Assembly: GCF_004114375.1 (NCBI RefSeq)
Contig: NZ_CP034692.1
Location: forward strand, 434,001-498,000
Source: Halorubrum sp. BOL3-1
GTDB lineage: Archaea > Halobacteriota > Halobacteria > Halobacteriales > Haloferacaceae
DNA length: 64,000 nt
Reading direction: 5' to 3'
The notes under the pieces were generated by a model. The model ran no database searches. It was not told where the DNA came from and worked only from the letters and a program-made list of their open reading frames with translations. This document shows, piece by piece, positions 1 to 64,000 of the stretch (position 1 is the stretch's first letter; each line of letters opens with the position of its first letter). Position numbers and translations under genes: made by a program.

Positions 1-270
1 GGCCCGGTCGACCGGCGGCGTTTCGTCGCGACGCTGCTCGAACGCTTCGCGGACCTGACCGGCTCGCCCGAGGCGCTCGATCGGATCCTTCCGGCGTGGC
101 GCGAGCGAGCGGACACGATCGGTCGGCGCGTCCGGATCGACACCGGGGACGGGTTCGTGGAGGGCACCGCGGTCGACGTCGCGGAGCCGGGCGCGCTCGT
201 GGTCGACACCGGGGAGGGACGGCGGCGCGTCCACGCGGGCGACTGCGAACACCTCCGAGACGCGGAGTAA
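1..270 (+). CDS. birA: Biotin--protein ligase (BirA/BPL), C-terminal part
   Basis: This is the last 89 codons of a gene that begins before the window and stops with TAA. The visible protein starts mid-helix and contains a short C-terminal beta-barrel domain: GRRVRI, then a turn, then GTAVDVAEPGALVVDT and a final basic strand. That pattern is the C-terminal SH3-like domain of biotin ligases, which helps hold biotinyl-AMP and the acceptor protein. The catalytic domain lies outside the window, so the assignment rests on this tail alone. It is convergent with the universal stress gene 43 bp away. Confidence 0.7.
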   Translation, partial: GPVDRRRFVATLLERFADLTGSPEALDRILPAWRERADTIGRRVRIDTGDGFVEGTAVDVAEPGALVVDTGEGRRRVHAGDCEHLRDAE

Positions 271-313
271 GGGCTCTGAGACCTCGACACGCGGTGCGAC
301 TCGGTTCGTCCCG

Positions 314-868
314 CTATCCGGTTTCGGTGGCGTCGGAGGGGGCCCGATCCGGCTCGGCTGCGTCTGGGGTCGTAGCCGCCGGTTCGGTCTCGGTCGCCGG
401 TTCGGCCTCGGTCGCTGACTCGCCGTCGTCGTCACCGATCCGGACCGTCAACACCGGAACCGACGAGCCGCGGACGACCTTCTCCGCGACGCTCCCGAGG
501 AGGAGCCGGTCGATACCGCCCCGGCCGTGGGTCCCCATCACGACGAGATCGCAGTCCGCCTCCTCGGCGTCCGTGATGATCTCGCGGCTCGGAGACCCCT
601 CGACGACGGCCGTCTCGACATCGACGTCGCGGTCGGCGGCCAGCTCTCGCACCGTCGCGAGCGCCGCCTCGCCGTCGTCGTACAGCAGGTCGCCGACGCC
701 CTCCCACGTCGTCTCCATCGGCATCCCCGCGTACCGCGCGGTGTCGACCACGTAGATCGCGCGGACCGACGCCCCGTGGACCGCGGCGAGGTCGAGCGCG
801 TGACACACCGCCAGCTCCCCCTCCGAGGAGCCGTCGGTCGGAACCAGAATCCGGTCGTATAGGGGCAT
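314..868 (-). CDS. Universal stress protein, UspA family
   Basis: 184-residue cytoplasmic protein. The N-terminus MPLYDRILVPTDGS is the typical first strand of the Usp fold. Near residue 125-150 it has GTHGRGGIDRLLLGS followed by VPVLTV, the G-2x-G-9x-G(S) ATP-binding loop, so it is probably an ATP-binding Usp. A 35-residue acidic, Ala/Thr/Glu-rich tail follows the fold; it is low complexity and probably disordered. I chose the ATG at 868 because it puts the Usp strand at residue 3; an ATG five codons upstream (883) is also possible. The much longer reading upstream is not Usp-like. Confidence 0.9.
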   Translation of the reverse strand: MPLYDRILVPTDGSSEGELAVCHALDLAAVHGASVRAIYVVDTARYAGMPMETTWEGVGDLLYDDGEAALATVRELAADRDVDVETAVVEGSPSREIITDAEEADCDLVVMGTHGRGGIDRLLLGSVAEKVVRGSSVPVLTVRIGDDDGESATEAEPATETEPAATTPDAAEPDRAPSDATETG

Positions 869-1085
869 GTTCACGCGTACCATGATACCGGCGACGGATA
901 ACCCTTTGCGGTTCTTGCCGGTTTCTCGCCGTCGTCCGGGAACGGTCAGCAAACACGTCCAGTCCGACGGCGACGCCTGACCGGGCGCGGGGAGACCCGG
1001 TCCCGGCGCTCCGTCGTTCGTCACCAACACTCACGCCACGACGCGTCTCGCATCGCTTTTGCCGCCGCGTCGCGCACTACGGGTA

Positions 1086-2288
1086 ATGAGTTACCGGATC
1101 GGACTCGTCGGCAAACCCTCGGTGGGAAAGTCGACGTTCTTCAACGCCGCGACGATGAACGACGTGCCGGAGGGCGCGTACCCGTTCACCACCATCGACC
1201 CGACCGTCGGCGAGGCGTACGTCCGCGTCGACTGCGCCGCCCCCGAGTTCGACGAGACTTGTACGCCGAGCGTCGGCGTCTGCCGCGAGGGAACCCGGTT
1301 CGTTCCGGTGAAGCTCGTCGACGTCGCCGGTCTCGTCCCGGGCGCCCACGAGGGCCGCGGACTCGGCAACCAGTTCCTCACCGACCTCAACGAGACCGAC
1401 GTGCTGATCCACGTCGTCGACTTCTCCGGGAAGACCGACATCGAGGGCGAGGCGACCGAGGGCCACGACCCGCGCGAGGACATCGACTTCCTAGAGGAGG
1501 AGCTCGACGCGTGGTACCTCGACGTGTTAGAGAAGGGCCTCGAGAAGTTCGAGACGCGCTACCACGGCGCCGACGCCGCGATCGAAGCGGAGCTCGCGGA
1601 CCAGATGTCCGCGTTCGGCACGGATAAAGACCGGATGAAACGGACGATCCTCGCGCAGGGGCTCGAACTCGACCCCGAGACGTGGGACGAGACCGACAGG
1701 ATCGAGTTGGCACGCGAGATCCGCAAGCGGACGAAGCCGATGGTGATCGCCGCGAACAAGATGGACACGCCCGAGGCACAGACCAACTGGGAGGAGATAA
1801 CGACGGACCCCGACTACGACCACCTGTCTTTCGTCCCCGCCTCCGCCCACGCGGAGAAGGCGCTGAAGAACGCGGACGACGAGGGCGTCGTCGACTACAC
1901 GCCCGGCTCCGCTCACTTCGACGTCGTCGGCGACGTCTCCGGCGAGCAGGCGGCGGGTCTCGACCAGATAAGCGAGTTCGTCGACGAGTACGACGGGACC
2001 GGCGTCCAGGCGGCGCTCGAAGCGGCGGTCTTCGACGTTTTGGGCTGTATCGCCGTCTTCCCCGGCTCCGCGAACGGGAGCAGTGACGAAAAAGGCGTCT
2101 TCCGCGACTGTTTCATCCTCCCCGAGGGGTCGACCACCGAGGATTTCGCGTACCACATCCACTCGGACATCGGCGAGGGACTCCTCCACGGCACCGACTG
2201 CCGGAGCGGCCGGCAGGTCGGGACCGACAGCGAACTCAGTCACCGGGACGTGATCGAACTGATCTCGACGAAGCAGGCGGCGCCCTGA
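1086..2288 (+). CDS. OBG/YchF-type redox-regulated NTPase (archaeal form)
   Basis: 400-residue P-loop protein of the OBG GTPase family, which associates with ribosomes and can bind ATP or GTP. The G1 loop is GKPSVGKST at residues 8-16, G3 is DVAGLVPGAHEG near 90, and NKMD (G4) is near 230. A TGS-like domain forms the last 70 residues (VFRDCFILPEGST followed by YHIHSDIGEGLLHG). The start is the ATG at 1086, which directly precedes the first strand SYRIGLVG; the open frame extends nine codons upstream without family-like sequence. It is convergent with the restriction-modification gene, with only 34 bp between the stops. Confidence 0.92.
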   Translation: MSYRIGLVGKPSVGKSTFFNAATMNDVPEGAYPFTTIDPTVGEAYVRVDCAAPEFDETCTPSVGVCREGTRFVPVKLVDVAGLVPGAHEGRGLGNQFLTDLNETDVLIHVVDFSGKTDIEGEATEGHDPREDIDFLEEELDAWYLDVLEKGLEKFETRYHGADAAIEAELADQMSAFGTDKDRMKRTILAQGLELDPETWDETDRIELAREIRKRTKPMVIAANKMDTPEAQTNWEEITTDPDYDHLSFVPASAHAEKALKNADDEGVVDYTPGSAHFDVVGDVSGEQAAGLDQISEFVDEYDGTGVQAALEAAVFDVLGCIAVFPGSANGSSDEKGVFRDCFILPEGSTTEDFAYHIHSDIGEGLLHGTDCRSGRQVGTDSELSHRDVIELISTKQAAP

Positions 2289-2322
2289 CGACCGGTTGTC
2301 GCCCCACGCGCCTCTCACTCGG

Positions 2323-5300
2323 CTAGAACGGCGCGGTCTCGTCTCCGTCTCGCTCCGTCTCGGGACCGAACCCGACCTCCGGCACCGGATCGTCTCCTTC
2401 GGCCTCCGCGACCGTGTCCGGTACGGGCTCGTACCCGTCCGGACCGTACCGGGCGAACTCGCGGTCGTACGTCTGGAGGTACCGGACCTGTTCCGAGCGC
2501 AGCCCGTATATCGAGCCGAGAAGGAACTCGACCTCGTCGACGATCTCTTTCACGCCGCGTTCTCCCCGGTAGCCGATGTCACCGCTCGACTCGACGTGCC
2601 GGCTCAGTCCCTCCTCGAGGAGGTCGGCGTAGTGCCGAATCAGCGGCTGCCAGGGAGCGACCGACGACCGCGCCGGGGCCGGAAACCGTCGGAACCGACC
2701 CTTCCCGAAGTCCTGCATGTTCCCGTAGGTCATGTGGTAGCTGTACAGGAGAGAGCTGTTCGCCGCCAGATACGCGAAATCACGCGTGGTCTCGTTCGGG
2801 AAGCAGTACTCTTTCATGTTGTTCAGGCCGTCGCCGCCTCTGGTCGCCACCAGCCAGTAGTTGAACGAGCGACGGTGACGGACGCGGTACGACGACTCGT
2901 CGACCTCCCAGTCTCCGATCTTCTTCGGCGCGTCGGAGAGGGCTTCGAGAACGCCGCGTTTCGTCTCGCCGCCCACCTTCGGAAACACGTCGAACCTCTC
3001 GCCCCGACTACCCCCGATGCGATCGCGTAAGATCAGGTCCGTGACCGGACTCAGCTCGTGTTCCCTGATAGTTGTCTCGCGAGACTCGGCGGAGAACCGC
3101 AGGAAGTCGCTCGAACGGATCCCCTGAGCCGGTCCCTCCGAGTGCTCCGGATCCCGATCGCCCGCGCCGACCGGCCGTCCGGTAATGATCGTCGGATTGA
3201 TTTCGACGCGGCTTCCCGAGCGGTTGAACACCTGCGACGGTCGTCGAGCAAACGAGGATATCTCGGCCGATTCGAAGTCGTCCGCGATGAGGTCGTGTTC
3301 GGCCCCCCGCTCGCTGCTCGACAGCACGCCCACAGTCACGATGTTTCCGAAGAAGCCGTCCGAGGACAACAGGTGGAGTTCCCGTTCGATGAAGTTGCCC
3401 GAGACCTCCCCGCTGCGTAGCTCCTCGTACCCCCCGCCCGTCTTCATCGGCGTCAGGAGGCGCTTCTCGCTGTCGGTGAGCAGGTCGCCGTACGGGGGGT
3501 TTCCGAGGACGACGTCGAAATCGAGCGTGTACCCCGAGTCGGTCTCCGTGACCGCTTCCGGGAATTCGGCGATCCAGTGGAACGGTTTCCCCTTGATATC
3601 CGCCAAATCAAGCGGAAGCGGCTGTCTCTCGACCTCCGAGAAGACGATGTCGTCGTCCAGTACGGTTCCGAGGTCGCGATCGAGTCCGCCCCGCGCCTCG
3701 TCGGACCGCGTTTTGAGCGTCCTCTCGCGTTCGCCCACGTCCAAGTTCGCCGTGGTCCCGGTGTGGTATACGTCGAAGCCGGCGGATTCGAGGGAGGACC
3801 GCTGTTCCGCCGAGAACTCGCCGCCTCCGGCCGGTCTCGCTTTGATGTGTTGAACGCTCGGATAGACGTTCTCGGAGTCCGCTATCGACCCGACGAGGCG
3901 ACGGAGTTGCTCACGGCTTTCGACACCGTCGTCCACCGTCGTCTCGGAGAGCAGCGAAATGTACTTCTCGTTGAGTTCCGGCCGGATGTCCTGCGTCAAG
4001 CGATCGTTGATCTCTTCGCGGGCGTTCGACCCGGCGTCCGCGTCGAACTTGTACTCCAGCCGCCGTCTCTCGACCTCGGTAATGTCGTCGTTCCAGACGT
4101 CGATTCGGTTGATACTGCCGGTGACGGGAAACCCTATCAGCGCGTTCCCGTGCGCGACGTTCATGTCGACGTTCGGGAGCCGCGCGTACGACTCTTCCCA
4201 GCCGTTGTCTTCGACGATCTTGAGCCACACGCGTAGACGAGCGATCTCGGTGGCGGCTTCGTGGACGTCGACGCCGAAGACGCTGGTCAACGCGAGTTCG
4301 CGTTTCGCCTCGTACCGCCGCTGTGCGGACGGCTCGTCTCCGTCGGCGAGTCCGGTGAGCAGTTTGATCTGCGCGCGGTGTAGCCGGTCCATGGCCGTCG
4401 TGAGGAAGTGACCGGAGCCGCACGCGGGGTCGACCACTCGGAGGTCCGTGACGCTCTCTACTGCCGCCTCTATCACCTCCGGTTCGTCGAACGGGACCTC
4501 GACCTCCGCGGATCCCTCGTCCCGCTGGAGCACGAGCCTCTTCTGTGCCGAGAAGTAGTCGAGTATCCCTCCCAGATCCAGCCGGTCCAAGCGGCTCCGA
4601 ACGACCTCCCTCTCGTCCGCGTCGTCGAACCGATCGAGGACGACGTCGGAGACGGCCGCTTCGATCGCCGGTTCGACGGTGCTCTCCGTTATCCGCTCCG
4701 TGATGTCAGTCGGCGTGTATATCGCCCCCAACTCCTCCTTCTGTAGTCCGACGTCGGGCTTCGCGCCGAGGTGATTGATAACCTTCTCGAAGACGGTACC
4801 GATGATCGACGGGTCGAGGGTTCCGTTCGTCGTCAGCGAGTCCCCTCCCTCCATGTCTCCCTCGATAAGCTCTAAGATGATCCGCTTCAAGATCCTGTTT
4901 TCCACGTCGTACTCCGCCTCGTTCGGAACGGCGGAACGGAACAGTCCGCCGTTGAGATACGGAATCCGATCGTGCCACGAGTCCGGATCTCGCAGGTCCG
5001 GAAGCCGCTCCTCTTTCGGCGTGTTCAACAGGTTTGCGAACAGCGGTCGGATCTCGGACTCGTAGAGGCTGAGCGGGGGTTCCGACTCCTCGTACCGCTC
5101 GACCCGTCCGGCCAAGAACCCGTATTCGATCGCGTCGACGTCCCGCTCTTCGAGGAGCCTGATGAAGAGGAGCCGATTCACGAGCGTGAGCGTGAACATC
5201 CGCCGTTCGGACTCCGGAGTCGAACTGTCCGGCGGGGAGACGGACGAGAGGAGGTTCGTCTCGAACGAGTGAGTCGTCCCCTCGCCGAAGAGCAGCTCGA

Positions 5301-6087
5301 TGTACAGGTCGTAAAACTCCTCGATGTCGCGTCGCCGCTGCTCCCGTCGCTCTCGGGGAGCCTGTCGCAGACGCCGATCGAGACTCGCTCGCCCGAACTG
5401 CGCGTCGAACCCGACGGTCGTCCAGCCCGGCTCGCGTCGAGGGCTCGGAAGGCGATCGAGCGCGGCCGCCGCGTCACCGGATCCGGACGCCGCCAGCGTG
5501 ACGTCTTCTACCGCGTCGCGCACGGCGTTGACGTCGGTCCCCCCCCTGCTCACCTCGACGTCCGAGGGAAGGATCGCCTCGTCTAGGTACCCTAAGTCGA
5601 CGGCCGTGGCCAACAGCGCCTGACGGGTGTCTATCGCGGAGATGACCGGATACCGGGTGAAGTCCCCCTGCGCTTCGGCCCTGTGTAACCGCCACACGAC
5701 CCCGTCCGTGGCGATGCCGTAGTTCTCGTCTCTGAACGCACCGATGTACTCTTCGAGGTCTTCGCTCGCCTCGGCTATCTTCCCTATCGATTTCGCTTCA
5801 CCGACGACGGGCGCGTCCACGTTCGTGATCTGGAAGTCGGGGTACGTCACGCTCGGGCCGGTCTGGTCTTTCGGCTGACCGTTGACCCGGAGGTCGGCCG
5901 CTTCGAGTATCGGGTGTACGAGCGTCTCTTCGGTGACCGTCTCCGATTCGCACCCGATGTCGAAGTCGCTGAGGGGTCGTTCGCCGGTGAGGATCGCTTC
6001 GAACGCCTGCGGATCGACCTCGTTCCGAAGTTCGGTGACGAACGCCTCGAAGGCCGCTCTGACCGCCGAGTTCGGTGTGTCGGTCAT
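2323..6087 (-). CDS. Single-chain restriction-modification enzyme, Eco57I / type IIG-like
   Basis: 1254-residue protein that joins a nuclease and an N6-adenine methyltransferase. Residues 83-99 contain PD-x12-EAK (D84, E97, K99), the PD-(D/E)xK nuclease core. Methylase parts follow: YTP at 457-459 (motif X-like), DPACGSGHF at 553-561 (motif I, AdoMet) and NPPYGD at 863-868 (motif IV, catalytic). The last 300 residues would hold the target-recognition region. All motifs are intact and there is no frameshift, so it is probably active. No separate methylase, specificity subunit or BREX gene is nearby. Codon use is less GC-biased than in neighbours, suggesting transfer. It could also be described as a PglX-like methylase, but the N-terminal nuclease favours type IIG. 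Confidence 0.88.
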   Translation of the reverse strand: MTDTPNSAVRAAFEAFVTELRNEVDPQAFEAILTGERPLSDFDIGCESETVTEETLVHPILEAADLRVNGQPKDQTGPSVTYPDFQITNVDAPVVGEAKSIGKIAEASEDLEEYIGAFRDENYGIATDGVVWRLHRAEAQGDFTRYPVISAIDTRQALLATAVDLGYLDEAILPSDVEVSRGGTDVNAVRDAVEDVTLAASGSGDAAAALDRLPSPRREPGWTTVGFDAQFGRASLDRRLRQAPRERREQRRRDIEEFYDLYIELLFGEGTTHSFETNLLSSVSPPDSSTPESERRMFTLTLVNRLLFIRLLEERDVDAIEYGFLAGRVERYEESEPPLSLYESEIRPLFANLLNTPKEERLPDLRDPDSWHDRIPYLNGGLFRSAVPNEAEYDVENRILKRIILELIEGDMEGGDSLTTNGTLDPSIIGTVFEKVINHLGAKPDVGLQKEELGAIYTPTDITERITESTVEPAIEAAVSDVVLDRFDDADEREVVRSRLDRLDLGGILDYFSAQKRLVLQRDEGSAEVEVPFDEPEVIEAAVESVTDLRVVDPACGSGHFLTTAMDRLHRAQIKLLTGLADGDEPSAQRRYEAKRELALTSVFGVDVHEAATEIARLRVWLKIVEDNGWEESYARLPNVDMNVAHGNALIGFPVTGSINRIDVWNDDITEVERRRLEYKFDADAGSNAREEINDRLTQDIRPELNEKYISLLSETTVDDGVESREQLRRLVGSIADSENVYPSVQHIKARPAGGGEFSAEQRSSLESAGFDVYHTGTTANLDVGERERTLKTRSDEARGGLDRDLGTVLDDDIVFSEVERQPLPLDLADIKGKPFHWIAEFPEAVTETDSGYTLDFDVVLGNPPYGDLLTDSEKRLLTPMKTGGGYEELRSGEVSGNFIERELHLLSSDGFFGNIVTVGVLSSSERGAEHDLIADDFESAEISSFARRPSQVFNRSGSRVEINPTIITGRPVGAGDRDPEHSEGPAQGIRSSDFLRFSAESRETTIREHELSPVTDLILRDRIGGSRGERFDVFPKVGGETKRGVLEALSDAPKKIGDWEVDESSYRVRHRRSFNYWLVATRGGDGLNNMKEYCFPNETTRDFAYLAANSSLLYSYHMTYGNMQDFGKGRFRRFPAPARSSVAPWQPLIRHYADLLEEGLSRHVESSGDIGYRGERGVKEIVDEVEFLLGSIYGLRSEQVRYLQTYDREFARYGPDGYEPVPDTVAEAEGDDPVPEVGFGPETERDGDETAPF

Positions 6088-6300
6088 ACCACCGCACGGG
6101 GGGGCGCCGGGGGCTCCGAGAGATCCATTCGGTACGGCGGTTCCGCCGGACTCGTCTTAGTCCTACTGTTGGCGTCGACTCCGCCGGCCGAATCGGGAGA
6201 CTGTCGGTCCCACGTCGCTCGCTACGACGAAGCCGACGCTGTGACCGACATCCCGAATCCCCGGCCGCTCGGCTATACGCTGCTGATCTCGTCACGACTA

Positions 6301-6666
6301 CGACCGCCGAAGCCCCAGCCGGGGAGCGGGCGCACGCTCGCTGTGGTCCTCAGTCGCTCGCTGCGCTCGTTCTTTCCGGTCCCTGCGTCACCTGCGCCCG
6401 CTCCCCGGCTGCCCCTTCGAGTCCCACCCGACCGCGACCGCACCTCACGCCTCCCCAGCCTCGTCACCGGCCCTACGCGCCGGTTACAAGCGAGAGCTTC
6501 GCTCTCGCCCTGTCGCTGGCACTCTCCGCTTCGCTCCGGGAGCCAGCGACTCCCTCGCGCGGCGCTGTCGCCGGCGGCTTCTCCGCCGGCTATCAGAGAG
6601 GCCTTCGGTCTCTCCCTACTCGCGGCCGCCGGTGGCGGCCGCTCCCAGGCGCGCGTCACCGCACGG
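6301..6666 (+). repeat. Dispersed multi-hairpin repeat, copy A (longest)
   Basis: Non-coding GC-rich element. It begins near GCCGAAGCCCCAGCC, has a core near 6410-6475 (CTGCCCCTTCGAGTCCCACC, then CCTCACGCCTCCCCAGCCTC), and ends near GGCGCGCGTCACCGCA. Between core and end there are at least four short perfect hairpins, for example GAGAGCTTCGCTCTC and GCCGCCGGTGGCGGC. The same order of blocks occurs at 10156-10308, 54321-54625 and 61636-61900. The 200 bp before it (6088-6300) hold the promoter side of the restriction gene and nothing else I can name. Confidence 0.75.
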
Positions 6667-6726
6667 CGGATCACGTATCTTTACGACGTGCGAACCATGC
6701 GAGAGATCCGCGTCTCCGATCAGCTA

Positions 6727-7068
6727 TTACCGGCCGGGAGCCAACGACACCCCATGGAACGGACCGTGACGGTCGAGCCTGAGATCGGACTCCACGCGCG
6801 ACCCGCCTCGAAGCTGGTACAGACGGCGAACCGGTTCGACGTCGGTCGACTCGCAGGCCGGGCAGGCGAACGCGCCGCGGTCCAAATCCGTCGGCTCGAC
6901 GAAGTAGTGGCCCTTCCGGCAGCGCCCGCCGTCCCGAATGCCGCCCGTGCCAAGTGAGACGTTCTTGACGTTGTACTTCGGGCAGTGGTAGGTCCCGTCG
7001 CCGGCTCGCTTCGCCGACGCGAAGTAGCGCCCGTTCGTACAGCTACCCCCGTTGTCGAAGGGATCCAT
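6727..7068 (-). CDS. Small duplicated zinc-ribbon-like protein with a chimeric tail
   Basis: 113 residues from the ATG at 7068. The protein is an internal duplication: GGSCTNGRYF ... GTYHCP and GGRCRKGHYF ... GAFACPAC. The second unit keeps a C-x(n)-CPAC zinc-binding pattern; the first has CPKY, with one cysteine missing. After STDVEP the reading frame crosses into the antisense of the HPr fragment, so the last 30 or so residues are not original. A TATA-like box (GTATAAATT at 7091-7099) sits 28 bp upstream of the ATG, which supports this leaderless start. Function unknown. Confidence 0.6.
   Translation of the reverse strand: MDPFDNGGSCTNGRYFASAKRAGDGTYHCPKYNVKNVSLGTGGIRDGGRCRKGHYFVEPTDLDRGAFACPACESTDVEPVRRLYQLRGGSRVESDLRLDRHGPFHGVSLAPGR
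6754..6840 (+). pseudogene. ptsH: HPr phosphocarrier (PTS), 5' fragment only
   Basis: The first 29 codons read MERTVTVEPEIGLHARPASK and continue to ANRFD. This is the N-terminus of HPr, including the phosphorylatable histidine in GLHARPASK (H14). A full HPr is about 85-90 residues, but homology ends at about 6840, where the sequence becomes the 3' end of an oppositely oriented zinc-binding gene. The frame then runs on with unrelated residues to 6957. Without the rest of the fold it cannot work as a phosphocarrier. Haloarchaeal HPr serves a fructose-type PTS; no other PTS gene is in the window. Confidence 0.75.
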
Positions 7069-7090
7069 ACAGCGGGTGACGGCGAACTGG

Positions 7091-7099
7091 GTATAAATT
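7091..7099 (-). promoter_or_regulatory. TATA-like box for the zinc-ribbon gene
   Basis: Read on the minus strand the box is AATTTATAC, centred about 28 bp upstream of the ATG at 7068. This is the spacing expected for a leaderless archaeal transcript. Confidence 0.5.
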
Positions 7100-7259
7100 G
7101 CTTCGTGGCAGTTATTCAATTATATCGAAACGACGTGGCGACAGACCTGTTCATGCCCGGGTAGATCTCAGTAGAACAAATACGCCGTCTTCGCTGTCAC
7201 ATTTCTCGACGACGAACTCCGCTCTCAGACTTATTATTATCGGGTAGTAGAAGACCGAA

Positions 7260-7290
7260 ATTGGTGGCTGGGGAGTCCCAGCCCACCAAT
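7260..7290. other. Strong hairpin between tRNA-Ile and the accessory region
   Basis: The arms are ATTGGTGGCTGGG and CCCAGCCCACCAAT, separated by four bases, giving a 13-bp stem with a single bulge. It lies 33 bp beyond the tRNA-Ile 3' end. It could be a processing or termination structure for the tRNA transcript, or the end of a small mobile element. A short open frame here (7151-7333) overlaps the tRNA and is not convincing. Confidence 0.5.
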
Positions 7291-7322
7291 CCCGCACGGC
7301 CAAAGACCATGCGCGTTGTAGG

Positions 7323-7396
7323 TGGGCCAACACGGATTTGAACCGCGGACCTCCCGGTTATCAGCCGAGCGCTCAACCTGACTGAGCTATTGGCCC
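7323..7396 (-). tRNA. tRNA-Ile (anticodon GAT)
   Basis: 74-nt cloverleaf. The acceptor stem is GGGCCAA paired with TTGGCCC, with discriminator A. The D-arm is AGCTCAGTCAGGTTGAGCGC with the usual box A, the anticodon loop is CTGATAAC (anticodon GAT), and the T-arm contains GGTTCAAATCC. CCA is not encoded. No intron is needed to fold it. A TTAAAAT box on the same strand about 35 bp upstream (7429-7438) is a likely promoter. The 3' end faces the accessory region, the usual orientation for tRNA-targeted integration. Confidence 0.97.
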
Positions 7397-7499
7397 AGAT
7401 GAGCGCATTCAGTCGTTGCGCGGGTAGGATTTTAAGGGTTTCCTTTCGGGAGCCGCCCGCCGTGTGGCGGTTTCACGGACGTTCGCGAGGCCCGCGCAG

Positions 7500-8120
7500 T
7501 CAGTCGGTTCCCTTCTGATCTTCCTCTTCGACGGTGAAATCCACGTCGACGACGTCCTCGTCCGCCGACGCGCCGCCGGAGTCCGCGTCTCCCGCAACGC
7601 CGCCGTCGTCTCCGTCGCCGGAGAACCCGTCCGGACCGCCGTCGGGACCGCCGCCGGGGAAGCCGCCGCCGCCCATGGTGAAGCCGCCCTCGCCGTCGTT
7701 CGGGAAGCCGCCGATGTAGACGTTCCCCGAGAGGAAGCCGTCCGTCTCGCGTTCGATGTACGGGACGACGACGTACTTTTTCAAGGCCATCCGGATCGGA
7801 ACCCGCGAGAGCGGGAGCGCGAGCAGGAAGCCGACCGCGTCGGTGACGAGTCCCGGCGTGAGCAGGAACGCGCCCGCGGCGATCAGTAGGCCGCCGTCGA
7901 GCAGTTCGTCGGTCGGCGGCGCCCCGCGCGCCAGCTTCCGCTGGATACGCGCGAGGGTGGCGCGCCCCTCGGCGCGCAGGAGGAGCATCCCGAGGACGGC
8001 CGTCAACACGACGAGCGCGACCGTCGCGGGCCACCCGAGCCGCGTCGCGACCACGATCAGGAACAGCGCGTCGACCAGGGGGACGACGAGCAGCAGCGCG
8101 AGCAGCGTTCGCGGGCGCAT
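7500..8120 (-). CDS. FxsA-family membrane protein
   Basis: 206 residues. The first 60 residues form two membrane helices (LLALLLVVPLVDALFLIVVATRLG and the next), followed by a cytoplasmic stretch and two further hydrophobic segments around 95-125 that include TPGLVTDAVGFLLALP. This matches FxsA, a small membrane family named from the phage-exclusion suppressor of E. coli. Residues 140-206 are Gly/Asp/Pro-rich, low complexity and probably disordered. I use the ATG at 8120 because it begins the first helix; a start nine codons earlier adds only basic residues. It is divergent from the DUF1405 gene, with 173 bp between. Confidence 0.85.
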   Translation of the reverse strand: MRPRTLLALLLVVPLVDALFLIVVATRLGWPATVALVVLTAVLGMLLLRAEGRATLARIQRKLARGAPPTDELLDGGLLIAAGAFLLTPGLVTDAVGFLLALPLSRVPIRMALKKYVVVPYIERETDGFLSGNVYIGGFPNDGEGGFTMGGGGFPGGGPDGGPDGFSGDGDDGGVAGDADSGGASADEDVVDVDFTVEEEDQKGTD

Positions 8121-8293
8121 ACCCCCGCTTTTCCGCCGGGTGCCCATAGCCCTTTTTGTCGCGGCCGCCGGTCACCCCCGATATCGCGGTCGCGCGTCGG
8201 AGGTTCCGTCGCCGGTCCCCGTCTCGCCCCCGCGTCGCCGGGTGCGTCCGCCGCGACCGCCACGGCTTTGCCCGCCCGGTCCGAGCCGGGGAT

Positions 8294-9001
8294 ATGGACA
8301 TCGTCGGCGCGCTCGGCCGCGACCCGCCGGACCACGAGTCGCTCCCGCGGTGGGTCGCACCCCTCCCGAAGCGACTGGAGAACGTCGCCTTCCGGTTCGC
8401 GTGGGTCATCGTCGCAATCAACCTCGTCGGCACCGCCTTCGGCTTCTGGTACTACCGGTTCCAGTTTCAGACCCTCCCGACCGAGACGTGGATCTTTATC
8501 CCCGACAGCCCCGGCGCGACGCTGCTCATCGCGCTCGCGCTCGGCGCGTGGGCGCTCGGCCGGTCGAGCGACACGCTCACCGCGCTCGCCTTCTTCGGCA
8601 ACGTCAAGCTCGGGCTGTGGACCCCGTACGTCCTCGTCGTCTTCTCCCCGCAGTTCCTCGCGAACTCGGGACCGGCGCTGTACGCGTTCCTCCTGGTGAG
8701 CCACCTCGGGATGGTCGTTCAGGCGTTCGTCCTCCACCGCATCACCGATTTCCCGCTCCGGGCGGTCGCGGTCGCGACCGCGTGGTACACCGTCGACCTG
8801 CTGATGGACTACTTCGTCCCCGTGACCGGTGACGTGACTCACACCGCGCTGCCGTACGCCGACGCCGAGCCGTGGTTCACCACGACCGTCCTCCAGGTCG
8901 CGGCCGCCGGCGCGGTCGTACTCACCGTTATTCCGCTGTTCTGGACCCTCGGAACCAGAATCGCGACGCTTCGGAGCCGCGCGAGCGACGCCGGACGGTA
9001 A
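8294..9001 (+). CDS. DUF1405 integral membrane protein
   Basis: 235 residues with five or six membrane helices. The first (AWVIVAINLVGTAFGFWYY) is followed by a conserved aromatic stretch, FQTLPTETWIFIPDSPGATL, and NVKLGLWTPYVL, which match the DUF1405 family found in Firmicutes and haloarchaea. Function is unknown. The ATG at 8294 follows GGGGAT and places MDIVGALGRD ahead of the helices; the open frame reaches upstream without family sequence. Confidence 0.8.
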   Translation: MDIVGALGRDPPDHESLPRWVAPLPKRLENVAFRFAWVIVAINLVGTAFGFWYYRFQFQTLPTETWIFIPDSPGATLLIALALGAWALGRSSDTLTALAFFGNVKLGLWTPYVLVVFSPQFLANSGPALYAFLLVSHLGMVVQAFVLHRITDFPLRAVAVATAWYTVDLLMDYFVPVTGDVTHTALPYADAEPWFTTTVLQVAAAGAVVLTVIPLFWTLGTRIATLRSRASDAGR

Positions 9002-9061
9002 TCGGTCCCGCCGCGCCGCCGCGCTCAGCGATTTAAGTGACCGGGCGACCTCGGACCGATC

Positions 9062-10108
9062 ATGAGCCACTACGAGAAGATTGCGGACCTGTCGGTGACG
9101 GTCGAATCGGTCGGCCGCCGGCGACACGTCGCGGACACGACGAGCGGCTTCGAGCGGACGACCACGGAGTTCCGCCTCTCGGGCGACGGGGTCGTCGGGC
9201 GCGGCGAGGACGTGACCTACGAGACCGCCGACCACGACGCGCTCGTTGAGACCGACCCGATCGACATCGGAGGGGAGTGGACGATCGACGGCCTCTCCGC
9301 GCGCCTCGACGGGATCGACCTGTTCCACGGAGCTCCGCCGGAGACCGAGACCTCGCGGAACTACCGCCGGTGGGCGGTCGAGAGCGCGGCGCTCGACCTC
9401 GCGCTCCGGCAGCGAGGCGAGTCATTTGGGGAGTTCCTCGGAATAGACCCGGGGCCGGTCCGCTTCGTCGTCTCGACGCGGCTCGGAGATCCGCCCTCGA
9501 CCGACCGCGTTGAGGAGCTGCTCGCGCGCAACCCCGATCTGGAGTTCAAGCTCGACCCGACGCCGGAGTGGCCCGAGTCGGCGTTCGAGACGCTGCGCGA
9601 GACCGACGCGGTGCGTATCCTCGACCTGAAGGGGTGGTACGAGGGGACGGACGTCGACGTCGAGCCGGATCCGGAGCTGTACCGCGACGTGTTCGCGGCG
9701 TTCCCGGCCGCGGTCGTGGAAGACCCCGCGTTCACGCCCGCGACGAGCGCGCTCGTCGAGCCGCAGGCCGACCGGCTCTCCTTCGATTACCCGATCGACG
9801 GCGTCGAGAGCCTCGAATCGCTCCCGGTCGAACCCGGCTGGTGTAACGTCAAGCCGTCGCGGTTCGGCACCCTCGAATCGCTGTTCGAGACGATCGCCTA
9901 CTGCGAGCAGGTGGGGATCGAGCTGTACGGTGGCGGGCAGTTCGAGCTGGCGAGCGGGCGCACCGCGATTCAGACGCTCGCTGCCCTCTGTTACCCGGAC
10001 GGCCCGAACGACGTCGCGCCGCGGGCGTTCAACGACCCCGACGCCGAGCCGCCGTATCCCAAGAGTCCGCTCCGTCCGAGCCGCGACGCGGTCGGCTTCG
10101 AGTTCTGA
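9062..10108 (+). CDS. Enolase-superfamily protein (mandelate racemase/muconate lactonizing-like)
   Basis: 348 residues with an N-terminal capping domain (1-125) and a TIM-barrel domain. Barrel landmarks are EFKLDPTP (about 160), ILDLKGWYEGT (about 183), VVEDP (about 218) and CNVKPSRFGTLES (about 260). These occupy the places where superfamily members carry catalytic lysines and metal-binding acids, although the classical KxK is reduced. The C-terminal YGGGQFELASGR strand is also conserved. Substrate is unknown; it could be a dipeptide epimerase or acid-sugar dehydratase relative. It stands alone, convergent with engB, and repeat copy B lies between. Confidence 0.7.
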   Translation: MSHYEKIADLSVTVESVGRRRHVADTTSGFERTTTEFRLSGDGVVGRGEDVTYETADHDALVETDPIDIGGEWTIDGLSARLDGIDLFHGAPPETETSRNYRRWAVESAALDLALRQRGESFGEFLGIDPGPVRFVVSTRLGDPPSTDRVEELLARNPDLEFKLDPTPEWPESAFETLRETDAVRILDLKGWYEGTDVDVEPDPELYRDVFAAFPAAVVEDPAFTPATSALVEPQADRLSFDYPIDGVESLESLPVEPGWCNVKPSRFGTLESLFETIAYCEQVGIELYGGGQFELASGRTAIQTLAALCYPDGPNDVAPRAFNDPDAEPPYPKSPLRPSRDAVGFEF

Positions 10109-10155
10109 AACCGTCAAGCAGACGGATCGTTGCTCGATCGCTCATAAACCGATCC

Positions 10156-10308
10156 GCGGTGGCGCGTGCCTGCGAGCGGCGAGGCTGGGGAGGCGTGAGG
10201 TGCTGTGCGGGGCGGGAATCGAAGGGGTAGTCGGGAGGCGGGCGCAGGCGTTCGTGTCGTCGACAACAACCGCGTCGAACTGAGCGGCTGGGGCTTCGGC
10301 GGTCGTAC
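10156..10308 (-). repeat. Dispersed multi-hairpin repeat, copy B (short)
   Basis: Read on the minus strand it starts with CGACCGCCGAAGCCCCAGCC, continues to CCCCTTCGATTCCC and CCTCACGCCTCCCCAGCCTC, and ends with GGCACGCGCCACCGC. The long hairpin block between core and end seen in copy A is missing. It fills most of the 222-bp gap between two convergent genes. Confidence 0.7.
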
Positions 10309-10330
10309 CGTTCCGATCCTGTCCAGATCC

Positions 10331-10951
10331 CTATGAGACGAACTTCAGCAGGTCGTCGCGGTTGTGGTCGTGGAAGCGCGTTCGGAGACACTCCTCCAGG
10401 GACTCGATATCGCCGCCCTTCGCGCAGATGGGTGCCACGCGGTCGGACCACTGCTGCCACGGCGGGTACAGCCCGAGCCGGTCGCAGATCGCGTCGAGCC
10501 GCTCGTCGAGGTCGTCGATCTTGTCGGTCTTGTTGACGGCGACGATGGGTTCGACGCCGACGTCTTCGAGGAAGCCGAACATCTCCACGTCGTGGGGGAT
10601 GTTCCCGCGCTCGCGGTGTCGGTCGATGATGTCCACCGCGGCCTTCCCGTCGACTACGACCACGCCCGCGAGGATCGAGTCGGCGTTGTCCTCCAAGTAG
10701 TGGACGATGTCGGTCTTGATCTGCTCGCGGCGTTCGTCCTCGACGCCGGACATGAAGCCGAACCCGGGCAGGTCCGTGAACATGAACCCCTCGCTGGTCC
10801 AGTCGAAGTGGTTCGGCTGGCGGGTGACGCCCGGCTTGCCGCCGGTCGAGAAGTCGTGGCCCGTCAGCTCGCGCATCAGCGTGGACTTGCCGACGTTCGA
10901 ACGCCCCACGAGGACGACCTCGGCGTCGCGGTCCGGCCGGTCTTCGAACAT
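10331..10951 (-). CDS. engB: GTP-binding protein EngB
   Basis: 206-residue TrmE-Era-EngA-EngB-Septin family GTPase, involved in ribosome assembly in bacteria. G1 is GRSNVGKS (16-23), the switch region has [11 protein letters not shown]3 is DLPG, and G4 is NKTD (about 143). The length fits EngB. The ATG at 10951 sits just before VVLVGRSN; upstream, TTTAAAAGG at 10976 looks like the promoter for this gene and possibly for the divergent one at 11031. Confidence 0.92.
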
Positions 10952-11030
10952 ATCCGACTGTGCGCGCCCGAACCGTTTAAAAGGCGCGTCGCGCCGGCGG
11001 CTACTTACCGGACGGCGTCGATCGAACGAT

Positions 11031-11828
11031 ATGGACAAACAGGCCGTCCGCGAGGCGGTGTGGGACGCCTTCGACGAGTGCGACCAGGCGCGCTTCCCGT
11101 TTCCGCCGCACGACCGGATCCCCAACTTCGCCGGTGCCGACGCCGCGGCGGAGCGGCTCGCGGACACGCCCGAGTGGCGCGACGCGGAGACGCTGAAAAC
11201 CAATCCCGACGCGCCGCAGCTCCCGGTCCGCCGCGCGGCGCTGCGCGCCGGGAAGACCGTCTACGTCGCGCAGCCGCGGCTCCGCGACCCGAACCCCTTC
11301 CTCCGGCTCGACCCCGCCGAAATCCCACCGGACGAGATCGACGACGCGACGACGGTCTCGGGCATCTCCGAGTACGGGACGCCGACCGCGCCCGAGGATG
11401 TCGCTCGCGTCGACCTGATCATCGCCGGCTCCGTCGGGGTCACGACCGACGGCGCCCGGATCGGGAAAGGGGAGGGGTACAGCGACTTGGAGTGGGCGGT
11501 CCTCAGCGAGATCGACGCCGTCGACAGCGAGGGACACAGTCACTCGGGCAAACGGGATTCGCCCGGTGACGCCGACACGACGGTCGCGACGACCGTTCAC
11601 GAGCTCTCCGTCCTCGACGGTCCCGAGTCGGCCGTCGACGGAAGCCCGTCGGACTTGCCCGACCCGGACGCGCACGACGTTCCGCTCGACCTCGTCGCGA
11701 CGCCCGCTCGAACGATCCGAACCGACACGCCGCACGCGCGTCCGGACGGCGTCGACTGGGAAGCGCTCGGCGAGGAGAAGCTGTCGGCGATCCCCGTCCT
11801 CGCGGACCGGGAGCCGGAGGGGCGGTAG
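11031..11828 (+). CDS. 5-formyltetrahydrofolate cyclo-ligase-like protein
   Basis: 265 residues, longer than the bacterial enzyme (about 190). The signature [13 protein letters not shown] near 145-160 corresponds to the GxGGGYYD motif of MTHFS that binds ATP and folate. The N-terminal half contains an [20 protein letters not shown] segment as in archaeal homologues. An internal acidic stretch (190-215, histidine and serine rich then DPDAHDV) makes up the extra length. The family converts 5-formyl-THF to 5,10-methenyl-THF; archaeal members of this long type have no proven substrate. Confidence 0.75.
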
Positions 11829-11861
11829 CTGCGCGCGTATTTCGTCGACGGACGCGGCGAC

Positions 11862-12065
11862 TCAGTCGGCGTGCTGCGGCGTCGGCGCGGACCGCTCGGG
11901 CCGGTGGTCCGCGACGTGGCCGCACTCGGGACAGACGACGGTGCGCTCGTCGCCGTCGCTGACGACGAGCCACCCGTCAGACAGGGCGCTCTCGAAACGA
12001 CACTCCGCACAGAAGAGGACCGACTTCCCGCGGGAGGACCGGAAACCGCTGGCGTCTGCGTTCAT
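11862..12065 (-). CDS. Small zinc-finger protein
   Basis: 67 residues with two CxxC knuckles: CAEC at 19-22 and CPEC about 27 residues later, which would bind one zinc ion. The short N-terminus is Ser/Arg-rich. Such microproteins are common in haloarchaea, and many are of unknown role. The 238 bp downstream of the neighbouring stop (12066-12303) is AT-rich at 12100-12230 and contains an imperfect direct repeat near the radical SAM gene, but no gene I can support. Confidence 0.7.
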   Translation of the reverse strand: MNADASGFRSSRGKSVLFCAECRFESALSDGWLVVSDGDERTVVCPECGHVADHRPERSAPTPQHAD

Positions 12066-12303
12066 ATTCTGTTGTAGGTGCCGAAGCTATAAGGGTCTTT
12101 TTCGACCTGATCGATCGGCATGGTCGGGATTCAAATGCCGGTATCTTTCACTATTTGACCTAAGACAGATCGATTATTCCTAAAAGCAAGAATATACTGA
12201 TCAGCAACTGTCACAATCGTTCCGTGTCAGACCGTTGGCCGCCTCTCCCTCATCAACAGACCGTCGGTCGCCTCTCTCGCCCCCGTTTCGACGGGTACCG
12301 AGC

Positions 12304-13398
12304 CTACCGCGCCAGCGGCATGTTGTAGCTCGTTTCCTCGTCCATCACGTACTCCCACGTCGCCTCGCACTCGCAAGACACCTGCTCGAAGACCGAGGGA
12401 TCCTGTCGCTTGTCGAAGTCCTTGATCGCGGTCTGGACGCGGTCGTCGCACTCGCCGCAGTTGTGCGCGCCCCGATCCGAACCGTGTCCGACCGGATCGG
12501 AGACGACGATGGCGTCGACATCGGCGGTCGCTTCGAGGACGTGTGCGACCGACCAGAGCCACGGCGGCCGGTAGCCGCCCTCGAAGAACAGCTCGTCGAC
12601 CATCGTGTACCGCTGGACGTTCGTCGGGTTCATCGAGACGGTGTGACATCCATCCACGTCGGCGCAGCGCCGGATCGAGTCGACCATGTCCGCGACCGCC
12701 TCCGGCTCCGCGAGGAAGGGCGGCTTCATGAGGAGGTACGCCTTGATCCCGACGTCGGCCGCGAACTCCCCGTCCGCCTCCGCGGCCTCGGTGCAGGCGT
12801 CCTCGAAGTCCGCGAAGTCGAAGTACTTGTTCACGCAGTCGTGGCGGACGCGGTCGGTCGCCGTCTCCAGTCCGACCGCCACGTCGGTCGCGATCCCGTG
12901 TTCCGCGAAGTCCGCGATCTTCCCGCGGTCGACGAAGTCCGGAAGCGACTCGACGACGATGCGGTCGCGGTCCGCGAACTCGGAAGCGATGGCTCGCCGG
13001 GTCTCCGCGGGCACCTCGCGCTCGTCGAGGAAGGAGCCGGAGGTGTATATCTTGATCAGTTCGGCCGGCTCGTCCGCCTCCTCGGCCTCGTGGTCGAGGC
13101 ACGCGTCGATCTGGGTCATGAGGTCCTCGTGGGCGACGCTGCCGCCCTCGACGGACTCCGCGACGTAGCCGCACATCGTACAGCCGCCGGCGCGCGCCCA
13201 CCGACAGCCGCCGGTGTTCAGGATGATCGTGAGCGAGTTCACCACGCCGTCGGGCGTGTTGTCCTCGTCGATCCACACGCGGGTCGGCTCCGTCGGGTCG
13301 TACGTCTCCGAGCGCTCGGCGCGGATGTCGCGCATCACGGCGTTGTGCGCGTCCATCCCGCGCCCCTGCTCGTACGCGTCGGGGCTCGGCTGACTCAT
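12304..13398 (-). CDS. raSEA: Archaeosine synthase radical SAM subunit (RaSEA-like)
   Basis: 364-residue radical SAM enzyme. The iron-sulfur site is C65-x7-C73-x2-C76 in GGCRWARAGGCTMCGY, a spaced variant of CxxxCxxC seen in this family. Further landmarks are YTSGSFLDEREV, VESLPDFV, GLETATDRVRHDCVNK and SMNPTNVQRYT. RaSEA acts with the archaeosine synthase ArcS to turn a lysine adduct of preQ0 at tRNA position 15 into archaeosine. Late cysteines (CGECDDR, CECEA) may bind a second metal site. The ATG at 13398 is the only start that keeps the family N-terminus; a longer frame is not conserved. The partner arcS is not in the window. Confidence 0.88.
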   Translation of the reverse strand: MSQPSPDAYEQGRGMDAHNAVMRDIRAERSETYDPTEPTRVWIDEDNTPDGVVNSLTIILNTGGCRWARAGGCTMCGYVAESVEGGSVAHEDLMTQIDACLDHEAEEADEPAELIKIYTSGSFLDEREVPAETRRAIASEFADRDRIVVESLPDFVDRGKIADFAEHGIATDVAVGLETATDRVRHDCVNKYFDFADFEDACTEAAEADGEFAADVGIKAYLLMKPPFLAEPEAVADMVDSIRRCADVDGCHTVSMNPTNVQRYTMVDELFFEGGYRPPWLWSVAHVLEATADVDAIVVSDPVGHGSDRGAHNCGECDDRVQTAIKDFDKRQDPSVFEQVSCECEATWEYVMDEETSYNMPLAR

Positions 13399-13456
13399 TG
13401 CCGGAAAGAGCGGCCGAGCGCGTAAAGCGGTGTCGTCATCGCCGCTCGCAGACGAC

Positions 13457-13945
13457 TTACTGAGCGACTCGGCGCAGGGCAACGAACGCCCAGACAGTCG
13501 CGACGCCGACCGCCGCGCCGACCGCGTTGACCGCGGCGTCGCCCCACGCGAACGACCGCCACGGGATCGGCGCCTGAACGAGTTCGACCCCGAACCCGAA
13601 GCCCGTCGCGGCGGCGACCGCGACCGCTCCGGCGACCGCGGGCGACGCGACACCGCGCCCCTCGGTCACTCGGCTACCGGTCTCTCGGCCACCGGTCGCC
13701 GTCGCTCGATACGCCAGCGCGGCGAGCGCCGCGTACCCGACGAGGTGGAACGCGCCGGTCGGCCCGAGGACGGCGAACGGACCGGTCCCCTCACCGCCGC
13801 TCCCGCCGCCGACGGCGAGGTCCGGAACCGGGACGACGGACGCGACGAGAACGACGGCGGCGACGCCGAGAAACGGAAACCACGATCGGCGGCGGCCGGC
13901 GGGCGCGAGCGGCGACCGCTCGGCGTCGGTCACCTCTCTCGTCAT
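13457..13945 (-). CDS. VanZ-like membrane protein
   Basis: 162 residues with four hydrophobic segments. LGPTGAFHLVGYAALAALAY carries the conserved histidine of the VanZ fold, and GFGFGVELVQAPIPWRSFAWGDAAVNAVGAAVG matches the ELxQ...(R)xxxWxDxxxNxxGxxxG pattern at the C-terminus. VanZ-like proteins are polytopic and mostly uncharacterised. It overlaps the cohesin-like gene by 4 nt (ATGA) and is the last gene of a four-gene minus-strand operon. Confidence 0.8.
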   Translation of the reverse strand: MTREVTDAERSPLAPAGRRRSWFPFLGVAAVVLVASVVPVPDLAVGGGSGGEGTGPFAVLGPTGAFHLVGYAALAALAYRATATGGRETGSRVTEGRGVASPAVAGAVAVAAATGFGFGVELVQAPIPWRSFAWGDAAVNAVGAAVGVATVWAFVALRRVAQ

Positions 13946-14796
13946 CGCCGGCCGAGGAGGAGCGCGGCGGCGACGACGCCGACGACGACGGCGCCCAGCG
14001 GTGCGGGCGCCTCGTCGCGGGTGCCCGACCCCTCGCCGCCGTCCGTATCGCCGCCGCTTCCGGTCTCGTCGGCGCCGTCGTCGGCTCCGGCATCCGTGTC
14101 GTTCCCGCTCGGGTCCGAGGCGGTCCCGTTCTCGGAAGCCGTCGTCTCGCCGGCCTCGCCGTCCGAGAACGCCGCGTCGTCGTAGTCCGGAGCGACGACT
14201 TCCCCGCCGCCGCCGGAGATGTTGAACGACGCCGAGGGAGTCATCAGCGGCTGCGGGAAGTCGCGTCGACTGGTGAGAGCCGTGCTCGTCCCGTTCGTCC
14301 TGAGTTCCGCGACCGCCGGCTCCGCGTCCGGCTCCACGCGGACCGTGACGGTCGCGACCGGCGCCGTACCGGTGACGCCCGTCGTCGGGTCCGCGAGCGA
14401 CTGGACCAGCCGCGCGGCGCCGTGTTCGTCGTCGTAATCGACGGACTCGCGCACCTCGACGTCGGACTGCGACGTGTCGTCGTCGCCGGCCGGCGCCTCC
14501 CGGAACCAGTCCGCGGACTCGACCTCCGTGACCGTCAGGTACTCACTCGGGTAGTCGAGCCGGAGCGTGAACCCGTACACCCCGTCGTCGTCGCGCTCGC
14601 CGTCGTTGACCATCGAGACCTCGAAGGTGACGGTGTCGCCGGGCTCGACGTCGAACGCCTCCGGGGACACCGAGAGCGCGCCCGCGGTGTCGCCTGCGCT
14701 CGCCGGGACCGCCAGCGCGCCGGTCGCGCCGACGAGCAGCGCGACCCCGACGAGGACGGCGAGCGCCGTCCGGCCGCGCCGCCGATTCGGCCTCAT
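13942..14796 (-). CDS. Secreted cohesin-domain-like protein with C-terminal membrane anchor
   Basis: 284 residues: N-terminal signal peptide (about 1-34), a cohesin-like beta-sandwich (40-190; ALSVSPEAFDVEPGDTVTFEV, FTLRLDYPSEYLTV, APVATVTVRV), an Asp/Glu/Gly/Thr-rich linker (200-262) and a last hydrophobic helix ending in Arg residues. In this protein class the domain usually mediates extracellular binding. The tail resembles sortase-type anchors but lacks a clear PGF motif. It overlaps both neighbours by 4 nt, so the genes are translationally coupled. Confidence 0.7.
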   Translation of the reverse strand: MRPNRRRGRTALAVLVGVALLVGATGALAVPASAGDTAGALSVSPEAFDVEPGDTVTFEVSMVNDGERDDDGVYGFTLRLDYPSEYLTVTEVESADWFREAPAGDDDTSQSDVEVRESVDYDDEHGAARLVQSLADPTTGVTGTAPVATVTVRVEPDAEPAVAELRTNGTSTALTSRRDFPQPLMTPSASFNISGGGGEVVAPDYDDAAFSDGEAGETTASENGTASDPSGNDTDAGADDGADETGSGGDTDGGEGSGTRDEAPAPLGAVVVGVVAAALLLGRR

Positions 14797-16133
14797 TTCG
14801 GCACCTTCGCGGTCAGCGAGGCGTCGCCCGTCTCCAGCAGCGCCGTCTCGTAGCCCGCGTGCCGCGAGACGTTCGGGGCGGTCGTCACCGAGAGGGTCAC
14901 CGAGTCTCCCGACTCGACGCCGTCGAGCGCGGTCCCGTAGTGGTAGCCCACCCCGCCGTCGAGCGCGGGGTCGAGCGCCCCCGACGCCACGGTGGCCCCG
15001 TCGCGGCGCACGGCGTAGTCGAGCGCGGCCATCGGGAGCATCGACCGGTTGTACGGCGTCCGCGGAGAGACGAGGAGGTATCGTTCGTCGCCGTCGACGA
15101 ACCGCGACCCGGGCGGGAGCAGCGACGTCGCGAGCAGCGCGTCGCCGACGACCGGCTCGCCCTGGAGCCTCCCCGGTAGGTGCGCTGCGGGCGGCAGTTC
15201 GCCCTCTCCGGGGGGACGCCAGTAAGTTCCGTACCGCCGGTCACCGACGCGCGCCTCCCAGCGCGGCTCTCCCCGGTGGTCGCGCTCGGCGTCCTGTCGC
15301 TGCGCGTCGACGTGGTCGGAACCGCCGTGGTCGGCGTCGCCGTAGCTCCGCCCGCCGTCGCCGCCGAGCGAGCCGTTCGACAGCGCTCCGCGCGCGCCCC
15401 AGTCGGACTCCTCCTGTACGTAGGCGATCCCGTCGATCACCGACTCTCGGAACGCTCGACTGTACTCGAACGCGAACGAGCCGGTCGCCGGCTCCGCGAA
15501 CCGCCCGGTGAACGACCCGGTCTTCCGGGCGTCGACGGCACCCACGCGGACCGTCGCCTCGTAGGTGCCGTCGCCGTCGAGCGAGAGGTTGTCACCGAAG
15601 TGGAACCCCATCTCCTGCGAGACCATCGGCCACGGGGTGTGGGGCGTTCCGGACTCGCCCTCCCGGCCGACGGTCACCCGCAGTCCCGTGTCCGCCGGGA
15701 GGATGCGCCCGGTCTCGGCGTCGCGGACCGTCACCATCAGGTGGATGTCGTGGTCGTCGGTCGGTTCCGCCGCCTCGATCCGGTCGCCGGTCACGTTCCA
15801 GAACCGGTGCGGGTACGTGAGCATCGGTTCGAGGCGGTAATCGCCCGCCTCGACGGGGTCCAGCCGCCGCATCGCCTCGAAGTGCGTCGGGACGTACGTC
15901 GCCGCCGGGGGGTCCTCGACGGTCGGGAGCGAGGGCGCCGCGCCGTCACCGCCGTCGCTGCCCCCGCCGCCGGCCCCGCTCTCCGATCCGTCGTCGGGGG
16001 CGCCCTCTCCGGAGTCGGTCAGACACCCCCCGAGCGCGCCCACTCCGACGGTCGCGCCGAGCGCGAGCACGCGGCGTCGGCTGTGTGATCGCTGCGGTTC
16101 GGTTCGGTCGGTCGGCGTCGTGTCGCGTGTCAT
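14793..16133 (-). CDS. Tat lipoprotein with iron-transport-associated (P19/Tp34-type) domain
   Basis: 446 residues. The N-terminus has SRRRVLALGATVGVGALGGC, a Tat signal with lipobox cysteine. After a Gly/Ser linker, residues 75-230 form a domain with YVPTHFEAMRR, MLTYPHRFWNVTGD, HDIHLMVTVRDAETGR and MGFHFGDNLSLDGDGTYEATVRVG, which resembles the high-affinity iron/copper-binding P19/Tp34 family. Conserved H/M residues in these strands are plausible metal ligands. A second half (300-446) is haloarchaeal and repeats some beta strands. It lies 27 bp after the DyP-like gene, a common partner in EfeUOB-like uptake systems. Confidence 0.72.
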   Translation of the reverse strand: MTRDTTPTDRTEPQRSHSRRRVLALGATVGVGALGGCLTDSGEGAPDDGSESGAGGGGSDGGDGAAPSLPTVEDPPAATYVPTHFEAMRRLDPVEAGDYRLEPMLTYPHRFWNVTGDRIEAAEPTDDHDIHLMVTVRDAETGRILPADTGLRVTVGREGESGTPHTPWPMVSQEMGFHFGDNLSLDGDGTYEATVRVGAVDARKTGSFTGRFAEPATGSFAFEYSRAFRESVIDGIAYVQEESDWGARGALSNGSLGGDGGRSYGDADHGGSDHVDAQRQDAERDHRGEPRWEARVGDRRYGTYWRPPGEGELPPAAHLPGRLQGEPVVGDALLATSLLPPGSRFVDGDERYLLVSPRTPYNRSMLPMAALDYAVRRDGATVASGALDPALDGGVGYHYGTALDGVESGDSVTLSVTTAPNVSRHAGYETALLETGDASLTAKVPK

Positions 16134-16160
16134 TATCGTGTCTCCGTCTGAGCGGTCGCG

Positions 16161-17474
16161 TCACGGCTCATCCCGGGGGTTCGGGTCGGGAAGCGCGCGC
16201 AGGGCGCGGGGCGGCACGAGGAAGTTCCCGCGGCTCCGCACGAACACGTACTGGAGGATGCCGTTGTTGATCCGGCTCCCCACCCCGGTCTCGTCCGCGA
16301 TGTCCGCGCCGGTCATCGCGTCGCGGACGGCGACGAAGTCCCCGATCGACTCCTGGAGCGTGAGGAAGTGGATCCCGGTGTGGTCGCCGTCCGTCGTCGG
16401 GAAGTCGCGGCGCAGCAGCCGCGGCTCTCCGTTCTCGCGGGCGCGGGCCGCCTTCTGGGCGTGCCCGACGACGCCCTCCTCGCGGGCGTACGCGACCGCG
16501 TCCTCCGGGAGGTCCGCGACCGCCGGGTCGTTCCCGAGCCGCTCGCCGTGTTCGCCGACGCGCTCCTCGTCCGCGTGGGTCGGGCTGAAGAGCTTCGCCA
16601 CGCGTTGCGCGTGGCTCTCCTGTGACCACCAGGCGTCGAGCTGCGTCCGCAGCGTCGAGACCTGCTGTGTCGTCCCGCCGGCGAACGCTCCCGCCTCGAT
16701 CGTCACTCGGTCCTCGGTGGCCTGCGACTCCGCGAACCCGTTGGAAAAGCCCATGAAGAGCTTCGCTCCCTCAGGGATCGGCGCGTCGTCCGGGATCCCG
16801 TCGACGTCGCGGTGCTCGCGCGGGAGTCCCGATCCGATGAACCCGGTCCGGCGGTCGACGGGGTCGAACAGGTCGCTCGCGTCCGTCACCGCGACGCCGT
16901 TGGCCGCGGTCGCCGCACCGAACAGCGCCTCGTCGGCCGCGAGCACCGCCGCCGGCTCGTCGGCGGCCAGGTGGACCAGCGCGTCCGCCTCGTCGAACGA
17001 CGGGTCCTCCAGTCCGGTCAGCGGCCGCGGCGCCGGGAGGTCGACCGGCTCCGGGAGCGAACCCGACAGCCGGTCGAAGTACGAAGGCGAGTAGCCGACG
17101 GTGAAAAGAAGGCCGGCGGGCGAGCGATCGAAGGCGCGTTCGAGGTCCGTGAGGGCGGCTTCGAGCCGCTCGCGGGCCGCCGCTCGCGTGACGTCCTCGC
17201 GGTCGACGTCGGCGTACCGGAGCACGTGATGGGTCGGCGGGACGGCGTTGCCCGCGTCGTCGCGGTCGAGCGCGTCGTTCCACGCGTGCTGGCGCTCCGG
17301 GGCATCGCCGGGGTCGCCCGCGGGCACGCCGTCCAGCGGACCGCCGTCGACGGCGTCACCGCTCGGGTCGCCGTCGCGGCCGAGGCAGGCGCTCAGGGCG
17401 GCGGTCCCGCCGAGCGCGACGGCGGCCTTGGCGAACTCGCGACGAGGTACCGAGTCCGGACACGGGAGTTCCAT
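16161..17474 (-). CDS. DyP-like (EfeB-related) Tat lipoprotein
   Basis: 437 residues. RREFAKAAVALGGTAALSAC is a Tat signal with lipobox Cys30. The remainder follows the DyP-type peroxidase plan: FTVGYSPSYFDR, MGFSNGF at 241-247, GAFAGGTTQQVSTLRTQLDAW, GHAQKAA with H338 as the likely haem ligand, RLLRRDFPT, and HTGIHFLTLQ. In DyP enzymes the GxxDG motif supplies the distal aspartate; here the position is Asn245, so peroxidase activity may be reduced or altered. It is the first gene of the operon that continues with the iron-associated lipoprotein. Confidence 0.72.
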   Translation of the reverse strand: MELPCPDSVPRREFAKAAVALGGTAALSACLGRDGDPSGDAVDGGPLDGVPAGDPGDAPERQHAWNDALDRDDAGNAVPPTHHVLRYADVDREDVTRAAARERLEAALTDLERAFDRSPAGLLFTVGYSPSYFDRLSGSLPEPVDLPAPRPLTGLEDPSFDEADALVHLAADEPAAVLAADEALFGAATAANGVAVTDASDLFDPVDRRTGFIGSGLPREHRDVDGIPDDAPIPEGAKLFMGFSNGFAESQATEDRVTIEAGAFAGGTTQQVSTLRTQLDAWWSQESHAQRVAKLFSPTHADEERVGEHGERLGNDPAVADLPEDAVAYAREEGVVGHAQKAARARENGEPRLLRRDFPTTDGDHTGIHFLTLQESIGDFVAVRDAMTGADIADETGVGSRINNGILQYVFVRSRGNFLVPPRALRALPDPNPRDEP

Positions 17475-17549
17475 GCTGTCGTGTGACCGTTCGTGACCCG
17501 ACGGGAAGACGGCGTCGGCGACCGGACCGCCCGGCCGCCGAACCTCGGT

Positions 17550-19805
17550 CTACTCGTCGGCCGTACGCTCGTCCGACCCGTCGCTCGCGCCGTACTTCTC
17601 GTAGAGGTACGCCGCGCCCGAGACGCCGGCCGCGCCGGCGAGCGGACCGAATCCGGGCGTGTCGTCAGCGGTCTCGCCGCCGTCACCGCCGGAGTCGGAG
17701 CCGTCGTCGCCGTCGCTCCCGTCGGAACCGTAAGATCCGTCGTCGCCGTCGCCCCCGTCATCGCCGTCCGAGCTGTCGTCGCCGTCTGTGCTGTCGTCGC
17801 CGTCGGAACCGTCGTCGCCGCCGACGGTCGCACGGACGTCGTCCGCCGACAGCGAGGTCCGCAGCTCGTAGTAGTCGTAGCTCGCGTTGACGGGGAGTTC
17901 GATCACCTCGCCGTCCTCGGTCTCGTAGCCGTAGTGCTCGCTGTTCGGGTCGAACCCGCCGACCAGCGACAGCGCGTCGGCCTCGGTGGCGTCGAACCCC
18001 TCGACGACGGCGTCGGCGGCGAGTTCGACGACGACCTCGTCGCCCGCGGACACGGACGACGCCGCGACGGTTCCGTGGCCGGGTGCCACGAGCCGGTAGG
18101 TGTCCTCGACGACCGACGCGACCGCGTCCGTCGGCCCGAACGAGACCGTGAGCGTCCCCTCGGAACCCTCGACGGTCGGGTCCTCGATCACCTCGTCGAC
18201 CCGGATCATCCGTTCCTCGCGCTCCGGCGCGATCGTGTCGTACTCCGCGTCGAGCGTGTCCTTGACGAACGGTCCCTGGAACTGCCCGGAGTTGAACACG
18301 CGGGACTCCTCGACGAACTCATCGCTCCGACCGGCGACGAAGTCGTTCGTCGAGACGAGGTACGTCTCCTCGGGGTCGAGCGGCTCTCCGCCGATCCAGA
18401 CGTTCCGGACCTGCCCCTCACCGTCGTGGCCGGTCCACTCGTAGGAGACGCCGGACACCTGGATCGCCGGCTGCGCCCCGTAGTCGCCGGGCATCGGTCG
18501 AACCGACCGCTCCAGGTACGACCGGACCTGCTCGCCGGTCAGCTCGTACACGACGATCTCGTTCGGGAACGGGAGGATGTTCATCACGTCGCTGCCGGTG
18601 AGCTCGCCGGGACCGTACCTGGACCCCGACCGGATGCCGCCGGAGTTCTGGACCGCGACGTCGATCTCCTCATCGAGGTTACCGACCCCTCGCATCAGGT
18701 CCGTCATCAGGTTCCCCCATCCCGTCTCGACCTCGTAGTTGTCGAAGCTGGCGTTGAGCTCGACTTCCGACTCGACGACGGGCTGGCCGAGGCGCTCTTC
18801 GAGGTCCGAGAGGTAGCCGTCGGCGATCTCCGCGACCGGCTGGTTCCGGTCCACCGACCGGACGTCGCGCGGGGTGAAGTTCTCGGTCGACTCCGGGGGC
18901 GACTCGTCCTCATCGAGCGCCTCGGAGTCGTAGAGGTCGACCCGCTCCCAGTCCGAGAGCTCGCCCGTCTCGACGTCGAACGTGAGCCGGCCGATGTGGT
19001 CGAACTCGTCTCCGAACTCGGCGACCGTCGTCCCCTCGATGGTCTCCGGCTCCTCGTAGACGACCCCCGAGTGCGATCCCACGATGGCGTCGACGCCGTC
19101 GACGGCCGCAATCGTCTCGTGGACGCCGCTGGAGACGTGCGACGCGCAGACGATGAAGTCGGTCTCCGACTCCAAGGCCTCGACGGCGGCCTCGGCCGCC
19201 TCCGCGTAGCCGAGCACCCGCCAGTCGTCGGGGTAGTCCGTGATGTCGTAGAAGCCGGTGGTACCCATCCCGAAGACGCCGACGGTGTGGCCCCCGACCT
19301 CGACGGTCGTCCAGCGCTCCGCGCCGGGGACCGGCTCTCCCTCCGGCGTGAGGAGGTTGGCGATCACCCAGGGGAACTCGGAGGACTCGAAGCGTTCGCT
19401 CGCGGTGTCGACGCCGAAGTCGAACTCGTGGTTCCCGGCGCCGACGGCGTCCGGTCCCATCTCGTTGAGCGCCTCGACCATGTGTTCGCCCTCGAACTCG
19501 AGACCGAGGACCGAGGGTGCCAGGTCGTCGCCGTTCCCGAGGAAGGCCGCGTTCGGGTACTCCCCGCGGAACTCCTCGACGACGGCGTAGTACCGTGCGA
19601 CGTCTATCGCCTCGTTGCCCGCGTCTTCGAACCGGCCGTGCAAGTGGGTGTCGTGGACGAGCGTGAGCGTCCCGTCGTCCTCCGCCGCCGCGCCACCCGT
19701 CGCGCCGGTTCCGAGGGCGCCGACGGTTACCCCGCCCGCGGCCGCCGCCAGCAGGCGGCGACGCGTCTCGTCGACGACCTCTCCGGAGCGCGTGTCTTTC
19801 GACAT
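17550..19805 (-). CDS. Tat-exported 5'-nucleotidase / UshA-type metallophosphoesterase
   Basis: 751 residues. The Tat signal is ETRRRLLAAAAGG (13-25). The calcineurin-like domain has DTH (52-54), GNGDD (90-94), GNHEFD (124-129), ASHVSSG and GSHSG, giving the full set of metal ligands. The 5'-nucleotidase C-terminal domain (370-560) has GNLMTDLMR, NSGGIR and NDFVAGR. A Ser/Asp/Gly stalk and the sequence PGFGPLAG followed by a weak hydrophobic segment end the protein; this resembles a PGF-type surface anchor but continues in an acidic tail. It probably releases phosphate from extracellular nucleotides. The ATG at 19805 begins MSKDTRS; a start 33 bases upstream is unlikely. Confidence 0.9.
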   Translation of the reverse strand: MSKDTRSGEVVDETRRRLLAAAAGGVTVGALGTGATGGAAAEDDGTLTLVHDTHLHGRFEDAGNEAIDVARYYAVVEEFRGEYPNAAFLGNGDDLAPSVLGLEFEGEHMVEALNEMGPDAVGAGNHEFDFGVDTASERFESSEFPWVIANLLTPEGEPVPGAERWTTVEVGGHTVGVFGMGTTGFYDITDYPDDWRVLGYAEAAEAAVEALESETDFIVCASHVSSGVHETIAAVDGVDAIVGSHSGVVYEEPETIEGTTVAEFGDEFDHIGRLTFDVETGELSDWERVDLYDSEALDEDESPPESTENFTPRDVRSVDRNQPVAEIADGYLSDLEERLGQPVVESEVELNASFDNYEVETGWGNLMTDLMRGVGNLDEEIDVAVQNSGGIRSGSRYGPGELTGSDVMNILPFPNEIVVYELTGEQVRSYLERSVRPMPGDYGAQPAIQVSGVSYEWTGHDGEGQVRNVWIGGEPLDPEETYLVSTNDFVAGRSDEFVEESRVFNSGQFQGPFVKDTLDAEYDTIAPEREERMIRVDEVIEDPTVEGSEGTLTVSFGPTDAVASVVEDTYRLVAPGHGTVAASSVSAGDEVVVELAADAVVEGFDATEADALSLVGGFDPNSEHYGYETEDGEVIELPVNASYDYYELRTSLSADDVRATVGGDDGSDGDDSTDGDDSSDGDDGGDGDDGSYGSDGSDGDDGSDSGGDGGETADDTPGFGPLAGAAGVSGAAYLYEKYGASDGSDERTADE

Positions 19806-19957
19806 ACTATCGAAAGACTGAGAGACGATAATAAACATTCGTATGCCGGCTAGTTGGTGGTACCAAGTTCTATATATTCACGAACGTGCCATATCGAGCC
19901 GGACGACCGCGGTAGCGTGCTAAACAAAAATCATTACTGGACACGCGAGACGTATCA

Positions 19958-19979
19958 GCCGATATAATTTTCTATCGGC
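19958..19979. promoter_or_regulatory. Inverted repeat around an AT-rich box in the nucleotidase/AOR intergenic region
   Basis: GCCGATA at 19958-19964 and TATCGGC at 19973-19979 form a perfect 7-bp inverted repeat separated by TAATTTTC. It lies in the 250-bp AT-rich gap between two divergent genes and about 80 bp before the aldehyde oxidoreductase ATG. It is a candidate operator. Confidence 0.4.
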
Positions 19980-20055
19980 CGACGGCGACCGATATACGTA
20001 ACTGATACACATTACTCCGGCGTGTGAAGGAATAACTATACGCAGTACAAACATA

Positions 20056-22002
20056 ATGAACGAGCATTACATGACTGAAATGGGCGGCTACAGAGACCGA
20101 GTGGCACAGGTCGACCTCGGCGGTGGCGACGTCAACTACCGCGGGATCGACGACGAGGACGCGGAGAAGTACATCGGTGCGCGCGGGCTGGGCGTCAAGT
20201 ACGTCTTCGACAAGGGTCCCGACGTGGACCCGCTGGGACCGGAGAACCGGCTGGCGTTCATGACGGGACCGCTCACGGGTACGCAGACCGTCATGAGCGG
20301 TCGGATCGCACTCGTGACGAAGTCCCCGCTGACGGGGACCGTCACCGACTCGCACCACGGCGGCTGGTCCGGCGCCCGGCTCAAGTGGGCCGGACTGGAC
20401 GGCATCCTGCTCGACGGCGAGAGCGACGAGCCGGTGTACCTGTTCGTCGAGGACGGTGACGTCGAGGTACGCGACGCCTCCCACCTCTGGGGCCAGGGCG
20501 TCCACGACGCGATCGACCAGATCGGTGAAGAGGTCGACGGGAAGGTCGGTCGCAACGTCTCCGTGATGGCGATCGGTCAGGGCGGCGAGAACCAGGTGCG
20601 GTACGGCTGCGTTATCAACGAGGACGACCGCGCCTCTGGCCGCGGCGGCACCGGCGCCGTGATGGGCGCGAAGAACGTGAAGGCGGTCGTCGTGAAGTCG
20701 GGGACCGACATGCCGAAGCCCGCCGACCCGGAGACGTTCCAGGAGGGGTACCAGCAGGCGATGGAGGTCATCCGCGAGTCCGACGTGACCGCGCCCAACG
20801 AGGGCGGGCTCTCGATGTACGGCACCAACGTCCTGATGAACGCGACCGAGGAGATGGACGGGCTGCCGGCGAAGAACGCGAAGTACACCTCGACGGAAGC
20901 GTACAACGAGACCGAGGGCGTCGACATCGAGGCGGAGCGCGTCTCGGGCGAGAACGTCCGCGAGAACATCCTCGCCGACGAGCCGACCTGTCACTCCTGT
21001 CCGGTCGCGTGTAAGAAGGAGATAGAGGTCGACGTCACCCACAAGGGACAGGACATGAACGTCCGCACGGAGTCGTACGAGTACGAGTCCGCGTGGGCGC
21101 TCGGCCCGAACTCCGGCCACTCCGACCGCGACGAGATCGCGGTCATGCTCCAGCGGTGCAACGACCTCGGCATCGACACAATCGAGGCCGGCAACATGAT
21201 GGCGATGGCGATGGAGATGAGCGAGGAGGGCAAACTCGACGGCGTCGGCGGTCTCGACTGGGGCGACTCCGAGACGATGATCGACCTCATCGACGAGATC
21301 GGCCGCCGGTCCTCGGACCTCGGCGACCTCCTCGCGGAGGGTCCCGAGCGCGTCGCCGACGCGAAGGGGGCACACGGCAACAAGCTCTCGGTCAAGGGGC
21401 AGACGATGGCCGCCTACGACCCGCGCTGTATGAAGGGCATGGGGATCGCGTACGCGACTTCCAACCGCGGCGCCTGCCACCTGCGCGGGTACACGCCGGC
21501 CGCCGAGATCCTCGGTATTCCGGAGAAGGTCGACCCGTACGAGTGGGAGGGCAAGGGCGAACTCACCGCCACCTTCCAGAACCTCCACGCGGTGTCGGAC
21601 TCGTTCGACATCTGCAAGTTCAGCGCGTTCGCGGAGGGGATCGAGGAGTACGTGCTGCAGTACAACGGCATGACCGGCCGCGACCTCTCTGAGGACGACC
21701 TGTTCGAGGCCGGCGAGCGCGTGTACAACCTCGAACGCTACTACAACAACCTCGTCGGCTTCGACGGCGTGGACGACACGCTGCCGAACCGGTTCGTCGA
21801 GGGGCACCCGGACGCCATCCCCGGTACGGGCGCCAGCGAGGGCGAACTCGTCGAGCTCGACCAGATGCTCGACGAGTACTACGAGACCCGCGGCTGGGTC
21901 GACGGCGTCGTCCCCGACGAGAAGCTCGACCAACTCGGCATCGATCTCGGTCCCGGCACCGGCGTCTCCGCGGGCGACTCGGCGGCTCCCGCCGACGACT
22001 GA
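20056..22002 (+). CDS. aor: Aldehyde:ferredoxin oxidoreductase family protein (tungsten)
   Basis: 648 residues, the length of AOR family enzymes that oxidise aldehydes to acids with a tungstopterin and a [4Fe-4S] cluster. Cluster ligands are C312-x2-C315-x3-C319 (TCHSCPVAC) and C520 (DICKF). The pterin-binding N-domain has GARGLGVKYVF and FMTGPLTGTQTVMSGR. Two starts are possible, the ATG at 20056 or 20071 (MTEMGGYRDRV); a TATA-like TAACTATA at about 20032 fits either. Acidic residues are spread throughout. In haloarchaea this enzyme class has been linked to aromatic aldehydes or amino-acid-derived aldehydes; substrate here is not visible. Confidence 0.9.
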   Translation: MNEHYMTEMGGYRDRVAQVDLGGGDVNYRGIDDEDAEKYIGARGLGVKYVFDKGPDVDPLGPENRLAFMTGPLTGTQTVMSGRIALVTKSPLTGTVTDSHHGGWSGARLKWAGLDGILLDGESDEPVYLFVEDGDVEVRDASHLWGQGVHDAIDQIGEEVDGKVGRNVSVMAIGQGGENQVRYGCVINEDDRASGRGGTGAVMGAKNVKAVVVKSGTDMPKPADPETFQEGYQQAMEVIRESDVTAPNEGGLSMYGTNVLMNATEEMDGLPAKNAKYTSTEAYNETEGVDIEAERVSGENVRENILADEPTCHSCPVACKKEIEVDVTHKGQDMNVRTESYEYESAWALGPNSGHSDRDEIAVMLQRCNDLGIDTIEAGNMMAMAMEMSEEGKLDGVGGLDWGDSETMIDLIDEIGRRSSDLGDLLAEGPERVADAKGAHGNKLSVKGQTMAAYDPRCMKGMGIAYATSNRGACHLRGYTPAAEILGIPEKVDPYEWEGKGELTATFQNLHAVSDSFDICKFSAFAEGIEEYVLQYNGMTGRDLSEDDLFEAGERVYNLERYYNNLVGFDGVDDTLPNRFVEGHPDAIPGTGASEGELVELDQMLDEYYETRGWVDGVVPDEKLDQLGIDLGPGTGVSAGDSAAPADD

Positions 22003-22071
22003 TCGCGCCGCTCGCGTCGCGGCCGACGACCGGCGTTTATTTTTAAGTAGTTCCCGCCGGTAACGCGGGCC

Positions 22072-22416
22072 ATGGCGCACGACCCGCTCTCGCCTGCCGA
22101 GGCCCTCCGCACGCGAGCCGGGACGGCGCTCGCCGCAGTGAGCGTCCTCGTGTTCGCGTACTCGATCCTCGTCCTCGGCCAGCTGCTGCTCGGCACGACC
22201 GTCGCCGGCGGGCTCACCGTCGGACTGTACCTCACGTACCACACCCTCGCAGTCCTCGACTCGGTCGCCGACGCAGCCCAGCGGTTCGCCGCGGCGAAGG
22301 AGCGTGAAGTCGACCCGACGGGAGACCGCCGGCACGGCGGAACCCACGTCGAGAGCGATGAGACGAACGACGACCGGACGCGGACGACGGCCGAGTTCAC
22401 GGAGCGCGAGCGCTGA
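22072..22416 (+). CDS. Small haloarchaeal membrane protein
   Basis: 114 residues with two hydrophobic helices (ALAAVSVLVFAYSILVLGQLLLG and VAGGLTVGLYLTYHTLAVL) and a polar, acidic and Thr-rich C-terminal tail. I do not recognise it. A TTTTTAAGTA stretch about 35 bp upstream looks like a TATA box. It is transcribed with AOR but the 69-bp gap and promoter suggest its own unit. Confidence 0.65.
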   Translation: MAHDPLSPAEALRTRAGTALAAVSVLVFAYSILVLGQLLLGTTVAGGLTVGLYLTYHTLAVLDSVADAAQRFAAAKEREVDPTGDRRHGGTHVESDETNDDRTRTTAEFTERER

Positions 22417-22446
22417 CCGTCCCGCCGCGGTTCGACCCAACCCGAC

Positions 22447-22803
22447 TCACGCGAACACGACGAACCGGAATATCCACAGCGCGATCATCCCGGTCGCGAT
22501 GGTGGCGAATACGTTCTCGGTCCGCCACGCGACCGCGCCGGCGACGAGGCCCGCGATCAGGCGCTCGTCGAGCAGCGTCGCCGTGACGGACGGCCGAAAC
22601 GTCACCAGGTCGGGGAGGACGAGCGCCGCGAGGACCGCGGGCGGCACGTACCGCAGCGGTCGCTGGACGCGCGTCGGCACCCCCTCGATCCGCCCGAACA
22701 GGTGGATGAAAGAGAGCCGGATCCCGTACGTGATCGCGCCGATCGCGGCGATGGCGATCCAGGCGCGCGGAGAGGCGACGAGGCCGCCGAGCGCGTCGGT
22801 CAC
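22447..22803 (-). CDS. azlD: AzlD-family branched-chain amino acid export subunit
   Basis: 118 residues and about four membrane helices. ITYGIRLSFIHL, LRYVPPAVLAALVLPDL and ENVFATIATGMIALW are AzlD landmarks. With AzlC it forms an exporter for branched-chain amino acids or analogues. The start is GTG at 22803; that GTG lies in one copy of an 19-bp repeat whose second copy contains the azlC stop. Confidence 0.88.
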   Translation of the reverse strand: MTDALGGLVASPRAWIAIAAIGAITYGIRLSFIHLFGRIEGVPTRVQRPLRYVPPAVLAALVLPDLVTFRPSVTATLLDERLIAGLVAGAVAWRTENVFATIATGMIALWIFRFVVFA

Positions 22804-22865
22804 GACGCCGTCGCCTCCGGGTCTGCCGCGTCGACGGGGGCCGTCACGACGCCGTCGCCTCCGTC
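22801..22865. repeat. 19-bp direct repeat at the azlC/azlD junction
   Basis: CACGACGCCGTCGCCTCCG occurs at 22801-22819 and again at 22847-22865, minus-strand start and stop signals included: the first copy carries the GTG start of azlD, the second adjoins the azlC stop. The copies are 46 bp apart, consistent with a small duplication that pulled apart an earlier GTGA stop/start overlap. Confidence 0.6.
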
Positions 22866-23533
22866 ACCAGCCCGGCCGCGACGCCGCACAGGGCGCCGAC
22901 GAGCAGGCCGAGGTTGAGCGGGAGGCCGGCCGCGGCGACCGCGACCGCGCCGCCCGCGACGCCCGCGACGGTGGTCGGCCGGTCCTTCATCGCGGGCACG
23001 AGGAGCGCGAGGAAGACGAGCGGCACCGCGAAGGTGAGTCCCCACGAGCCGGGGACACCGGCGCCGAGGACGACGCCAGCGACCGTCCCGACCTGCCAGA
23101 CGATCCACAGCGACGCGGCCGCGCCGAGGTAGTAGCGCCACCGGGTCCGGTCGGGGTTCTCGTCGAACTCGGCCACCGAGAGCGCGTACGCCTGGTCGGT
23201 GAGCAGGTACGCGAGGCCGGCGCGGAGCCGGCGGCCGTAGTCGGCGAAGTGCGGCGCGATGGAGGCCGAGTACATCAGCATCCGGAGGTTGATAACCGCG
23301 GCCGTGCCGACGACGACCGCCAGCGGCGCGTTCTCTCCGAGCAGTTCAAGCGCCGCGAGCTGGGAGGCACCCGCGAACACGATGACGGACATGCCGACCG
23401 CCTCGGAGAGCCCGAATCCGGCGTCAACGGCGGCGATACCGGCGACGAGCGCGAACGGCGCGATCCCCAGCATGAGCGGCGAGACGTCGCGGACGCCGGC
23501 TAACAGGTCCTCGTCGAGCGGGAGGGCGGGCAC
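22844..23533 (-). CDS. azlC: AzlC-family branched-chain amino acid exporter
   Basis: 229 residues, about seven membrane helices. The N-terminal repeat PLMLGIAPFALVAGI, the glycine-rich VFAGASQLAALELL and the INLRMLMYSASIAPHF motif are typical of AzlC. It is upstream of azlD on the same strand, 40 bp apart, forming the usual pair. The gene starts 2 bp before the end of the methyltransferase gene's stop region, so the three may be cotranscribed. Confidence 0.9.
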   Translation of the reverse strand: MPALPLDEDLLAGVRDVSPLMLGIAPFALVAGIAAVDAGFGLSEAVGMSVIVFAGASQLAALELLGENAPLAVVVGTAAVINLRMLMYSASIAPHFADYGRRLRAGLAYLLTDQAYALSVAEFDENPDRTRWRYYLGAAASLWIVWQVGTVAGVVLGAGVPGSWGLTFAVPLVFLALLVPAMKDRPTTVAGVAGGAVAVAAAGLPLNLGLLVGALCGVAAGLVTEATAS

Positions 23534-23535
23534 GG

Positions 23536-24357
23536 CTATTTCTCCCGCGGGTAGACCGGCTCATCGTGCTTCGCCGCGAGGTGGTCGGCGTGGTCGAGCT
23601 TCGCGTTCGCCTTGCGGAAGGTGCCGAGCAGGGAGTGGATCTCGCGTTCGGTCGGATGCGCGCGTCCGAGCAGCCGGCGCATCAGCAGCGCGTTCTTCCC
23701 GCGGACGTGGTCGCGCTGCCCGGTCACGGCGAGGAACTCGTCGAAGAACTCGTGGAAGCGCTCCACGTCCGCTTCGGGGGCGCGGGTCACTTCCGTGTCG
23801 GGCTGTTGGGTCTCGTCTACCGTGAGTCCGCGGAGTTCGTAGAGGAGCACCGTCGCGGCCTGCCCGAGGTTGAGGACGGGGTAGTCCTCGTCGGCCGGGA
23901 TCGAACACACCTCGTCGAGCCGCGAGAGCTCCTCGTTGTTGAGGCCGCGCCCCTCGCGGCCGAAGACGATAGCGGTGGGCGCGTCGACGGTCTTCAGCGA
24001 CTCGCGCAGTTCGACGGGCGTCTTGAACGGGAAGCGCTCGTGGCTGCGGTCGTCCTCGCCGGTGATCGCGGTGGTGCCGACGGTGTGGTAGTTCGCGACG
24101 ACCTCGTCGAAGGTGACCTCGTCGGCGTTCGGGAGGACGTCCTCGCGGGCGTGACCGGCGAAGCCGTACGCCTCGCCGCCCTCTTCCAGCTCCGGCGGAT
24201 CCACCAGTTTGAGGTCCGAGAGGCCGAAGTTCTTCATCGCCCGGGCGATGGTGCCGACGTTGCCCGGCGTCTCCGGCTCGACGACGACCACGACCGGCTT
24301 CCGGCGGGCACCGTCGGTCTCGTTCGCGTCCGGCGCGTCGGTCTCGTCGCCGCTCAT
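23536..24357 (-). CDS. trmJ: SpoU-class RNA 2'-O-methyltransferase, TrmJ-like
   Basis: 273 residues with the alpha/beta-knot methyltransferase fold. Residues near 22-40 read VVVVVEPETPGNVGTIARAMKNFG; motif 2 is IVFGREGRGLNNEEL and motif 3 is PVLNLGQAATVLLYEL, the three SpoU signatures. The family includes TrmJ, which methylates position 32 of tRNA. A C-terminal helical extension (190-273) is like that of archaeal TrmJ. The start ATG at 24357 overlaps the next gene's end by 4 nt, showing coupling. Confidence 0.85.
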   Translation of the reverse strand: MSGDETDAPDANETDGARRKPVVVVVEPETPGNVGTIARAMKNFGLSDLKLVDPPELEEGGEAYGFAGHAREDVLPNADEVTFDEVVANYHTVGTTAITGEDDRSHERFPFKTPVELRESLKTVDAPTAIVFGREGRGLNNEELSRLDEVCSIPADEDYPVLNLGQAATVLLYELRGLTVDETQQPDTEVTRAPEADVERFHEFFDEFLAVTGQRDHVRGKNALLMRRLLGRAHPTEREIHSLLGTFRKANAKLDHADHLAAKHDEPVYPREK

Positions 24358-24947
24358 CGGTTCGCGGGGTAGTCGGCCGAGAGGTCGAGCTCCGAGTCCG
24401 CCAGCTCCGTCTCGGTCACCTGCGCGTCCTCGTCGCGGTCGTCGCCGCCGGCGAGCTCGAGGATGTCGATCCGCTCGCCCTCGAAGTCCGCTTCGAGCCG
24501 TTCCTGAACCTCCTGTTGGTCGGGCAAGTCCGGCAGGCCGCCGGGGTCCTCCTCGACGTGCTCGACGGAGCCGTACCCCTCCGGCGCCTCGTTGCCGGCG
24601 GCGACCCACTCGTGGAAGCGGTCCGCGAACTCGACCGACCCCTTGTGGTCGCTACCGCCCGCCTCGCGGAACCAGTAGAGCAGTTCCGGCTCGTGTTCGG
24701 GGCATAGCAGCACCTCGCCGTCCGGCTCGCCGTACACGATCTCCGCCTCGTTACAGCGGTGGACCTCCGCCTCGCCGTGTTCGAGGTAACAGACGTCGCA
24801 GGGCTCCTCGACGAGGCTGACGAGCCGAAGCAGCCGATCTCGGGGGTCCTCGGGGATCTTGTCGAGAGGCTTCAGCTCCTCGTCGCCGGAGAATATCTCG
24901 TCCTCCTCGAAGCGCCATCCGCGGAGGCCGATGCTCACTTTCGCCAT
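24354..24947 (-). CDS. Conserved haloarchaeal protein with cysteine motif
   Basis: 197 residues from the ATG at 24947; a TTG two codons earlier is less likely. Residues 49-65 have CDVCYLEHGEAEVHRC, and LLCPEH follows, forming a probable zinc site. The remainder is acidic, with WFREAGGSDHKGSVEFADRFHEWV. I do not recognise a named family. Its 4-nt overlap with the methyltransferase suggests a joint operon and possibly RNA-linked function, but this is inference from position only. Confidence 0.65.
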   Translation of the reverse strand: MAKVSIGLRGWRFEEDEIFSGDEELKPLDKIPEDPRDRLLRLVSLVEEPCDVCYLEHGEAEVHRCNEAEIVYGEPDGEVLLCPEHEPELLYWFREAGGSDHKGSVEFADRFHEWVAAGNEAPEGYGSVEHVEEDPGGLPDLPDQQEVQERLEADFEGERIDILELAGGDDRDEDAQVTETELADSELDLSADYPANR

Positions 24948-25004
24948 GTCCAACGATACGCTCCGGCGGCGATAAAAGCGCGTCCTTCCCGGACGGAGCG
25001 TCCG

Positions 25005-25400
25005 TCACGCGGCGAGACGCGTCGCCGTGGCCCGGAACCGGAGCGCGGCCGTCGTCGACTCACCGCCCGACTCGGCGACCGCACCCGAGAAGCCGGGGTA
25101 GTCGACGACGAAGAACGCGAGGGTCAGCGCCGCCGCGAGCGCGCCGAAGCCGAGCGCCAACCGACGCCGCGTCTCCGTCGAAACTCCGAGGCGGCCGCTG
25201 ACCCGTTCGGTCGCGAAGACGCCGGCGACCGCGAGGGCGAGTCCGACCGCGGCGACGTGGCTCCCGCCGAGCCGAGACGCCTGGTACAACAGGAGACCGG
25301 ACAGCGCGACCGCCGAGCCGACGACGATCGCCGCACCGCCGGCGACGGCCTCGTTGTCGGCCGTCGATCGAGGCGCCTCGCGGGCGCTTGAACCGACCAT
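25005..25400 (-). CDS. Haloarchaeal four-helix membrane protein
   Basis: 131 residues with hydrophobic segments at about 22-40, 47-62, 83-103 and an N-terminal polar leader. Ala/Gly/Val-rich, with no recognisable motif. It stands alone between a minus-strand operon and the DUF192 promoter region. Confidence 0.5.
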   Translation of the reverse strand: MVGSSAREAPRSTADNEAVAGGAAIVVGSAVALSGLLLYQASRLGGSHVAAVGLALAVAGVFATERVSGRLGVSTETRRRLALGFGALAAALTLAFFVVDYPGFSGAVAESGGESTTAALRFRATATRLAA

Positions 25401-25474
25401 GTCGATCGGTCGTTGTCCACGGGCATAATCTCCCCGGAGGCGCGGCGTGACGGCGGAGACCGCGTCGTGCCGAC

Positions 25475-25540
25475 CGCCGATCCCGTCTCGCGCTACCGCC
25501 GATCCCGTCTCGCACTACCGACGCTCCCGTCCCGCGCGAG
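25475..25540. repeat. Three 22-bp tandem repeats upstream of the DUF192 gene
   Basis: Units start at 25475, 25497 and 25519. The first two read CGCCGATCCCGTCTCGC(G/A)CTAC and differ at a single base; the third is degenerate. The array ends about 11 bp before the TATA box of the downstream gene, in the region where regulators bind in archaea. Confidence 0.6.
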
Positions 25541-25551
25541 CGACGCGGTCG

Positions 25552-25560
25552 CTTATATAT
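25552..25560 (+). promoter_or_regulatory. TATA box of the DUF192 lipoprotein gene
   Basis: CTTATATAT at 25552-25560 lies about 26 bp ahead of the ATG at 25582, the expected distance for a leaderless haloarchaeal transcript. Confidence 0.65.
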
Positions 25561-25581
25561 GCGCGGCCCCTCGTCGCGACC

Positions 25582-26190
25582 ATGCGACGGCGACGGCTCC
25601 TCGGACTGACCGCGGCCGCGACCGCCGGGAGCGCGGCGGGCTGTCTCGGCGGTGACCCGACCGGAGACGGTGGCGGAGGCGGGGAGACCGGCGGTGGAGA
25701 CGGTTCGGATGGTAGCGGAGACGGTTCGGACGGCGGCGGAGGCGGTTCGGACGGCGGTGGAGAAACCGACATCAAGTGGCCGACCGGGACGTACGCCGAC
25801 TACGCGACGACGGCCGTGACGGTCGAGAGTTCGACGGGCGAGGAACTGGGATCGGTGACCGCAGCGATCGCGGACGACAGGGACAGGCACGTCCTCGGCC
25901 TCAGCGACGCCGAGGCGCTCCCGGAGGACGGCGGGATGCTGTTCACCTACGGTTCCCCGCGCGACTCGCTCACCTACGTGATGCGCGACATGGACTTCGG
26001 GATCGACATCGTCTACGCGGACGGCGACCGCGAGGTCGTCGAGGTCCACAACGCGCCCGAACCCGGTCCGAACGAGGACGGCGAGGAGCAGCAGTATCCC
26101 GGTTCGGGACAGTACGTGTTAGAAGTACCCTATGAGTGGACCGACCGGCACGACGTGTCGGTCGGGGATTCGCTGGCGTTCGACCTGTGA
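25582..26190 (+). CDS. DUF192 Tat lipoprotein
   Basis: 202 residues. MRRRRLLGLTAAATAGSAAGC is a Tat signal plus lipobox. A 50-residue Gly/Asp/Ser linker of repeated GDGSDG units follows. Residues 75-202 form the DUF192 beta-sandwich: ATTAVTVESSTGEELGSVTAAIADD, GLSDAEALPEDGGMLFTYGSP, TYVMRDMDFGIDIVYAD and YVLEVP. DUF192 proteins are exported or extracellular and their function is unknown. Directly preceded by a three-unit tandem repeat and TATA box. Confidence 0.85.
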   Translation: MRRRRLLGLTAAATAGSAAGCLGGDPTGDGGGGGETGGGDGSDGSGDGSDGGGGGSDGGGETDIKWPTGTYADYATTAVTVESSTGEELGSVTAAIADDRDRHVLGLSDAEALPEDGGMLFTYGSPRDSLTYVMRDMDFGIDIVYADGDREVVEVHNAPEPGPNEDGEEQQYPGSGQYVLEVPYEWTDRHDVSVGDSLAFDL

Positions 26191-26197
26191 TCGCGTC

Positions 26198-26428
26198 TCA
26201 GCGGGGTCGGTCTGTCGCCGCCGCGTCGAGCGTGTTCTGGTCCGAGGTCCGGGCGACGCCCACCGCGAGCACGACGCTCATGACCGCGAACAGCGCCACG
26301 ACCGCGAGGGCGAAGACCCCCACGCCGACCGTGACGAGAAGCTGACTCCCGAGCAGTTCCGCGCCTATCGTCGCCGAGAGGGCGACCAACGCGAGTCCGA
26401 ACAACTGATTCTCCGTTTTCGTGTACAT
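26198..26428 (-). CDS. Small two-helix membrane protein
   Basis: 76 residues: QLFGLALVALSATIGAELLG and LVTVGVGVFALAVVALFAVMSVVLAVGVA are membrane segments, followed by a short polar tail. No family recognised. It is convergent with the DUF192 gene, 7 bp between stops. Confidence 0.5.
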   Translation of the reverse strand: MYTKTENQLFGLALVALSATIGAELLGSQLLVTVGVGVFALAVVALFAVMSVVLAVGVARTSDQNTLDAAATDRPR

Positions 26429-26637
26429 ATCTACGATACGTGTCGGGCGGCATTAAGACGTGTCCGACGCCTGCCGTCATGTCCCACACTGGCACGTCTC
26501 GGGGCGCACACGGGCGGATTCCCGGTTCGTTCACCGATCGATCTGCCAAGCCGATTCGTCCCTCGTTCCGCTCGTTTCTCGCCTCGACTCCGCCGCTCAC
26601 TCCACCCGTTTATGCCGCTCGCGCCCGTGGTGATCGT

Positions 26638-27900
26638 ATGCGAAACGTGGACGCCGCGGGACTGGGGATCGGTGACGACCATCCCCCGCGGATCATGGGC
26701 GTGTTGAACGTCTCGGAAGAATCTCCCTACGACCCCAGCGTGTACGACGATCCCGGCGAGGCGGCGGCGTACGTCGACGACGAACTGATCGGTGAGGGCG
26801 CCGACATCGTCGACGTCGGTCTCGAATCCGCGAACAAGGACCTCGACGTGCTCTCGGCCGAACAGGAACTCGATCGGCTCGACACCGCGATCGAGACGCT
26901 GGAGTCGACTTCCGGCGACGCCGTCTGGTCGATCGAGACGCGCTACCACGAGGTCGCGGACGAGGCGATCTCCCGCGGCTTCGACATGGTCAACGACATC
27001 TGCGGCTTCGCGGACCCCGAGATGCCCCGCGTCTGTCGCGAACACGACGTCGCCGTCTCGAAGATGGCGTCACCCCCAGATCTGGAACAGCCGGGCGCGA
27101 TCGAGGACGTCGACGACATCTACAGGGCGCTCTCGATGAACGGCCTCACCGACAAGACGATTCTCGACCCCGCATTCGGCGGGTGGTCCGCGGCGAAGAC
27201 CCACGAGGACGACCGCGAGACGTTCCACCGGCTGCGCGAGTTCCGGGGATACGGCCGCCCGCTGCTCGTCTCGATCAACCGCAAGAGCTTCCTCAAGACG
27301 ATCGCGGGCCGCGATACCGAGGAGGCGCTCCCGGTCTCGCTCGCCGCCACGTCGATGGCGGTCGAGCGCGGCGCCCACGTGATCCGAACTCACGACGTGG
27401 CCGAGACCCGGGACGCCGCGCTCGTCGGGGCCGAGTTCGCCCGCGACCGGTACCGCTCCGGCCGCGGCTCCGACGACGTCGCCGTCGAGGAACTCGACGT
27501 GACGACGGTCCGCGAGGCCGAGCGTCACCTCGACCGGATCGGCGCGGCGGGAGCGACCCGAGGCGACCGCGAGGTCGCGGGCAGCGCGGTCGTTCGCACC
27601 TACGAGCTCTCCGGACTCGACGAGCCGGCGGTCGGCGCCCTCCGGGCGGCGACCGTCGGCGGCGAGGCGACCGGGGCCGCGTTCGCGCCGGGAGAGCCGG
27701 ACCGAGAGCGTCCTCCGACAGCCGCGTCGGCCACCGATGGCGGCACCGCTGGCGACGGATCCGTCGACGAGGTGCCCGCCGACCGCCGCGGACTCCTGGT
27801 CGGGACGCCCGCCGCGATCGAGTCGGTTCGAGACGCTGTATCGGGAGCCTCGGAGCCGCTCGACGCCGCTTTCGACGGTATCGACCGAAACGTGAATTAA
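26638..27900 (+). CDS. folP: Dihydropteroate synthase-like protein with C-terminal extension
   Basis: 420 residues. The N-terminal TIM barrel (1-270) resembles DHPS: IMGVLNVSEESPYD aligns with the NVTPDSFSDGG loop, IVDVGLESA with DIGGESTRP, then FDMVNDICGF, DKTILDPAFGG, LVSINRKSFLKTI and HVIRTHDV. The two loops that bind pABA in standard enzymes are altered (E/E/S/P and ANKDL instead of TRPG). A 130-residue Ala/Asp-rich extension (285-420) is absent from bacterial FolP. Archaea often have such a second copy. It sits before an MptE-like gene, so a pterin role is likely. ATG at 26638 chosen because the barrel starts at residue 19. Confidence 0.75.
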   Translation: MRNVDAAGLGIGDDHPPRIMGVLNVSEESPYDPSVYDDPGEAAAYVDDELIGEGADIVDVGLESANKDLDVLSAEQELDRLDTAIETLESTSGDAVWSIETRYHEVADEAISRGFDMVNDICGFADPEMPRVCREHDVAVSKMASPPDLEQPGAIEDVDDIYRALSMNGLTDKTILDPAFGGWSAAKTHEDDRETFHRLREFRGYGRPLLVSINRKSFLKTIAGRDTEEALPVSLAATSMAVERGAHVIRTHDVAETRDAALVGAEFARDRYRSGRGSDDVAVEELDVTTVREAERHLDRIGAAGATRGDREVAGSAVVRTYELSGLDEPAVGALRAATVGGEATGAAFAPGEPDRERPPTAASATDGGTAGDGSVDEVPADRRGLLVGTPAAIESVRDAVSGASEPLDAAFDGIDRNVN

Positions 27901-28062
27901 GAGAAAGTTTATGCCCTCGTGTAGACAACCGATCGACCGGACGCCGGAGGGGCACGCGGGTAGGGGTACTCTGTGCCACTCCGGGCCATACCATATCCGA
28001 ATCGACGAGCAGCGGCGCCGTCCCGCGGCGAGCGCGACGGTCTCCCGGAGCGTGACTCGCCC

Positions 28063-28764
28063 GTGAACTTCGCGACCTTCGAGCCGACGTACGAGGCGAT
28101 CCTCTCGGATTTCGGGTTCGAGCGCGCGGCCGACGAGCGCGCCCGCGACGCCGCGGCCGACCGCGCGACGCCGTTCCCCCTCGACCGTCTCGGAGACTGG
28201 CGCGGCGAGACCGTCGCCGTCGCGGGCGCGGCCCCCTGTCTCGCCGACGAGGTCGCGCTCGCCCGCGACGCCGACGTCGTCGTCGCCGCCTCCACCGCGG
28301 CCGACGTCCTTGCGGACCGCGGCGTCGCCGTCGACTGTATGGTGACCGACCTCGACAAGAACCCGGAGACGGCGGCGGAACTGACCCGCGACGGCGTCCC
28401 GGTCGCGGCTCACGCCCACGGCGACAACCTGCCCGCGGTCCGCGAGTGGCTCCCTCGCTTCGCGGACGAGTGGACGCTGGCGACGACGCAGGCCGCCCCG
28501 GTCGGTCCCGTTCGCAACGCCGGCGGCTTCACCGACGGCGACCGCGCCGCGTTCCTCGCGGACCACGTCGGTGCCGGCGAACTCGCGTTCCCCGGCTGGG
28601 ACTTCGACGACCCCGAGGTCGACCCGATGAAAGCCCGGAAGCTCGACTGGGCCGCTCGGCTGCTTCGGTGGCTCGAACGCCGCCGCGGCGAGCGGTTCGC
28701 GGTCTTAGACGGGCGACGCGAGGCGGCCGACGCGGCGCTCGGAGGGATTCTCGGTGACGAGTAG
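28063..28764 (+). CDS. mptE: 6-hydroxymethyl-7,8-dihydropterin pyrophosphokinase, MptE-like
   Basis: 233 residues from GTG at 28063. The DUF115 fold is marked by VAVAGAAPCLADE, VVAASTAADVL, CMVTDLDKNP, AAHAHGDNL, VRNAGGFTDGDRAAF and AFPGWDFDDP, all conserved in MptE. This archaeal kinase adds diphosphate to 6-hydroxymethyl-dihydropterin, the step before DHPS, so it and the previous gene fit one pathway. The upstream 30 residues in the same frame lack conservation, and the GTG starts the family N-terminus. Confidence 0.85.
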   Translation: MNFATFEPTYEAILSDFGFERAADERARDAAADRATPFPLDRLGDWRGETVAVAGAAPCLADEVALARDADVVVAASTAADVLADRGVAVDCMVTDLDKNPETAAELTRDGVPVAAHAHGDNLPAVREWLPRFADEWTLATTQAAPVGPVRNAGGFTDGDRAAFLADHVGAGELAFPGWDFDDPEVDPMKARKLDWAARLLRWLERRRGERFAVLDGRREAADAALGGILGDE

Positions 28765-28797
28765 GGACTCCCGAGACGGACGACGGCTCGCGGCGTC

Positions 28798-29583
28798 TCA
28801 GCTCGGCTCGCAGGTCACCCGCGGCTCGGGGAACAGCTCGTCGCGGTCGCGGTCACCGATCCACTCGGCCAATCGAACGAGCTGGTCCGCGGCGGCCTCG
28901 AACAGCCGCTCGCTCTTCTCCGGGATCACGTCGGTCGGATCCCCGAACGCGCCGTTCGGGGAGTTGTCGATCGAGTCGTAGAACGTTCGGGCGCCGTGGA
29001 CGGTCGTGTCGGCGCTTTCGAGGTCGAGGAGGCCGCCGTCGCGGGCGTCTTCGAGCCGGTCCTCGCGGACGAGGGCGGGGGCGATGTGGGTGATCATCGC
29101 CGTCTCCTTCGGCCCGGCGTGCGGGCCGTTGCGCTCGAAGAGGTCGTCGACGAGCTCCGGGATCGACTCGTCCCACATCCACTCGACGGCGTAGGCGACC
29201 TCGTCCTCGTGGAGCCGGCGGCCGACCTCCCGGAGGTGCTGAACGTTGCCGCCGTGAGCGTTCACGAACACCACGCGGTCGATCCCGTGGTACGCGAGGT
29301 TCCGGGAGAACGACTCGACGTAGTCGCGGAACTCGGGCGGGTCGACCCACATCGTTCCCGGGAACTGCCGGTGGTGCGGGCTGACGCCGACGGTTATAGT
29401 CGGTGTCCGGAACGCGTCAGACCGCTCGGCGGCCGCCGTCGCGAGCGCCTCCGCGATCAGGTGATCGGTCGCGAGCGGGAGGTGCGGGCCGTGCTGTTCG
29501 GTCGAGCCGAGCGGGACGAGCGCGACGGAGCCGTCCGACAGCGCGTCGCCCAGCTCCGGCCAAGTGTGGTCCGCGAGGTACAT
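28798..29583 (-). CDS. Creatininase-family amidohydrolase (possibly ArfB-like)
   Basis: 261 residues. GSTEQHGPHLPLATDH contains metal ligands E29, H31 and the start of the site; NAHGGN near 121 and GPKETAMITHIAP supply the rest. The family includes creatininase, MftE and the archaeal FAPy deformylase ArfB of flavin and F420 biosynthesis; nearness to pterin genes favours the last but does not prove it. The ATG at 29583 starts MYLADHTWPEL. It is convergent with mptE and divergent from nac. Confidence 0.8.
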   Translation of the reverse strand: MYLADHTWPELGDALSDGSVALVPLGSTEQHGPHLPLATDHLIAEALATAAAERSDAFRTPTITVGVSPHHRQFPGTMWVDPPEFRDYVESFSRNLAYHGIDRVVFVNAHGGNVQHLREVGRRLHEDEVAYAVEWMWDESIPELVDDLFERNGPHAGPKETAMITHIAPALVREDRLEDARDGGLLDLESADTTVHGARTFYDSIDNSPNGAFGDPTDVIPEKSERLFEAAADQLVRLAEWIGDRDRDELFPEPRVTCEPS

Positions 29584-29704
29584 ATCTCGACGACGCCGGC
29601 CGGAGGTATCAACCCGCCGTCTCCGGCGGAACCGGCCGGCGGGCCCGCGTCCTCTTCGGCCCGTGTCGACACCCTTTTTGTGTCCTCCGGCCGAATCGGC
29701 GGCT

Positions 29705-30124
29705 ATGTTCGGAGGCGGCGGCATGAACCCGCGAAAGATGAAGCAGATGATGAAACAGATGGGGATCGACGTCGAGGAACTCGACGCCGAACGGGTCGTC
29801 ATCGAGACGACCGACGGCGACGACCTCGTCTTCGACGGCGCGCAGGTCACCAAGATGGACGCCCAAGGCCAGGAGACCTACCAGATCGTCGGGTCGCCCG
29901 ACTCGGTGGCCGACGCGGGCGCCGGCGGCGGCGCGACCGCCGTCGAGGGCGACGCAGGGGCGGAGGATCCGGCTCTCGACGACGGCGACGACGCGGACGA
30001 CGGCATCCCGGAAGAGGATATCAAGCTCGTCGCCCAGCAGGCCGGCGTCTCGAAGGCGGACGCCCGCGAGGCGCTGGAGGCGGCCAACGGCGAGCCGGCG
30101 CGGGCGATCTCGGACCTGCAGTGA
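29705..30124 (+). CDS. nac: Nascent polypeptide-associated complex protein (archaeal NAC)
   Basis: 139 residues. The NAC domain (1-70) begins MFGGGGMNPRKMKQMMKQMG and continues VVIETTDGDDLVFDGAQVTKMDAQGQETYQIVG; a UBA domain (100-139) has EEDIKLVAQQAGVSKADAREALEAANGEPARAISDL. An acidic linker joins them. It binds ribosomes near the exit tunnel. Its stop overlaps the GTG of the methyltransferase (GTGA). Confidence 0.95.
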   Translation: MFGGGGMNPRKMKQMMKQMGIDVEELDAERVVIETTDGDDLVFDGAQVTKMDAQGQETYQIVGSPDSVADAGAGGGATAVEGDAGAEDPALDDGDDADDGIPEEDIKLVAQQAGVSKADAREALEAANGEPARAISDLQ

Positions 30125-30861
30125 CGGACGCCGCGTACCTGCTCGTCCACGAGGACCGGGAGTACCTCTTGGAGCCGGGCGAGGAGTTCGGCACCGACCT
30201 CGGCGTGATCGAGGTCCCCGAGGACGTCGCGGCCGGCGACGAGGTCGAGACCCACCTCGGTACCGTCTTCGAGGTCCGCGCGCTCCGCGGGCCGGACCTC
30301 TTCAACCACCTCGAACGCACCGGCGCCCCGATGATGCCCCGCGACGTGGGACTCGTGATGGGCCACACCGGCGCGTCCGGCGGCGACCGCGTCCTCGACG
30401 CGGGCACCGGGACGGGAATCCTCGCGGCGTATCTCGGTCGGGCCGGCGCCGACGTCACCACCTACGAGGTCGACCCCGAGTTCGCGGAGGTCGCCCGCGA
30501 CAACATGACGACCGCCGGCGTCGCCGACCGCGTCGAGGTCCGGACCGGCGACCTCACCGAGGAGTTGGACGCGCTCGCTGAGGGCGAGCCGTTCGATGTC
30601 CTGACGCTCGACACCGGGGACGCCCCGGCGGTCGTTGAGCGCGCGGACGAACTGCTCGCGCCCGGCGGCCGCCTCGCCGTCTACTCGCCGTTCGTCGAGG
30701 GGACCCGAGAGGCGGCCCTCGCCGCGCGCGAAGCGGGCCTTTCCGGGATCGAGACGCTCGAAACGATCCAGCGCGAGATGGACTTCTCCGACCGCGGCTC
30801 GCGCCCCTCCACCGCCGGGGTGGGCCACACGGGCTACCTCGTGTTCGCGCAGGCGCCCTGA
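30121..30861 (+). CDS. trmI: tRNA (adenine-58/57-N1)-methyltransferase TrmI
   Basis: 246 residues. N-terminal beta domain, then the Rossmann methyltransferase with RVLDAGTGTGILAAYLG (AdoMet motif I, about 91-107), TTYEVDPEFAEVARDN, and DVLTLDTGDAP. The C-terminus has FSDRGSRPSTAGVGHTGYLVFA, typical of archaeal TrmI. Starts with GTG inside the nac stop, so it is translationally coupled. Such coupling of nac and trmI is common in haloarchaea. Confidence 0.92.
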   Translation: MTDAAYLLVHEDREYLLEPGEEFGTDLGVIEVPEDVAAGDEVETHLGTVFEVRALRGPDLFNHLERTGAPMMPRDVGLVMGHTGASGGDRVLDAGTGTGILAAYLGRAGADVTTYEVDPEFAEVARDNMTTAGVADRVEVRTGDLTEELDALAEGEPFDVLTLDTGDAPAVVERADELLAPGGRLAVYSPFVEGTREAALAAREAGLSGIETLETIQREMDFSDRGSRPSTAGVGHTGYLVFAQAP

Positions 30862-30921
30862 TTCCGGCGTGACGCCGCCTCCGGCGCAACGCTCTTGCCG
30901 ATCGCGACTGTCACCGACGCT

Positions 30922-31950
30922 GTGACCGGCGAGGACGACGCCGAAGTCGAATCCGTCTCTACCCCCGGGTCCGAGAGCGACGCGTCCGGCCACGTGACGG
31001 AGGTCGCCGACGTCTTCCCGCGGCCCGACGACCCGCTCGCCGAGGCGGTCGAGACGGCGCTTTCGGGCCGCTCCGCGGTCGTCGCGGTCGGCGTTCCGCT
31101 CGGGCTGCTGCCGGCGGTGCTGGCGGCTCGCGGGCGCTCGTCGGGACCGGCGTGGCGGATCGCGTGTCGCCCGGGCGTCGTCGACGCGCTCTCTCGCGCG
31201 CTCGTCCTCGGCACCGCCGTCACCGAGGCGGTCGAGACGGACGCGGTCCGGGTCCGGACCGGCGAGCCGCACGGTCACGGAACCGGGGGTACCCTGTTCG
31301 CGAGTCCCGACCGCGCCGACGCCGTCGTCGGGCCGCGCGGAGACCGGACGCTCGCGACGACGACCGAGGGCGACGCCGCCGGAGCCGGCGACGGCGGACC
31401 ACGAGCGCCGCCCGACGGCGTCTACGCCGCCGCCGAGTCGCAGTTCGACGCGGCGACGGCCGACCCGGTCGGGATGCCCTCGCGGCGGCGACTGCTCGCC
31501 GGAGCGCGCGAGGTCCTCGACGACCGCTTCGCGAACGACGTGGCGACGGTGTTGGCGTCGCTCGCGCCCGGCGAGTTCGGCCGCACGGGCGAGCTTTCCG
31601 ACCAGACGCTCCTCGTCGCGCTCGCGGCGCGACACGACCACCTGTTCCGGGACCTCCGCAGGTGGGTCGGGACCGACGGCGTCGGGGTCGCCCCGGAACA
31701 GGAGTTCACCCGCGACCGTCAGGCCCTCGTCGAGCGGGAGCTGATCGAGTCGGTCAAGATGCCGATGGGACCGGGGCGACCGATGCTCCGGCTCCGCGCG
31801 GTCGACGACGCGCTGTTGCGCGCGCAAGCCGAGGAGGTGCCGACCATCCTCGAAGGGCGGTTCGCGCTGCCGACCGACGCGGACGGCCGGATCCGCCGCG
31901 AGGCGAGCCGAGAAGACCGTCGCCCGGTCTGGGAGCGGCGACGGTGGTAG
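30922..31950 (+). CDS. TbsP-like (DUF5821) transcription regulator
   Basis: 342 residues. A Rossmann-like N-half lacks enzyme motifs. The C-terminal 100 residues form a winged helix: GELSDQTLLVALAARHDHLFRDLRRW, QEFTRDRQALVERELIESVKMPMGPGRPMLRLR, close to the pattern in haloarchaeal TbsP/DUF5821 proteins that regulate carbon metabolism. Starts are uncertain: GTG at 30922 or TTG at 30895. It follows trmI by 60 bp on the same strand. Confidence 0.6.
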   Translation: MTGEDDAEVESVSTPGSESDASGHVTEVADVFPRPDDPLAEAVETALSGRSAVVAVGVPLGLLPAVLAARGRSSGPAWRIACRPGVVDALSRALVLGTAVTEAVETDAVRVRTGEPHGHGTGGTLFASPDRADAVVGPRGDRTLATTTEGDAAGAGDGGPRAPPDGVYAAAESQFDAATADPVGMPSRRRLLAGAREVLDDRFANDVATVLASLAPGEFGRTGELSDQTLLVALAARHDHLFRDLRRWVGTDGVGVAPEQEFTRDRQALVERELIESVKMPMGPGRPMLRLRAVDDALLRAQAEEVPTILEGRFALPTDADGRIRREASREDRRPVWERRRW

Positions 31951-32044
31951 CCTCGCGGCTCCGATCGGAGAACGCCGACGCGTCGGTCGCGTCGGTTGAC
32001 TCGACGTGACAAGAACTAACTCTCGGCGGCGCCCTCCAACGGAC

Positions 32045-33166
32045 ATGACGACGTTCTCCGACAGGGTCGGGCGGATCTCGATAAGCGGGATCCGCGAGGT
32101 GTTCGAGGCGGCCGGTGATGACGCGATCAACCTCGGGCTGGGCCAGCCCGACTTCCCGACGCCGGACCACGCGCGTCGGGCCGCGGTCGACGCCATCGAG
32201 TCGGGGAAGGCGGACGCCTACACCGAGAACAAGGGGACCCCGTCGCTGCGGGAGGCGATCGCGGAGAAACACCGCGCCGACCAGGGAGTGGAACTCGATC
32301 CGGCGAACGTCATCGCGACCGCGGGCGGCAGCGAGGCGCTCCATATCGCCTTGGAGGCGCACGTCGACGCGGGCGACGAGGTGTTGATCCCGGACCCGGG
32401 GTTCGTCTCCTACGACGCGCTGACGAAGTTGACCGGCGGCGAGCCGGTCCCCGTCCCGCTCCGCGACGACCTCACCATCGACCCGGCCGCGATCGAGGCG
32501 GCGATCACCGATGACACCGCGGCGTTCGTCGTGAACTCTCCCGGTAACCCCACGGGCGCGGTCTCCTCCGAGGCTGACGTCCGGGAGTTCGCTCGGATCG
32601 CGGACGAGCACGACGTGCTCTGTATCTCCGACGAGGTGTACGAGTACACGGTGTTCGACGGCGAACACCGCTCTCCGATAGAGTTCGCCGAGACCGACAA
32701 CGTCGTGGTCGTCAACTCCGCCTCGAAGCTGTTCTCGATGACCGGCTGGCGGCTCGGCTGGGTGTACGGCGCAGACGAGCGGATCGAGCGGATGCTCCGC
32801 GTCCACCAGTACGCACAGGCCTGCGCGTCCGCGCCGGCTCAGTACGCCGCGGAGGCCGCGCTGCGCGGCGATCGGAGCGTGGTCGACGAGATGACCGCCT
32901 CCTTCGAGCGCCGCCGCGACCTCCTCCTCGACGGCTTCGACGAGATCGGCATCGACTGTCCGACACCGCAGGGCGCCTTCTACGCGATGCCTCGCGTTCC
33001 CGACGGGTTTGTCGACGAGTGTATCGACCGCGGCGTGGTCGTCGTCCCCGGCGAGGCGTTCGGTGAGAGCGGTGCCGGCCACGCGCGGATCTCGTACGCG
33101 ACCGACGAGAGCGAACTCCGCGAGGCCCTCGACGTGATGGGCGCGGCGTACGAGGCGGTCCGCTGA
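32045..33166 (+). CDS. PLP-dependent class I/II aminotransferase
   Basis: 373 residues. LGLGQPDFPTP, AYTENKGTPSLREAIA, GGSEALH, NSPGNPTGAV, ISDEVYE, and NSASKLFSMTGWRLGW carrying the PLP lysine in SASK, are the type I fold signatures. Aspartate or aromatic transaminases of archaea share this length and order. ATG at 32045 fits the first helix; an earlier ATG lacks family sequence. Confidence 0.92.
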   Translation: MTTFSDRVGRISISGIREVFEAAGDDAINLGLGQPDFPTPDHARRAAVDAIESGKADAYTENKGTPSLREAIAEKHRADQGVELDPANVIATAGGSEALHIALEAHVDAGDEVLIPDPGFVSYDALTKLTGGEPVPVPLRDDLTIDPAAIEAAITDDTAAFVVNSPGNPTGAVSSEADVREFARIADEHDVLCISDEVYEYTVFDGEHRSPIEFAETDNVVVVNSASKLFSMTGWRLGWVYGADERIERMLRVHQYAQACASAPAQYAAEAALRGDRSVVDEMTASFERRRDLLLDGFDEIGIDCPTPQGAFYAMPRVPDGFVDECIDRGVVVVPGEAFGESGAGHARISYATDESELREALDVMGAAYEAVR

Positions 33167-33284
33167 GAGGGACGCGATCGCGCCCGCGGGACGAACCTTT
33201 CCGTCGCAGACCCGCCGGTCCGAGTCAAATATTGCCGATCAAATAATCCCAGGACATTAGACCTCTCCCGGTAGTTTCCGCAAG

Positions 33285-33290
33285 TTATAC
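33285..33290 (+). promoter_or_regulatory. TATA-like box of the methionine adenosyltransferase gene
   Basis: TTATAC centred 30 bp ahead of the ATG at 33317, in a locally AT-rich stretch of an otherwise GC-rich gap. Confidence 0.45.
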
Positions 33291-33316
33291 TGTCGCCCGC
33301 GGAGTAGTCGGCGGCA

Positions 33317-34519
33317 ATGGACCGGAACATACAGGTCAGCCGCCTCGACCGGCAGGCGGTCGAGGACCAGGAGGTCGAAATCGTCGAGCGAAAGGGGACC
33401 GGCCACCCCGACTCCCTCTGTGACGGCGTCGCGGAGTCGGTCTCGCGGGCGCTCTCGCAGCTCTACTTGGACCGCGTCGGGAAGGTGCTTCACTACAACA
33501 CCGACGAGACGCAGTTGGTCGCCGGGCGCGCGGCCCCCGCGTTCGGCGGCGGCGAGGTCGTCGAGCCGATCTACATCCTCATCGTCGGCCGCGCCACGAA
33601 GGAGTACGAGGGCGAGCAGCTCCCGGTCGACTCGACCGCGCTCGCGGCCGCCCGCGACTACCTCTCCGAGGCGGTCCCGGAGCTGGAGTACGGTACCCAC
33701 GTCGTCGTCGACGCCAAGCTCGGTAAGGGCTCGGGGGACCTCCAGGACGTCTTCGGCGAGGAGGCCCAACAGGTGCCGATGGCCAACGACACCTCCTTCG
33801 GCGTCGGCCACGCCCCGCTCACGGAGACGGAGACGATCGCCCGCGAGGCCGAGCGCGCGCTCAACACGACTTACTACGACGACCACCCCGAGCTCGGTCC
33901 CGACGTGAAGATCATGGGCAAACGCGAGGGCGACCGGATCGACATCACCGTCGCCGCCGCGATGGTCGACGCGTACGTCGACGGACTCGACGAGTACGAC
34001 GACGCGGTCGGGAGCGTCCGCGAGTACGTCGACGACCTCGCGCGCGAGTACACCGACCGCGAGGTCGGCGTCGAGGTCAACACCGCCGACGACTACGACG
34101 AGGGCTCCGTCTACCTCACCGTCACCGGCACCTCCGCCGAGCAGGGCGACGACGGCTCGGTCGGTCGCGGCAACCGCGCGAACGGGCTCATCACGCCGAA
34201 CCGCCCGATGTCGATGGAGGCGACCTCCGGGAAGAACCCCGTCAACCACATCGGAAAAATCTACAACCTCCTGTCGACGCGCGTCGCCGAGTCCGTCACG
34301 AGCGAGGTCGACGGCATCCGTGACCTCCAGGTCCGACTGCTCTCGCAGATCGGTCGTCCGATCGACGAACCCCACGTCGCGGACGCGCAGATCGTCACCG
34401 AGGACGACGTGGCGCTCGGTGACATCGAGGACGATGTCCTCGCTATCGTCGACCGGGAGCTGGCCGACGTCACCGATGTGACTCGCAGCGTCATCGAAGG
34501 CGACGTCTCGACGTTCTGA
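33317..34519 (+). CDS. mat: Methionine adenosyltransferase (archaeal type)
   Basis: 400 residues. The archaeal MAT, unlike the bacterial one, has [20 protein letters not shown] at its start, followed by [71 protein letters not shown], DSxxH-like metal/ATP sites. It makes S-adenosylmethionine for methyltransferases such as TrmI and TrmJ in this window. ATG at 33317 gives the expected N-terminus. Confidence 0.96.
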
Positions 34520-34601
34520 CCGCGGACTCGATCGGACCGGCCGCTCGACTCGAACGACACCGGCCCGGAGATTCTATTATCGACGCGCCGTACGATCGGA
34601 C

Positions 34602-35318
34602 ATGGCAGACACACCGACGGGAGTCGACCTCAAGCCCGACCTGACCGACGACGTGGCGCTGGTCACGGGCGCGACCCGCGGGATCGGTGCCGAGACCGCC
34701 GCGAAGCTCGCCGACCTGGGAGCGACCGTCTACGCCGGGGCGCGCGACCCCGACGACATCGCCGCCTCGGACCAGCGCGCGGTCCGGCTGGACGTGACCG
34801 ACGACGACGAGGTCCGGGACGCAGTCGACCGGATCGAACGCGAACGGGGCGCGCTCGACATCCTCGTGAACAACGCGGGCGTGTTCCCGCGGTCGGGACC
34901 GCTCCACGAGATGGATGTCGACGACTTCGACCGGACGACGGCCGTGAACCTCCGCGGGCCGGTCGTCGTGACCAAACACGCGCTGCCGCTGCTCACCGAC
35001 GGGACCGGCGGCCGCGTCGTGACGCTCTCGTCGGGACTCGGGCAGTTCACCGAGGGGCAGATGGACGGCGGATACCCGGCCTACCGGCTCTCGAAGGTCG
35101 GCGTCGGCGGACTGACGGCGTACCTCGACGGCGAGTACGGCGACCGGGGACTCATCGCGAACGCCGTCTCGCCCGGGTGGGTCCGGACGGACATGGGCGG
35201 CGACGGGGCGCCCCGGACGCAATCGAAGGGCGCCGAGACGCCGGTCTGGCTCGCGCGCTTCGCGCCGGGAAGCCCCGCGGGGAACCTCTGGAAGGACCGC
35301 GAGCGGATCCCGTGGTAG
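34602..35318 (+). CDS. Short-chain dehydrogenase/reductase
   Basis: 238 residues, classical SDR. TGATRGIGAE (22-31) binds the cofactor, NNAG (about 85) and YPAYRLSK (Y-x3-K) form the catalytic triad with a serine in TLSSGLGQF. The lack of an acidic residue at the second strand end (GARDPDD) leaves cofactor choice open. Substrate unknown. It is downstream of mat by 82 bp. Confidence 0.9.
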   Translation: MADTPTGVDLKPDLTDDVALVTGATRGIGAETAAKLADLGATVYAGARDPDDIAASDQRAVRLDVTDDDEVRDAVDRIERERGALDILVNNAGVFPRSGPLHEMDVDDFDRTTAVNLRGPVVVTKHALPLLTDGTGGRVVTLSSGLGQFTEGQMDGGYPAYRLSKVGVGGLTAYLDGEYGDRGLIANAVSPGWVRTDMGGDGAPRTQSKGAETPVWLARFAPGSPAGNLWKDRERIPW

Positions 35319-35327
35319 CGCGGGCGA

Positions 35328-36638
35328 TCAGTTCAGGATCGCGGCGAGCTCCTCGTCGACCTCTTCGACGCGCCGTCTGAGCCGCCTGACCTTCTCCGTC
35401 TGCTCGGCGTTCGTTTCGGCGATCCCGACGATCTCCTCGTCGACGACGTCGGCCCGTTCGGCGACGCTGTTGACCACGCTCGATATCTCCTCTGCGGTCC
35501 CCGCCTGTTCGTCCGTCGCGTCGGCGATCTCGGCGACCCCGACCTCGGTCTGTTCCACGCCAGAGAGGATCTGTTCCTGATTGTCGAGGACCTCTCGGAG
35601 ATCCGCTTTCACCGACTGTACCTCGGTGTTCGTCGCCTCCATTCTGTCCGCCGTCTCGTCGGCCATCTCTTTGAGCTCCGCTGCGGTGTCTTCGATCTCG
35701 TTCGCCTGGTCCTGCGACCGAGAGGCGAGCTCTTTCACCTCGTCGGCGACGACGGCGAACCCGTCGCTGTTGCTTCGCGCGGCCTCGATGTTCGCGTTCA
35801 ACGCGAGCATGTTGGTCTGTTCCGCGATGTCGGAGATCACCCCGACGAACTCCTCTATCTCTTCGATGCGCTCCTGTAGCGTCGCCGCCTCCTGCGTGGC
35901 CGTCTGCGACTTCTCGGCGGTCTCTTCGACGCTGTCGATGACCGCAGTTGCGGTCTCGACAGACTCCGCGGCGAGTTCCCTGGACTCAGAGCTCTGTGCG
36001 CTCACCTCTTCCGCGCTGGACGCGATCTCCTCAATGGTGGCGCTGAACCCCGAGACGTCGTTCTCGGCTCGTTTGAGCTCGTCGGCTTGCTCTCCGACGA
36101 GGTTCGTGATCTCGGTGGACCGCTCGGCGACATCCTCGGCCGACGCTTCGAGCGTCTCCACGGATGTCTCGACGTTGCGCGACAGCTCCTGTTGGAGCTC
36201 CGCGAGCGATTCCCGCTGTTCGACCACCGTCGTCACGTCGAACAGCAGCTCCACCGCGCCGACGGTCTCTCCGGTAGGCGCCTGAATCGGCGTCGCCACC
36301 GCGCGGGCGTGAGCCTGCGAGCCGTCGGGCCGCTCCGCGGACCGGAACTCCTCTTCGCGGATCGGCGTTCCGGTCCGAGCGACCTCCTCGGCGAGCGTCT
36401 CGTCTTTCCCCTCGGTTCCGAACACGTCGTACGCGTTCGTCCCGACCGCTTCGCTCTCCGGAAGCCCCAAGAGCGCCTCGGTGGCGGCGTTCCAGTGGGT
36501 GATCGTCCCGGCGGCGTCGACGATGAACGCGGGCTCGGGGAGATCGGAAACGAACCCTTCGAATGCCCCCCGCCAGAACTCGCCGTCCGAGTCGACGGTC
36601 TCCGGTTCGAGTCGTGCTGCGGCTGCGGCTCGTGCCAT
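35328..36638 (-). CDS. Soluble methyl-accepting transducer with PAS domain
   Basis: 436 residues. A PAS domain (25-140) has FIVDAAGTITHWNAATEALLG and EEEFRSAERPDGS. The signalling domain (150-436) is a coiled coil with the conserved hairpin FVGVISDIAEQTNMLALNANIEAAR and EVKELASRSQDQANEI. No membrane helices, so it senses an internal signal, and it would control CheA. No chemotaxis neighbours. Start at the ATG 36638. Confidence 0.92.
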   Translation of the reverse strand: MARAAAAARLEPETVDSDGEFWRGAFEGFVSDLPEPAFIVDAAGTITHWNAATEALLGLPESEAVGTNAYDVFGTEGKDETLAEEVARTGTPIREEEFRSAERPDGSQAHARAVATPIQAPTGETVGAVELLFDVTTVVEQRESLAELQQELSRNVETSVETLEASAEDVAERSTEITNLVGEQADELKRAENDVSGFSATIEEIASSAEEVSAQSSESRELAAESVETATAVIDSVEETAEKSQTATQEAATLQERIEEIEEFVGVISDIAEQTNMLALNANIEAARSNSDGFAVVADEVKELASRSQDQANEIEDTAAELKEMADETADRMEATNTEVQSVKADLREVLDNQEQILSGVEQTEVGVAEIADATDEQAGTAEEISSVVNSVAERADVVDEEIVGIAETNAEQTEKVRRLRRRVEEVDEELAAILN

Positions 36639-36823
36639 TACTGTCAACTTCGCGATCACCGTTTTATACATGTGTACTTCCGAATATCAATCGTGAAAAA
36701 CGATTACGATCGATCACAGGGAAGGCGGCGGTCCCGAGGTCGGGCGTCGCCCCGCCACGTGGCAGTTGCGGGGGACCTCCGCCGACCGCAACCGATTTGC
36801 GCCGCCCGGTCCGAGACGCGCCC

Positions 36824-37276
36824 ATGACGCGGGTGTGTCTCCTCGGCGACCCGGACGTCGACCTCGCCTACGAACTGCTCTCTCGCGAGACCGCCCGAGA
36901 CGCGCTCGCCACCTACGATATCGAGGAGCCGTTCGAGAACAGCGTCGCCGTCGACACCGTGAGCCTCGGCGCCGCCGTCGCCCTTCTCAACGACCTCGAC
37001 TGGTACCTCGCCCGCTTCGTCGACGAGGCGTTCGTGTCGGAGCCGTCGATCGCGACCGACGAGTGGCTCTCCCGCGGTCTGGCCCGCGAGGTCCGCGACG
37101 GCGCGGTCCCGCCCGAGGAGACCGACCAGCGGCTGAAGGTGTTCGGTCTCGTCGACGGGCGACCGGTCGAACCTCTCTTCGTCCGTCGGAAACAGGGTGA
37201 GGCGCCCGAGTACGACCTCCGCGACGTCGACGAGACCGTCGTCGTGCGCGTGAGCGAGTCGGAGTTCTCCGGGTGA
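36824..37276 (+). CDS. DUF5804 family protein
   Basis: 150 residues, conserved across haloarchaea. It begins MTRVCLLGDPDVDLAYELLSRE and has SVAVDTVSLGAAVALLNDLDWYLARFVDEAFVSEPSIATDEWLSR, ending in YDLRDVDETVVVRVSESEF. Function is unknown. The TnpB element starts about 40 bp after its stop. Confidence 0.7.
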   Translation: MTRVCLLGDPDVDLAYELLSRETARDALATYDIEEPFENSVAVDTVSLGAAVALLNDLDWYLARFVDEAFVSEPSIATDEWLSRGLAREVRDGAVPPEETDQRLKVFGLVDGRPVEPLFVRRKQGEAPEYDLRDVDETVVVRVSESEFSG

Positions 37277-37421
37277 GCCGCACGCGGCGGCAACGACCCC
37301 GATCAGTATTTTCGAGGTGGAGCCTCCGGCCTCAAGGAGCGAACGGAGTGAGCAAGTAGGTCGGAGAGGAAACCGACATGATGCGACACAACCGGCATAC
37401 TGCGACGGCCTGACTCCCAAG

Positions 37422-37429
37422 TATTTAAG
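37422..37429 (+). promoter_or_regulatory. TATA box of tnpB
   Basis: TATTTAAG centred 28 bp ahead of the ATG at 37454, in AT-rich sequence that contrasts with its surroundings. It implies a leaderless transcript. Confidence 0.6.
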
Positions 37430-37453
37430 AACCATTAGCGATACGTCTGAAAT

Positions 37454-38713
37454 ATGGAGGTCCGACGGACGGCCCCTGTCAAACTCGTCGTTCCCGAAGA
37501 ACGACACGGCGACCTCCACGAATCCGCCCGGCAGTTCCTTCATTGTGCCAACCGTGCCGCCCAGTTCTGTTGGTCCGACCGCTCGTACAACGAGTGCGTC
37601 ACGGCCAACACGACCGCACGGGATGCGCTCTACGATGAACTCCGCGAGGAAACTGACCTCACCGCAAACCTTGTTCAAGAGGCCATCCGACGCGGCGTCG
37701 AGGCCGTCAAAGGATGCGTCGAACGGTGGAAGAACGGAAAGCGAGTGAGCCAACCGGAGTTCACGTCGTGGAGTATGCTCTACGACAAGCGGAGCGCGAC
37801 GTTCTACCGGAACAAGGTCTCACTTTCGACGGTCAACGGGCGTGTCGAGTGTGAGTTTGAACTTCCCTCGGACAGCCCCACTCCGTACGAGCGGTACGTG
37901 TTGTCCGAAGAGTTCGAGTTCCGAGCGAGCACGCTCCAGTACGACGCAGTGGACGACGAGTTCTATTTCCACATTACCACCCGGAAGTACGACTCCGAAG
38001 GAGACGACGGCGAGGACGCAGGGGTTTCGGCAGATACCGAGCACCGAACAGTCCTCGGTATCGACCTCGGCGTTAACAGTCTCGCGGTCTCCTCGACCGG
38101 GCGCTTCTGGCACGGAGACGATTACGATCATTGGTGCCGTGAGTTCGAGAAGCGACGGGGTAAGATGCGAGAGCGCGGCACGCAAGCCGCACACAACGCT
38201 TTGCTTCGACTCGGAAAGCGTGAAAGAGCATGGCGGAAACAGTACATCCACACGGTCGCCAACGAGATTGTCACGGAAGCGGTCGAACACGAGTGTGACG
38301 TGATCGTGTTCGAGGAGTTGACCGATATTCGAGAGCGGCTTCCACACGCGAAGTGGCACCATCTCTGGGCGTTCCGACGCCTCTGGGAGTACGTCTCGTA
38401 CAAGGCCCCGGAACGGGGTGTCTCCGTGGAGCAAGTCGAGCCGAACCACACGTCCCAACGCTGTTCTCGGACGGACTGTGGGTTCACGCACGAGGACAAC
38501 CGCCACGGAGAGTATTTTGAATGCCAGAAGTGTGGATACGAAGTAAATGCAGACTACAACGCGGCGAAGAACATCGGCGTGAGGTACGTTCGGAAGGAGA
38601 TACACAAACTCCGTTCCTCGCCCAAGTCGGGGAGCGGAGACGCACCAGTAGACGTGCGTTTGAATGGTGGGATGTTGAACGGTGAGAGTCACCAGCCTCT
38701 TGCTGGCGACTGA
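37454..38713 (+). CDS. tnpB: RNA-guided nuclease TnpB (OrfB, IS1341-type)
   Basis: 419 residues. The RuvC active site is complete: D204 in GIDLGVNSLAV, E287 in VIVFEELTD and D367 in VNADYNAAKN. A zinc ribbon is C337/C342 and C357/C360. The N-terminal wedge and REC regions (1-195) are full length. All residues needed for guided cleavage are present, so it is probably active. TnpB proteins use a short RNA made from the right end of the element as guide. GC is lower than in surrounding genes, in keeping with transfer. Confidence 0.95.
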   Translation: MEVRRTAPVKLVVPEERHGDLHESARQFLHCANRAAQFCWSDRSYNECVTANTTARDALYDELREETDLTANLVQEAIRRGVEAVKGCVERWKNGKRVSQPEFTSWSMLYDKRSATFYRNKVSLSTVNGRVECEFELPSDSPTPYERYVLSEEFEFRASTLQYDAVDDEFYFHITTRKYDSEGDDGEDAGVSADTEHRTVLGIDLGVNSLAVSSTGRFWHGDDYDHWCREFEKRRGKMRERGTQAAHNALLRLGKRERAWRKQYIHTVANEIVTEAVEHECDVIVFEELTDIRERLPHAKWHHLWAFRRLWEYVSYKAPERGVSVEQVEPNHTSQRCSRTDCGFTHEDNRHGEYFECQKCGYEVNADYNAAKNIGVRYVRKEIHKLRSSPKSGSGDAPVDVRLNGGMLNGESHQPLAGD

Positions 38714-38731
38714 TCGCCAGGAGTCCACATC

Positions 38732-38792
38732 AAAGCCCTACCCTCAAGGACCGAGGCGCGTATGCGCCGAGGGAGTAGGGTAGGGTAGTTTA
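38732..38792 (+). ncRNA. Putative omega-RNA / right-end structured RNA of the tnpB element
   Basis: The right end just after the tnpB stop folds into a 9-bp outer stem (CCCTACCCT / AGGGTAGGG) and a GGCGC/GCGCC inner stem. In characterised systems the guide RNA overlaps the 3' end of tnpB and finishes at the element boundary; related sense-overlapping RNAs were seen in Halobacterium. The RNA's 5' end cannot be read from sequence. Confidence 0.5.
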
Positions 38793-39341
38793 CTTCTCGT
38801 CCTTGGCTTCGTCTCCGTCCTCGTCCAGCTCCGAGACGATCCGCTCCCTGACCGGACTGACGTCGACCGGCGCCCACGCCTCCACGTCGTAGGTCACGTC
38901 CGCGAGCGTCTCCAAGCGGTCGGCGTCGCCCTCGGTTATCGCCGGCACCGCCTCCTCGCGGAGCCGGTCGAGGACCGCGTCCGCAAGCGCCTCGCGGTCG
39001 ACATCGCGGTCCGGGACGTCGAGGATGTGCGGCAGGTCTGCGGCGCCCTCCGGAAGCGTCGGGAACGCGGCCGGACCGACCGCGAGCGCGGTCGCGTCCT
39101 CGGTTCGATCCGACTCGCTCTCGCCGGAGAGCGCCGCCGCCGGCGCCGGCACGAGCGCGTACTCCGCGACCGCGAGGTCAATCGCGTCGCCGATGGCGTC
39201 CTCGTCGACCTCGGCCCGCCGCTTGAACGCCAGCTCCGAGAGCGCCCGCGAGAGCTCCGCGCGGGTGAGCCATCCGAACAGGTCGACGACGCCGGCGAGG
39301 TCGTCCCGGGCGGCGACGCTCGGCGCGTCCCCGTCCGCCAT
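38790..39341 (-). CDS. Haloarchaeal DUF7109-like protein
   Basis: 183 residues, acidic and mostly helical. DDLAGVVDLFGWLTRAELSRALSELAFKRRAEVDEDAI looks like a helical, possibly winged-helix segment. I think it belongs to a haloarchaeal family of unknown function; the family number is from memory. It lies 2 bp from the glycosyltransferase and is cotranscribed with it. Its stop is at the right edge of the TnpB element. Confidence 0.6.
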   Translation of the reverse strand: MADGDAPSVAARDDLAGVVDLFGWLTRAELSRALSELAFKRRAEVDEDAIGDAIDLAVAEYALVPAPAAALSGESESDRTEDATALAVGPAAFPTLPEGAADLPHILDVPDRDVDREALADAVLDRLREEAVPAITEGDADRLETLADVTYDVEAWAPVDVSPVRERIVSELDEDGDEAKDEK

Positions 39342-39343
39342 CG

Positions 39344-40570
39344 TCAGTCCTCACCCGGCGCCGGCTCCGCCCGTCCGTCCCCGGTCGTCGGCTCCGCCTG
39401 TCTGTTCCTGGTCGTCGGTTCGGTGACCGCGTCGCTCTCGGCGGCGGGGGTGCCGCCGACGCCCGCGTCGTCCCGCACCGCGTCGAGGTCGTCGCGCGCG
39501 GCCTCGTACACCTCGCCGGGGTCGACCGGGGCGTTCTCCCACGCCGGGAGCCGGGTGTCCGGTCCGGGCGCCGCGAGCGCCTCGGCGTACGTCGCAACCT
39601 GCGAGCGCTCGCCCGGCGCGTCGTATTCGAGTCCGTTGAACGCGGCGTCGGCGGCGTACCCGTCGAGCAGCGTCTCCGCGGCCTCGCGGTAGCGCTCCGG
39701 GAGTCCGTCGTAGTCGACGTCGACGCCGGCGTCCTCCACCGCGCGCAGCGTCGCCGCTCCTACCGCCCGGCTCATGTCCGCGAGGCCGGTCGGTCCCTCG
39801 ACGGAGCGGTGGTCGTGCTCGTAGCGGCCCAGGTCGACCTGTGCGCTGTCCGCGAAGCCGGCGCGGCCGAACGCCTCGCCCAGCGTCCCGACCTCCAGCC
39901 CCCAGCCGCGCTGGACGCGGAGCCGGGAGACGAGGTCGCTCGTCGCCGCGAACTCGCCGGCGAGCGCGTAGCGGAACGCCGAGAGGTACGCGAGCACGTC
40001 GGGTTCCCGGTCGGGCGCGGCGGCACCGAGCGCGCGGACGAGCGGCCGGAAGAACAGCCGGAACAGCCGCCCGTACAGCGAGCCGTCCTCGACGCGGGCG
40101 TAGTACCCCTTCGAGAACGCGTACCCGCACCCCAGCGGGAACAGCAGTCGGTCGACGAACGCCGGCGAGTAGGTCTCCGTGTCGGCGTCGTGGACGACGA
40201 CGAACTCCTCGTCGAGCGCGCGTCCCAAGGCGAGCCACACGTCGCGACCCTTTCCGCGCTCGCCGTCGAGTCCCCGTGCCTCCAGGAGCGACGCGAGCCG
40301 GGGGCCGTCACACCACAGTGTCTCGACGTCGAGGTCGAACCCGTCGAGCCACGCCGCGAACGACCCGGCGCGGTCGGCCGACGCCCGCAGGGGAACGATC
40401 ACGCGAGCGGGGTCGACGGTCTCCAGCGTCGAGAGTACGCGCTCGGCTGCGACCGTCCCGTACTCGCGTTCGGTCATCGGCACGACGACCGCGGCCCGGT
40501 CGGTCGGGGCGTCGGGCCGATGGTCGGTCAACGCGTGAAGGGTGGTCACGCGCTCCTGAACGTACTCCAT
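39344..40570 (-). CDS. GpgS-like glucosyl-3-phosphoglycerate synthase / GT81 glycosyltransferase
   Basis: 408 residues. The GT-A fold has VVVPMTEREYG (start of the nucleotide-binding strand), GKGRDVW (106-112) and the metal-binding DADTETYSP (DAD 128-130). RVQRGWGLEVGTLGEAF and QVDLGRYEHDHRS match the GpgS acceptor region. The enzyme makes glucosyl-3-phosphoglycerate, the precursor of the compatible solute glucosylglycerate. The 50-residue C-terminus repeats EPTTRNRQAEPTT-like units and is disordered. Confidence 0.82.
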   Translation of the reverse strand: MEYVQERVTTLHALTDHRPDAPTDRAAVVVPMTEREYGTVAAERVLSTLETVDPARVIVPLRASADRAGSFAAWLDGFDLDVETLWCDGPRLASLLEARGLDGERGKGRDVWLALGRALDEEFVVVHDADTETYSPAFVDRLLFPLGCGYAFSKGYYARVEDGSLYGRLFRLFFRPLVRALGAAAPDREPDVLAYLSAFRYALAGEFAATSDLVSRLRVQRGWGLEVGTLGEAFGRAGFADSAQVDLGRYEHDHRSVEGPTGLADMSRAVGAATLRAVEDAGVDVDYDGLPERYREAAETLLDGYAADAAFNGLEYDAPGERSQVATYAEALAAPGPDTRLPAWENAPVDPGEVYEAARDDLDAVRDDAGVGGTPAAESDAVTEPTTRNRQAEPTTGDGRAEPAPGED

Positions 40571-40645
40571 TTACCGATCACACGGGAGCGACGCTCAAAA
40601 CAGATGCGGTACCACCGACGCGTGTCCGGCTTCGCTCAGGGGGCT

Positions 40646-41830
40646 TCAGGCCGCTCGCGTCGCGCCAGCGGCGCCCCCGGGGATGCGCCCGAGCCGGTAT
40701 AGGACCGCGTACGCGGCGACGAGGACCGTCAGCCCGCCGGCGAGCGCGAGGAAGACGGCGTCGTACGCCGCGCCCGCCTCGATCGCCTCGCCGACGACCC
40801 ACGAGCCGGCCGCCTGCGCGGACATCATTCCGGCGGAGAACGTCGCGTACGCCGACGCGCGCGACTCGTCGGGCAACGACGCCAGCAGGTAGGTGTCGCC
40901 CGCGGGGAACAGCATGTGGACCGCGAAGCCGACGACGACACTCGCGGCGACGACCGCGGCGAGCCCCTCCGCGACGACAACGAGGCCGACGCCGCCGACG
41001 AACGCGGTCACGATACCGAGGAGGTACGGGACGTGCGGCAGCCGGTCCGCGAGGTCGCCGGAGACGAGGAACGCGGGCACGCCGGCGGCGAAGATCACCG
41101 TCAGGAGGTTCCGCGCGGTCGCCGGCGGCAGCCCCTTATCGATCATGTACAGCTCGTAGAAGTTGAACAGCCCCTGCCAGACGAAGCTCGTGAGTCCTAT
41201 CAGCACGACGCCGGCGAGGATGAGCTTCCACTCGCGGCGGGCGGCGCCGAGGAAGTCGGTGTCTCCCGCGCCGGCGTCCGGGAGGTCGGTCCGCGCGGCG
41301 AGCGCGGCGAACGCGACCGTACCGGCGGCCGCGACGAGCGCGAGCCCGTAGAACGCGTACCGCCAGTCGTACCACAGCGCGACGGTGACCGCGGGTGCGG
41401 CGATGACGGCGGAGAGCTGGCTCGCCATGCCGTGGATCCCCATCATGCGGCCGACCCGCTCGGGGAACAGCTCCGCGATGAAGGGGTTCGCGGCCACGAA
41501 GTAGACGCCGGACGCCAGGCCGACCGCGAAGGCGGCGACCATCAGCGCGAGGACGTTGGGCGCGAGCGCGACGCCCAGCGCGCCCGCGGTCAACATCGCG
41601 CCGGAGACGAAGATCACGCGCCGCCGCGTGAAGCGCGTGAGCGCCCAGCCCGCCGGCAGCCGCGGGGCGGCCGAGCCGAGCCACGCGAGCGTGACGATGA
41701 GACCGGCGGTCCCCTCGCCGATCGCGAACTCACCGATGAACCGGCCCACGAGGGGTGCGAACACGACGCGCGCGAAGTTGACGAGGAAGACCAAGGCGCA
41801 AAGCGATCCGAACAGCCGGGTCCGTGACAC
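40646..41830 (-). CDS. Major facilitator superfamily transporter
   Basis: 394 residues from a GTG at 41830; twelve predicted helices, starting LFGSLCALVFLVNFARVVFAPLVG. WALTRFTRRRV is the MFS motif A-like loop and GLASGVYFVAANPFIAELFPERVGRMMGIHG follows. The frame stays open to 42043, but the extra 71 residues are polar, contain a 25-bp tandem repeat that breaks phase, and their ATG would be only 10 bp from the divergent microprotein gene, leaving no promoter. Substrate unknown. Confidence 0.8.
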   Translation of the reverse strand: MSRTRLFGSLCALVFLVNFARVVFAPLVGRFIGEFAIGEGTAGLIVTLAWLGSAAPRLPAGWALTRFTRRRVIFVSGAMLTAGALGVALAPNVLALMVAAFAVGLASGVYFVAANPFIAELFPERVGRMMGIHGMASQLSAVIAAPAVTVALWYDWRYAFYGLALVAAAGTVAFAALAARTDLPDAGAGDTDFLGAARREWKLILAGVVLIGLTSFVWQGLFNFYELYMIDKGLPPATARNLLTVIFAAGVPAFLVSGDLADRLPHVPYLLGIVTAFVGGVGLVVVAEGLAAVVAASVVVGFAVHMLFPAGDTYLLASLPDESRASAYATFSAGMMSAQAAGSWVVGEAIEAGAAYDAVFLALAGGLTVLVAAYAVLYRLGRIPGGAAGATRAA

Positions 41831-41849
41831 GGCGAGGATTCCGAGCGCC

Positions 41850-41899
41850 CGGACACAAGCGTTGCGAAAGCGCTCGGACACAAGCGTTGCGAAAGCGCT
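41850..41899. repeat. Two perfect 25-bp tandem repeats
   Basis: CGGACACAAGCGTTGCGAAA then GCGCT is repeated exactly at 41850-41874 and 41875-41899, followed by the first few bases of a third. It lies upstream of the MFS transporter start. Confidence 0.7.
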
Positions 41900-42020
41900 C
41901 GGACGCGACCTCGCGAGATCGATCTCCGGCGTCGATCCCCGATCGATCGTCCGCGTCGCGGCCGCTTCGACGCGTTTCGCGTCGGTTTCGGCCGTCGCGT
42001 CAGACCGATGTCGTACGGGG

Positions 42021-42027
42021 TTTTTAT
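42021..42027 (+). promoter_or_regulatory. TATA-like box of the HVO_0758-like gene
   Basis: TTTTTAT centred 29 bp ahead of the ATG at 42053, the usual haloarchaeal spacing. Confidence 0.5.
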
Positions 42028-42052
42028 CCGCCCCGCCGACCAACGCCGAGAT

Positions 42053-42223
42053 ATGAAATCCACGCGCAAGGGGCTCCGCGACGGCGACCTCCGCAAGGAC
42101 ACCTACGAGCGCCTCAACTGCGCCGACTGCGATAAGGTGCTAAAAAAGGAGAACGACCCCGACGAGGTGTTCTCGGTCCGGATCTGTCCGGAGTGCGGCG
42201 CCCGGTTCAAAGAGCTTCGCTGA
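42053..42223 (+). CDS. HVO_0758-family zinc-finger microprotein
   Basis: 56 residues: MKSTRKGLRDGDLRKDTYER then CADC and CPEC, 21 residues apart, forming one zinc-binding fold. The N-terminal MK-TRKGLRDG motif is the family hallmark. Haloferax relatives are studied as mu-proteins affecting biofilm and swarming. The ATG at 42053 begins the motif; the frame is open further upstream but unconserved. Confidence 0.88.
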   Translation: MKSTRKGLRDGDLRKDTYERLNCADCDKVLKKENDPDEVFSVRICPECGARFKELR

Positions 42224-42322
42224 CGGAGTTCCCCAGTTCGTCGTCCTCTCTCCTCGGTCTGTCGCCGCGCTCCGACGGCACTTACCCACGCTCCGGCCCG
42301 TTCGCAGTCCGACTGCGTCCGC

Positions 42323-43678
42323 TCACGATTCGACCCGCTCCGCGATCCCCTCCGTCACGGGACCTGCCTCGCCCGCGACCGTCTCGATCCACCGGTACTC
42401 GGTGAACGCTTCGGCGATCCGCCTGCCGCTCGGTTCGCTCGCGCCGAGGGCGGCGTCCGGCTCGTCGAACAGCGGGAGGAACCGCGTCGCCAGCCACCGG
42501 TCGAGCGGATTCCCGCTCGCCGCGAGGGACGCAGCCGACTCGATCGCCGCGTCGCGCGCCGCGCCGACCGCGGCGGCATCCGCCGGGAACATCGTCTCAC
42601 CGTCCTCGATCCGCGACGCGACGGCGTCGGCCGCACGCAGTCGGACGCGGGCGAGGACGGTCCGGGTGAGCGCGGTGGCCGGGTGGTCCGGCTCGTCGTC
42701 GTCGACCGGAATCGGGTCGAACCGGAGGTCCTCGAACGTCCGGTAGAGGACCGTCGAGAGCAGCGAGACGCTCGGCGCGTCCCGGGCGACGGGCCGCTCG
42801 TCGAGGAACGCCTCGTCGCCGGGGTTCGACCGGATCCGGTCGGTCTCCTCGCCGTGGAGTTGTCGGAGCCGATCGCGGACCTCGCCCCCGAGGCGCTCCG
42901 CCTCGCGACGGAGCGGTTCGGTGACCGGCTCCGGTCCGGTGAACGAGTCCCGATACCGGTCGCGAAGGTATCGCCCCGCCTCGACGTACGACTGGACCCG
43001 CTCGATGTCTCCGACCGACTCGCCCGCCCGAATCGGGTTCGCGCGCCCCGCCGGACCCGCGTTCCCGCCGACTAGTGTCCGCCGGCGCGACTCGTCGTAC
43101 CAGCGCTCGATCGGGCCGTAAACCGCGGCGCCGGCCAGCGGATCGGTCGCAGGGGCCGGTAGCGTCTCCAGCGTGTCGGACACCCGCCGTCGAACCGTCC
43201 CGATGTCGACGGTCACGTCCTCGGGGTCGCCCTCGACGGCGGCGCCGGCAAACGTGCCGACGGCGGTCGCGGCGTGGTCGCGCGCCGTCGCGTACCGTTC
43301 GGCCGCCGCCAATGGCGGGCACGGCTCGTCCGCCGCCGGGAGCGACTCCCGGGCCGCCGCCCGCTCCGTCGCGATCCGCTCGCGGATCTCACCGTTCGGA
43401 AGCGTCTCCGCGGTCAGCGGCTCGGGGACCGCGCTGAGCAGGCGGCCGACCCGGTCGACGAACGCGGCCGCGATCGCCGGATCAACGTCGACCGGAACGA
43501 GCCGCGGCCGCTCCGGGACCGGCCCGTCGAACTCGCGCGGGACCGCGTCGATGTCGAGCGCCGGCGGGTCGTTCCAGAACCGGGGTTCGTCACCGACTTC
43601 CGAGCAACCCGCCAGCGCGCCGAGAGCGACGGCCCCGCCGGCCGCGAGCGCGGTGCGACGGGTGAGCCGGTCCGTCAC
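42323..43678 (-). CDS. Haloarchaeal Tat lipoprotein, function unknown
   Basis: 451 residues. LTRRTALAAGGAVALGALAGC is a Tat signal with lipobox C. The mature part is helical and acidic with repeated Arg-Glu-Ala motifs and no enzyme signature. Its 4-nt overlap with the next gene (ATGA) shows an operon of two surface lipoproteins, where this is the second gene. Confidence 0.65.
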   Translation of the reverse strand: MTDRLTRRTALAAGGAVALGALAGCSEVGDEPRFWNDPPALDIDAVPREFDGPVPERPRLVPVDVDPAIAAAFVDRVGRLLSAVPEPLTAETLPNGEIRERIATERAAARESLPAADEPCPPLAAAERYATARDHAATAVGTFAGAAVEGDPEDVTVDIGTVRRRVSDTLETLPAPATDPLAGAAVYGPIERWYDESRRRTLVGGNAGPAGRANPIRAGESVGDIERVQSYVEAGRYLRDRYRDSFTGPEPVTEPLRREAERLGGEVRDRLRQLHGEETDRIRSNPGDEAFLDERPVARDAPSVSLLSTVLYRTFEDLRFDPIPVDDDEPDHPATALTRTVLARVRLRAADAVASRIEDGETMFPADAAAVGAARDAAIESAASLAASGNPLDRWLATRFLPLFDEPDAALGASEPSGRRIAEAFTEYRWIETVAGEAGPVTEGIAERVES

Positions 43679-44343
43679 GGGGAGTCACCTCCCGACCGGT
43701 CGTCGGACTCGTCGAGCGCCGTCTCGTTCCCGGGGACGGTCGCGTTCGCGTCGATCACCGCGTAGTCGGTCCCCGTCGTCCGACACGGCGTGCGGCCGCT
43801 GGCCCCGGAGCCGGTGAGCCGGCCGTCGAGCGCGACCGGCAGCCGGAAGATCAGCGCGAGCGCGACCCGCGTGCCGGCCTCGCACGCCTCGTCCGGCGGC
43901 CTGAGTTCGCGGCAGTACTCGTACTCGACGTGTCCGGGCTCCCACGAGACCGAGTGGATATCGAGACGCTGGCACGACTCGACGCCGGCGCGCGCGACGT
44001 ACACCGTCTCCGCGTCGTAGTCGGCCTCGTCGAGGAACGACCGGACCCGCGAACGGTCCGCGTCGCTGACGCCCCCGGCGACGGTCAGGTCGTCGGCCCG
44101 CTCCGCGCTCGTGACGAGTTCGCGTCCGACCGATATCGGCTCGCCCTCGTCGTCTGTCTCGCTCCCGTCGACGAGGACGCGCTCGCCGTCTGGGTTCCGG
44201 AGCTTCAACACGGTCGGGTCGGTCTCCGTGCCGGAGACCTGTCGCTGAACGGACTCGGACGTCGGATCGCCCGCGCCGCCGAGACAGCCGGCGAGCGCGC
44301 CGACCGAGAGGCTACCGAGGAGGGCTCGTCGCGTCGAGGCCAT
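43675..44343 (-). CDS. Haloarchaeal Tat lipoprotein (first of pair)
   Basis: 222 residues. MASTRRALLGSLSVGALAGC is the signal plus lipobox. The mature part is acidic with cysteines at CQRLDIH, YEYCRELR, EACEAGT and TPCRTT that may pair into disulfides outside the cell. LALIFRLPVALDGR and DYAVIDANATVP recall small beta-sandwich lipoproteins. Not recognised; cotranscribed with the following gene. Confidence 0.62.
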   Translation of the reverse strand: MASTRRALLGSLSVGALAGCLGGAGDPTSESVQRQVSGTETDPTVLKLRNPDGERVLVDGSETDDEGEPISVGRELVTSAERADDLTVAGGVSDADRSRVRSFLDEADYDAETVYVARAGVESCQRLDIHSVSWEPGHVEYEYCRELRPPDEACEAGTRVALALIFRLPVALDGRLTGSGASGRTPCRTTGTDYAVIDANATVPGNETALDESDDRSGGDSP

Positions 44344-44425
44344 GTGGCCCGCTTGAATCGGTCGAGACAAACCTCTTGTGGCGTCCGGTCGGCGGCGACG
44401 CCGCGGCGTCGCGGCCGCCGCTCGC

Positions 44426-45538
44426 TCACTCGAACACCGCGTCGAACGCCGACGCGCCGAGCGGGTCGAAGGTGCCGGCGGCGACGTTCTCGCGCACGTG
44501 GTCGGGGTCGGTCGTCCCGACGAGCGACGAGGTGACGCCGGGCGCGCTCCGCGCGAAGTTGAGCGCCCGCTGGGTCGGCGTCTCCCCCGCGAGCGTCGCG
44601 TCGACGTCGGCGGGGATCGCGCCCTCGACGGCGAGGTCGCCCTGCGCGAGGCTCGCGCTCGTCACCACCGAGAGCCCGGTCTCGTGGGCGAATTCGAGCG
44701 TCGAAACCGGGCCCTCGGCGTCGGACTCCGGCGGCGCGGGCTGGTTCCGGCGGGTGAACGCGTCCGCCATCGCGACGTTGAAGGGGAGCTGGACCGCCTC
44801 GAACCCGTGGTCGTCGTCGGGACCGACGGCCTCCCCCGCGGCCTCGGCGCTCGCGAACACCTCCGCGAGCGAGAGGTACCGATCGCCGCCTTCGGGAACG
44901 CGGAACGCGTCCCACGTCGCGACGCCGTACGCTCCGACGTCGCCCGCGGCGCGGCGGCGTTCGAGGGTCTCGAAGGTGGCTTCGATCGCCTCGTACACCT
45001 CCTCACGCGACCGGACGGCGAGCTGCGTCTCCGGGTTGTGGACGTAGTAGCAGTCGACGGTCTCCACGCCGAGGCGGTCGAGCGAGCGGTCGAGCGACCA
45101 CTCCAGGTAGTCCGGGGTGATCGCGTGCGCGCCGTTCGCGAGGTCCTCGGGGTCGACGACCCCCGGCTCGACGAACCGCTCGCGGACGTACGCGCTCGGG
45201 TCGGCCGGACGCTCGCCGCCGAACGGGAGGAAGCCGCCCTTCGTCGCGACGACCACAGACTCCCGGTCGACGGGCGCGTCTCGGAGCGCCTCGCCCACGA
45301 CGCGCTCGGCGCGGCCGCAACGGTAGTCGGCCGCGGTGTCGACGTGGTTCACCCCCGAGCGGAGCGCCAGTTCGATCGCCTCGCGCGAGGCCTCGTCTCC
45401 CGCGGGCGTTGGCTCTCCGAGGTACGTCCCGCTCCCGACGCTGGAGACGACACCGGGGCCGAAGCGCCGGAAGTACGTCCGCCCGAAGGCGTCGCCGAAC
45501 CGGTTCCGGTACCCCCAGAGGGCCTCGCGGGTCGCCAT
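44426..45538 (-). CDS. Aldo/keto reductase
   Basis: 370 residues. VNHVDTAADYRCGRAERVVGEAL contains the catalytic Asp and Tyr, VVVATKGGF has the Lys, and CYYVHNPE the His. The C-terminal barrel carries YGVATWDAF, LPFNVA and SLVGTTDPDHVREN. Longer than typical AKRs, with extra loops at 105-130 and 225-250. Divergent from dacZ, 147 bp apart. Confidence 0.88.
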   Translation of the reverse strand: MATREALWGYRNRFGDAFGRTYFRRFGPGVVSSVGSGTYLGEPTPAGDEASREAIELALRSGVNHVDTAADYRCGRAERVVGEALRDAPVDRESVVVATKGGFLPFGGERPADPSAYVRERFVEPGVVDPEDLANGAHAITPDYLEWSLDRSLDRLGVETVDCYYVHNPETQLAVRSREEVYEAIEATFETLERRRAAGDVGAYGVATWDAFRVPEGGDRYLSLAEVFASAEAAGEAVGPDDDHGFEAVQLPFNVAMADAFTRRNQPAPPESDAEGPVSTLEFAHETGLSVVTSASLAQGDLAVEGAIPADVDATLAGETPTQRALNFARSAPGVTSSLVGTTDPDHVRENVAAGTFDPLGASAFDAVFE

Positions 45539-45685
45539 GTCCGCCGTTCGGTTCGGCCGAGGTAAAAACAGCGCGCGTCCGGCCGGCGGTCCCGGCGCGT
45601 CGGTGTCGGCCGATCGGGTCGCCCGTCAGACGCCCGAACGACGCCGACGCAACGACTATACGGACTCCTCCTGTCACTTATTCTA

Positions 45686-46495
45686 ATGGCCTCTCTCACC
45701 GACCATCTGGCGGACCTCGTCGCGGACGTGGACGCCACGCTGCTGTTCTCCCCGACGAGTTCCTTCTACGACCGGTTCGCGGACGACGGGGTCGATGTCG
45801 TCGCCGTCGCGCCCGAGAACGACGTCGACGCCGAGACGTTCGTCGAGCTTCCGCTCCCGTTCGACAACGTCAAAGACCGGATCCGGTTCGGTATCGAGGG
45901 CGCGATGGACGAGGGCCTCCTCGACGAGGGCGACGAGGTCGCCTGCGTCGCCTCCGTCTTCGACGGCGGCTCGGACGCGGTGATCCGCGTCACCGTCACC
46001 GAGGGGATCCACTCCGGAATCTACGACCTGTTCGCCAACTCCCGGGCGGAGCCGAGCGTCATCCGCGACGTGTTCGAGGTCGCGATCGAGCTCGGACAGA
46101 AGGGACAGAAGGGGAAGCCGGTGGGCGCGCTGTTCGTCGTCGGCGACGCGGGGAAGGTGATGAACAAGTCGCGGCCGCTGTCGTACAACCCCTTCGAGAA
46201 GTCGCACGTCCACGTGGGTGACCCCATCGTGAACGTGATGTTGAAGGAGTTCTCGCGGCTGGACGGCGCGTTCGTCGTCTCCGACTCCGGGAAGATCGTC
46301 TCGGCGTACCGCTACCTCGAACCCGCCGCCGAGGGGATCGACATCCCGAAAGGGCTGGGGGCGCGCCACATGTCCGGCGCCGCGATCACCCGCGACACCA
46401 ACTCGACGTCTATCGTGCTCTCCGAGTCCGACGGTCTCGTCCGGGCGTTCAAGCGGGGCGAACTCGTCCTGGAGATCGATCCGGAGGAGTACTGA
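45686..46495 (+). CDS. dacZ: Diadenylate cyclase DacZ
   Basis: 269 residues. The C-terminal DAC domain has DGA at 193-195, RHMS at 227-230, and TSIVLSESDGLVRAF, the ATP-binding and catalytic features that make c-di-AMP from two ATP. The N-terminal 120 residues are a regulatory PK_C-like domain. In haloarchaea this is the sole c-di-AMP synthase and is essential. An ACTATACGG box 31 bp upstream could be a promoter. It is 3 bp from the MscS-like channel. Confidence 0.92.
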   Translation: MASLTDHLADLVADVDATLLFSPTSSFYDRFADDGVDVVAVAPENDVDAETFVELPLPFDNVKDRIRFGIEGAMDEGLLDEGDEVACVASVFDGGSDAVIRVTVTEGIHSGIYDLFANSRAEPSVIRDVFEVAIELGQKGQKGKPVGALFVVGDAGKVMNKSRPLSYNPFEKSHVHVGDPIVNVMLKEFSRLDGAFVVSDSGKIVSAYRYLEPAAEGIDIPKGLGARHMSGAAITRDTNSTSIVLSESDGLVRAFKRGELVLEIDPEEY

Positions 46496-46498
46496 CAG

Positions 46499-47287
46499 AT
46501 GTCCGCGGTCCCGCCCGCCCTCTCCGAGTTCGTTCGCGTCGTCCCCGACCGGCTCTGGCTGGCGCTTTTCGTCCTCGTCGTCGGTCTCGTGTCGGCGTAC
46601 CTCGTCGGCGTGATCAACCGCCGCCTGCTCCGCCGCGCCGGCGTCCCAGCGGTGATCGAGGGGACGGCCTTCGAGCGGACGGCCCGCGAGTTCGACACCT
46701 CGACGGTGCGCATCCTCGCGAAGCTGTCGAGCTACTTCATCGTCGCCGTCACCGTCATCGTCGTCTTGACCGTCGCGGACGTGAACTACCTCGATCAGTT
46801 CTGGTCGGGCGTCGCCGCCTTCCTCCCGCGGCTGTTCGTCGCCGTCATCGTGCTCATCGTCGGGGTCGTCGTCGGCGACAAGGTCGAACTGCTCGTCGCG
46901 GAACGGCTCCGCGGGATCAAGCTCCCGGAACTCGGCGTGCTCCCCGCGCTCGTGAACTACAGCGTGGTGTACGTCGCCGCGCTCATCGCGCTCGGACAGA
47001 TCGGCGTCCAGACGCTCGCGCTCATCGTGTTGCTCGCGGCGTACGCGTTCGCGGTCGTGCTGTTCGCCGCGCTCGCGACGAAGGACCTGGTCGCCTCGGC
47101 CGCGGCCGGCGTCTTCCTCCTCCTCCGGCAGCCGTACGGCATCGGCGACGAGGTCCGGGTCGCCGGCGAGCGCGGCGTCGTCCAGGAAATCGACCTGTTC
47201 GTCACCCACATCGAGACGGGTAGCGAGGAACACGTGGTGCCGAACCACGTGGTGTTCCGAAACGGGATCGTGCTGATTCGCGAGTAG
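46499..47287 (+). CDS. mscS: MscS-family mechanosensitive channel
   Basis: 262 residues. Three N-terminal helices, then the pore helix, and a beta domain beginning QPYGIGDEVRVAGERGVVQEIDLFVTHIETGSEEHVVPNHVVF, typical of MscS. Ends in HVVFRNGIVLIRE. Only 3 bp follow the dacZ stop, so the two are cotranscribed; c-di-AMP controls osmotic channels in many prokaryotes, which fits. Confidence 0.9.
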   Translation: MSAVPPALSEFVRVVPDRLWLALFVLVVGLVSAYLVGVINRRLLRRAGVPAVIEGTAFERTAREFDTSTVRILAKLSSYFIVAVTVIVVLTVADVNYLDQFWSGVAAFLPRLFVAVIVLIVGVVVGDKVELLVAERLRGIKLPELGVLPALVNYSVVYVAALIALGQIGVQTLALIVLLAAYAFAVVLFAALATKDLVASAAAGVFLLLRQPYGIGDEVRVAGERGVVQEIDLFVTHIETGSEEHVVPNHVVFRNGIVLIRE

Positions 47288-47375
47288 CGCCGCCGTATTC
47301 GGGCTCTCGCCGCCCGTTCTCACCGCGTGGGACTTACTGGCATCCTATAACTCCGCGGGCCGACGAGGTCCGTAT

Positions 47376-48041
47376 ATGACTCCCGACACCGCGAGCGTCG
47401 CCTGCGACGGCTGGGACGGCAGCGAGTGCGAGGGGACGCCGCACTGTCCCCCGCGCTGCCCGCGGTTCGTCGACGAGGAGGGCACGCGTTGGACGGTCCG
47501 ACCCGCGGTCGACGCGGACGAGCCGTTCCTCGTTGAGATGTACGAGCGGTTCGACCGGGCCGACCGGGCACAGGGGCTCCCGCCCGTGAGCCGGAGCCGG
47601 TGCGTCGAGTGGGTCCGGTCGATGCTGACGGAGGGGAGCGACGTCGTCGCGGAGCGCGGCGGCGAGGTCTTCGGCCACGCGATGTACACGCCGACCGACG
47701 CCGCGGTCCCCGAACTCGCCGTCTTCGTCCACCCCGACGCCCAAGACCGCGGCGTGGGGACGGAGCTGTGCCGACACGTGATCGCAAACGCCGCCGCGGG
47801 CAGCCGGGACGGGCTGGTCCTCCACGTCGAGACCGGAAACCGCGCCGCGAGGAGCGTCTACCGGACGGTCGGGTTCGAGGTCGTCGAGCGGCGGGGCGAC
47901 CTCCGGATGCGGCTCGACCTCGACGACCCGATCGCGACCGGGGTCAGGTGGCCGCCGGTGGTCCGCGACGGGCCGACCGAGTCGCTCCTCGAAGCGTCGT
48001 CTGACGCCGCTGCGGTGACGCCGTCGCCCGGGGACGACTGA
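47376..48041 (+). CDS. GNAT-family acetyltransferase with N-terminal cysteine cluster
   Basis: 221 residues. ELAVFVHPDAQDRGVGTELCRHVI carries the R/QxxGxG/A acetyl-CoA motif, and GLVLHVETGNRAARSVYRTVGFEVV is GNAT motif B. The first 30 residues have CDGWDGSECEGTPHCPPRC, five cysteines that may bind zinc. Substrate unknown. The last 30 residues are polar. Confidence 0.8.
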   Translation: MTPDTASVACDGWDGSECEGTPHCPPRCPRFVDEEGTRWTVRPAVDADEPFLVEMYERFDRADRAQGLPPVSRSRCVEWVRSMLTEGSDVVAERGGEVFGHAMYTPTDAAVPELAVFVHPDAQDRGVGTELCRHVIANAAAGSRDGLVLHVETGNRAARSVYRTVGFEVVERRGDLRMRLDLDDPIATGVRWPPVVRDGPTESLLEASSDAAAVTPSPGDD

Positions 48042-48128
48042 CGCCGCCGCGGTCGCGTCCGGACCGCTTGCGCCGCCCGCGGTCCCACCGCAACCGTTAG
48101 GCCCCGCCGACCCCTGTCTCCCGTAACC

Positions 48129-50621
48129 GTGGACGACGCCATCGAGTGGCTGCGCGACCGCCCCTTCTACGAGGGACAGATCGCCGACCACCGCCGCATC
48201 CCCGCCCGCGAACCGGAATACCGCGACGTCGACCTCGAACCGCGGCTGGCCGACGCGCTCGCGGAGCGCGGGATCGAACGGTGCTACCGCCATCAGGCGG
48301 AGGCGATCGGGGCCGTCCGCGACGGCGACGACGTCGTGCTCGCGACCGAGACGGCCAGCGGGAAGTCGCTCGCGTACACCGTCCCGGCGTTCGAAGCCGC
48401 GATGGACCACGGCGGACGGACCCTCTATATCGGCCCGCAGAACGCGCTGATCGCGGACCAGGAGGAGTCACTGTCGTCGCTAGCCGCCGACCTCGGCTTC
48501 GGGAGCCGGGTGTCGGTCGACTCCTATACCGGGCGGCTCTCCCGGGCGGAGAAGCGCGACGTGCGCGACCGGCGGCCCACCGTGCTGCTGTCGAACCCGG
48601 ACATGCTCCACTACGCGCTGTTGCCGTACGCGGGGCGGCTCTGGGACTGGTTCTTCTCGTCGCTGGAGTACGTCGTGATAGACGAGGTCCACAGCTACCG
48701 CGGGGTGTTCGGCTCGCAGGTCGCGCTGACGCTCCGCCGGCTCGCGCGGACCTGCGAGCGGTTCGGCTCCGCCCCCCAGTTCGTCTGCTGTTCCGCGACG
48801 ATCAACAACCCCGTCGACCACGTCGCGACCGTCACGGGCCGCGACCCGGACGGGATCGCCCTGGTCGACGAAGACGCGTCCGGCCGGGGACCGCGCGACT
48901 GGGTGCTGTGGAACCCGCCGGAGTACGACGACGACTGGGCCGAACGCGGTAGCGGCCGCCGGAAGTCGAGCCACACGGAGTCGAAGCGGCTGTTCGTCGA
49001 CCTCGTCGCGGCGGGCGCGCAGACGCTGGCGTTCACCCGGGCGCGCCAGACCGCCGAGCAGTACGCGACCGACAGCGCGAGCGACCTCCGCGAGCGCGGC
49101 GAGCGCGACCTCGCCGGGAAGGTCGGCGCGTATCAGGCCGCCCTGACGGACGACCGGCGCCGAGGGATCGAGTCCGACCTCCACGCCGGCGACCTCAGGG
49201 GCGTCTGGTCGACGAGCGCCCTCGAACTCGGCGTCGACGTGGGCGGTCTCGACGCCGTCGTCCTCGACGGTTACCCCGGCACGCGGATGTCCGCGCACCA
49301 GCGAGCCGGGCGGGCGGGCCGCGGCGACGACCCCGCGCTCGTCGTCATGATCGGCGGCGAGGACCAGCTCGACCAGTACCTCATGCGCAACCCGAGCGAC
49401 TTCTTCGACGCGCCGCCGGAGGACGCGATCTGTGACCCGGAGAACGGCCAGCTGATGCCCGGACACGTCGCCTGCGCGGCCGACGAGAACTGGCTCTCGC
49501 CGGAGGACGAGCGGTTCTTCGGGGACTCGTTCCCGGGCGTCGTCGCGGACCTGACCGACGAGGGCGTGCTGAACAGGCGCGAGGCAGCGAACGGCACGCG
49601 CTGGGTCCACGCCGGCGGCTCCAGCCCCCAGCAGTCAGTGAACCTCCGTACCGCCGAGGAGCGGGAGATATCGCTGATCGAGCGGTCGAGCGGCGAGACG
49701 GTCGCGTCGCTCGGCTTCGCCGACGCGCTCCGGGACGCGTATCCCGGCGCGATCTACCACCAGCAGGGCCGGACCTACGAGGTGGTCGAGCTGGACCTCG
49801 ACCGCGACGTCGCGGAACTCCGGCAGTCGTGGGCGGACTACTACACGCAGGTGCGCTCCGACAAGGACATCGTCGTGAACGACGACCTCGACGAGCGCGC
49901 GCTCTCGGCCCGCCCCGACGTTCCGGTCCGCTTCGCGGACGTCACGGTGACCGAGCAGATCACGGGGTTCGTCAGGAAGGACGCCGCAACCGGGAAGTCG
50001 CTCGGCGAGTCGACCCTCGACCTCCCGGAGACGACGCTGCGGACGAAGTCGCTGTACTTCCCGGTGCCCGAGGACGTCGAACGCGAGATGCGGGCCTTGG
50101 GGGACCCGCTCGACGGCGACGCCGGCGATCCCGACCCGAGCGGCACAGCCGCCGGCGTCGACGCGGACGGCGACCCCGCGACGGACGGAGGGCCCGTCGA
50201 CGGCGGCGGCAACGACGGCGGTGATGACGACGACGGCGAGCCGATCCCGGGCGGCGAGTACGCGTTCAACGGCGGGATCCACGCCGCGGAACACGGCATT
50301 ATCTCGCTGTTTCCGTTCCACCTGCTCTGCGACCGCGCCGACGTCGGCGGCATCTCGACACCGCACCATCCGCATACCGAGGGACCGGCGGTGTTCGTCT
50401 ACGACGGGTACCCCGGCGGTGTCGGACTCACTCGTCGCGGTCACCGACGGATCGAGGAGCTGATGACCCGGACGGCGCGGCTCATCGACACCTGCGACTG
50501 CGAGGGCGGCTGTCCGGCCTGCGTCCAGTCGCCGCACTGCGGAAACGGGAACGACCCGCTGGCGAAGGCGCCCGCGGTCCGCCTGCTCGACGAGTTGACC
50601 GGGACGGCGACGGACCGATGA
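48129..50621 (+). CDS. DEAD/H helicase, Hrq1/RecQ4-like with DUF1998 zinc domain
   Basis: 830 residues from GTG at 48129. Walker A is TETASGKS (about 75), motif II is DEVH, motif III is CSATINNP, motif VI is QRAGRAGR. The C-terminus has a CxCx3CxxCx5C zinc cluster of DUF1998. Hrq1-type helicases unwind DNA in repair. Residues 660-710 form an Asp/Gly/Ala insert typical of haloarchaea. It is in the same direction as the GNAT gene, 87 bp apart. Confidence 0.9.
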   Translation: MDDAIEWLRDRPFYEGQIADHRRIPAREPEYRDVDLEPRLADALAERGIERCYRHQAEAIGAVRDGDDVVLATETASGKSLAYTVPAFEAAMDHGGRTLYIGPQNALIADQEESLSSLAADLGFGSRVSVDSYTGRLSRAEKRDVRDRRPTVLLSNPDMLHYALLPYAGRLWDWFFSSLEYVVIDEVHSYRGVFGSQVALTLRRLARTCERFGSAPQFVCCSATINNPVDHVATVTGRDPDGIALVDEDASGRGPRDWVLWNPPEYDDDWAERGSGRRKSSHTESKRLFVDLVAAGAQTLAFTRARQTAEQYATDSASDLRERGERDLAGKVGAYQAALTDDRRRGIESDLHAGDLRGVWSTSALELGVDVGGLDAVVLDGYPGTRMSAHQRAGRAGRGDDPALVVMIGGEDQLDQYLMRNPSDFFDAPPEDAICDPENGQLMPGHVACAADENWLSPEDERFFGDSFPGVVADLTDEGVLNRREAANGTRWVHAGGSSPQQSVNLRTAEEREISLIERSSGETVASLGFADALRDAYPGAIYHQQGRTYEVVELDLDRDVAELRQSWADYYTQVRSDKDIVVNDDLDERALSARPDVPVRFADVTVTEQITGFVRKDAATGKSLGESTLDLPETTLRTKSLYFPVPEDVEREMRALGDPLDGDAGDPDPSGTAAGVDADGDPATDGGPVDGGGNDGGDDDDGEPIPGGEYAFNGGIHAAEHGIISLFPFHLLCDRADVGGISTPHHPHTEGPAVFVYDGYPGGVGLTRRGHRRIEELMTRTARLIDTCDCEGGCPACVQSPHCGNGNDPLAKAPAVRLLDELTGTATDR

Positions 50622-50721
50622 TACGCTCGCCCGGCGGACCGCCCGGTTCGGGAGGGACCTCTCGGCCCGGGAACGCGAACCACCCAAAGCGATTTGCCTT
50701 CGGCCGTCGACCGGCCCGTTG

Positions 50722-51168
50722 ATGGCGCCCGATATCGACGAGGCGGCCGACCCGGCGGCCCGCGCGATGGAGTGGCTCGTCCTCGGCGCGGCGTACTTCC
50801 TGCTTGTCCTGTTCCTCATCGGCGTGTTCGACCTGTTCGTCTCGCTCTACCGCCTCCTCGTCGCGGGGAACTTCACCGATCCGACCGAGGTGGTCGCGCT
50901 GCTCGACAGCGTCCTGTTGCTCCTGATCATCGTCGAGGTCCACCGGACGCTCGTGGCGTACGCGCGGGATCAACCCGTCCTCCGGATCGTCGTGAGCGCC
51001 GCGATCATCGCCGTCTCCCGGCGGGTGATCAGCTTCCGGCTGGAGGACTACGGCGAGGGCGACGAGGCCCTACTCGCGGCCGTGTCGCTCGGCGTGTTGA
51101 TACTCACGCTCACGCTCGGCTACTTCCTGCTCGACCGCGTCAGCGTCCCGGGGCGGCTGGAACTCTGA
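50722..51168 (+). CDS. PsiE-like (phosphate-starvation-inducible) membrane protein
   Basis: 148 residues with four helices: AYFLLVLFLIGVFDLFVSLY, LLDSVLLLLIIVEVHRTLV, VLRIVVSAAIIAVSRRVIS, SLGVLILTLTLGYFLLD. The glutamate and histidine in VEVHRT, and the order of segments, fit PsiE, of unknown role. The ATG at 50722 is preceded by TTG; ATG preferred. Confidence 0.75.
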   Translation: MAPDIDEAADPAARAMEWLVLGAAYFLLVLFLIGVFDLFVSLYRLLVAGNFTDPTEVVALLDSVLLLLIIVEVHRTLVAYARDQPVLRIVVSAAIIAVSRRVISFRLEDYGEGDEALLAAVSLGVLILTLTLGYFLLDRVSVPGRLEL

Positions 51169-51256
51169 TCGCGACGCGACCCTGCCCGCGACGCCGGTCG
51201 CTCTCTCGGACCGTCGATGCCGGTGCTTTCACGGTCCTCCCGGCGCTACGGATCCC

Positions 51257-52762
51257 ATGGAACTGTTCTGGCACCGACGGGACCTCAGAACCGCCGACAA
51301 CGTCGGTCTCGCGGCTGCGACCGGGACCGGTGACGACGCCGACCGAGGGCCGGGCGCGGCCGTGTTCGTCTTCGACCCCGACGTGCTCGACCACGCGAGC
51401 GACGTTCGGGCGCGCCGCCTGCTCGACGGGCTCGCCGCGCTCCGCGACGACTACCGCGAGCGCGGGAGCGACCTGCTCGTCGCCCGCGGCGACCCGGAGA
51501 CCGTCCTCCCGCGGCTCGCGGACGCCCTCGACGCCGACCGCGTCGTCTGGAACCGCGACTACTCGGGTCTGGCCCGCGAGCGCGACGCGGGCGTGCGACG
51601 CGCGCTCGACGACGTCGATGTCGAGCGCGAGGCCCACCACGACGCGGTCCTCCACGACCCCGACGCGATCCGGACGAACGCCGGCGACCCCTACTCGGTG
51701 TACACCTACTACTGGAAGAAGTGGACCGACCGCGCGAAGGACGACCCGCTTCCCGCGCCGAGCCGCGAGGAACTCGTCGACGCGGACGTACTGGCGTCTG
51801 CGGTGGGGTCCGAAGCCCGCGCGGACGGCGGGAGCGCGGTCGACCGGGTCGCCGTCGGCGACCTCCCGACGCCCGCCGACCTCGGGTTCGCGGAGCCGGA
51901 CGCCGAGGTCGGTCCGGCTGGAACGGCCGTCGCCCGCGAGCGGCTCGACGCGTTCCTCGACGGGGCGGTGTTCGGCTACGAGGCCGACCGGGACTACCCG
52001 TCCCGAGAGTCGACCTCGCGGCTGTCGGCGTTTCTGACGTACGGCGAGATCGGGGTTCGGGAGACGTACGCGGCGACGACGGAGGCGATGGCCGAGGCGG
52101 AATCGGACGCGCAGCCCGACGACGCCCCCGAGCAGGTCGAGGAGTTCCAACAGCAGCTCGCGTGGCGGGAGTTCTACACGCAGGTCCTCTTCCACAATCC
52201 GGAGGTAGTGACGGAGAACTTCAAGGAGTACGAGGAGGGGATCGCGTGGCGCGACGACCCCGAGGAGATCGCCGCGTGGAAGCGCGGGGAGACTGGATAC
52301 CCCATCGTCGACGCCGGGATGCGTCAGCTCCGGGAGGAGGCGTTCATACACAACCGGGTGCGGATGATAGTCGCCTCCTTCCTCACGAAGGACCTGCTCG
52401 CCGACTGGCGGCACGGGTACGAGCACTTCAAGCAGCTGCTGGCTGACCACGACACCGCCAACAACAACGGCGGGTGGCAGTGGGCGGCCTCGACGGGGAC
52501 CGACGCGCAGCCCTACTTCCGCATCTTCAACCCGATGACGCAGGGCGAGCGCTACGACCCCGACGCCGAGTACATTGCCGAGTACGTGCCGGAGCTCCGG
52601 GGGGTCGAGGCCGACCTGATCCACGGCTGGCACGAGCTGTCGCCGACCCAGCGCGCGAACGCGGCCCCCGACTACCCCGCGCCGATCGTCGACCACTCGG
52701 AGCGGCGCGAGGAGGCGTTAGCGATGTACAAGCGGGCGCGCGGCGAGGACCCGGAGGAGTAG
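51257..52762 (+). CDS. phr: CPD photolyase (cryptochrome/photolyase family)
   Basis: 501 residues. LFWHRRDLR is the antenna-domain start; FAD-binding part has WREFYTQVL, GYPIVDAGMRQL, HNRVRMIVASFLTKDLL and NNNGGWQWAASTGTDAQPYFRIFNP, including the conserved Trp electron-transfer and N residues. It repairs cyclobutane dimers using light. The gene follows a GATCCC-ATG context with a 50-bp gap after PsiE. Confidence 0.95.
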   Translation: MELFWHRRDLRTADNVGLAAATGTGDDADRGPGAAVFVFDPDVLDHASDVRARRLLDGLAALRDDYRERGSDLLVARGDPETVLPRLADALDADRVVWNRDYSGLARERDAGVRRALDDVDVEREAHHDAVLHDPDAIRTNAGDPYSVYTYYWKKWTDRAKDDPLPAPSREELVDADVLASAVGSEARADGGSAVDRVAVGDLPTPADLGFAEPDAEVGPAGTAVARERLDAFLDGAVFGYEADRDYPSRESTSRLSAFLTYGEIGVRETYAATTEAMAEAESDAQPDDAPEQVEEFQQQLAWREFYTQVLFHNPEVVTENFKEYEEGIAWRDDPEEIAAWKRGETGYPIVDAGMRQLREEAFIHNRVRMIVASFLTKDLLADWRHGYEHFKQLLADHDTANNNGGWQWAASTGTDAQPYFRIFNPMTQGERYDPDAEYIAEYVPELRGVEADLIHGWHELSPTQRANAAPDYPAPIVDHSERREEALAMYKRARGEDPEE

Positions 52763-52793
52763 CCCGCGGCGAGGCGCTCCGTTCGACGGCGGC

Positions 52794-53156
52794 TCACTCG
52801 GTCGCCTGCGTCTCGACGACCCGGTCCACCAGCTCGCTCACCGGGAAGTCGTCGTCGTAATCGAAGGACGCGAAGACGGCGTCGTATCGGTCGGAGGGAA
52901 AGAGAAACACCAGCACGTCGTCGAAGAACAGCGTCTGGGCGTGGTACCGATTCTCCCCGATGAGCTCCCGGAAGTCGTCGCCCGTGATCTGGTTCGACAT
53001 CACCAGCTGATACGCCTCGTCGAGGTCGCTCTCGGAGTACTGCCCCTCGATATCGTCGCGCACGAACTCGACGTCGAACGACACGCTCCGCAGGTCGGCG
53101 ACGACGCGCGGCATCGGCCCGTCGAAGTCCACCATTGCCTCCGAAATAGTCGACAT
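52794..53156 (-). CDS. Conserved small haloarchaeal protein
   Basis: 120 residues from the ATG at 53156. FDVEFVRDDIEGQYSESDLDEAYQLVMSNQITGDDFREL and NRYHAQTLFFDDVLVFLFPSDRYDAVFASFDY suggest a small beta/alpha sensor-like domain. I recognise the pattern in haloarchaea but not a function. Convergent with phr, 31 bp between stops. Confidence 0.6.
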   Translation of the reverse strand: MSTISEAMVDFDGPMPRVVADLRSVSFDVEFVRDDIEGQYSESDLDEAYQLVMSNQITGDDFRELIGENRYHAQTLFFDDVLVFLFPSDRYDAVFASFDYDDDFPVSELVDRVVETQATE

Positions 53157-53225
53157 GGTCAACCGTTCGCCGGATATCGGCATAAATTGCGCGGAACGCG
53201 GCCGCGAGCGCGTTCCCGGCCGGCC

Positions 53226-54224
53226 TCAGAACAGCGACTCGCTCTCGTCGAGGACGTGCGCCGGGCCGCCGACCTCCCAGACGTCGGTGTCGATCCCGAC
53301 CTCCTCGATCCGGCCCTCCACCTCGTCGACGTGGTCGGCGAGCGTGTTGACGTACACCGAGGCGCCGGTGTCCGTCGAGAAGTAGACGGGGACGCCCGAC
53401 TCCCGGAGTTCGCGGACCGCGTTGAACACGGCGATCGTCTCGGGCTGCCAGTACACCCACCCCGAGGGACCGGTCATCGTCGTGGCCGTCAGCGACAGCG
53501 AGTCGTGTTCGGCCGTCTCGAAGATCCGGTCGAACGCCCCCTCGCGGAGCGCGTCGGTCATCTCGACCAGCTGGTCCTGGACGTGGGCGGTCCGCGCCTG
53601 CATCATGTGGCTCGCGGCGGCCTCGCGGTGGGCCTCCTCGGTCTCCTTGTACGCGGGGACGTGCGCGGCGACGATCCGGAGGTCCTCCTCGGGGTCGAAG
53701 CCGTCCTCGCTCACGCCCACGTCGAGGCGGTGAGACCGACAGTCCTCGTCGTTGAGTCCGGCGTCGAGCCGCGAGTACGCGCCCGTCACCGAGCGGGCCG
53801 CCGAGGAGGACCCGCGGCGGGCGATAGTCGAAACCTCCGGGAGCGAGCGGTCGAGTCCGGCGGCCTCGACGAGGGCGAGCGCGGCGGCCGCGAAGCCGGA
53901 CGAGGAGGAACCGAAGCCGATGTTCGACGGGAAGGAGTTCTCGCTCTCCAGCCGCACGGCGGCGTCGACCGCGGTCAACTCGCGGACGTGGTCGACGACC
54001 ATGTCGATGCGCTCCGCGGCGCGTCCCCCCACTTCCTCGCCGCCGATGACGTAGACGTCCCCGCTCGCGTCGGGCTGCCACTCCACCGTGGTCGTCGTCG
54101 CGGTCGGCGCGGTACAGAGGCTGATGCTGTCGTGGTACGGGAGCCGCAGTTCCTCGTCGCGCATCCCGTGGTACTTGACGAGCCCCTGGATCGGGTGGGC
54201 TCGCGCGGTGGCCTTGCCGGTCAT
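53226..54224 (-). CDS. mvaD: Phosphomevalonate decarboxylase (MvaD, archaeal)
   Basis: 332 residues of the GHMP kinase fold. NIGFGSSSSGFAAAALA is the phosphate loop, IARRGSSSAARSVTGAY follows, and TGPSGWVYWQPETIAVF and VYFSTDTGASVYVN finish the active site. Haloarchaea use it in an alternative mevalonate route: it acts on phosphomevalonate to give isopentenyl phosphate. ATG at 54224. Repeat copy C lies upstream of it. Confidence 0.88.
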   Translation of the reverse strand: MTGKATARAHPIQGLVKYHGMRDEELRLPYHDSISLCTAPTATTTTVEWQPDASGDVYVIGGEEVGGRAAERIDMVVDHVRELTAVDAAVRLESENSFPSNIGFGSSSSGFAAAALALVEAAGLDRSLPEVSTIARRGSSSAARSVTGAYSRLDAGLNDEDCRSHRLDVGVSEDGFDPEEDLRIVAAHVPAYKETEEAHREAAASHMMQARTAHVQDQLVEMTDALREGAFDRIFETAEHDSLSLTATTMTGPSGWVYWQPETIAVFNAVRELRESGVPVYFSTDTGASVYVNTLADHVDEVEGRIEEVGIDTDVWEVGGPAHVLDESESLF

Positions 54225-54320
54225 ACCTCGGGAAGCGTCCGGCGGGGGATTAGTCGTTGCGATGAGTGGGAGTGAGTGCGACAGATGCGGTTGTCGATAC
54301 GATGAGTCAATCGAGAGCGG

Positions 54321-54625
54321 TGCGGTGGCGCGTGCCTCCGAGTGGCCGCCTCCGGCGGTCACGAGGAACACGCGCGAGGGAGTCGGCCGCTCGGAGCAAC
54401 GCGGAGAGTGGCCGACGAGGTTGGGGAGGTATGAGGCGCGGTTGCGGTGCGGGCGGGTGGACTCAAACGGGCAGCCGCGAGGACGAAGACGGCGACGTAA
54501 GTAGCGAGAGACCGAAGGTCTCTCCGACAGCCGGCGGCTCCGCCGCCGGCGAGACCGCAGGAGCGAGCACCGCGAGCGACGAGGACCACACCAAGCCCAT
54601 CGAGTCCTCGCGGCTGGGGCCTTAG
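54321..54625 (-). repeat. Dispersed multi-hairpin repeat, copy C
   Basis: Read on the minus strand: starts TAAGGCCCCAGCCGCGAGGA, has the cUUCGg-type hairpin GAGAGACCTTCGGTCTCTC, core CTGCCCGTTTGAGTCCACCC and CCTCATACCTCCCCAACCTC, and ends GGCACGCGCCACCGCA. Block order equals copy A. It occupies most of the 533-bp gap (54225-54757) between two divergent genes; the rest of the gap holds their promoters. Confidence 0.75.
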
Positions 54626-54757
54626 AGGCGTTCATCCGCCTGATAACGATATTGTCAGATCAACGCCGATCGCGCCTTCCTCACCCGCCTTCCGTCCCCG
54701 CGACGGCGACGCGATCGAGGGGAACCCTTTTTGCCCGGTCGGCGGGTACTGCGCGCC

Positions 54758-55099
54758 ATGACCGAGCACACCGTCGAGTTCGTCGGCACCGGCGAGACGA
54801 TCGAGGTGGCCGACACGGAGACGATCCTCAGCTCCTGTTTCGACGCGGGGATCGCCCAGGAGTACTCCTGTCGCGTCGGGATGTGTCTCGCCTGCTCCGC
54901 CGAGATCGTCGAGGGCGAGGTGACCCAGCCGGCCGCTCGCGGTCTCAGCGACGAGGAAGCCGAGGAGTACGCGCTCACCTGTATGGCCCGCCCGCAGTCG
55001 GATCTGAAACTCGACCGGGGGAAGTACCCCCCGAGCATCGAAGACGAGGCGGCGACCGCCGCGGGAGACGGCGACGGCGCGGCCGCGGACGACGACTGA
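54758..55099 (+). CDS. 2Fe-2S plant-type ferredoxin
   Basis: 113 residues. The cluster ligands are C-x4-C-x2-C in SCRVGMCLAC and a fourth cysteine in LTCMARP about 30 residues later. N-terminus HTVEFVGTGETIEVADTETIL is the ferredoxin beta grasp. It lacks the 20-residue N-terminal haloarchaeal insertion of the major ferredoxin. Acidic tail. Could donate to AOR or reductases, though not adjacent. ATG at 54758. Confidence 0.9.
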   Translation: MTEHTVEFVGTGETIEVADTETILSSCFDAGIAQEYSCRVGMCLACSAEIVEGEVTQPAARGLSDEEAEEYALTCMARPQSDLKLDRGKYPPSIEDEAATAAGDGDGAAADDD

Positions 55100-55127
55100 A
55101 AGGGCATTTTAGCGTCTTTTAGGCGGT

Positions 55128-55189
55128 AAGCCCCCGTCCTCAACGAGCGAACGGCGTCAGCCGTGAGCGAGTAGGGTGGGGTAGTTCAC
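55128..55189. repeat. Solo end-like relic of an IS605-type element
   Basis: AAGCCCCCGTCCTCAACGAG, hairpin ACGGC-GTCA-GCCGT, then GAGTAGGGTGGGGTAGTTCAC. It matches the right end of the tnpB element (AAGCCCTACCCTCAAGGACC ... AGTAGGGTAGGGTAGTTTAC) in order and spacing but no transposon gene is near. Lies between the ferredoxin and transporter stops. Confidence 0.6.
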
Positions 55190-55193
55190 CCGC

Positions 55194-56630
55194 TCAGTAC
55201 GGCACCGCGTACAGCGCGACCGCGAGGAACGGGATCAACGCGATCAGCATCGCGATGGCGTAGCCGAACATCTCGCGCGCCTTGACGTTCGTGATCGCGA
55301 GCAGCGGCAGCGCCCAGAACGGGTTCAGCAGGTTCGTGTGCGCGTCGCCGACCGCGTACGCGACGGTGGCCTGTCCGTAGGGGACGCCGAGCCCCTCGGC
55401 GGCCTGAAGCACCGACGGGCCGACGACGAGCCACTCGCCGCCGCCCGAGGGGACGAACAGGTTCGCGACGGAGCCGACGACCCACGCGATCACGGGGTAC
55501 GTCGCCGCCGTCGACACGTCGAGCAGCGCCTCCGCGAGCAGCAGCGCGAGTCCCGAGTCGGCCATGATTCCCTGTATCCCGGCGAAGAAGGGGAAAAGCA
55601 GGATGATCCCGGCCGCCGCGCCAGCCGCGTCGTTGAACCGGTCGCGGTAGTACGCCGGGCGCTGGTAGATCAGCAGGCCGGCGAAGAGGAAGCCGAAGTT
55701 GACCGCGTTCAGCGTGAACGCGCCGAGTCCCTGCCCGGCGAACTGGACCGCGAGGATCGCGACGCCCGCCAGCGCGACCAGCCCGCCGATGATCCGGCTG
55801 TTGTTCATCCGCTCGGCGGGGACGTCGTCGACCTCCGCCGGCGGCTCGTCGACCGGGTCGGCCGCGTCGGCGGCGTCGGTGCCGCCATCAGCACTCGTGT
55901 CGAACAGCTCCGACTCGTCGACGTACTCGGTGATCCCCTTCGCGCGGTCGCCCGAGGGCGCGAGGACGTACAGCACGGCGGTCGCAAAGACGATCGAGAG
56001 GACGGTGAGCGTGAGCGCGTACGGGTGGAAGATGGTCTTCGCGGCCGGGACCGTCGACGCGAGGAACTCGAACCCGGTCCCCTCGCCGATGTTGTTCGCG
56101 TCGGTCAACTGGAGCGGCGCCGACCCTGAGATCCCCCAGTGCCAGGTCAGTCCGAGTCCCATGTACCCGGCGACCGCGAGTAGCGGGTAGTGGACGGTTA
56201 TTCCCTTTCGGTGGGCGACTTTCCCCATCTCGCGGGCGAAGATGGCGCCCATGATGAGGCTGAAGCCCCAGTGGACCCACGCCAGCGACATCGAGATGAA
56301 CCCGACGAACGCGGCGGCCTGCGCGCCGGAGTTCGGAATTTCCGCGAGCCGCTGTAGTATCGCGTTGACCCGGGGGTGGTACGCGATGACGAACCCGGTC
56401 ATCAGGATGAGCACCATCTGCATCGAAAAGCCGAGGAACGCCCAGAAGCCACCGTACCAGAACTCCAACAGTTCCACCGGTCCCGAGTCGGTGACCACCA
56501 GTCCGGCCACGTAGACGAGATATGTCAACAGGATGGCGAAGACGAACGGACTCGGCATCCACCGTTCGACGACCTCTGATATTCGGAATCCGATGCGTTC
56601 GATGACGCCCGCCTCGTCGCTCGTTGCCAT
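55194..56630 (-). CDS. AtoE-type short-chain fatty acid transporter
   Basis: 478 residues, about 12 helices. VERWMPSPFVFAILLTYLVY, WHWGISGSAPLQ, FVPSGGGEWLVVGPSVLQAAEGLG and VGDAHTNLLNPFWALPLLAI are the family's signatures. AtoE imports acetoacetate and butyrate in E. coli. The start is the ATG at 56630. The internal loop (240-270) is acidic. No ato operon nearby. Confidence 0.88.
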   Translation of the reverse strand: MATSDEAGVIERIGFRISEVVERWMPSPFVFAILLTYLVYVAGLVVTDSGPVELLEFWYGGFWAFLGFSMQMVLILMTGFVIAYHPRVNAILQRLAEIPNSGAQAAAFVGFISMSLAWVHWGFSLIMGAIFAREMGKVAHRKGITVHYPLLAVAGYMGLGLTWHWGISGSAPLQLTDANNIGEGTGFEFLASTVPAAKTIFHPYALTLTVLSIVFATAVLYVLAPSGDRAKGITEYVDESELFDTSADGGTDAADAADPVDEPPAEVDDVPAERMNNSRIIGGLVALAGVAILAVQFAGQGLGAFTLNAVNFGFLFAGLLIYQRPAYYRDRFNDAAGAAAGIILLFPFFAGIQGIMADSGLALLLAEALLDVSTAATYPVIAWVVGSVANLFVPSGGGEWLVVGPSVLQAAEGLGVPYGQATVAYAVGDAHTNLLNPFWALPLLAITNVKAREMFGYAIAMLIALIPFLAVALYAVPY

Positions 56631-56752
56631 ACGCTCCGTATCCCGTATCACACATTATAAATAATGGGATACGGTCGCGACAGCCGATATATCTCTCGAC
56701 TGCCGTCGCCCGTCGAGCCGTTCCTCGGCTCGTTCGAACCGGCGACACAGCG

Positions 56753-57070
56753 CTACTCGACTCGTTCGAACCGGTGTCGCACCACGTCGGCGTCGGGGTC
56801 CCAGTCGAAGCTCCCGCCGTGCGCGCGGACCATGCGTTCCTTGTACGCCGAAAGCGACGGCGACCCCTCGCGTCTCGCGTCGGCGTCGGTCACGTCGCCG
56901 AGCGTGCGCTCCGTCACCTCGGTCAGTTCGAAGGCGACGCCGTCGACCTCGAACGTGTCGCCCTCGCCGCCGTACCGGTTTCCGCGGTGGAGCTGGGTCA
57001 CCTCGCCGTCGAGGGCCGCCTGTCTCACGCGGTCGTTCGGCAACAGGTCGGCCGGGTCGGTGTCGGTCAC
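56753..57070 (-). CDS. ASCH-domain protein
   Basis: 105 residues from GTG at 57070. VTQLHRGNRYGGEGDTFEVDGVAFELTEVTERTLGDVTDADARREGSPSLSAYKERM is the ASCH/PUA-like pattern of RNA-binding proteins. An unrelated longer frame exists upstream but overlaps pyrB's promoter. Function unknown in archaea. Confidence 0.78.
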   Translation of the reverse strand: MTDTDPADLLPNDRVRQAALDGEVTQLHRGNRYGGEGDTFEVDGVAFELTEVTERTLGDVTDADARREGSPSLSAYKERMVRAHGGSFDWDPDADVVRHRFERVE

Positions 57071-57248
57071 ACAGTTATGTTCGGACCGCGGCGGCTTATG
57101 CGCGGCGGCGCCGAGCGCCGGGCTTCCCGCCGCGACGCGGGGCGCGTTACGGATCTCGAAACTCCGGCGTTCCGGGTGTTCACATCCGTGAGTATCGGTC
57201 CTGCGTCCCGAGACGAGGGATTCAAGATACTGCCGATACCCTCTCTCG

Positions 57249-58202
57249 ATGATGCGACAGGACCACCTCATCACCGCGACCCAGCTCTCGCGGGATGACA
57301 TCGAGACCGTGCTCGACCGGGCCCGAGCGGTCGCTGAGGACCCCACCGCCTACGCGGACCGGCACGCCGGCCGCGTGCTCGCGCTCTGCTTTTTCGAGCC
57401 GAGCACGCGCACCCGGATGAGCTTCGACAGCGCGGCCAAGCGCCTCGGGATGGACACGATCGGCATGGGCGACGTCGACTCCTCGTCCGTCTCGAAGGGG
57501 GAGTCGCTCTCTGATACCGTCCGCGTCATCGAGGGGTACGCGGACGCGATGGTGCTCCGTCACCCCAGCGAGGGTGCCGCGACGCTGGCCGGCGAGCGCG
57601 TCGACGTCCCCGTGGTCAACGCGGGTGACGGCGCGGGCCAACACCCCTCTCAGACGCTCCTCGACCTCCACACCATCCGCGAGGACCACGGACTCGACGA
57701 CCTCTCGATCGGGATCATGGGCGACCTGAAGTACGGGCGAACGGTCCACTCGCTGGCCGCCGCGCTGACGAACTTCGACGTCAACCAGCACTTCGTCAGC
57801 CCCGAGTCGCTGCGGCTCCCGCGGTCGGTCCGGTTCGACCTCCACGAGACGGGCGCACAGATCCGCGAACACGAGGAGCTCGAACCCGTCCTCGACGAGC
57901 TGGACGTCCTCTACGTCACCCGGATCCAGAAGGAGCGGTTCCCGGACGAGAACGAGTACCACCGCGTCGCGGGCGAGTATCGGATCGACGCCGACACGCT
58001 CGCTGACGCGCCGGACGACCTCACCGTGATGCATCCGCTCCCCCGCGTCGACGAGATCGCGCCCGATGTCGACGAGACCGACCACGCGCGCTACTTTGAG
58101 CAGGCGCACAACGGGGTCCCGGTGCGGATGGCGCTGCTCGACACCCTACTGGAGAACGCGGGGAGCGCTGAGAACGCCGAGGAGACGGAGGCAGACCGAT
58201 GA
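57249..58202 (+). CDS. pyrB: Aspartate carbamoyltransferase catalytic subunit
   Basis: 317 residues. [12 protein letters not shown] binds carbamoyl phosphate; [23 protein letters not shown] and [12 protein letters not shown] are the other active-site parts. Two ATGs are adjacent at 57249 and 57252. It makes carbamoyl aspartate for pyrimidines. The 4-nt overlap with pyrI is the standard arrangement. Confidence 0.97.
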
Positions 58203-58657
58203 GCGAACACGAACTCCGCGTCTCGAAGATCCGCGACGGGACCGTCATCGACCACGTCGAGGGCGGACAGGCGCTGAACGTCCTCGCAATCTTAGGCATC
58301 GACGGCTCCGAGGGACACGGCGTCTCGGTCGGCATGAACGTCCCCTCCGACCGACTCGGGCGCAAGGACATCGTGAAAGTCGAGGACAGGGAGCTGTCGC
58401 AGTCGGAGGTGGACGTCCTCTCGCTCATCGCGCCCGAGGCGACGATCAACATCGTCCGCGACTTCGAGGTCGTCGAGAAGAACCGCGTCACCCGCCCGGA
58501 CAGCGTGTCGGGCGTGCTGTCGTGCCCGAACCGGAACTGTATCACCAACGCGGACGAACCGATCGAGACGCAGTTCGACGTCGTCGCCGACGGCGTACGT
58601 TGCGACTACTGCGCGACGATCCTGCGTGCGGACATCGCCGCCCATATCGACGTCTGA
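58199..58657 (+). CDS. pyrI: Aspartate carbamoyltransferase regulatory subunit
   Basis: 152 residues. The N-terminal nucleotide-binding domain has [24 protein letters not shown]; the C-terminal zinc domain has CPNRNC and CDYC, four cysteines. Mediates CTP/ATP control of pyrB. Overlaps pyrB as ATGA. Confidence 0.97.
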
Positions 58658-58749
58658 GGCGATCTCGCATGCCGCGCGCGCGCCTCGCGCTCTACGCGAC
58701 CTCCTCGCACTCCGGTAGATTTTAGCGCTCGCCGTTCGACGCGTGAGAC

Positions 58750-58845
58750 ATGAGCAAGAAAGCCAAGCTCGTCCTCGTGCTGTCGCTCGTCGCGCTCGCG
58801 TACTTCCTCTTCGCCGGCGACAAGGAGCCGGTCGAAGTCGAGTAG
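58750..58845 (+). CDS. 31-residue single-helix membrane microprotein
   Basis: ATG to TAG gives MSKKAKLVLVLSLVALAYFL followed by FAGDKEPVEVE: a basic N-terminus, one membrane helix and an acidic tail. A GATTTTAG box about 28 bp upstream of the ATG supports independent transcription. Not recognised. Possible small signalling or membrane subunit. Confidence 0.55.
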   Translation: MSKKAKLVLVLSLVALAYFLFAGDKEPVEVE

Positions 58846-58931
58846 CCGCGACGGCCCGGTCACTCACTCGCACCGCCCGCCGACCGCCGTGATACCCGCC
58901 GTTTTTACCGACCTGTCTCGTAATCGACTCC

Positions 58932-59792
58932 ATGTACGGGGTCGTCACGCGCAACGCCGACGAGGTCGCGATGGAGCCGTTCGACCTCGGCTTCTACGAG
59001 GTCAAAGACGTCACGGGCCGCGCGGCCGAGCCGCTGCCGAACGCCGTGAACATGGTGTCGTGTTTCGGCGACAACGCCGCCGCGAGCGAGAACGCGGACC
59101 TCGTCCCTGTCGACGAGCGCGGCGAGCCGGCGACCCGCGACCGCGACTACTTCGACTGGGCGTACATCTGTCCGACGCACCCGGAGTATCGCGAGGGACT
59201 TTTCGAGATCATCGCGGACTGCGCCGCCGAGAACGGCGACGTGCGCCTCGACGACGTGGGGTTTCCCCGCGAGGGTTTCTGTCACTGCGACCGCTGCGAG
59301 CGGCTGTTCGACGAGAGCGACCGCGACGACTTCGTCGACTGGCGCGCCGACGTCATCACCGAGTTCGTCGCGGAGGCGGCCGAACTGGTCCCCGGCCGCC
59401 TCCTGCTCACGCTGTACCCCGACCCCTACCCGGACCACCTCCGGGCGCGCGCCGGTCTCGACCTCGACCGGCTGGCCGACCACGTCGACGAGTTCGTCGT
59501 CCCCCTCTACGACACGGCGTACGCGACGACCTACTGGCTGGAGACGATCGCTCGCGGCTTCCGCACGCGGCTCGGCGGCGACTACGACGTCCACGGCGCG
59601 CCGCCGGAAACTCCGTTCTCGCTGGAGCTGTACGCGGTCGACGTCGACGTCGACGACCTGATCCACGCGACCGAGGTGGCCGAGACGTACGCGAAGGACG
59701 TGTTCTTCGGCTACGACGCGAACAACGCGGCCGCCGCTCTCCGCCGGAAAGACGCCGATTCGCGCGACGGCGAGGTCCACCGACCGGACTGA
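58932..59792 (+). CDS. Glycoside-hydrolase-like TIM-barrel protein
   Basis: 286 residues. WAYICPTHPEYREGLFEIIADC, VRLDDVGFPREGFCHCDRCERLF and RLLLTLYPDPYP follow the pattern of hypothetical glycosyl hydrolase families with a CxCxxC segment after the third strand. Acidic residues in DDVGFP could be catalytic. Cytoplasmic, no signal peptide. Neighbours give no clue. Substrate unknown. The 231 bp after its stop, up to the ThuA gene stop (59793-60023), holds no gene I can support. Confidence 0.6.
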   Translation: MYGVVTRNADEVAMEPFDLGFYEVKDVTGRAAEPLPNAVNMVSCFGDNAAASENADLVPVDERGEPATRDRDYFDWAYICPTHPEYREGLFEIIADCAAENGDVRLDDVGFPREGFCHCDRCERLFDESDRDDFVDWRADVITEFVAEAAELVPGRLLLTLYPDPYPDHLRARAGLDLDRLADHVDEFVVPLYDTAYATTYWLETIARGFRTRLGGDYDVHGAPPETPFSLELYAVDVDVDDLIHATEVAETYAKDVFFGYDANNAAAALRRKDADSRDGEVHRPD

Positions 59793-60023
59793 GTCGCCCT
59801 CTCGCGCCGCCGCGGAACCGCCGCGGAACGCCCGCGGCGACGTGAACGAGGGTTTATTAACGGGGACGGTCGACGTACACTCGACCGGCCGCCGGCGTGC
59901 GACACAACCGGTCGTCTCGCGTTCGCGCGAGGCGGTCGCCTTTCAACGTCTGCGCCGTAGCGGCGGTCGCTCTACATCGCAGAGCCGCCGGCTCGTCGAC
60001 CTTTTCCGCGGGCGCTCGTCCCA

Positions 60024-60767
60024 CTAGTGGACCGTCCGGTCGTCGCTCGTGTCGATATCCTCGATCGGGTCGGCGTTGCCGAACTCGGGCGTCGGGCCGT
60101 CGCCCGGCTCCGCCCAGTCGACCGCGTTCCGCAGCACCTGCCGGACGTCGTCGTCGTAGTAGATCGGGTACGTCTCGTGGCCGGGGCGGAAGTAGAACAC
60201 TTTCCCGCTCCCGCGGCGGTAACAGCAGCCGGATCGGAACGTTTCGCCGCCCTCGAACCAGGAGGTGAACACGAGCGTGTCGGGCGCCGGGACGTCGAAT
60301 CGCTCGCCGTACATCTCGGCCTCGTCGAGCTCGATCGTCTCACCGATCCCGTCCGCGATCGGGTGCCCCGGCTCGATCGTCCACAGCCGCTCGCGCTCGG
60401 CGGCCTCACGCCACTTCAGCGAACAGCTGGTGCCCATCAGCCGCTTGAATATCTTGGAGTAGTGCGCGGAGTGAAGGACGATGAGGCCCGTCCCGTCGAG
60501 GACGCGCTCGTGGACCCGGTCGACGACGGCGTCGCGGACCTCGTCGTGGGCGGCGTGGCCCCACCAGACGAGCACGTCGGTGTCGTCGAGGACCGCCTCG
60601 GTGAGACCGTGGTCGGGTCCCTCGTCGAGGGTCGCGGTGCTGACCTCGTGGCCGCCCTCGCGGAGCGCCTCCGCGACGACGGCGTGGATCCCGTCGGGAT
60701 AGACGTCCGCGACGACGTCGCTCTCGCGTTCGTGCCGATGCTCGTTCCAGACCGTGACGCGTGCCAT
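60024..60767 (-). CDS. ThuA-domain protein
   Basis: 247 residues. [53 protein letters not shown] and [31 protein letters not shown] fit the ThuA glutamine-amidotransferase-like fold, tied to trehalose use in rhizobia. ATG 60767. Catalytic residue of amidotransferases not obvious. Confidence 0.85.
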
Positions 60768-60860
60768 GGGTGGCGTGAACGGCGGACCGACTTGAGCGCT
60801 TGCCCTCGGCGGTCCCGAACCGACCGGAAGCCACTCATCGCTCCTGCGACACGCTCGCGT

Positions 60861-61078
60861 ATGATCGGCTCCCGTCAACTGTACCGCCGCGCCGACGACT
60901 GGGCGCGCGCGGCCTCTCCCGGCTGCGGTACGCCCTCCTCACGGGAATCGTGGTGACGGCATCGGCGCTGGGGGTCGGGGTTGCCCTCGACGCGTCGACG
61001 ACCGTCTACGCGGTCACGATGGGCGCCGTAATGACCGTCCTCTACTACGCGGGCGACGTGGACTCCGAAAACGAGTGA
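60861..61078 (+). pseudogene. Frameshifted small membrane protein gene
   Basis: The ATG frame reads [17 protein letters not shown], then goes off into an unrelated short tail and stops. A different frame from about 60909 reads [20 protein letters not shown] and on to a second helix and a stop at 61078. Joining the two needs one extra base at the GCGCGCGCGG run, giving a 72-residue two-helix protein. Either a real frameshift or a sequencing error. Confidence 0.55.
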
Positions 61079-61122
61079 CCGCCGGAGACGGCTCCGGTCG
61101 GAGGGGGCTCTCCGAAGCCCGC

Positions 61123-61509
61123 TCAGGCCGTCGCTTCGACGTCCGCGAGCCGGCGCGCGAGGAACGCTGCGATAGAGATGTCTTCCTCCTCAACGAACCG
61201 CACGAGCTCCTCGCTGTCGGCGCTCTCGACGACGACCGTCGGGATCAGTTCGACGTCGTACTCGTCGACCAGCTCGCCCTCCTTCCCGCTCGGTCCCTTC
61301 GTGACCGGGAACGCCTCGACCCGGTCGTCCGGGACGCCGGCCGCCGCGAGCGCGGCGCCGAACTCGGGCAGCTGTCGCTGGCAGTCGCCGCACCAGTCGC
61401 CGCCCCACACTTTGAACACGTACTCGTCGGCCGCCAGGGCGTCGAGGACCGCTTCGTCGAACGCGTCCGCGTCGACGTCGGCGGCGGGCGCAAGTGTTTC
61501 GAGCGTCAT
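61123..61509 (-). CDS. Thioredoxin-like protein (WCGDC)
   Basis: 128 residues with the active site VWGGDWCGDCQRQLPEF and a cis-Pro in LIPTVVV. Thioredoxin fold, short. Divergent from cysteine synthase with repeat copy D between. ATG 61509. Confidence 0.9.
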   Translation of the reverse strand: MTLETLAPAADVDADAFDEAVLDALAADEYVFKVWGGDWCGDCQRQLPEFGAALAAAGVPDDRVEAFPVTKGPSGKEGELVDEYDVELIPTVVVESADSEELVRFVEEEDISIAAFLARRLADVEATA

Positions 61510-61635
61510 ACCGGATTTTACGTCGTCTGGACACCTAAACCGCGCGACGGTGACAAACGTGGTCGATCTGGACGTGAACGGGATCGACCTCCCGACCGCC
61601 CGGTGATACGTCGTTGCGATCGACCTGACCGAGAC

Positions 61636-61900
61636 CCCCGAAGCCCCGGCCGCGAGGGCTCCCGCGGCTCGGTGCGCTCCTCGCTCGGTCGCTTCGCTCC
61701 CTCGCTGCGGTGCTTCCGTCGCCGGGGTTCGCCCTCCCGACTGCCCCTTCGAGTCCCACCCGACCGCACCGCACCTCGCGCCTCCCCAGCCTCGCGGCTC
61801 GCTTGGGGCTCCCTCTGGTCGCCCGCGTCGCTCGCCGCGTCCCTCGCACGACGCTCCTCGCGCCCGTTCGAGCGCTCGGAGGCGCGCGCCGCCGCACCGG
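61636..61900 (+). repeat. Dispersed multi-hairpin repeat, copy D
   Basis: CCCCGAAGCCCCGGCCGCGA, then CTGCCCCTTCGAGTCCCACC, CCTCGCGCCTCCCCAGCCTC, and GGCGCGCGCCGCCGCACCGG mark start, core and end. The hairpin block between core and end is present but diverged. It fills the divergent promoter region between thioredoxin and cysteine synthase genes (61510-61981). Confidence 0.75.
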
Positions 61901-61981
61901 TTCGGTGCCGTGATCGTCTCGACCGACATCCCTTGCCGGAGTCCGCGGGGCCTTTGAGTCGCGGTCGCGTTCGGTCGGGTA

Positions 61982-62899
61982 ATGGACGACGACATCCTGT
62001 CGACGCTCGGCTCGCCGCTCGTGCGGGTCGACGCGCCCGCGGGAACGACGGTGGCGGCGAAGGTCGAGTCTCGCAACCCGGGCGGCTCAGCCAAGGACCG
62101 CCCCGCCTTGTACATGATCGAGGCGGCCGAGGAGGCGGGCGAGATCGAGCCGGGCGACCGCATCGTCGAGCCGACGTCGGGGAACACCGGTATCGGACTC
62201 GCGATGGTCGGCGCCACGCGCGGCTACGACGTCACCCTCGTCGTCCCGGAGGGCAAGTCGGTCGAGCGCCGCCGCCTGATGAGGGCGTACGGCGCGACCG
62301 TCGAACTGGTCGACGGCGACATCTCCGACGCGAAAGACCGGGCCGACGAGCTCGAATCGGAGCCGAACACCATCCAACTCCGCCAGTTCGAGAACCCGGC
62401 TAACCCCCGCGCCCACTACGAGACGACGGGCCCGGAAATACTGGAGCAGGTGGGCGACCGCACCGTCGACGCGCTCGTCGCCGGCGTCGGCACCGGCGGC
62501 ACCCTCTCGGGTATCGGACGGCGCCTACGCGAGGCGTTCCCAGACGTCCGGATCGACGCGGTCGAGCCGGCCGACAACGCTGTCCTCTCCGGCGGCGAAC
62601 CCGAAAACGACGGCTTTCAGGGAATGGGACCGGGGTTCGTCGCGCCGAACCTCGACGTCGACCTGATCGACGAGATCCACACGGTCACCATCGAGGATGC
62701 CGAGGCCGAGTGCCGCAGGCTCGCCCGCGAGGAGGGAATTCTCGTCGGCCAGTCGTCGGGTGCCTCGAACCTCGCCGCGAAGGACGTCGCGGCCGAGCTC
62801 CGCGAGACCGGCGCGTTTGCGGGCGAGAAGCCGCTCGTCGTCACCGTCTTCTGGGACAGCGGCGAGCGCTACCTGACGGCGGGCACCTTCGACGGATGA
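61982..62899 (+). CDS. cysK: Cysteine synthase (PLP beta-family)
   Basis: 305 residues. NPGGSAKDRPAL carries the PLP lysine, EPTSGNTGIGLAMV binds substrate, GVGTGGTLSG binds phosphate. Makes cysteine from O-acetylserine or O-phosphoserine. Residues of the beta8 loop are variable. ATG 61982. Confidence 0.93.
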   Translation: MDDDILSTLGSPLVRVDAPAGTTVAAKVESRNPGGSAKDRPALYMIEAAEEAGEIEPGDRIVEPTSGNTGIGLAMVGATRGYDVTLVVPEGKSVERRRLMRAYGATVELVDGDISDAKDRADELESEPNTIQLRQFENPANPRAHYETTGPEILEQVGDRTVDALVAGVGTGGTLSGIGRRLREAFPDVRIDAVEPADNAVLSGGEPENDGFQGMGPGFVAPNLDVDLIDEIHTVTIEDAEAECRRLAREEGILVGQSSGASNLAAKDVAAELRETGAFAGEKPLVVTVFWDSGERYLTAGTFDG

Positions 62900-62986
62900 C
62901 TCGGGGCTCCAGAGACCCCGAGCGCGACCGACAGCGACGCCCGCCGCCACCCGGTCGTTGATTAGCGTTCGGCGCTCACTTCGCCC

Positions 62987-63388
62987 ATGGACACGCGAAC
63001 GGAACCGACGACCGAGCCGCACGGCGACGGTCCGACCGGGTCGCCGGACGCGTCGGACCGGCGCTTCGACGGGCCGTGGCTCGCCGCGCTCGCGGCGACC
63101 GTCGTCGCCTGGACGCTCCTGTACGCGGTCGACTCGGCGTTCCTGACGCCCGAGACCCCGCTCGGGGCGACGGTCGGCTTCGCGCACGGCTACCTGCTCG
63201 CGCCACTGGCGACCGCGACGCTGCTGCTCGACGCGCTCTCGCTCGCGGAGCGGCGCGTCGCCGACATCGGCGTCTTCAAGTGGATCTACGCGCTCGCCGC
63301 GCTCCCGGCGCCGCCGGTCGCGGTCCTCTACTACGCGCACCGCGAGTGGCTGAAGCCCGGCGACGCGGACCTCCTCGGTGGACCGTGA
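62987..63388 (+). CDS. Small haloarchaeal three-helix membrane protein
   Basis: 133 residues: polar N-terminus, then helices WLAALAATVVAWTLLYAVDSAF, LLAPLATATLLLDALSL and WIYALAALPAPPVAVLYYAH. No named family. Its stop overlaps the next ATG by one base (TGATG), so coupled with the MOSC protein. Confidence 0.55.
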   Translation: MDTRTEPTTEPHGDGPTGSPDASDRRFDGPWLAALAATVVAWTLLYAVDSAFLTPETPLGATVGFAHGYLLAPLATATLLLDALSLAERRVADIGVFKWIYALAALPAPPVAVLYYAHREWLKPGDADLLGGP

Positions 63389-64000
63389 TGACGCCCGACG
63401 ACCCACTTTCCGGGCCGTCGGGGACACCCGCAGACGAGTCCGACTCCGCGACCGGCCCCACCGGAACCGTCGCGTCCCTCGTCACGGCGCCCGAGAGCGG
63501 CGCGCCGCCCGTCCGCCGCGACGCGGTCGAGATCCACCCCGACGGCGTCGAGGACGACCGCTACCGGCGCGGCGACGGCCACTTCCAGCTCGACGGCTGT
63601 TCAGTCACGCTCGTCGCCGCTGAGGCGCTCGCCGCGGTCCGCGAGGAGACCGGCATCGACGCGACCGACGGCCGCCACCGCCGGAACGTCGTCGTCGACG
63701 GGTTCGGCGCCGGAATGGATCCCCTCATCGACGCCACCGTCGCCGTCGGAGAGGCGCTCTTGCGACCGACTCGCCGTCGCCCGCCGTGCGCGCACGTCGA
63801 GGAGCTCGCGGGCGAGGACGGCTTGGCGTCGGGGCTTCGGGACCGCGGCGGTCTCTGCTGTGACGTGATCGAACCCGGCCGCGTCGCAGTCGGCGATCCG
63901 GTGCGGATCCGCGAGGCGGACCCGCGGACCGCCGGCGCGGCGATCGCGGAGCGACTCGCGGGGCGGGAGGGGGCCGACGACCGCGCTCCGGGAGAGGACG
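63388..64000 (+). CDS. MOSC-domain protein (5' part)
   Basis: The first 204 codons of a gene that runs off the right edge. VEIHPDGVEDDRYRRGDGHFQ, CSVTLVAAEAL, RRNVVVDGFG and RPTRRRPPCAHVEEL, then CCDVIEPGRVAVGDPV, are MOSC signatures; the cysteine in PPCAHVEEL is the conserved one. The family handles sulfur transfer to metal cofactors. Complete C-terminus not seen. Confidence 0.85.
   Translation, partial: MTPDDPLSGPSGTPADESDSATGPTGTVASLVTAPESGAPPVRRDAVEIHPDGVEDDRYRRGDGHFQLDGCSVTLVAAEALAAVREETGIDATDGRHRRNVVVDGFGAGMDPLIDATVAVGEALLRPTRRRPPCAHVEELAGEDGLASGLRDRGGLCCDVIEPGRVAVGDPVRIREADPRTAGAAIAERLAGREGADDRAPGED

Follow-up and report, generated by a model that had tools for sequence, protein, structure and literature searches.

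Repeat Copies in the Analysed Window

The question raised by this locus was what kind of repeat occupies several gene gaps of the window, the stretch of 64,000 nt of Halorubrum sp. BOL3-1 that was analysed. The sequence-only reading had described a four-copy family of long, gene-free, multi-hairpin repeats and had proposed a non-autonomous element or a structured RNA family. All four copies were confirmed near the positions first given, with their limits refined, and the blocks followed one another as claimed: left end, core, CCTCCCCAGCC block, and right end. Both orientations were also borne out, with copies 1 and 4 on the plus strand and copies 2 and 3 on the minus strand. While the four copies were real, the family size had been set too low, for the window holds four of roughly 100 genome copies.

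Copy 1 (6309–6662, plus strand) was a full-length copy of 354 bp with hairpin insertions in its right half, in which the left end, core, middle block, and right end lay in order; it was flanked by two minus-strand genes. The core CTGCCCCTTCGAGTCCCACC (6409–6428) and the middle block CCTCACGCCTCCCCAGCCTC (6443–6462) were exact matches, and the C-run of the latter was invariant in 27 aligned copies. The right end GGCGCGCGTCACCGC (6648–6662) coincided with the sharp end of conservation after this motif in 71 copies. A second left-end motif lay at −54, that is, 54 bp before the copy's own left end, and marked an upstream unit at 6255–6308. The left hairpin module (6308–6419) could be read directly, and the same pairing covaried class-wide. 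It consisted of an outer stem (CGAAG at 6308–6312 with CTTCG at 6415–6419), an internal loop (CCCC at 6313–6316 opposite GCCC at 6411–6414), and an inner stem of 18 bp (6317–6334 with 6393–6410), all on the plus strand.

Copy 2 (10156–10297, minus strand) was truncated and degenerate (142 bp), with its left end at 10286–10297, a core with three mismatches at 10211–10230, and the middle block at 10181–10200; its right module was mostly missing. Copy 3 (54322–54623, minus strand) was also degenerate and had an altered left end, with four mismatches in the core (54455–54474) and two in the middle block (54417–54436). Copy 4 (61640–61895, plus strand), a standard-length copy of 256 bp that entered the 27-copy alignment A1, carried an exact core at 61741–61760. 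The gene context was as originally described: copies 3 and 4 occupied divergent gene gaps and copy 2 lay between convergent stops. In agreement with the claim that the copies hold no gene, the open reading frames across them gave no hit in Pfam, even with the threshold relaxed to E 0.1, and an origin as remnants of a protein gene was rejected on this ground.

The gene adjoining copy 1 (2323–6087) was a minus-strand gene of 1254 aa with an NPPYGD motif. By eye, it resembles an adenine-specific DNA methyltransferase belonging to a restriction or BREX-type system.

Structure of the Element

In the host genome, the core CTGCCCCTTCGAGTCCCACC was found at 106 sites with at most three mismatches, compared with none for the reversed pattern. 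The resemblance is thus not due to chance, and the family has about 25 times as many copies as the window alone reveals. The anatomy was drawn from 74 core sites of this genome. In order, these showed an optional upstream array of 51–69-bp units, the left hairpin module, AGTCCCRCC, and a CA-rich linker. The linker was followed by the block CCTCACGCCTCCCCAGCCTC and a hairpin, and then by CCCTCGCGC and the final hairpin; the right end GGCRCGCGCCACCGC closed the element, and conservation stopped abruptly beyond it (71 copies). Copy length started at 131 bases and reached several hundred, as hairpins were shortened, lengthened, or added. The spacing from left end to core was 17–21 bp in the shortest left modules, compared with 98–102 bp in the common form.

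The units of the upstream array each ended in CCGAAGCCCCAGCC and were mostly spaced 51–69 bp apart. At least one extra unit was present in 49 of 68 host-genome copies, and at least four kinds of these tandem units, each closed by a left-end motif, were observed ahead of most copies (for example, loci L042 and L010). The spacings were multiples of three in 68 of 72 cases (51, 54, 57, 63, 66, and 69), and most units, read in one frame, gave peptides of the type ...TEAPAAR.... A coding role, suggested by these spacings and by one frame that stayed open longer, was nevertheless rejected, because in that frame a variable base, the one immediately ahead of the left end, would be a first codon position; in addition, one unit type had a stop in it, and the units were judged not coding.

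Two further modules were observed. Six loci (L002, L017, L018, L061, L066, and L067) had a separate AT-richer leader of about 110–160 bp (CTGAAACACCCG...GCGGTGAACACCTCC) upstream of the left end. Since this leader was common to a subset of copies, the mobile or converted unit may exceed the hairpin part. Moreover, L027, L066, L067, and a copy in genome G062 (123329 of the examined stretch) contained an extra module of about 130–170 bp with its own hairpins, which occupied one same place, between the core and the middle block, also in another species.

Base-Pair Covariation of the Hairpin Module

The unit that recurred across the class was a folded hairpin module. It was made up of a 5-bp outer stem, the CCCC/GCCC internal loop, an inner stem unconstrained in sequence and length but with arms that remained complementary, and then AGTCCCRCC, with SRAAG-CCCC as its conserved foot. 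RNAalifold analysis of 27 copies gave 43 pairs, 24 of which had changed on both sides, and a typical copy folded better than all 200 of its shuffles (z −3.6). For 54 distinct class-wide modules, 97.4% of the cells were paired; shuffling lowered this to 66% and sliding to 47% or less. The covariation score was 0.749 versus 0.169. The inner-stem figure is inflated, because a minimum stem score was applied in choosing these modules. A qualifying stem was found in 207 of the 257 exact cores that had enough upstream sequence, and the loop of the left hairpin was inverted between its arms in three of 227 modules.

The outer stem was examined on 190 modules that had been picked without use of it. Its states covaried as CAAAG:CTTTG (93), CGAAG:CTTCG (65), and GAAAG:CTTTC (23), with nine exceptions. 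Furthermore, the core variant CCCCTTCCAG predicted GGAAG as its left partner before the loci were read, and GGAAG:CTTCC was present in 15 of 17 loci; the remaining two had GAAAG, and the partners were again chosen without the outer stem. The proposal of a structured RNA family therefore held in its first half, given the covariation and the predicted fourth state. The RNA half drew less support: G-U pairs were nearly absent on the strand read.

Distribution in Halobacteria

The core was searched against haloarchaeal genomes, and copies were found in related genomes, including 8–172 in each of the 22 congeners (22/22). Distant matches on Halobaculum and Halorussus plasmids led to the generalised core GCCCCTTYSARTCCCRCC. 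Exact matches to it were present in 223 of the 341 Halobacteria genomes, spread over 59 of the 81 genera, and missing from the other 118; the control gave no hits. Outside Halobacteria, one of 242 genomes had a single site. In a scan of GTDB contigs, the named loci among the matches listed were from Halorubrum, except for one uncultured archaeon (A07HR67). The family is most simply an old resident of Halobacteria. A virus-borne origin was rejected, because no exact cores were found in the viral contigs of IMG/VR and no phage record matched.

The form of the element differed among lineages. In other families, the module stood alone, head-to-head, or joined to a right module, and in the head-to-head form two cores lay about 36–46 bp apart around a palindromic centre. 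The Halorubrum form adds the right module and the tandem 51–69-bp upstream units. As to the terminal inverted repeats expected of a MITE, the head-to-head copies of other lineages had inverted ends ACAGCCAGAAAGCCCC, whereas the Halorubrum form had none. The copy number swung strongly inside genera, with 59 versus 0 (g17), 86 versus 0 (g68), and 66 versus 0 (g42).

A 455-kb stretch (G000:C3, 2.86–3.31 Mb), much of whose second half had a GC content of 54–63%, and the smaller contigs were without copies among the matches listed, where approximately nine were expected; the listing covered all but a few of the 106 core sites, which makes this approximate. The pattern suggests that the stretch is an acquired region within the main chromosome.

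Genomic Context and Turnover

Nearly all of the 67 copies analysed lay wholly inside gene gaps. By context, 27 were in co-directional tandem, 12 in reversed tandem, 16 in convergent, and 12 in divergent gaps, so that the tandem placements showed a mild co-directional excess (27:12). When orthologous loci with and without a copy were compared, at least eight gaps were filled in one species (400–818 bp) and short in another (27–111 bp), with flanks of 80–94% identity. The filled gaps were as much as a few hundred bases longer than the recognisable element, and some of the empty sites could therefore be deletions. Neither a target-site duplication nor an exact insertion junction was recovered; the nearest genomes compared were about 85–92% identical and their gaps did not align. 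Likewise, no target duplication was seen by eye around three head-to-head copies. Two copies that lie 132 kb apart had 99% identity along 349 bp, a match that ran about 40 bp beyond the right end, while their left parts and the sequence on both sides of the match diverged; the pattern resembles gene conversion or recent copying.

Among neighbouring copies of the host genome, the five closest pairs (L039, L053, L056, L028, and L010/L072) were all arranged minus–plus, with their left ends facing, around ordinary genes. A composite element was rejected, since the genes between seven close pairs were ordinary, differed from place to place, and included no recognisable transposase. In addition, the analysis revealed neither an autonomous element nor a helper gene, and no gene lay inside the element. 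The observations that could have spoken against the original description were also sought: related genomes carried copies, no protein gene was present, and no known parent transposon was recognised, an IS-library comparison lying outside this search.

Nature of the Family

The results show a folded module that is constrained to pair, is scattered through the genomes, and turns over. We consider the family, with a probability of roughly 60%, to be non-autonomous, gene-free interspersed hairpin elements that occur across families of Halobacteria and spread in bursts within lineages; by analogy, we read them as possibly working like REPIN, BIME, and SMR elements. The term "non-autonomous element" of the first description was supported by the high copy number and by the gene-free copies in all gene contexts, as well as by presence and absence at orthologous gaps and the large copy-number swings between congeners. 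The folded hairpin might be recognised, as single-stranded or extruded DNA or as an RNA copy, together with the short outer-stem, CCCC, and AGTCCC sequences; a trans-acting enzyme would move or copy it. Arm-to-arm correction and gene conversion could then keep arms and copies alike. A host benefit, if any, would be secondary, as in REP/BIME elements. In a stronger form, which we put forward tentatively and at less than even odds, the family would be a mobile hairpin of archaea that is old and class-wide and is defined by its structure more than by its sequence, with a putative enzyme outside Y1/IS605 recognising a module of fixed C4 loop and freely evolving stem.

A structured non-coding RNA family, with copies transcribed and folded as multi-hairpin RNA to serve as RNA genes or UTR elements, was judged unlikely. 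The strong pair covariation suits it, although compensatory changes, a criterion for structured RNA, fit RNA and folded DNA alike, and G-U pairs filled just one of 810 cells on the strand read. The co-directional excess within tandem gene pairs also agrees with transcription, but the copies were found in all gene contexts. Moreover, a TATA-like box stood exactly 30–31 bp ahead of the left end GAAGCCCC in 14 of 68 Halorubrum copies, the distance at which an archaeal promoter would start transcription at the left end; the box was missing from most Halorubrum copies and not evident in 20 loci from other families. The strand cues conflicted as well. Isolated stem mismatches were A·C more often than G·T (54 versus 11), mostly in one column, and would favour RNA from the opposite strand, whereas the TATA boxes, which are not general, point to the strand read. 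A strand call from these mismatches was rejected as not decisive, because one column carried most of the A·C excess.

Less likely still was a DNA site maintained by the host for chromosome topology, the nucleoid, or replication, like a protein-binding palindrome. The copies of the host genome were confined to the main chromosome among the matches listed, and the C4 tracts were among the most conserved columns of the alignment; G4 tracts on the opposite strand could form quadruplexes that the high-potassium cytoplasm would stabilise. However, such a site would hardly range from 0 to about 170 copies among congeners and classmates, with the exact core missing from 118 of 341 genomes; orthologous positions were often not kept, and divergent copies occurred on plasmids of other species. 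The least probable of the explanations, and a very improbable one, was that the copies are PATE-type remnants of IS200/IS605 or REPs mobilised by a resident Y1 (HUH) transposase. The palindromes, the single-strand folding, and the short tags recall REP and PATE biology (PMC3119063, PMC2817692, PMC3733652), but the sole Y1 locus of the host genome had unrelated ends with different terminal hairpins, the comparison of IS605 ends covering this one locus. Furthermore, element-rich genomes had no Y1_Tnp match at all (G016 with 69 copies, G019 with 81, G055 with 66, G005 with 79, and G082 with 73), which indicates that a resident Y1 transposase is not needed. Both an IS605/PATE and a REP-RAYT origin were rejected on these grounds.

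Comparison with Known Repeats

The suggestion that the family might be undescribed was provisionally supported. Rfam 15 at its curated threshold gave no family for the copies and just a tRNA in the window, and the core sequence was found in neither orientation in open-access papers; subscription papers, ISfinder, and supplements were outside this scope. The nearest description by keyword search was the SMR/PATE study of Haloquadratum (PMC3119063). We provisionally regard the family as undescribed, an interspersed palindromic repeat free of transposase that was not filed within PATE, REP, or another named family.

SMR-A and SMR-B of Haloquadratum walsbyi are near-identical copies of about 80–110 bp, with SMR-A mostly inside other mobile elements (PMC3119063). 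Like these, the present elements are short, gene-free, and haloarchaeal, with no known parental transposon, and their head-to-head form has inverted termini, with no target duplication seen by eye. Unlike them, the hairpin family is 130–450 bp long, divergent, intergenic, and class-wide, a separation based on the SMR description and not on the SMR sequence. The PATEs of haloarchaea are palindromes related to IS605-type ends (PMC3119063); they are likewise haloarchaeal, gene-free, and palindrome-rich, but no relation to IS605 ends was found here at the one Y1 locus compared. REPs are 20–40 bp long, bear a GTAG or CGTC tag (PMC3733652), and occur in association with the Y1 transposase RAYT (PMC2817692, PMC3116915). 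The resemblance to REP, BIME, and REPIN elements lies in about 100 modular intergenic palindromes per genome, which occur singly or as inverted pairs and have a short conserved tag beside the stem. However, the tag of the hairpin family is CCCC with a covarying 5-bp stem, there is no GTAG or CGTC tag, and no resident Y1 is needed.

Like the hairpin family, the bacterial ERIC/RU and BOX are intergenic palindromic repeats that occur in several genera with no known mobiliser, and BOX is likewise modular. They are unrelated in sequence and belong to another domain, nor are they defined by a variable stem of free sequence around a fixed internal loop; the RU repeats were described in PMC2759123. 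The attC sites of integrons have short conserved outer boxes and a stem of variable length and free sequence, and are recognised as folded DNA. The outer boxes and the stem are common to the hairpin family, which differs in having no integrase link or cassette arrays and in its copies being dispersed singly in both orientations.

Interspersed palindromic repeats have been studied mostly in bacteria and tied to Y1 transposases. If the preferred reading is true, Archaea would have a counterpart of their own, class-wide and defined by structure, which relies on another mobiliser, needs no resident Y1 gene, and numbers thousands of copies among the genomes sampled. The copy-number swings within genera are a ready comparative data set for finding the mobilising enzyme. 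In addition, the family explains many of the gaps left unannotated in haloarchaeal genomes, and it probably gives rise to misannotated open reading frames and to recombination substrates.

The only element of the IS200/IS605 type found in the host genome was at C3:992992 (L138), where a tnpA-like gene was followed by a tnpB-like gene.
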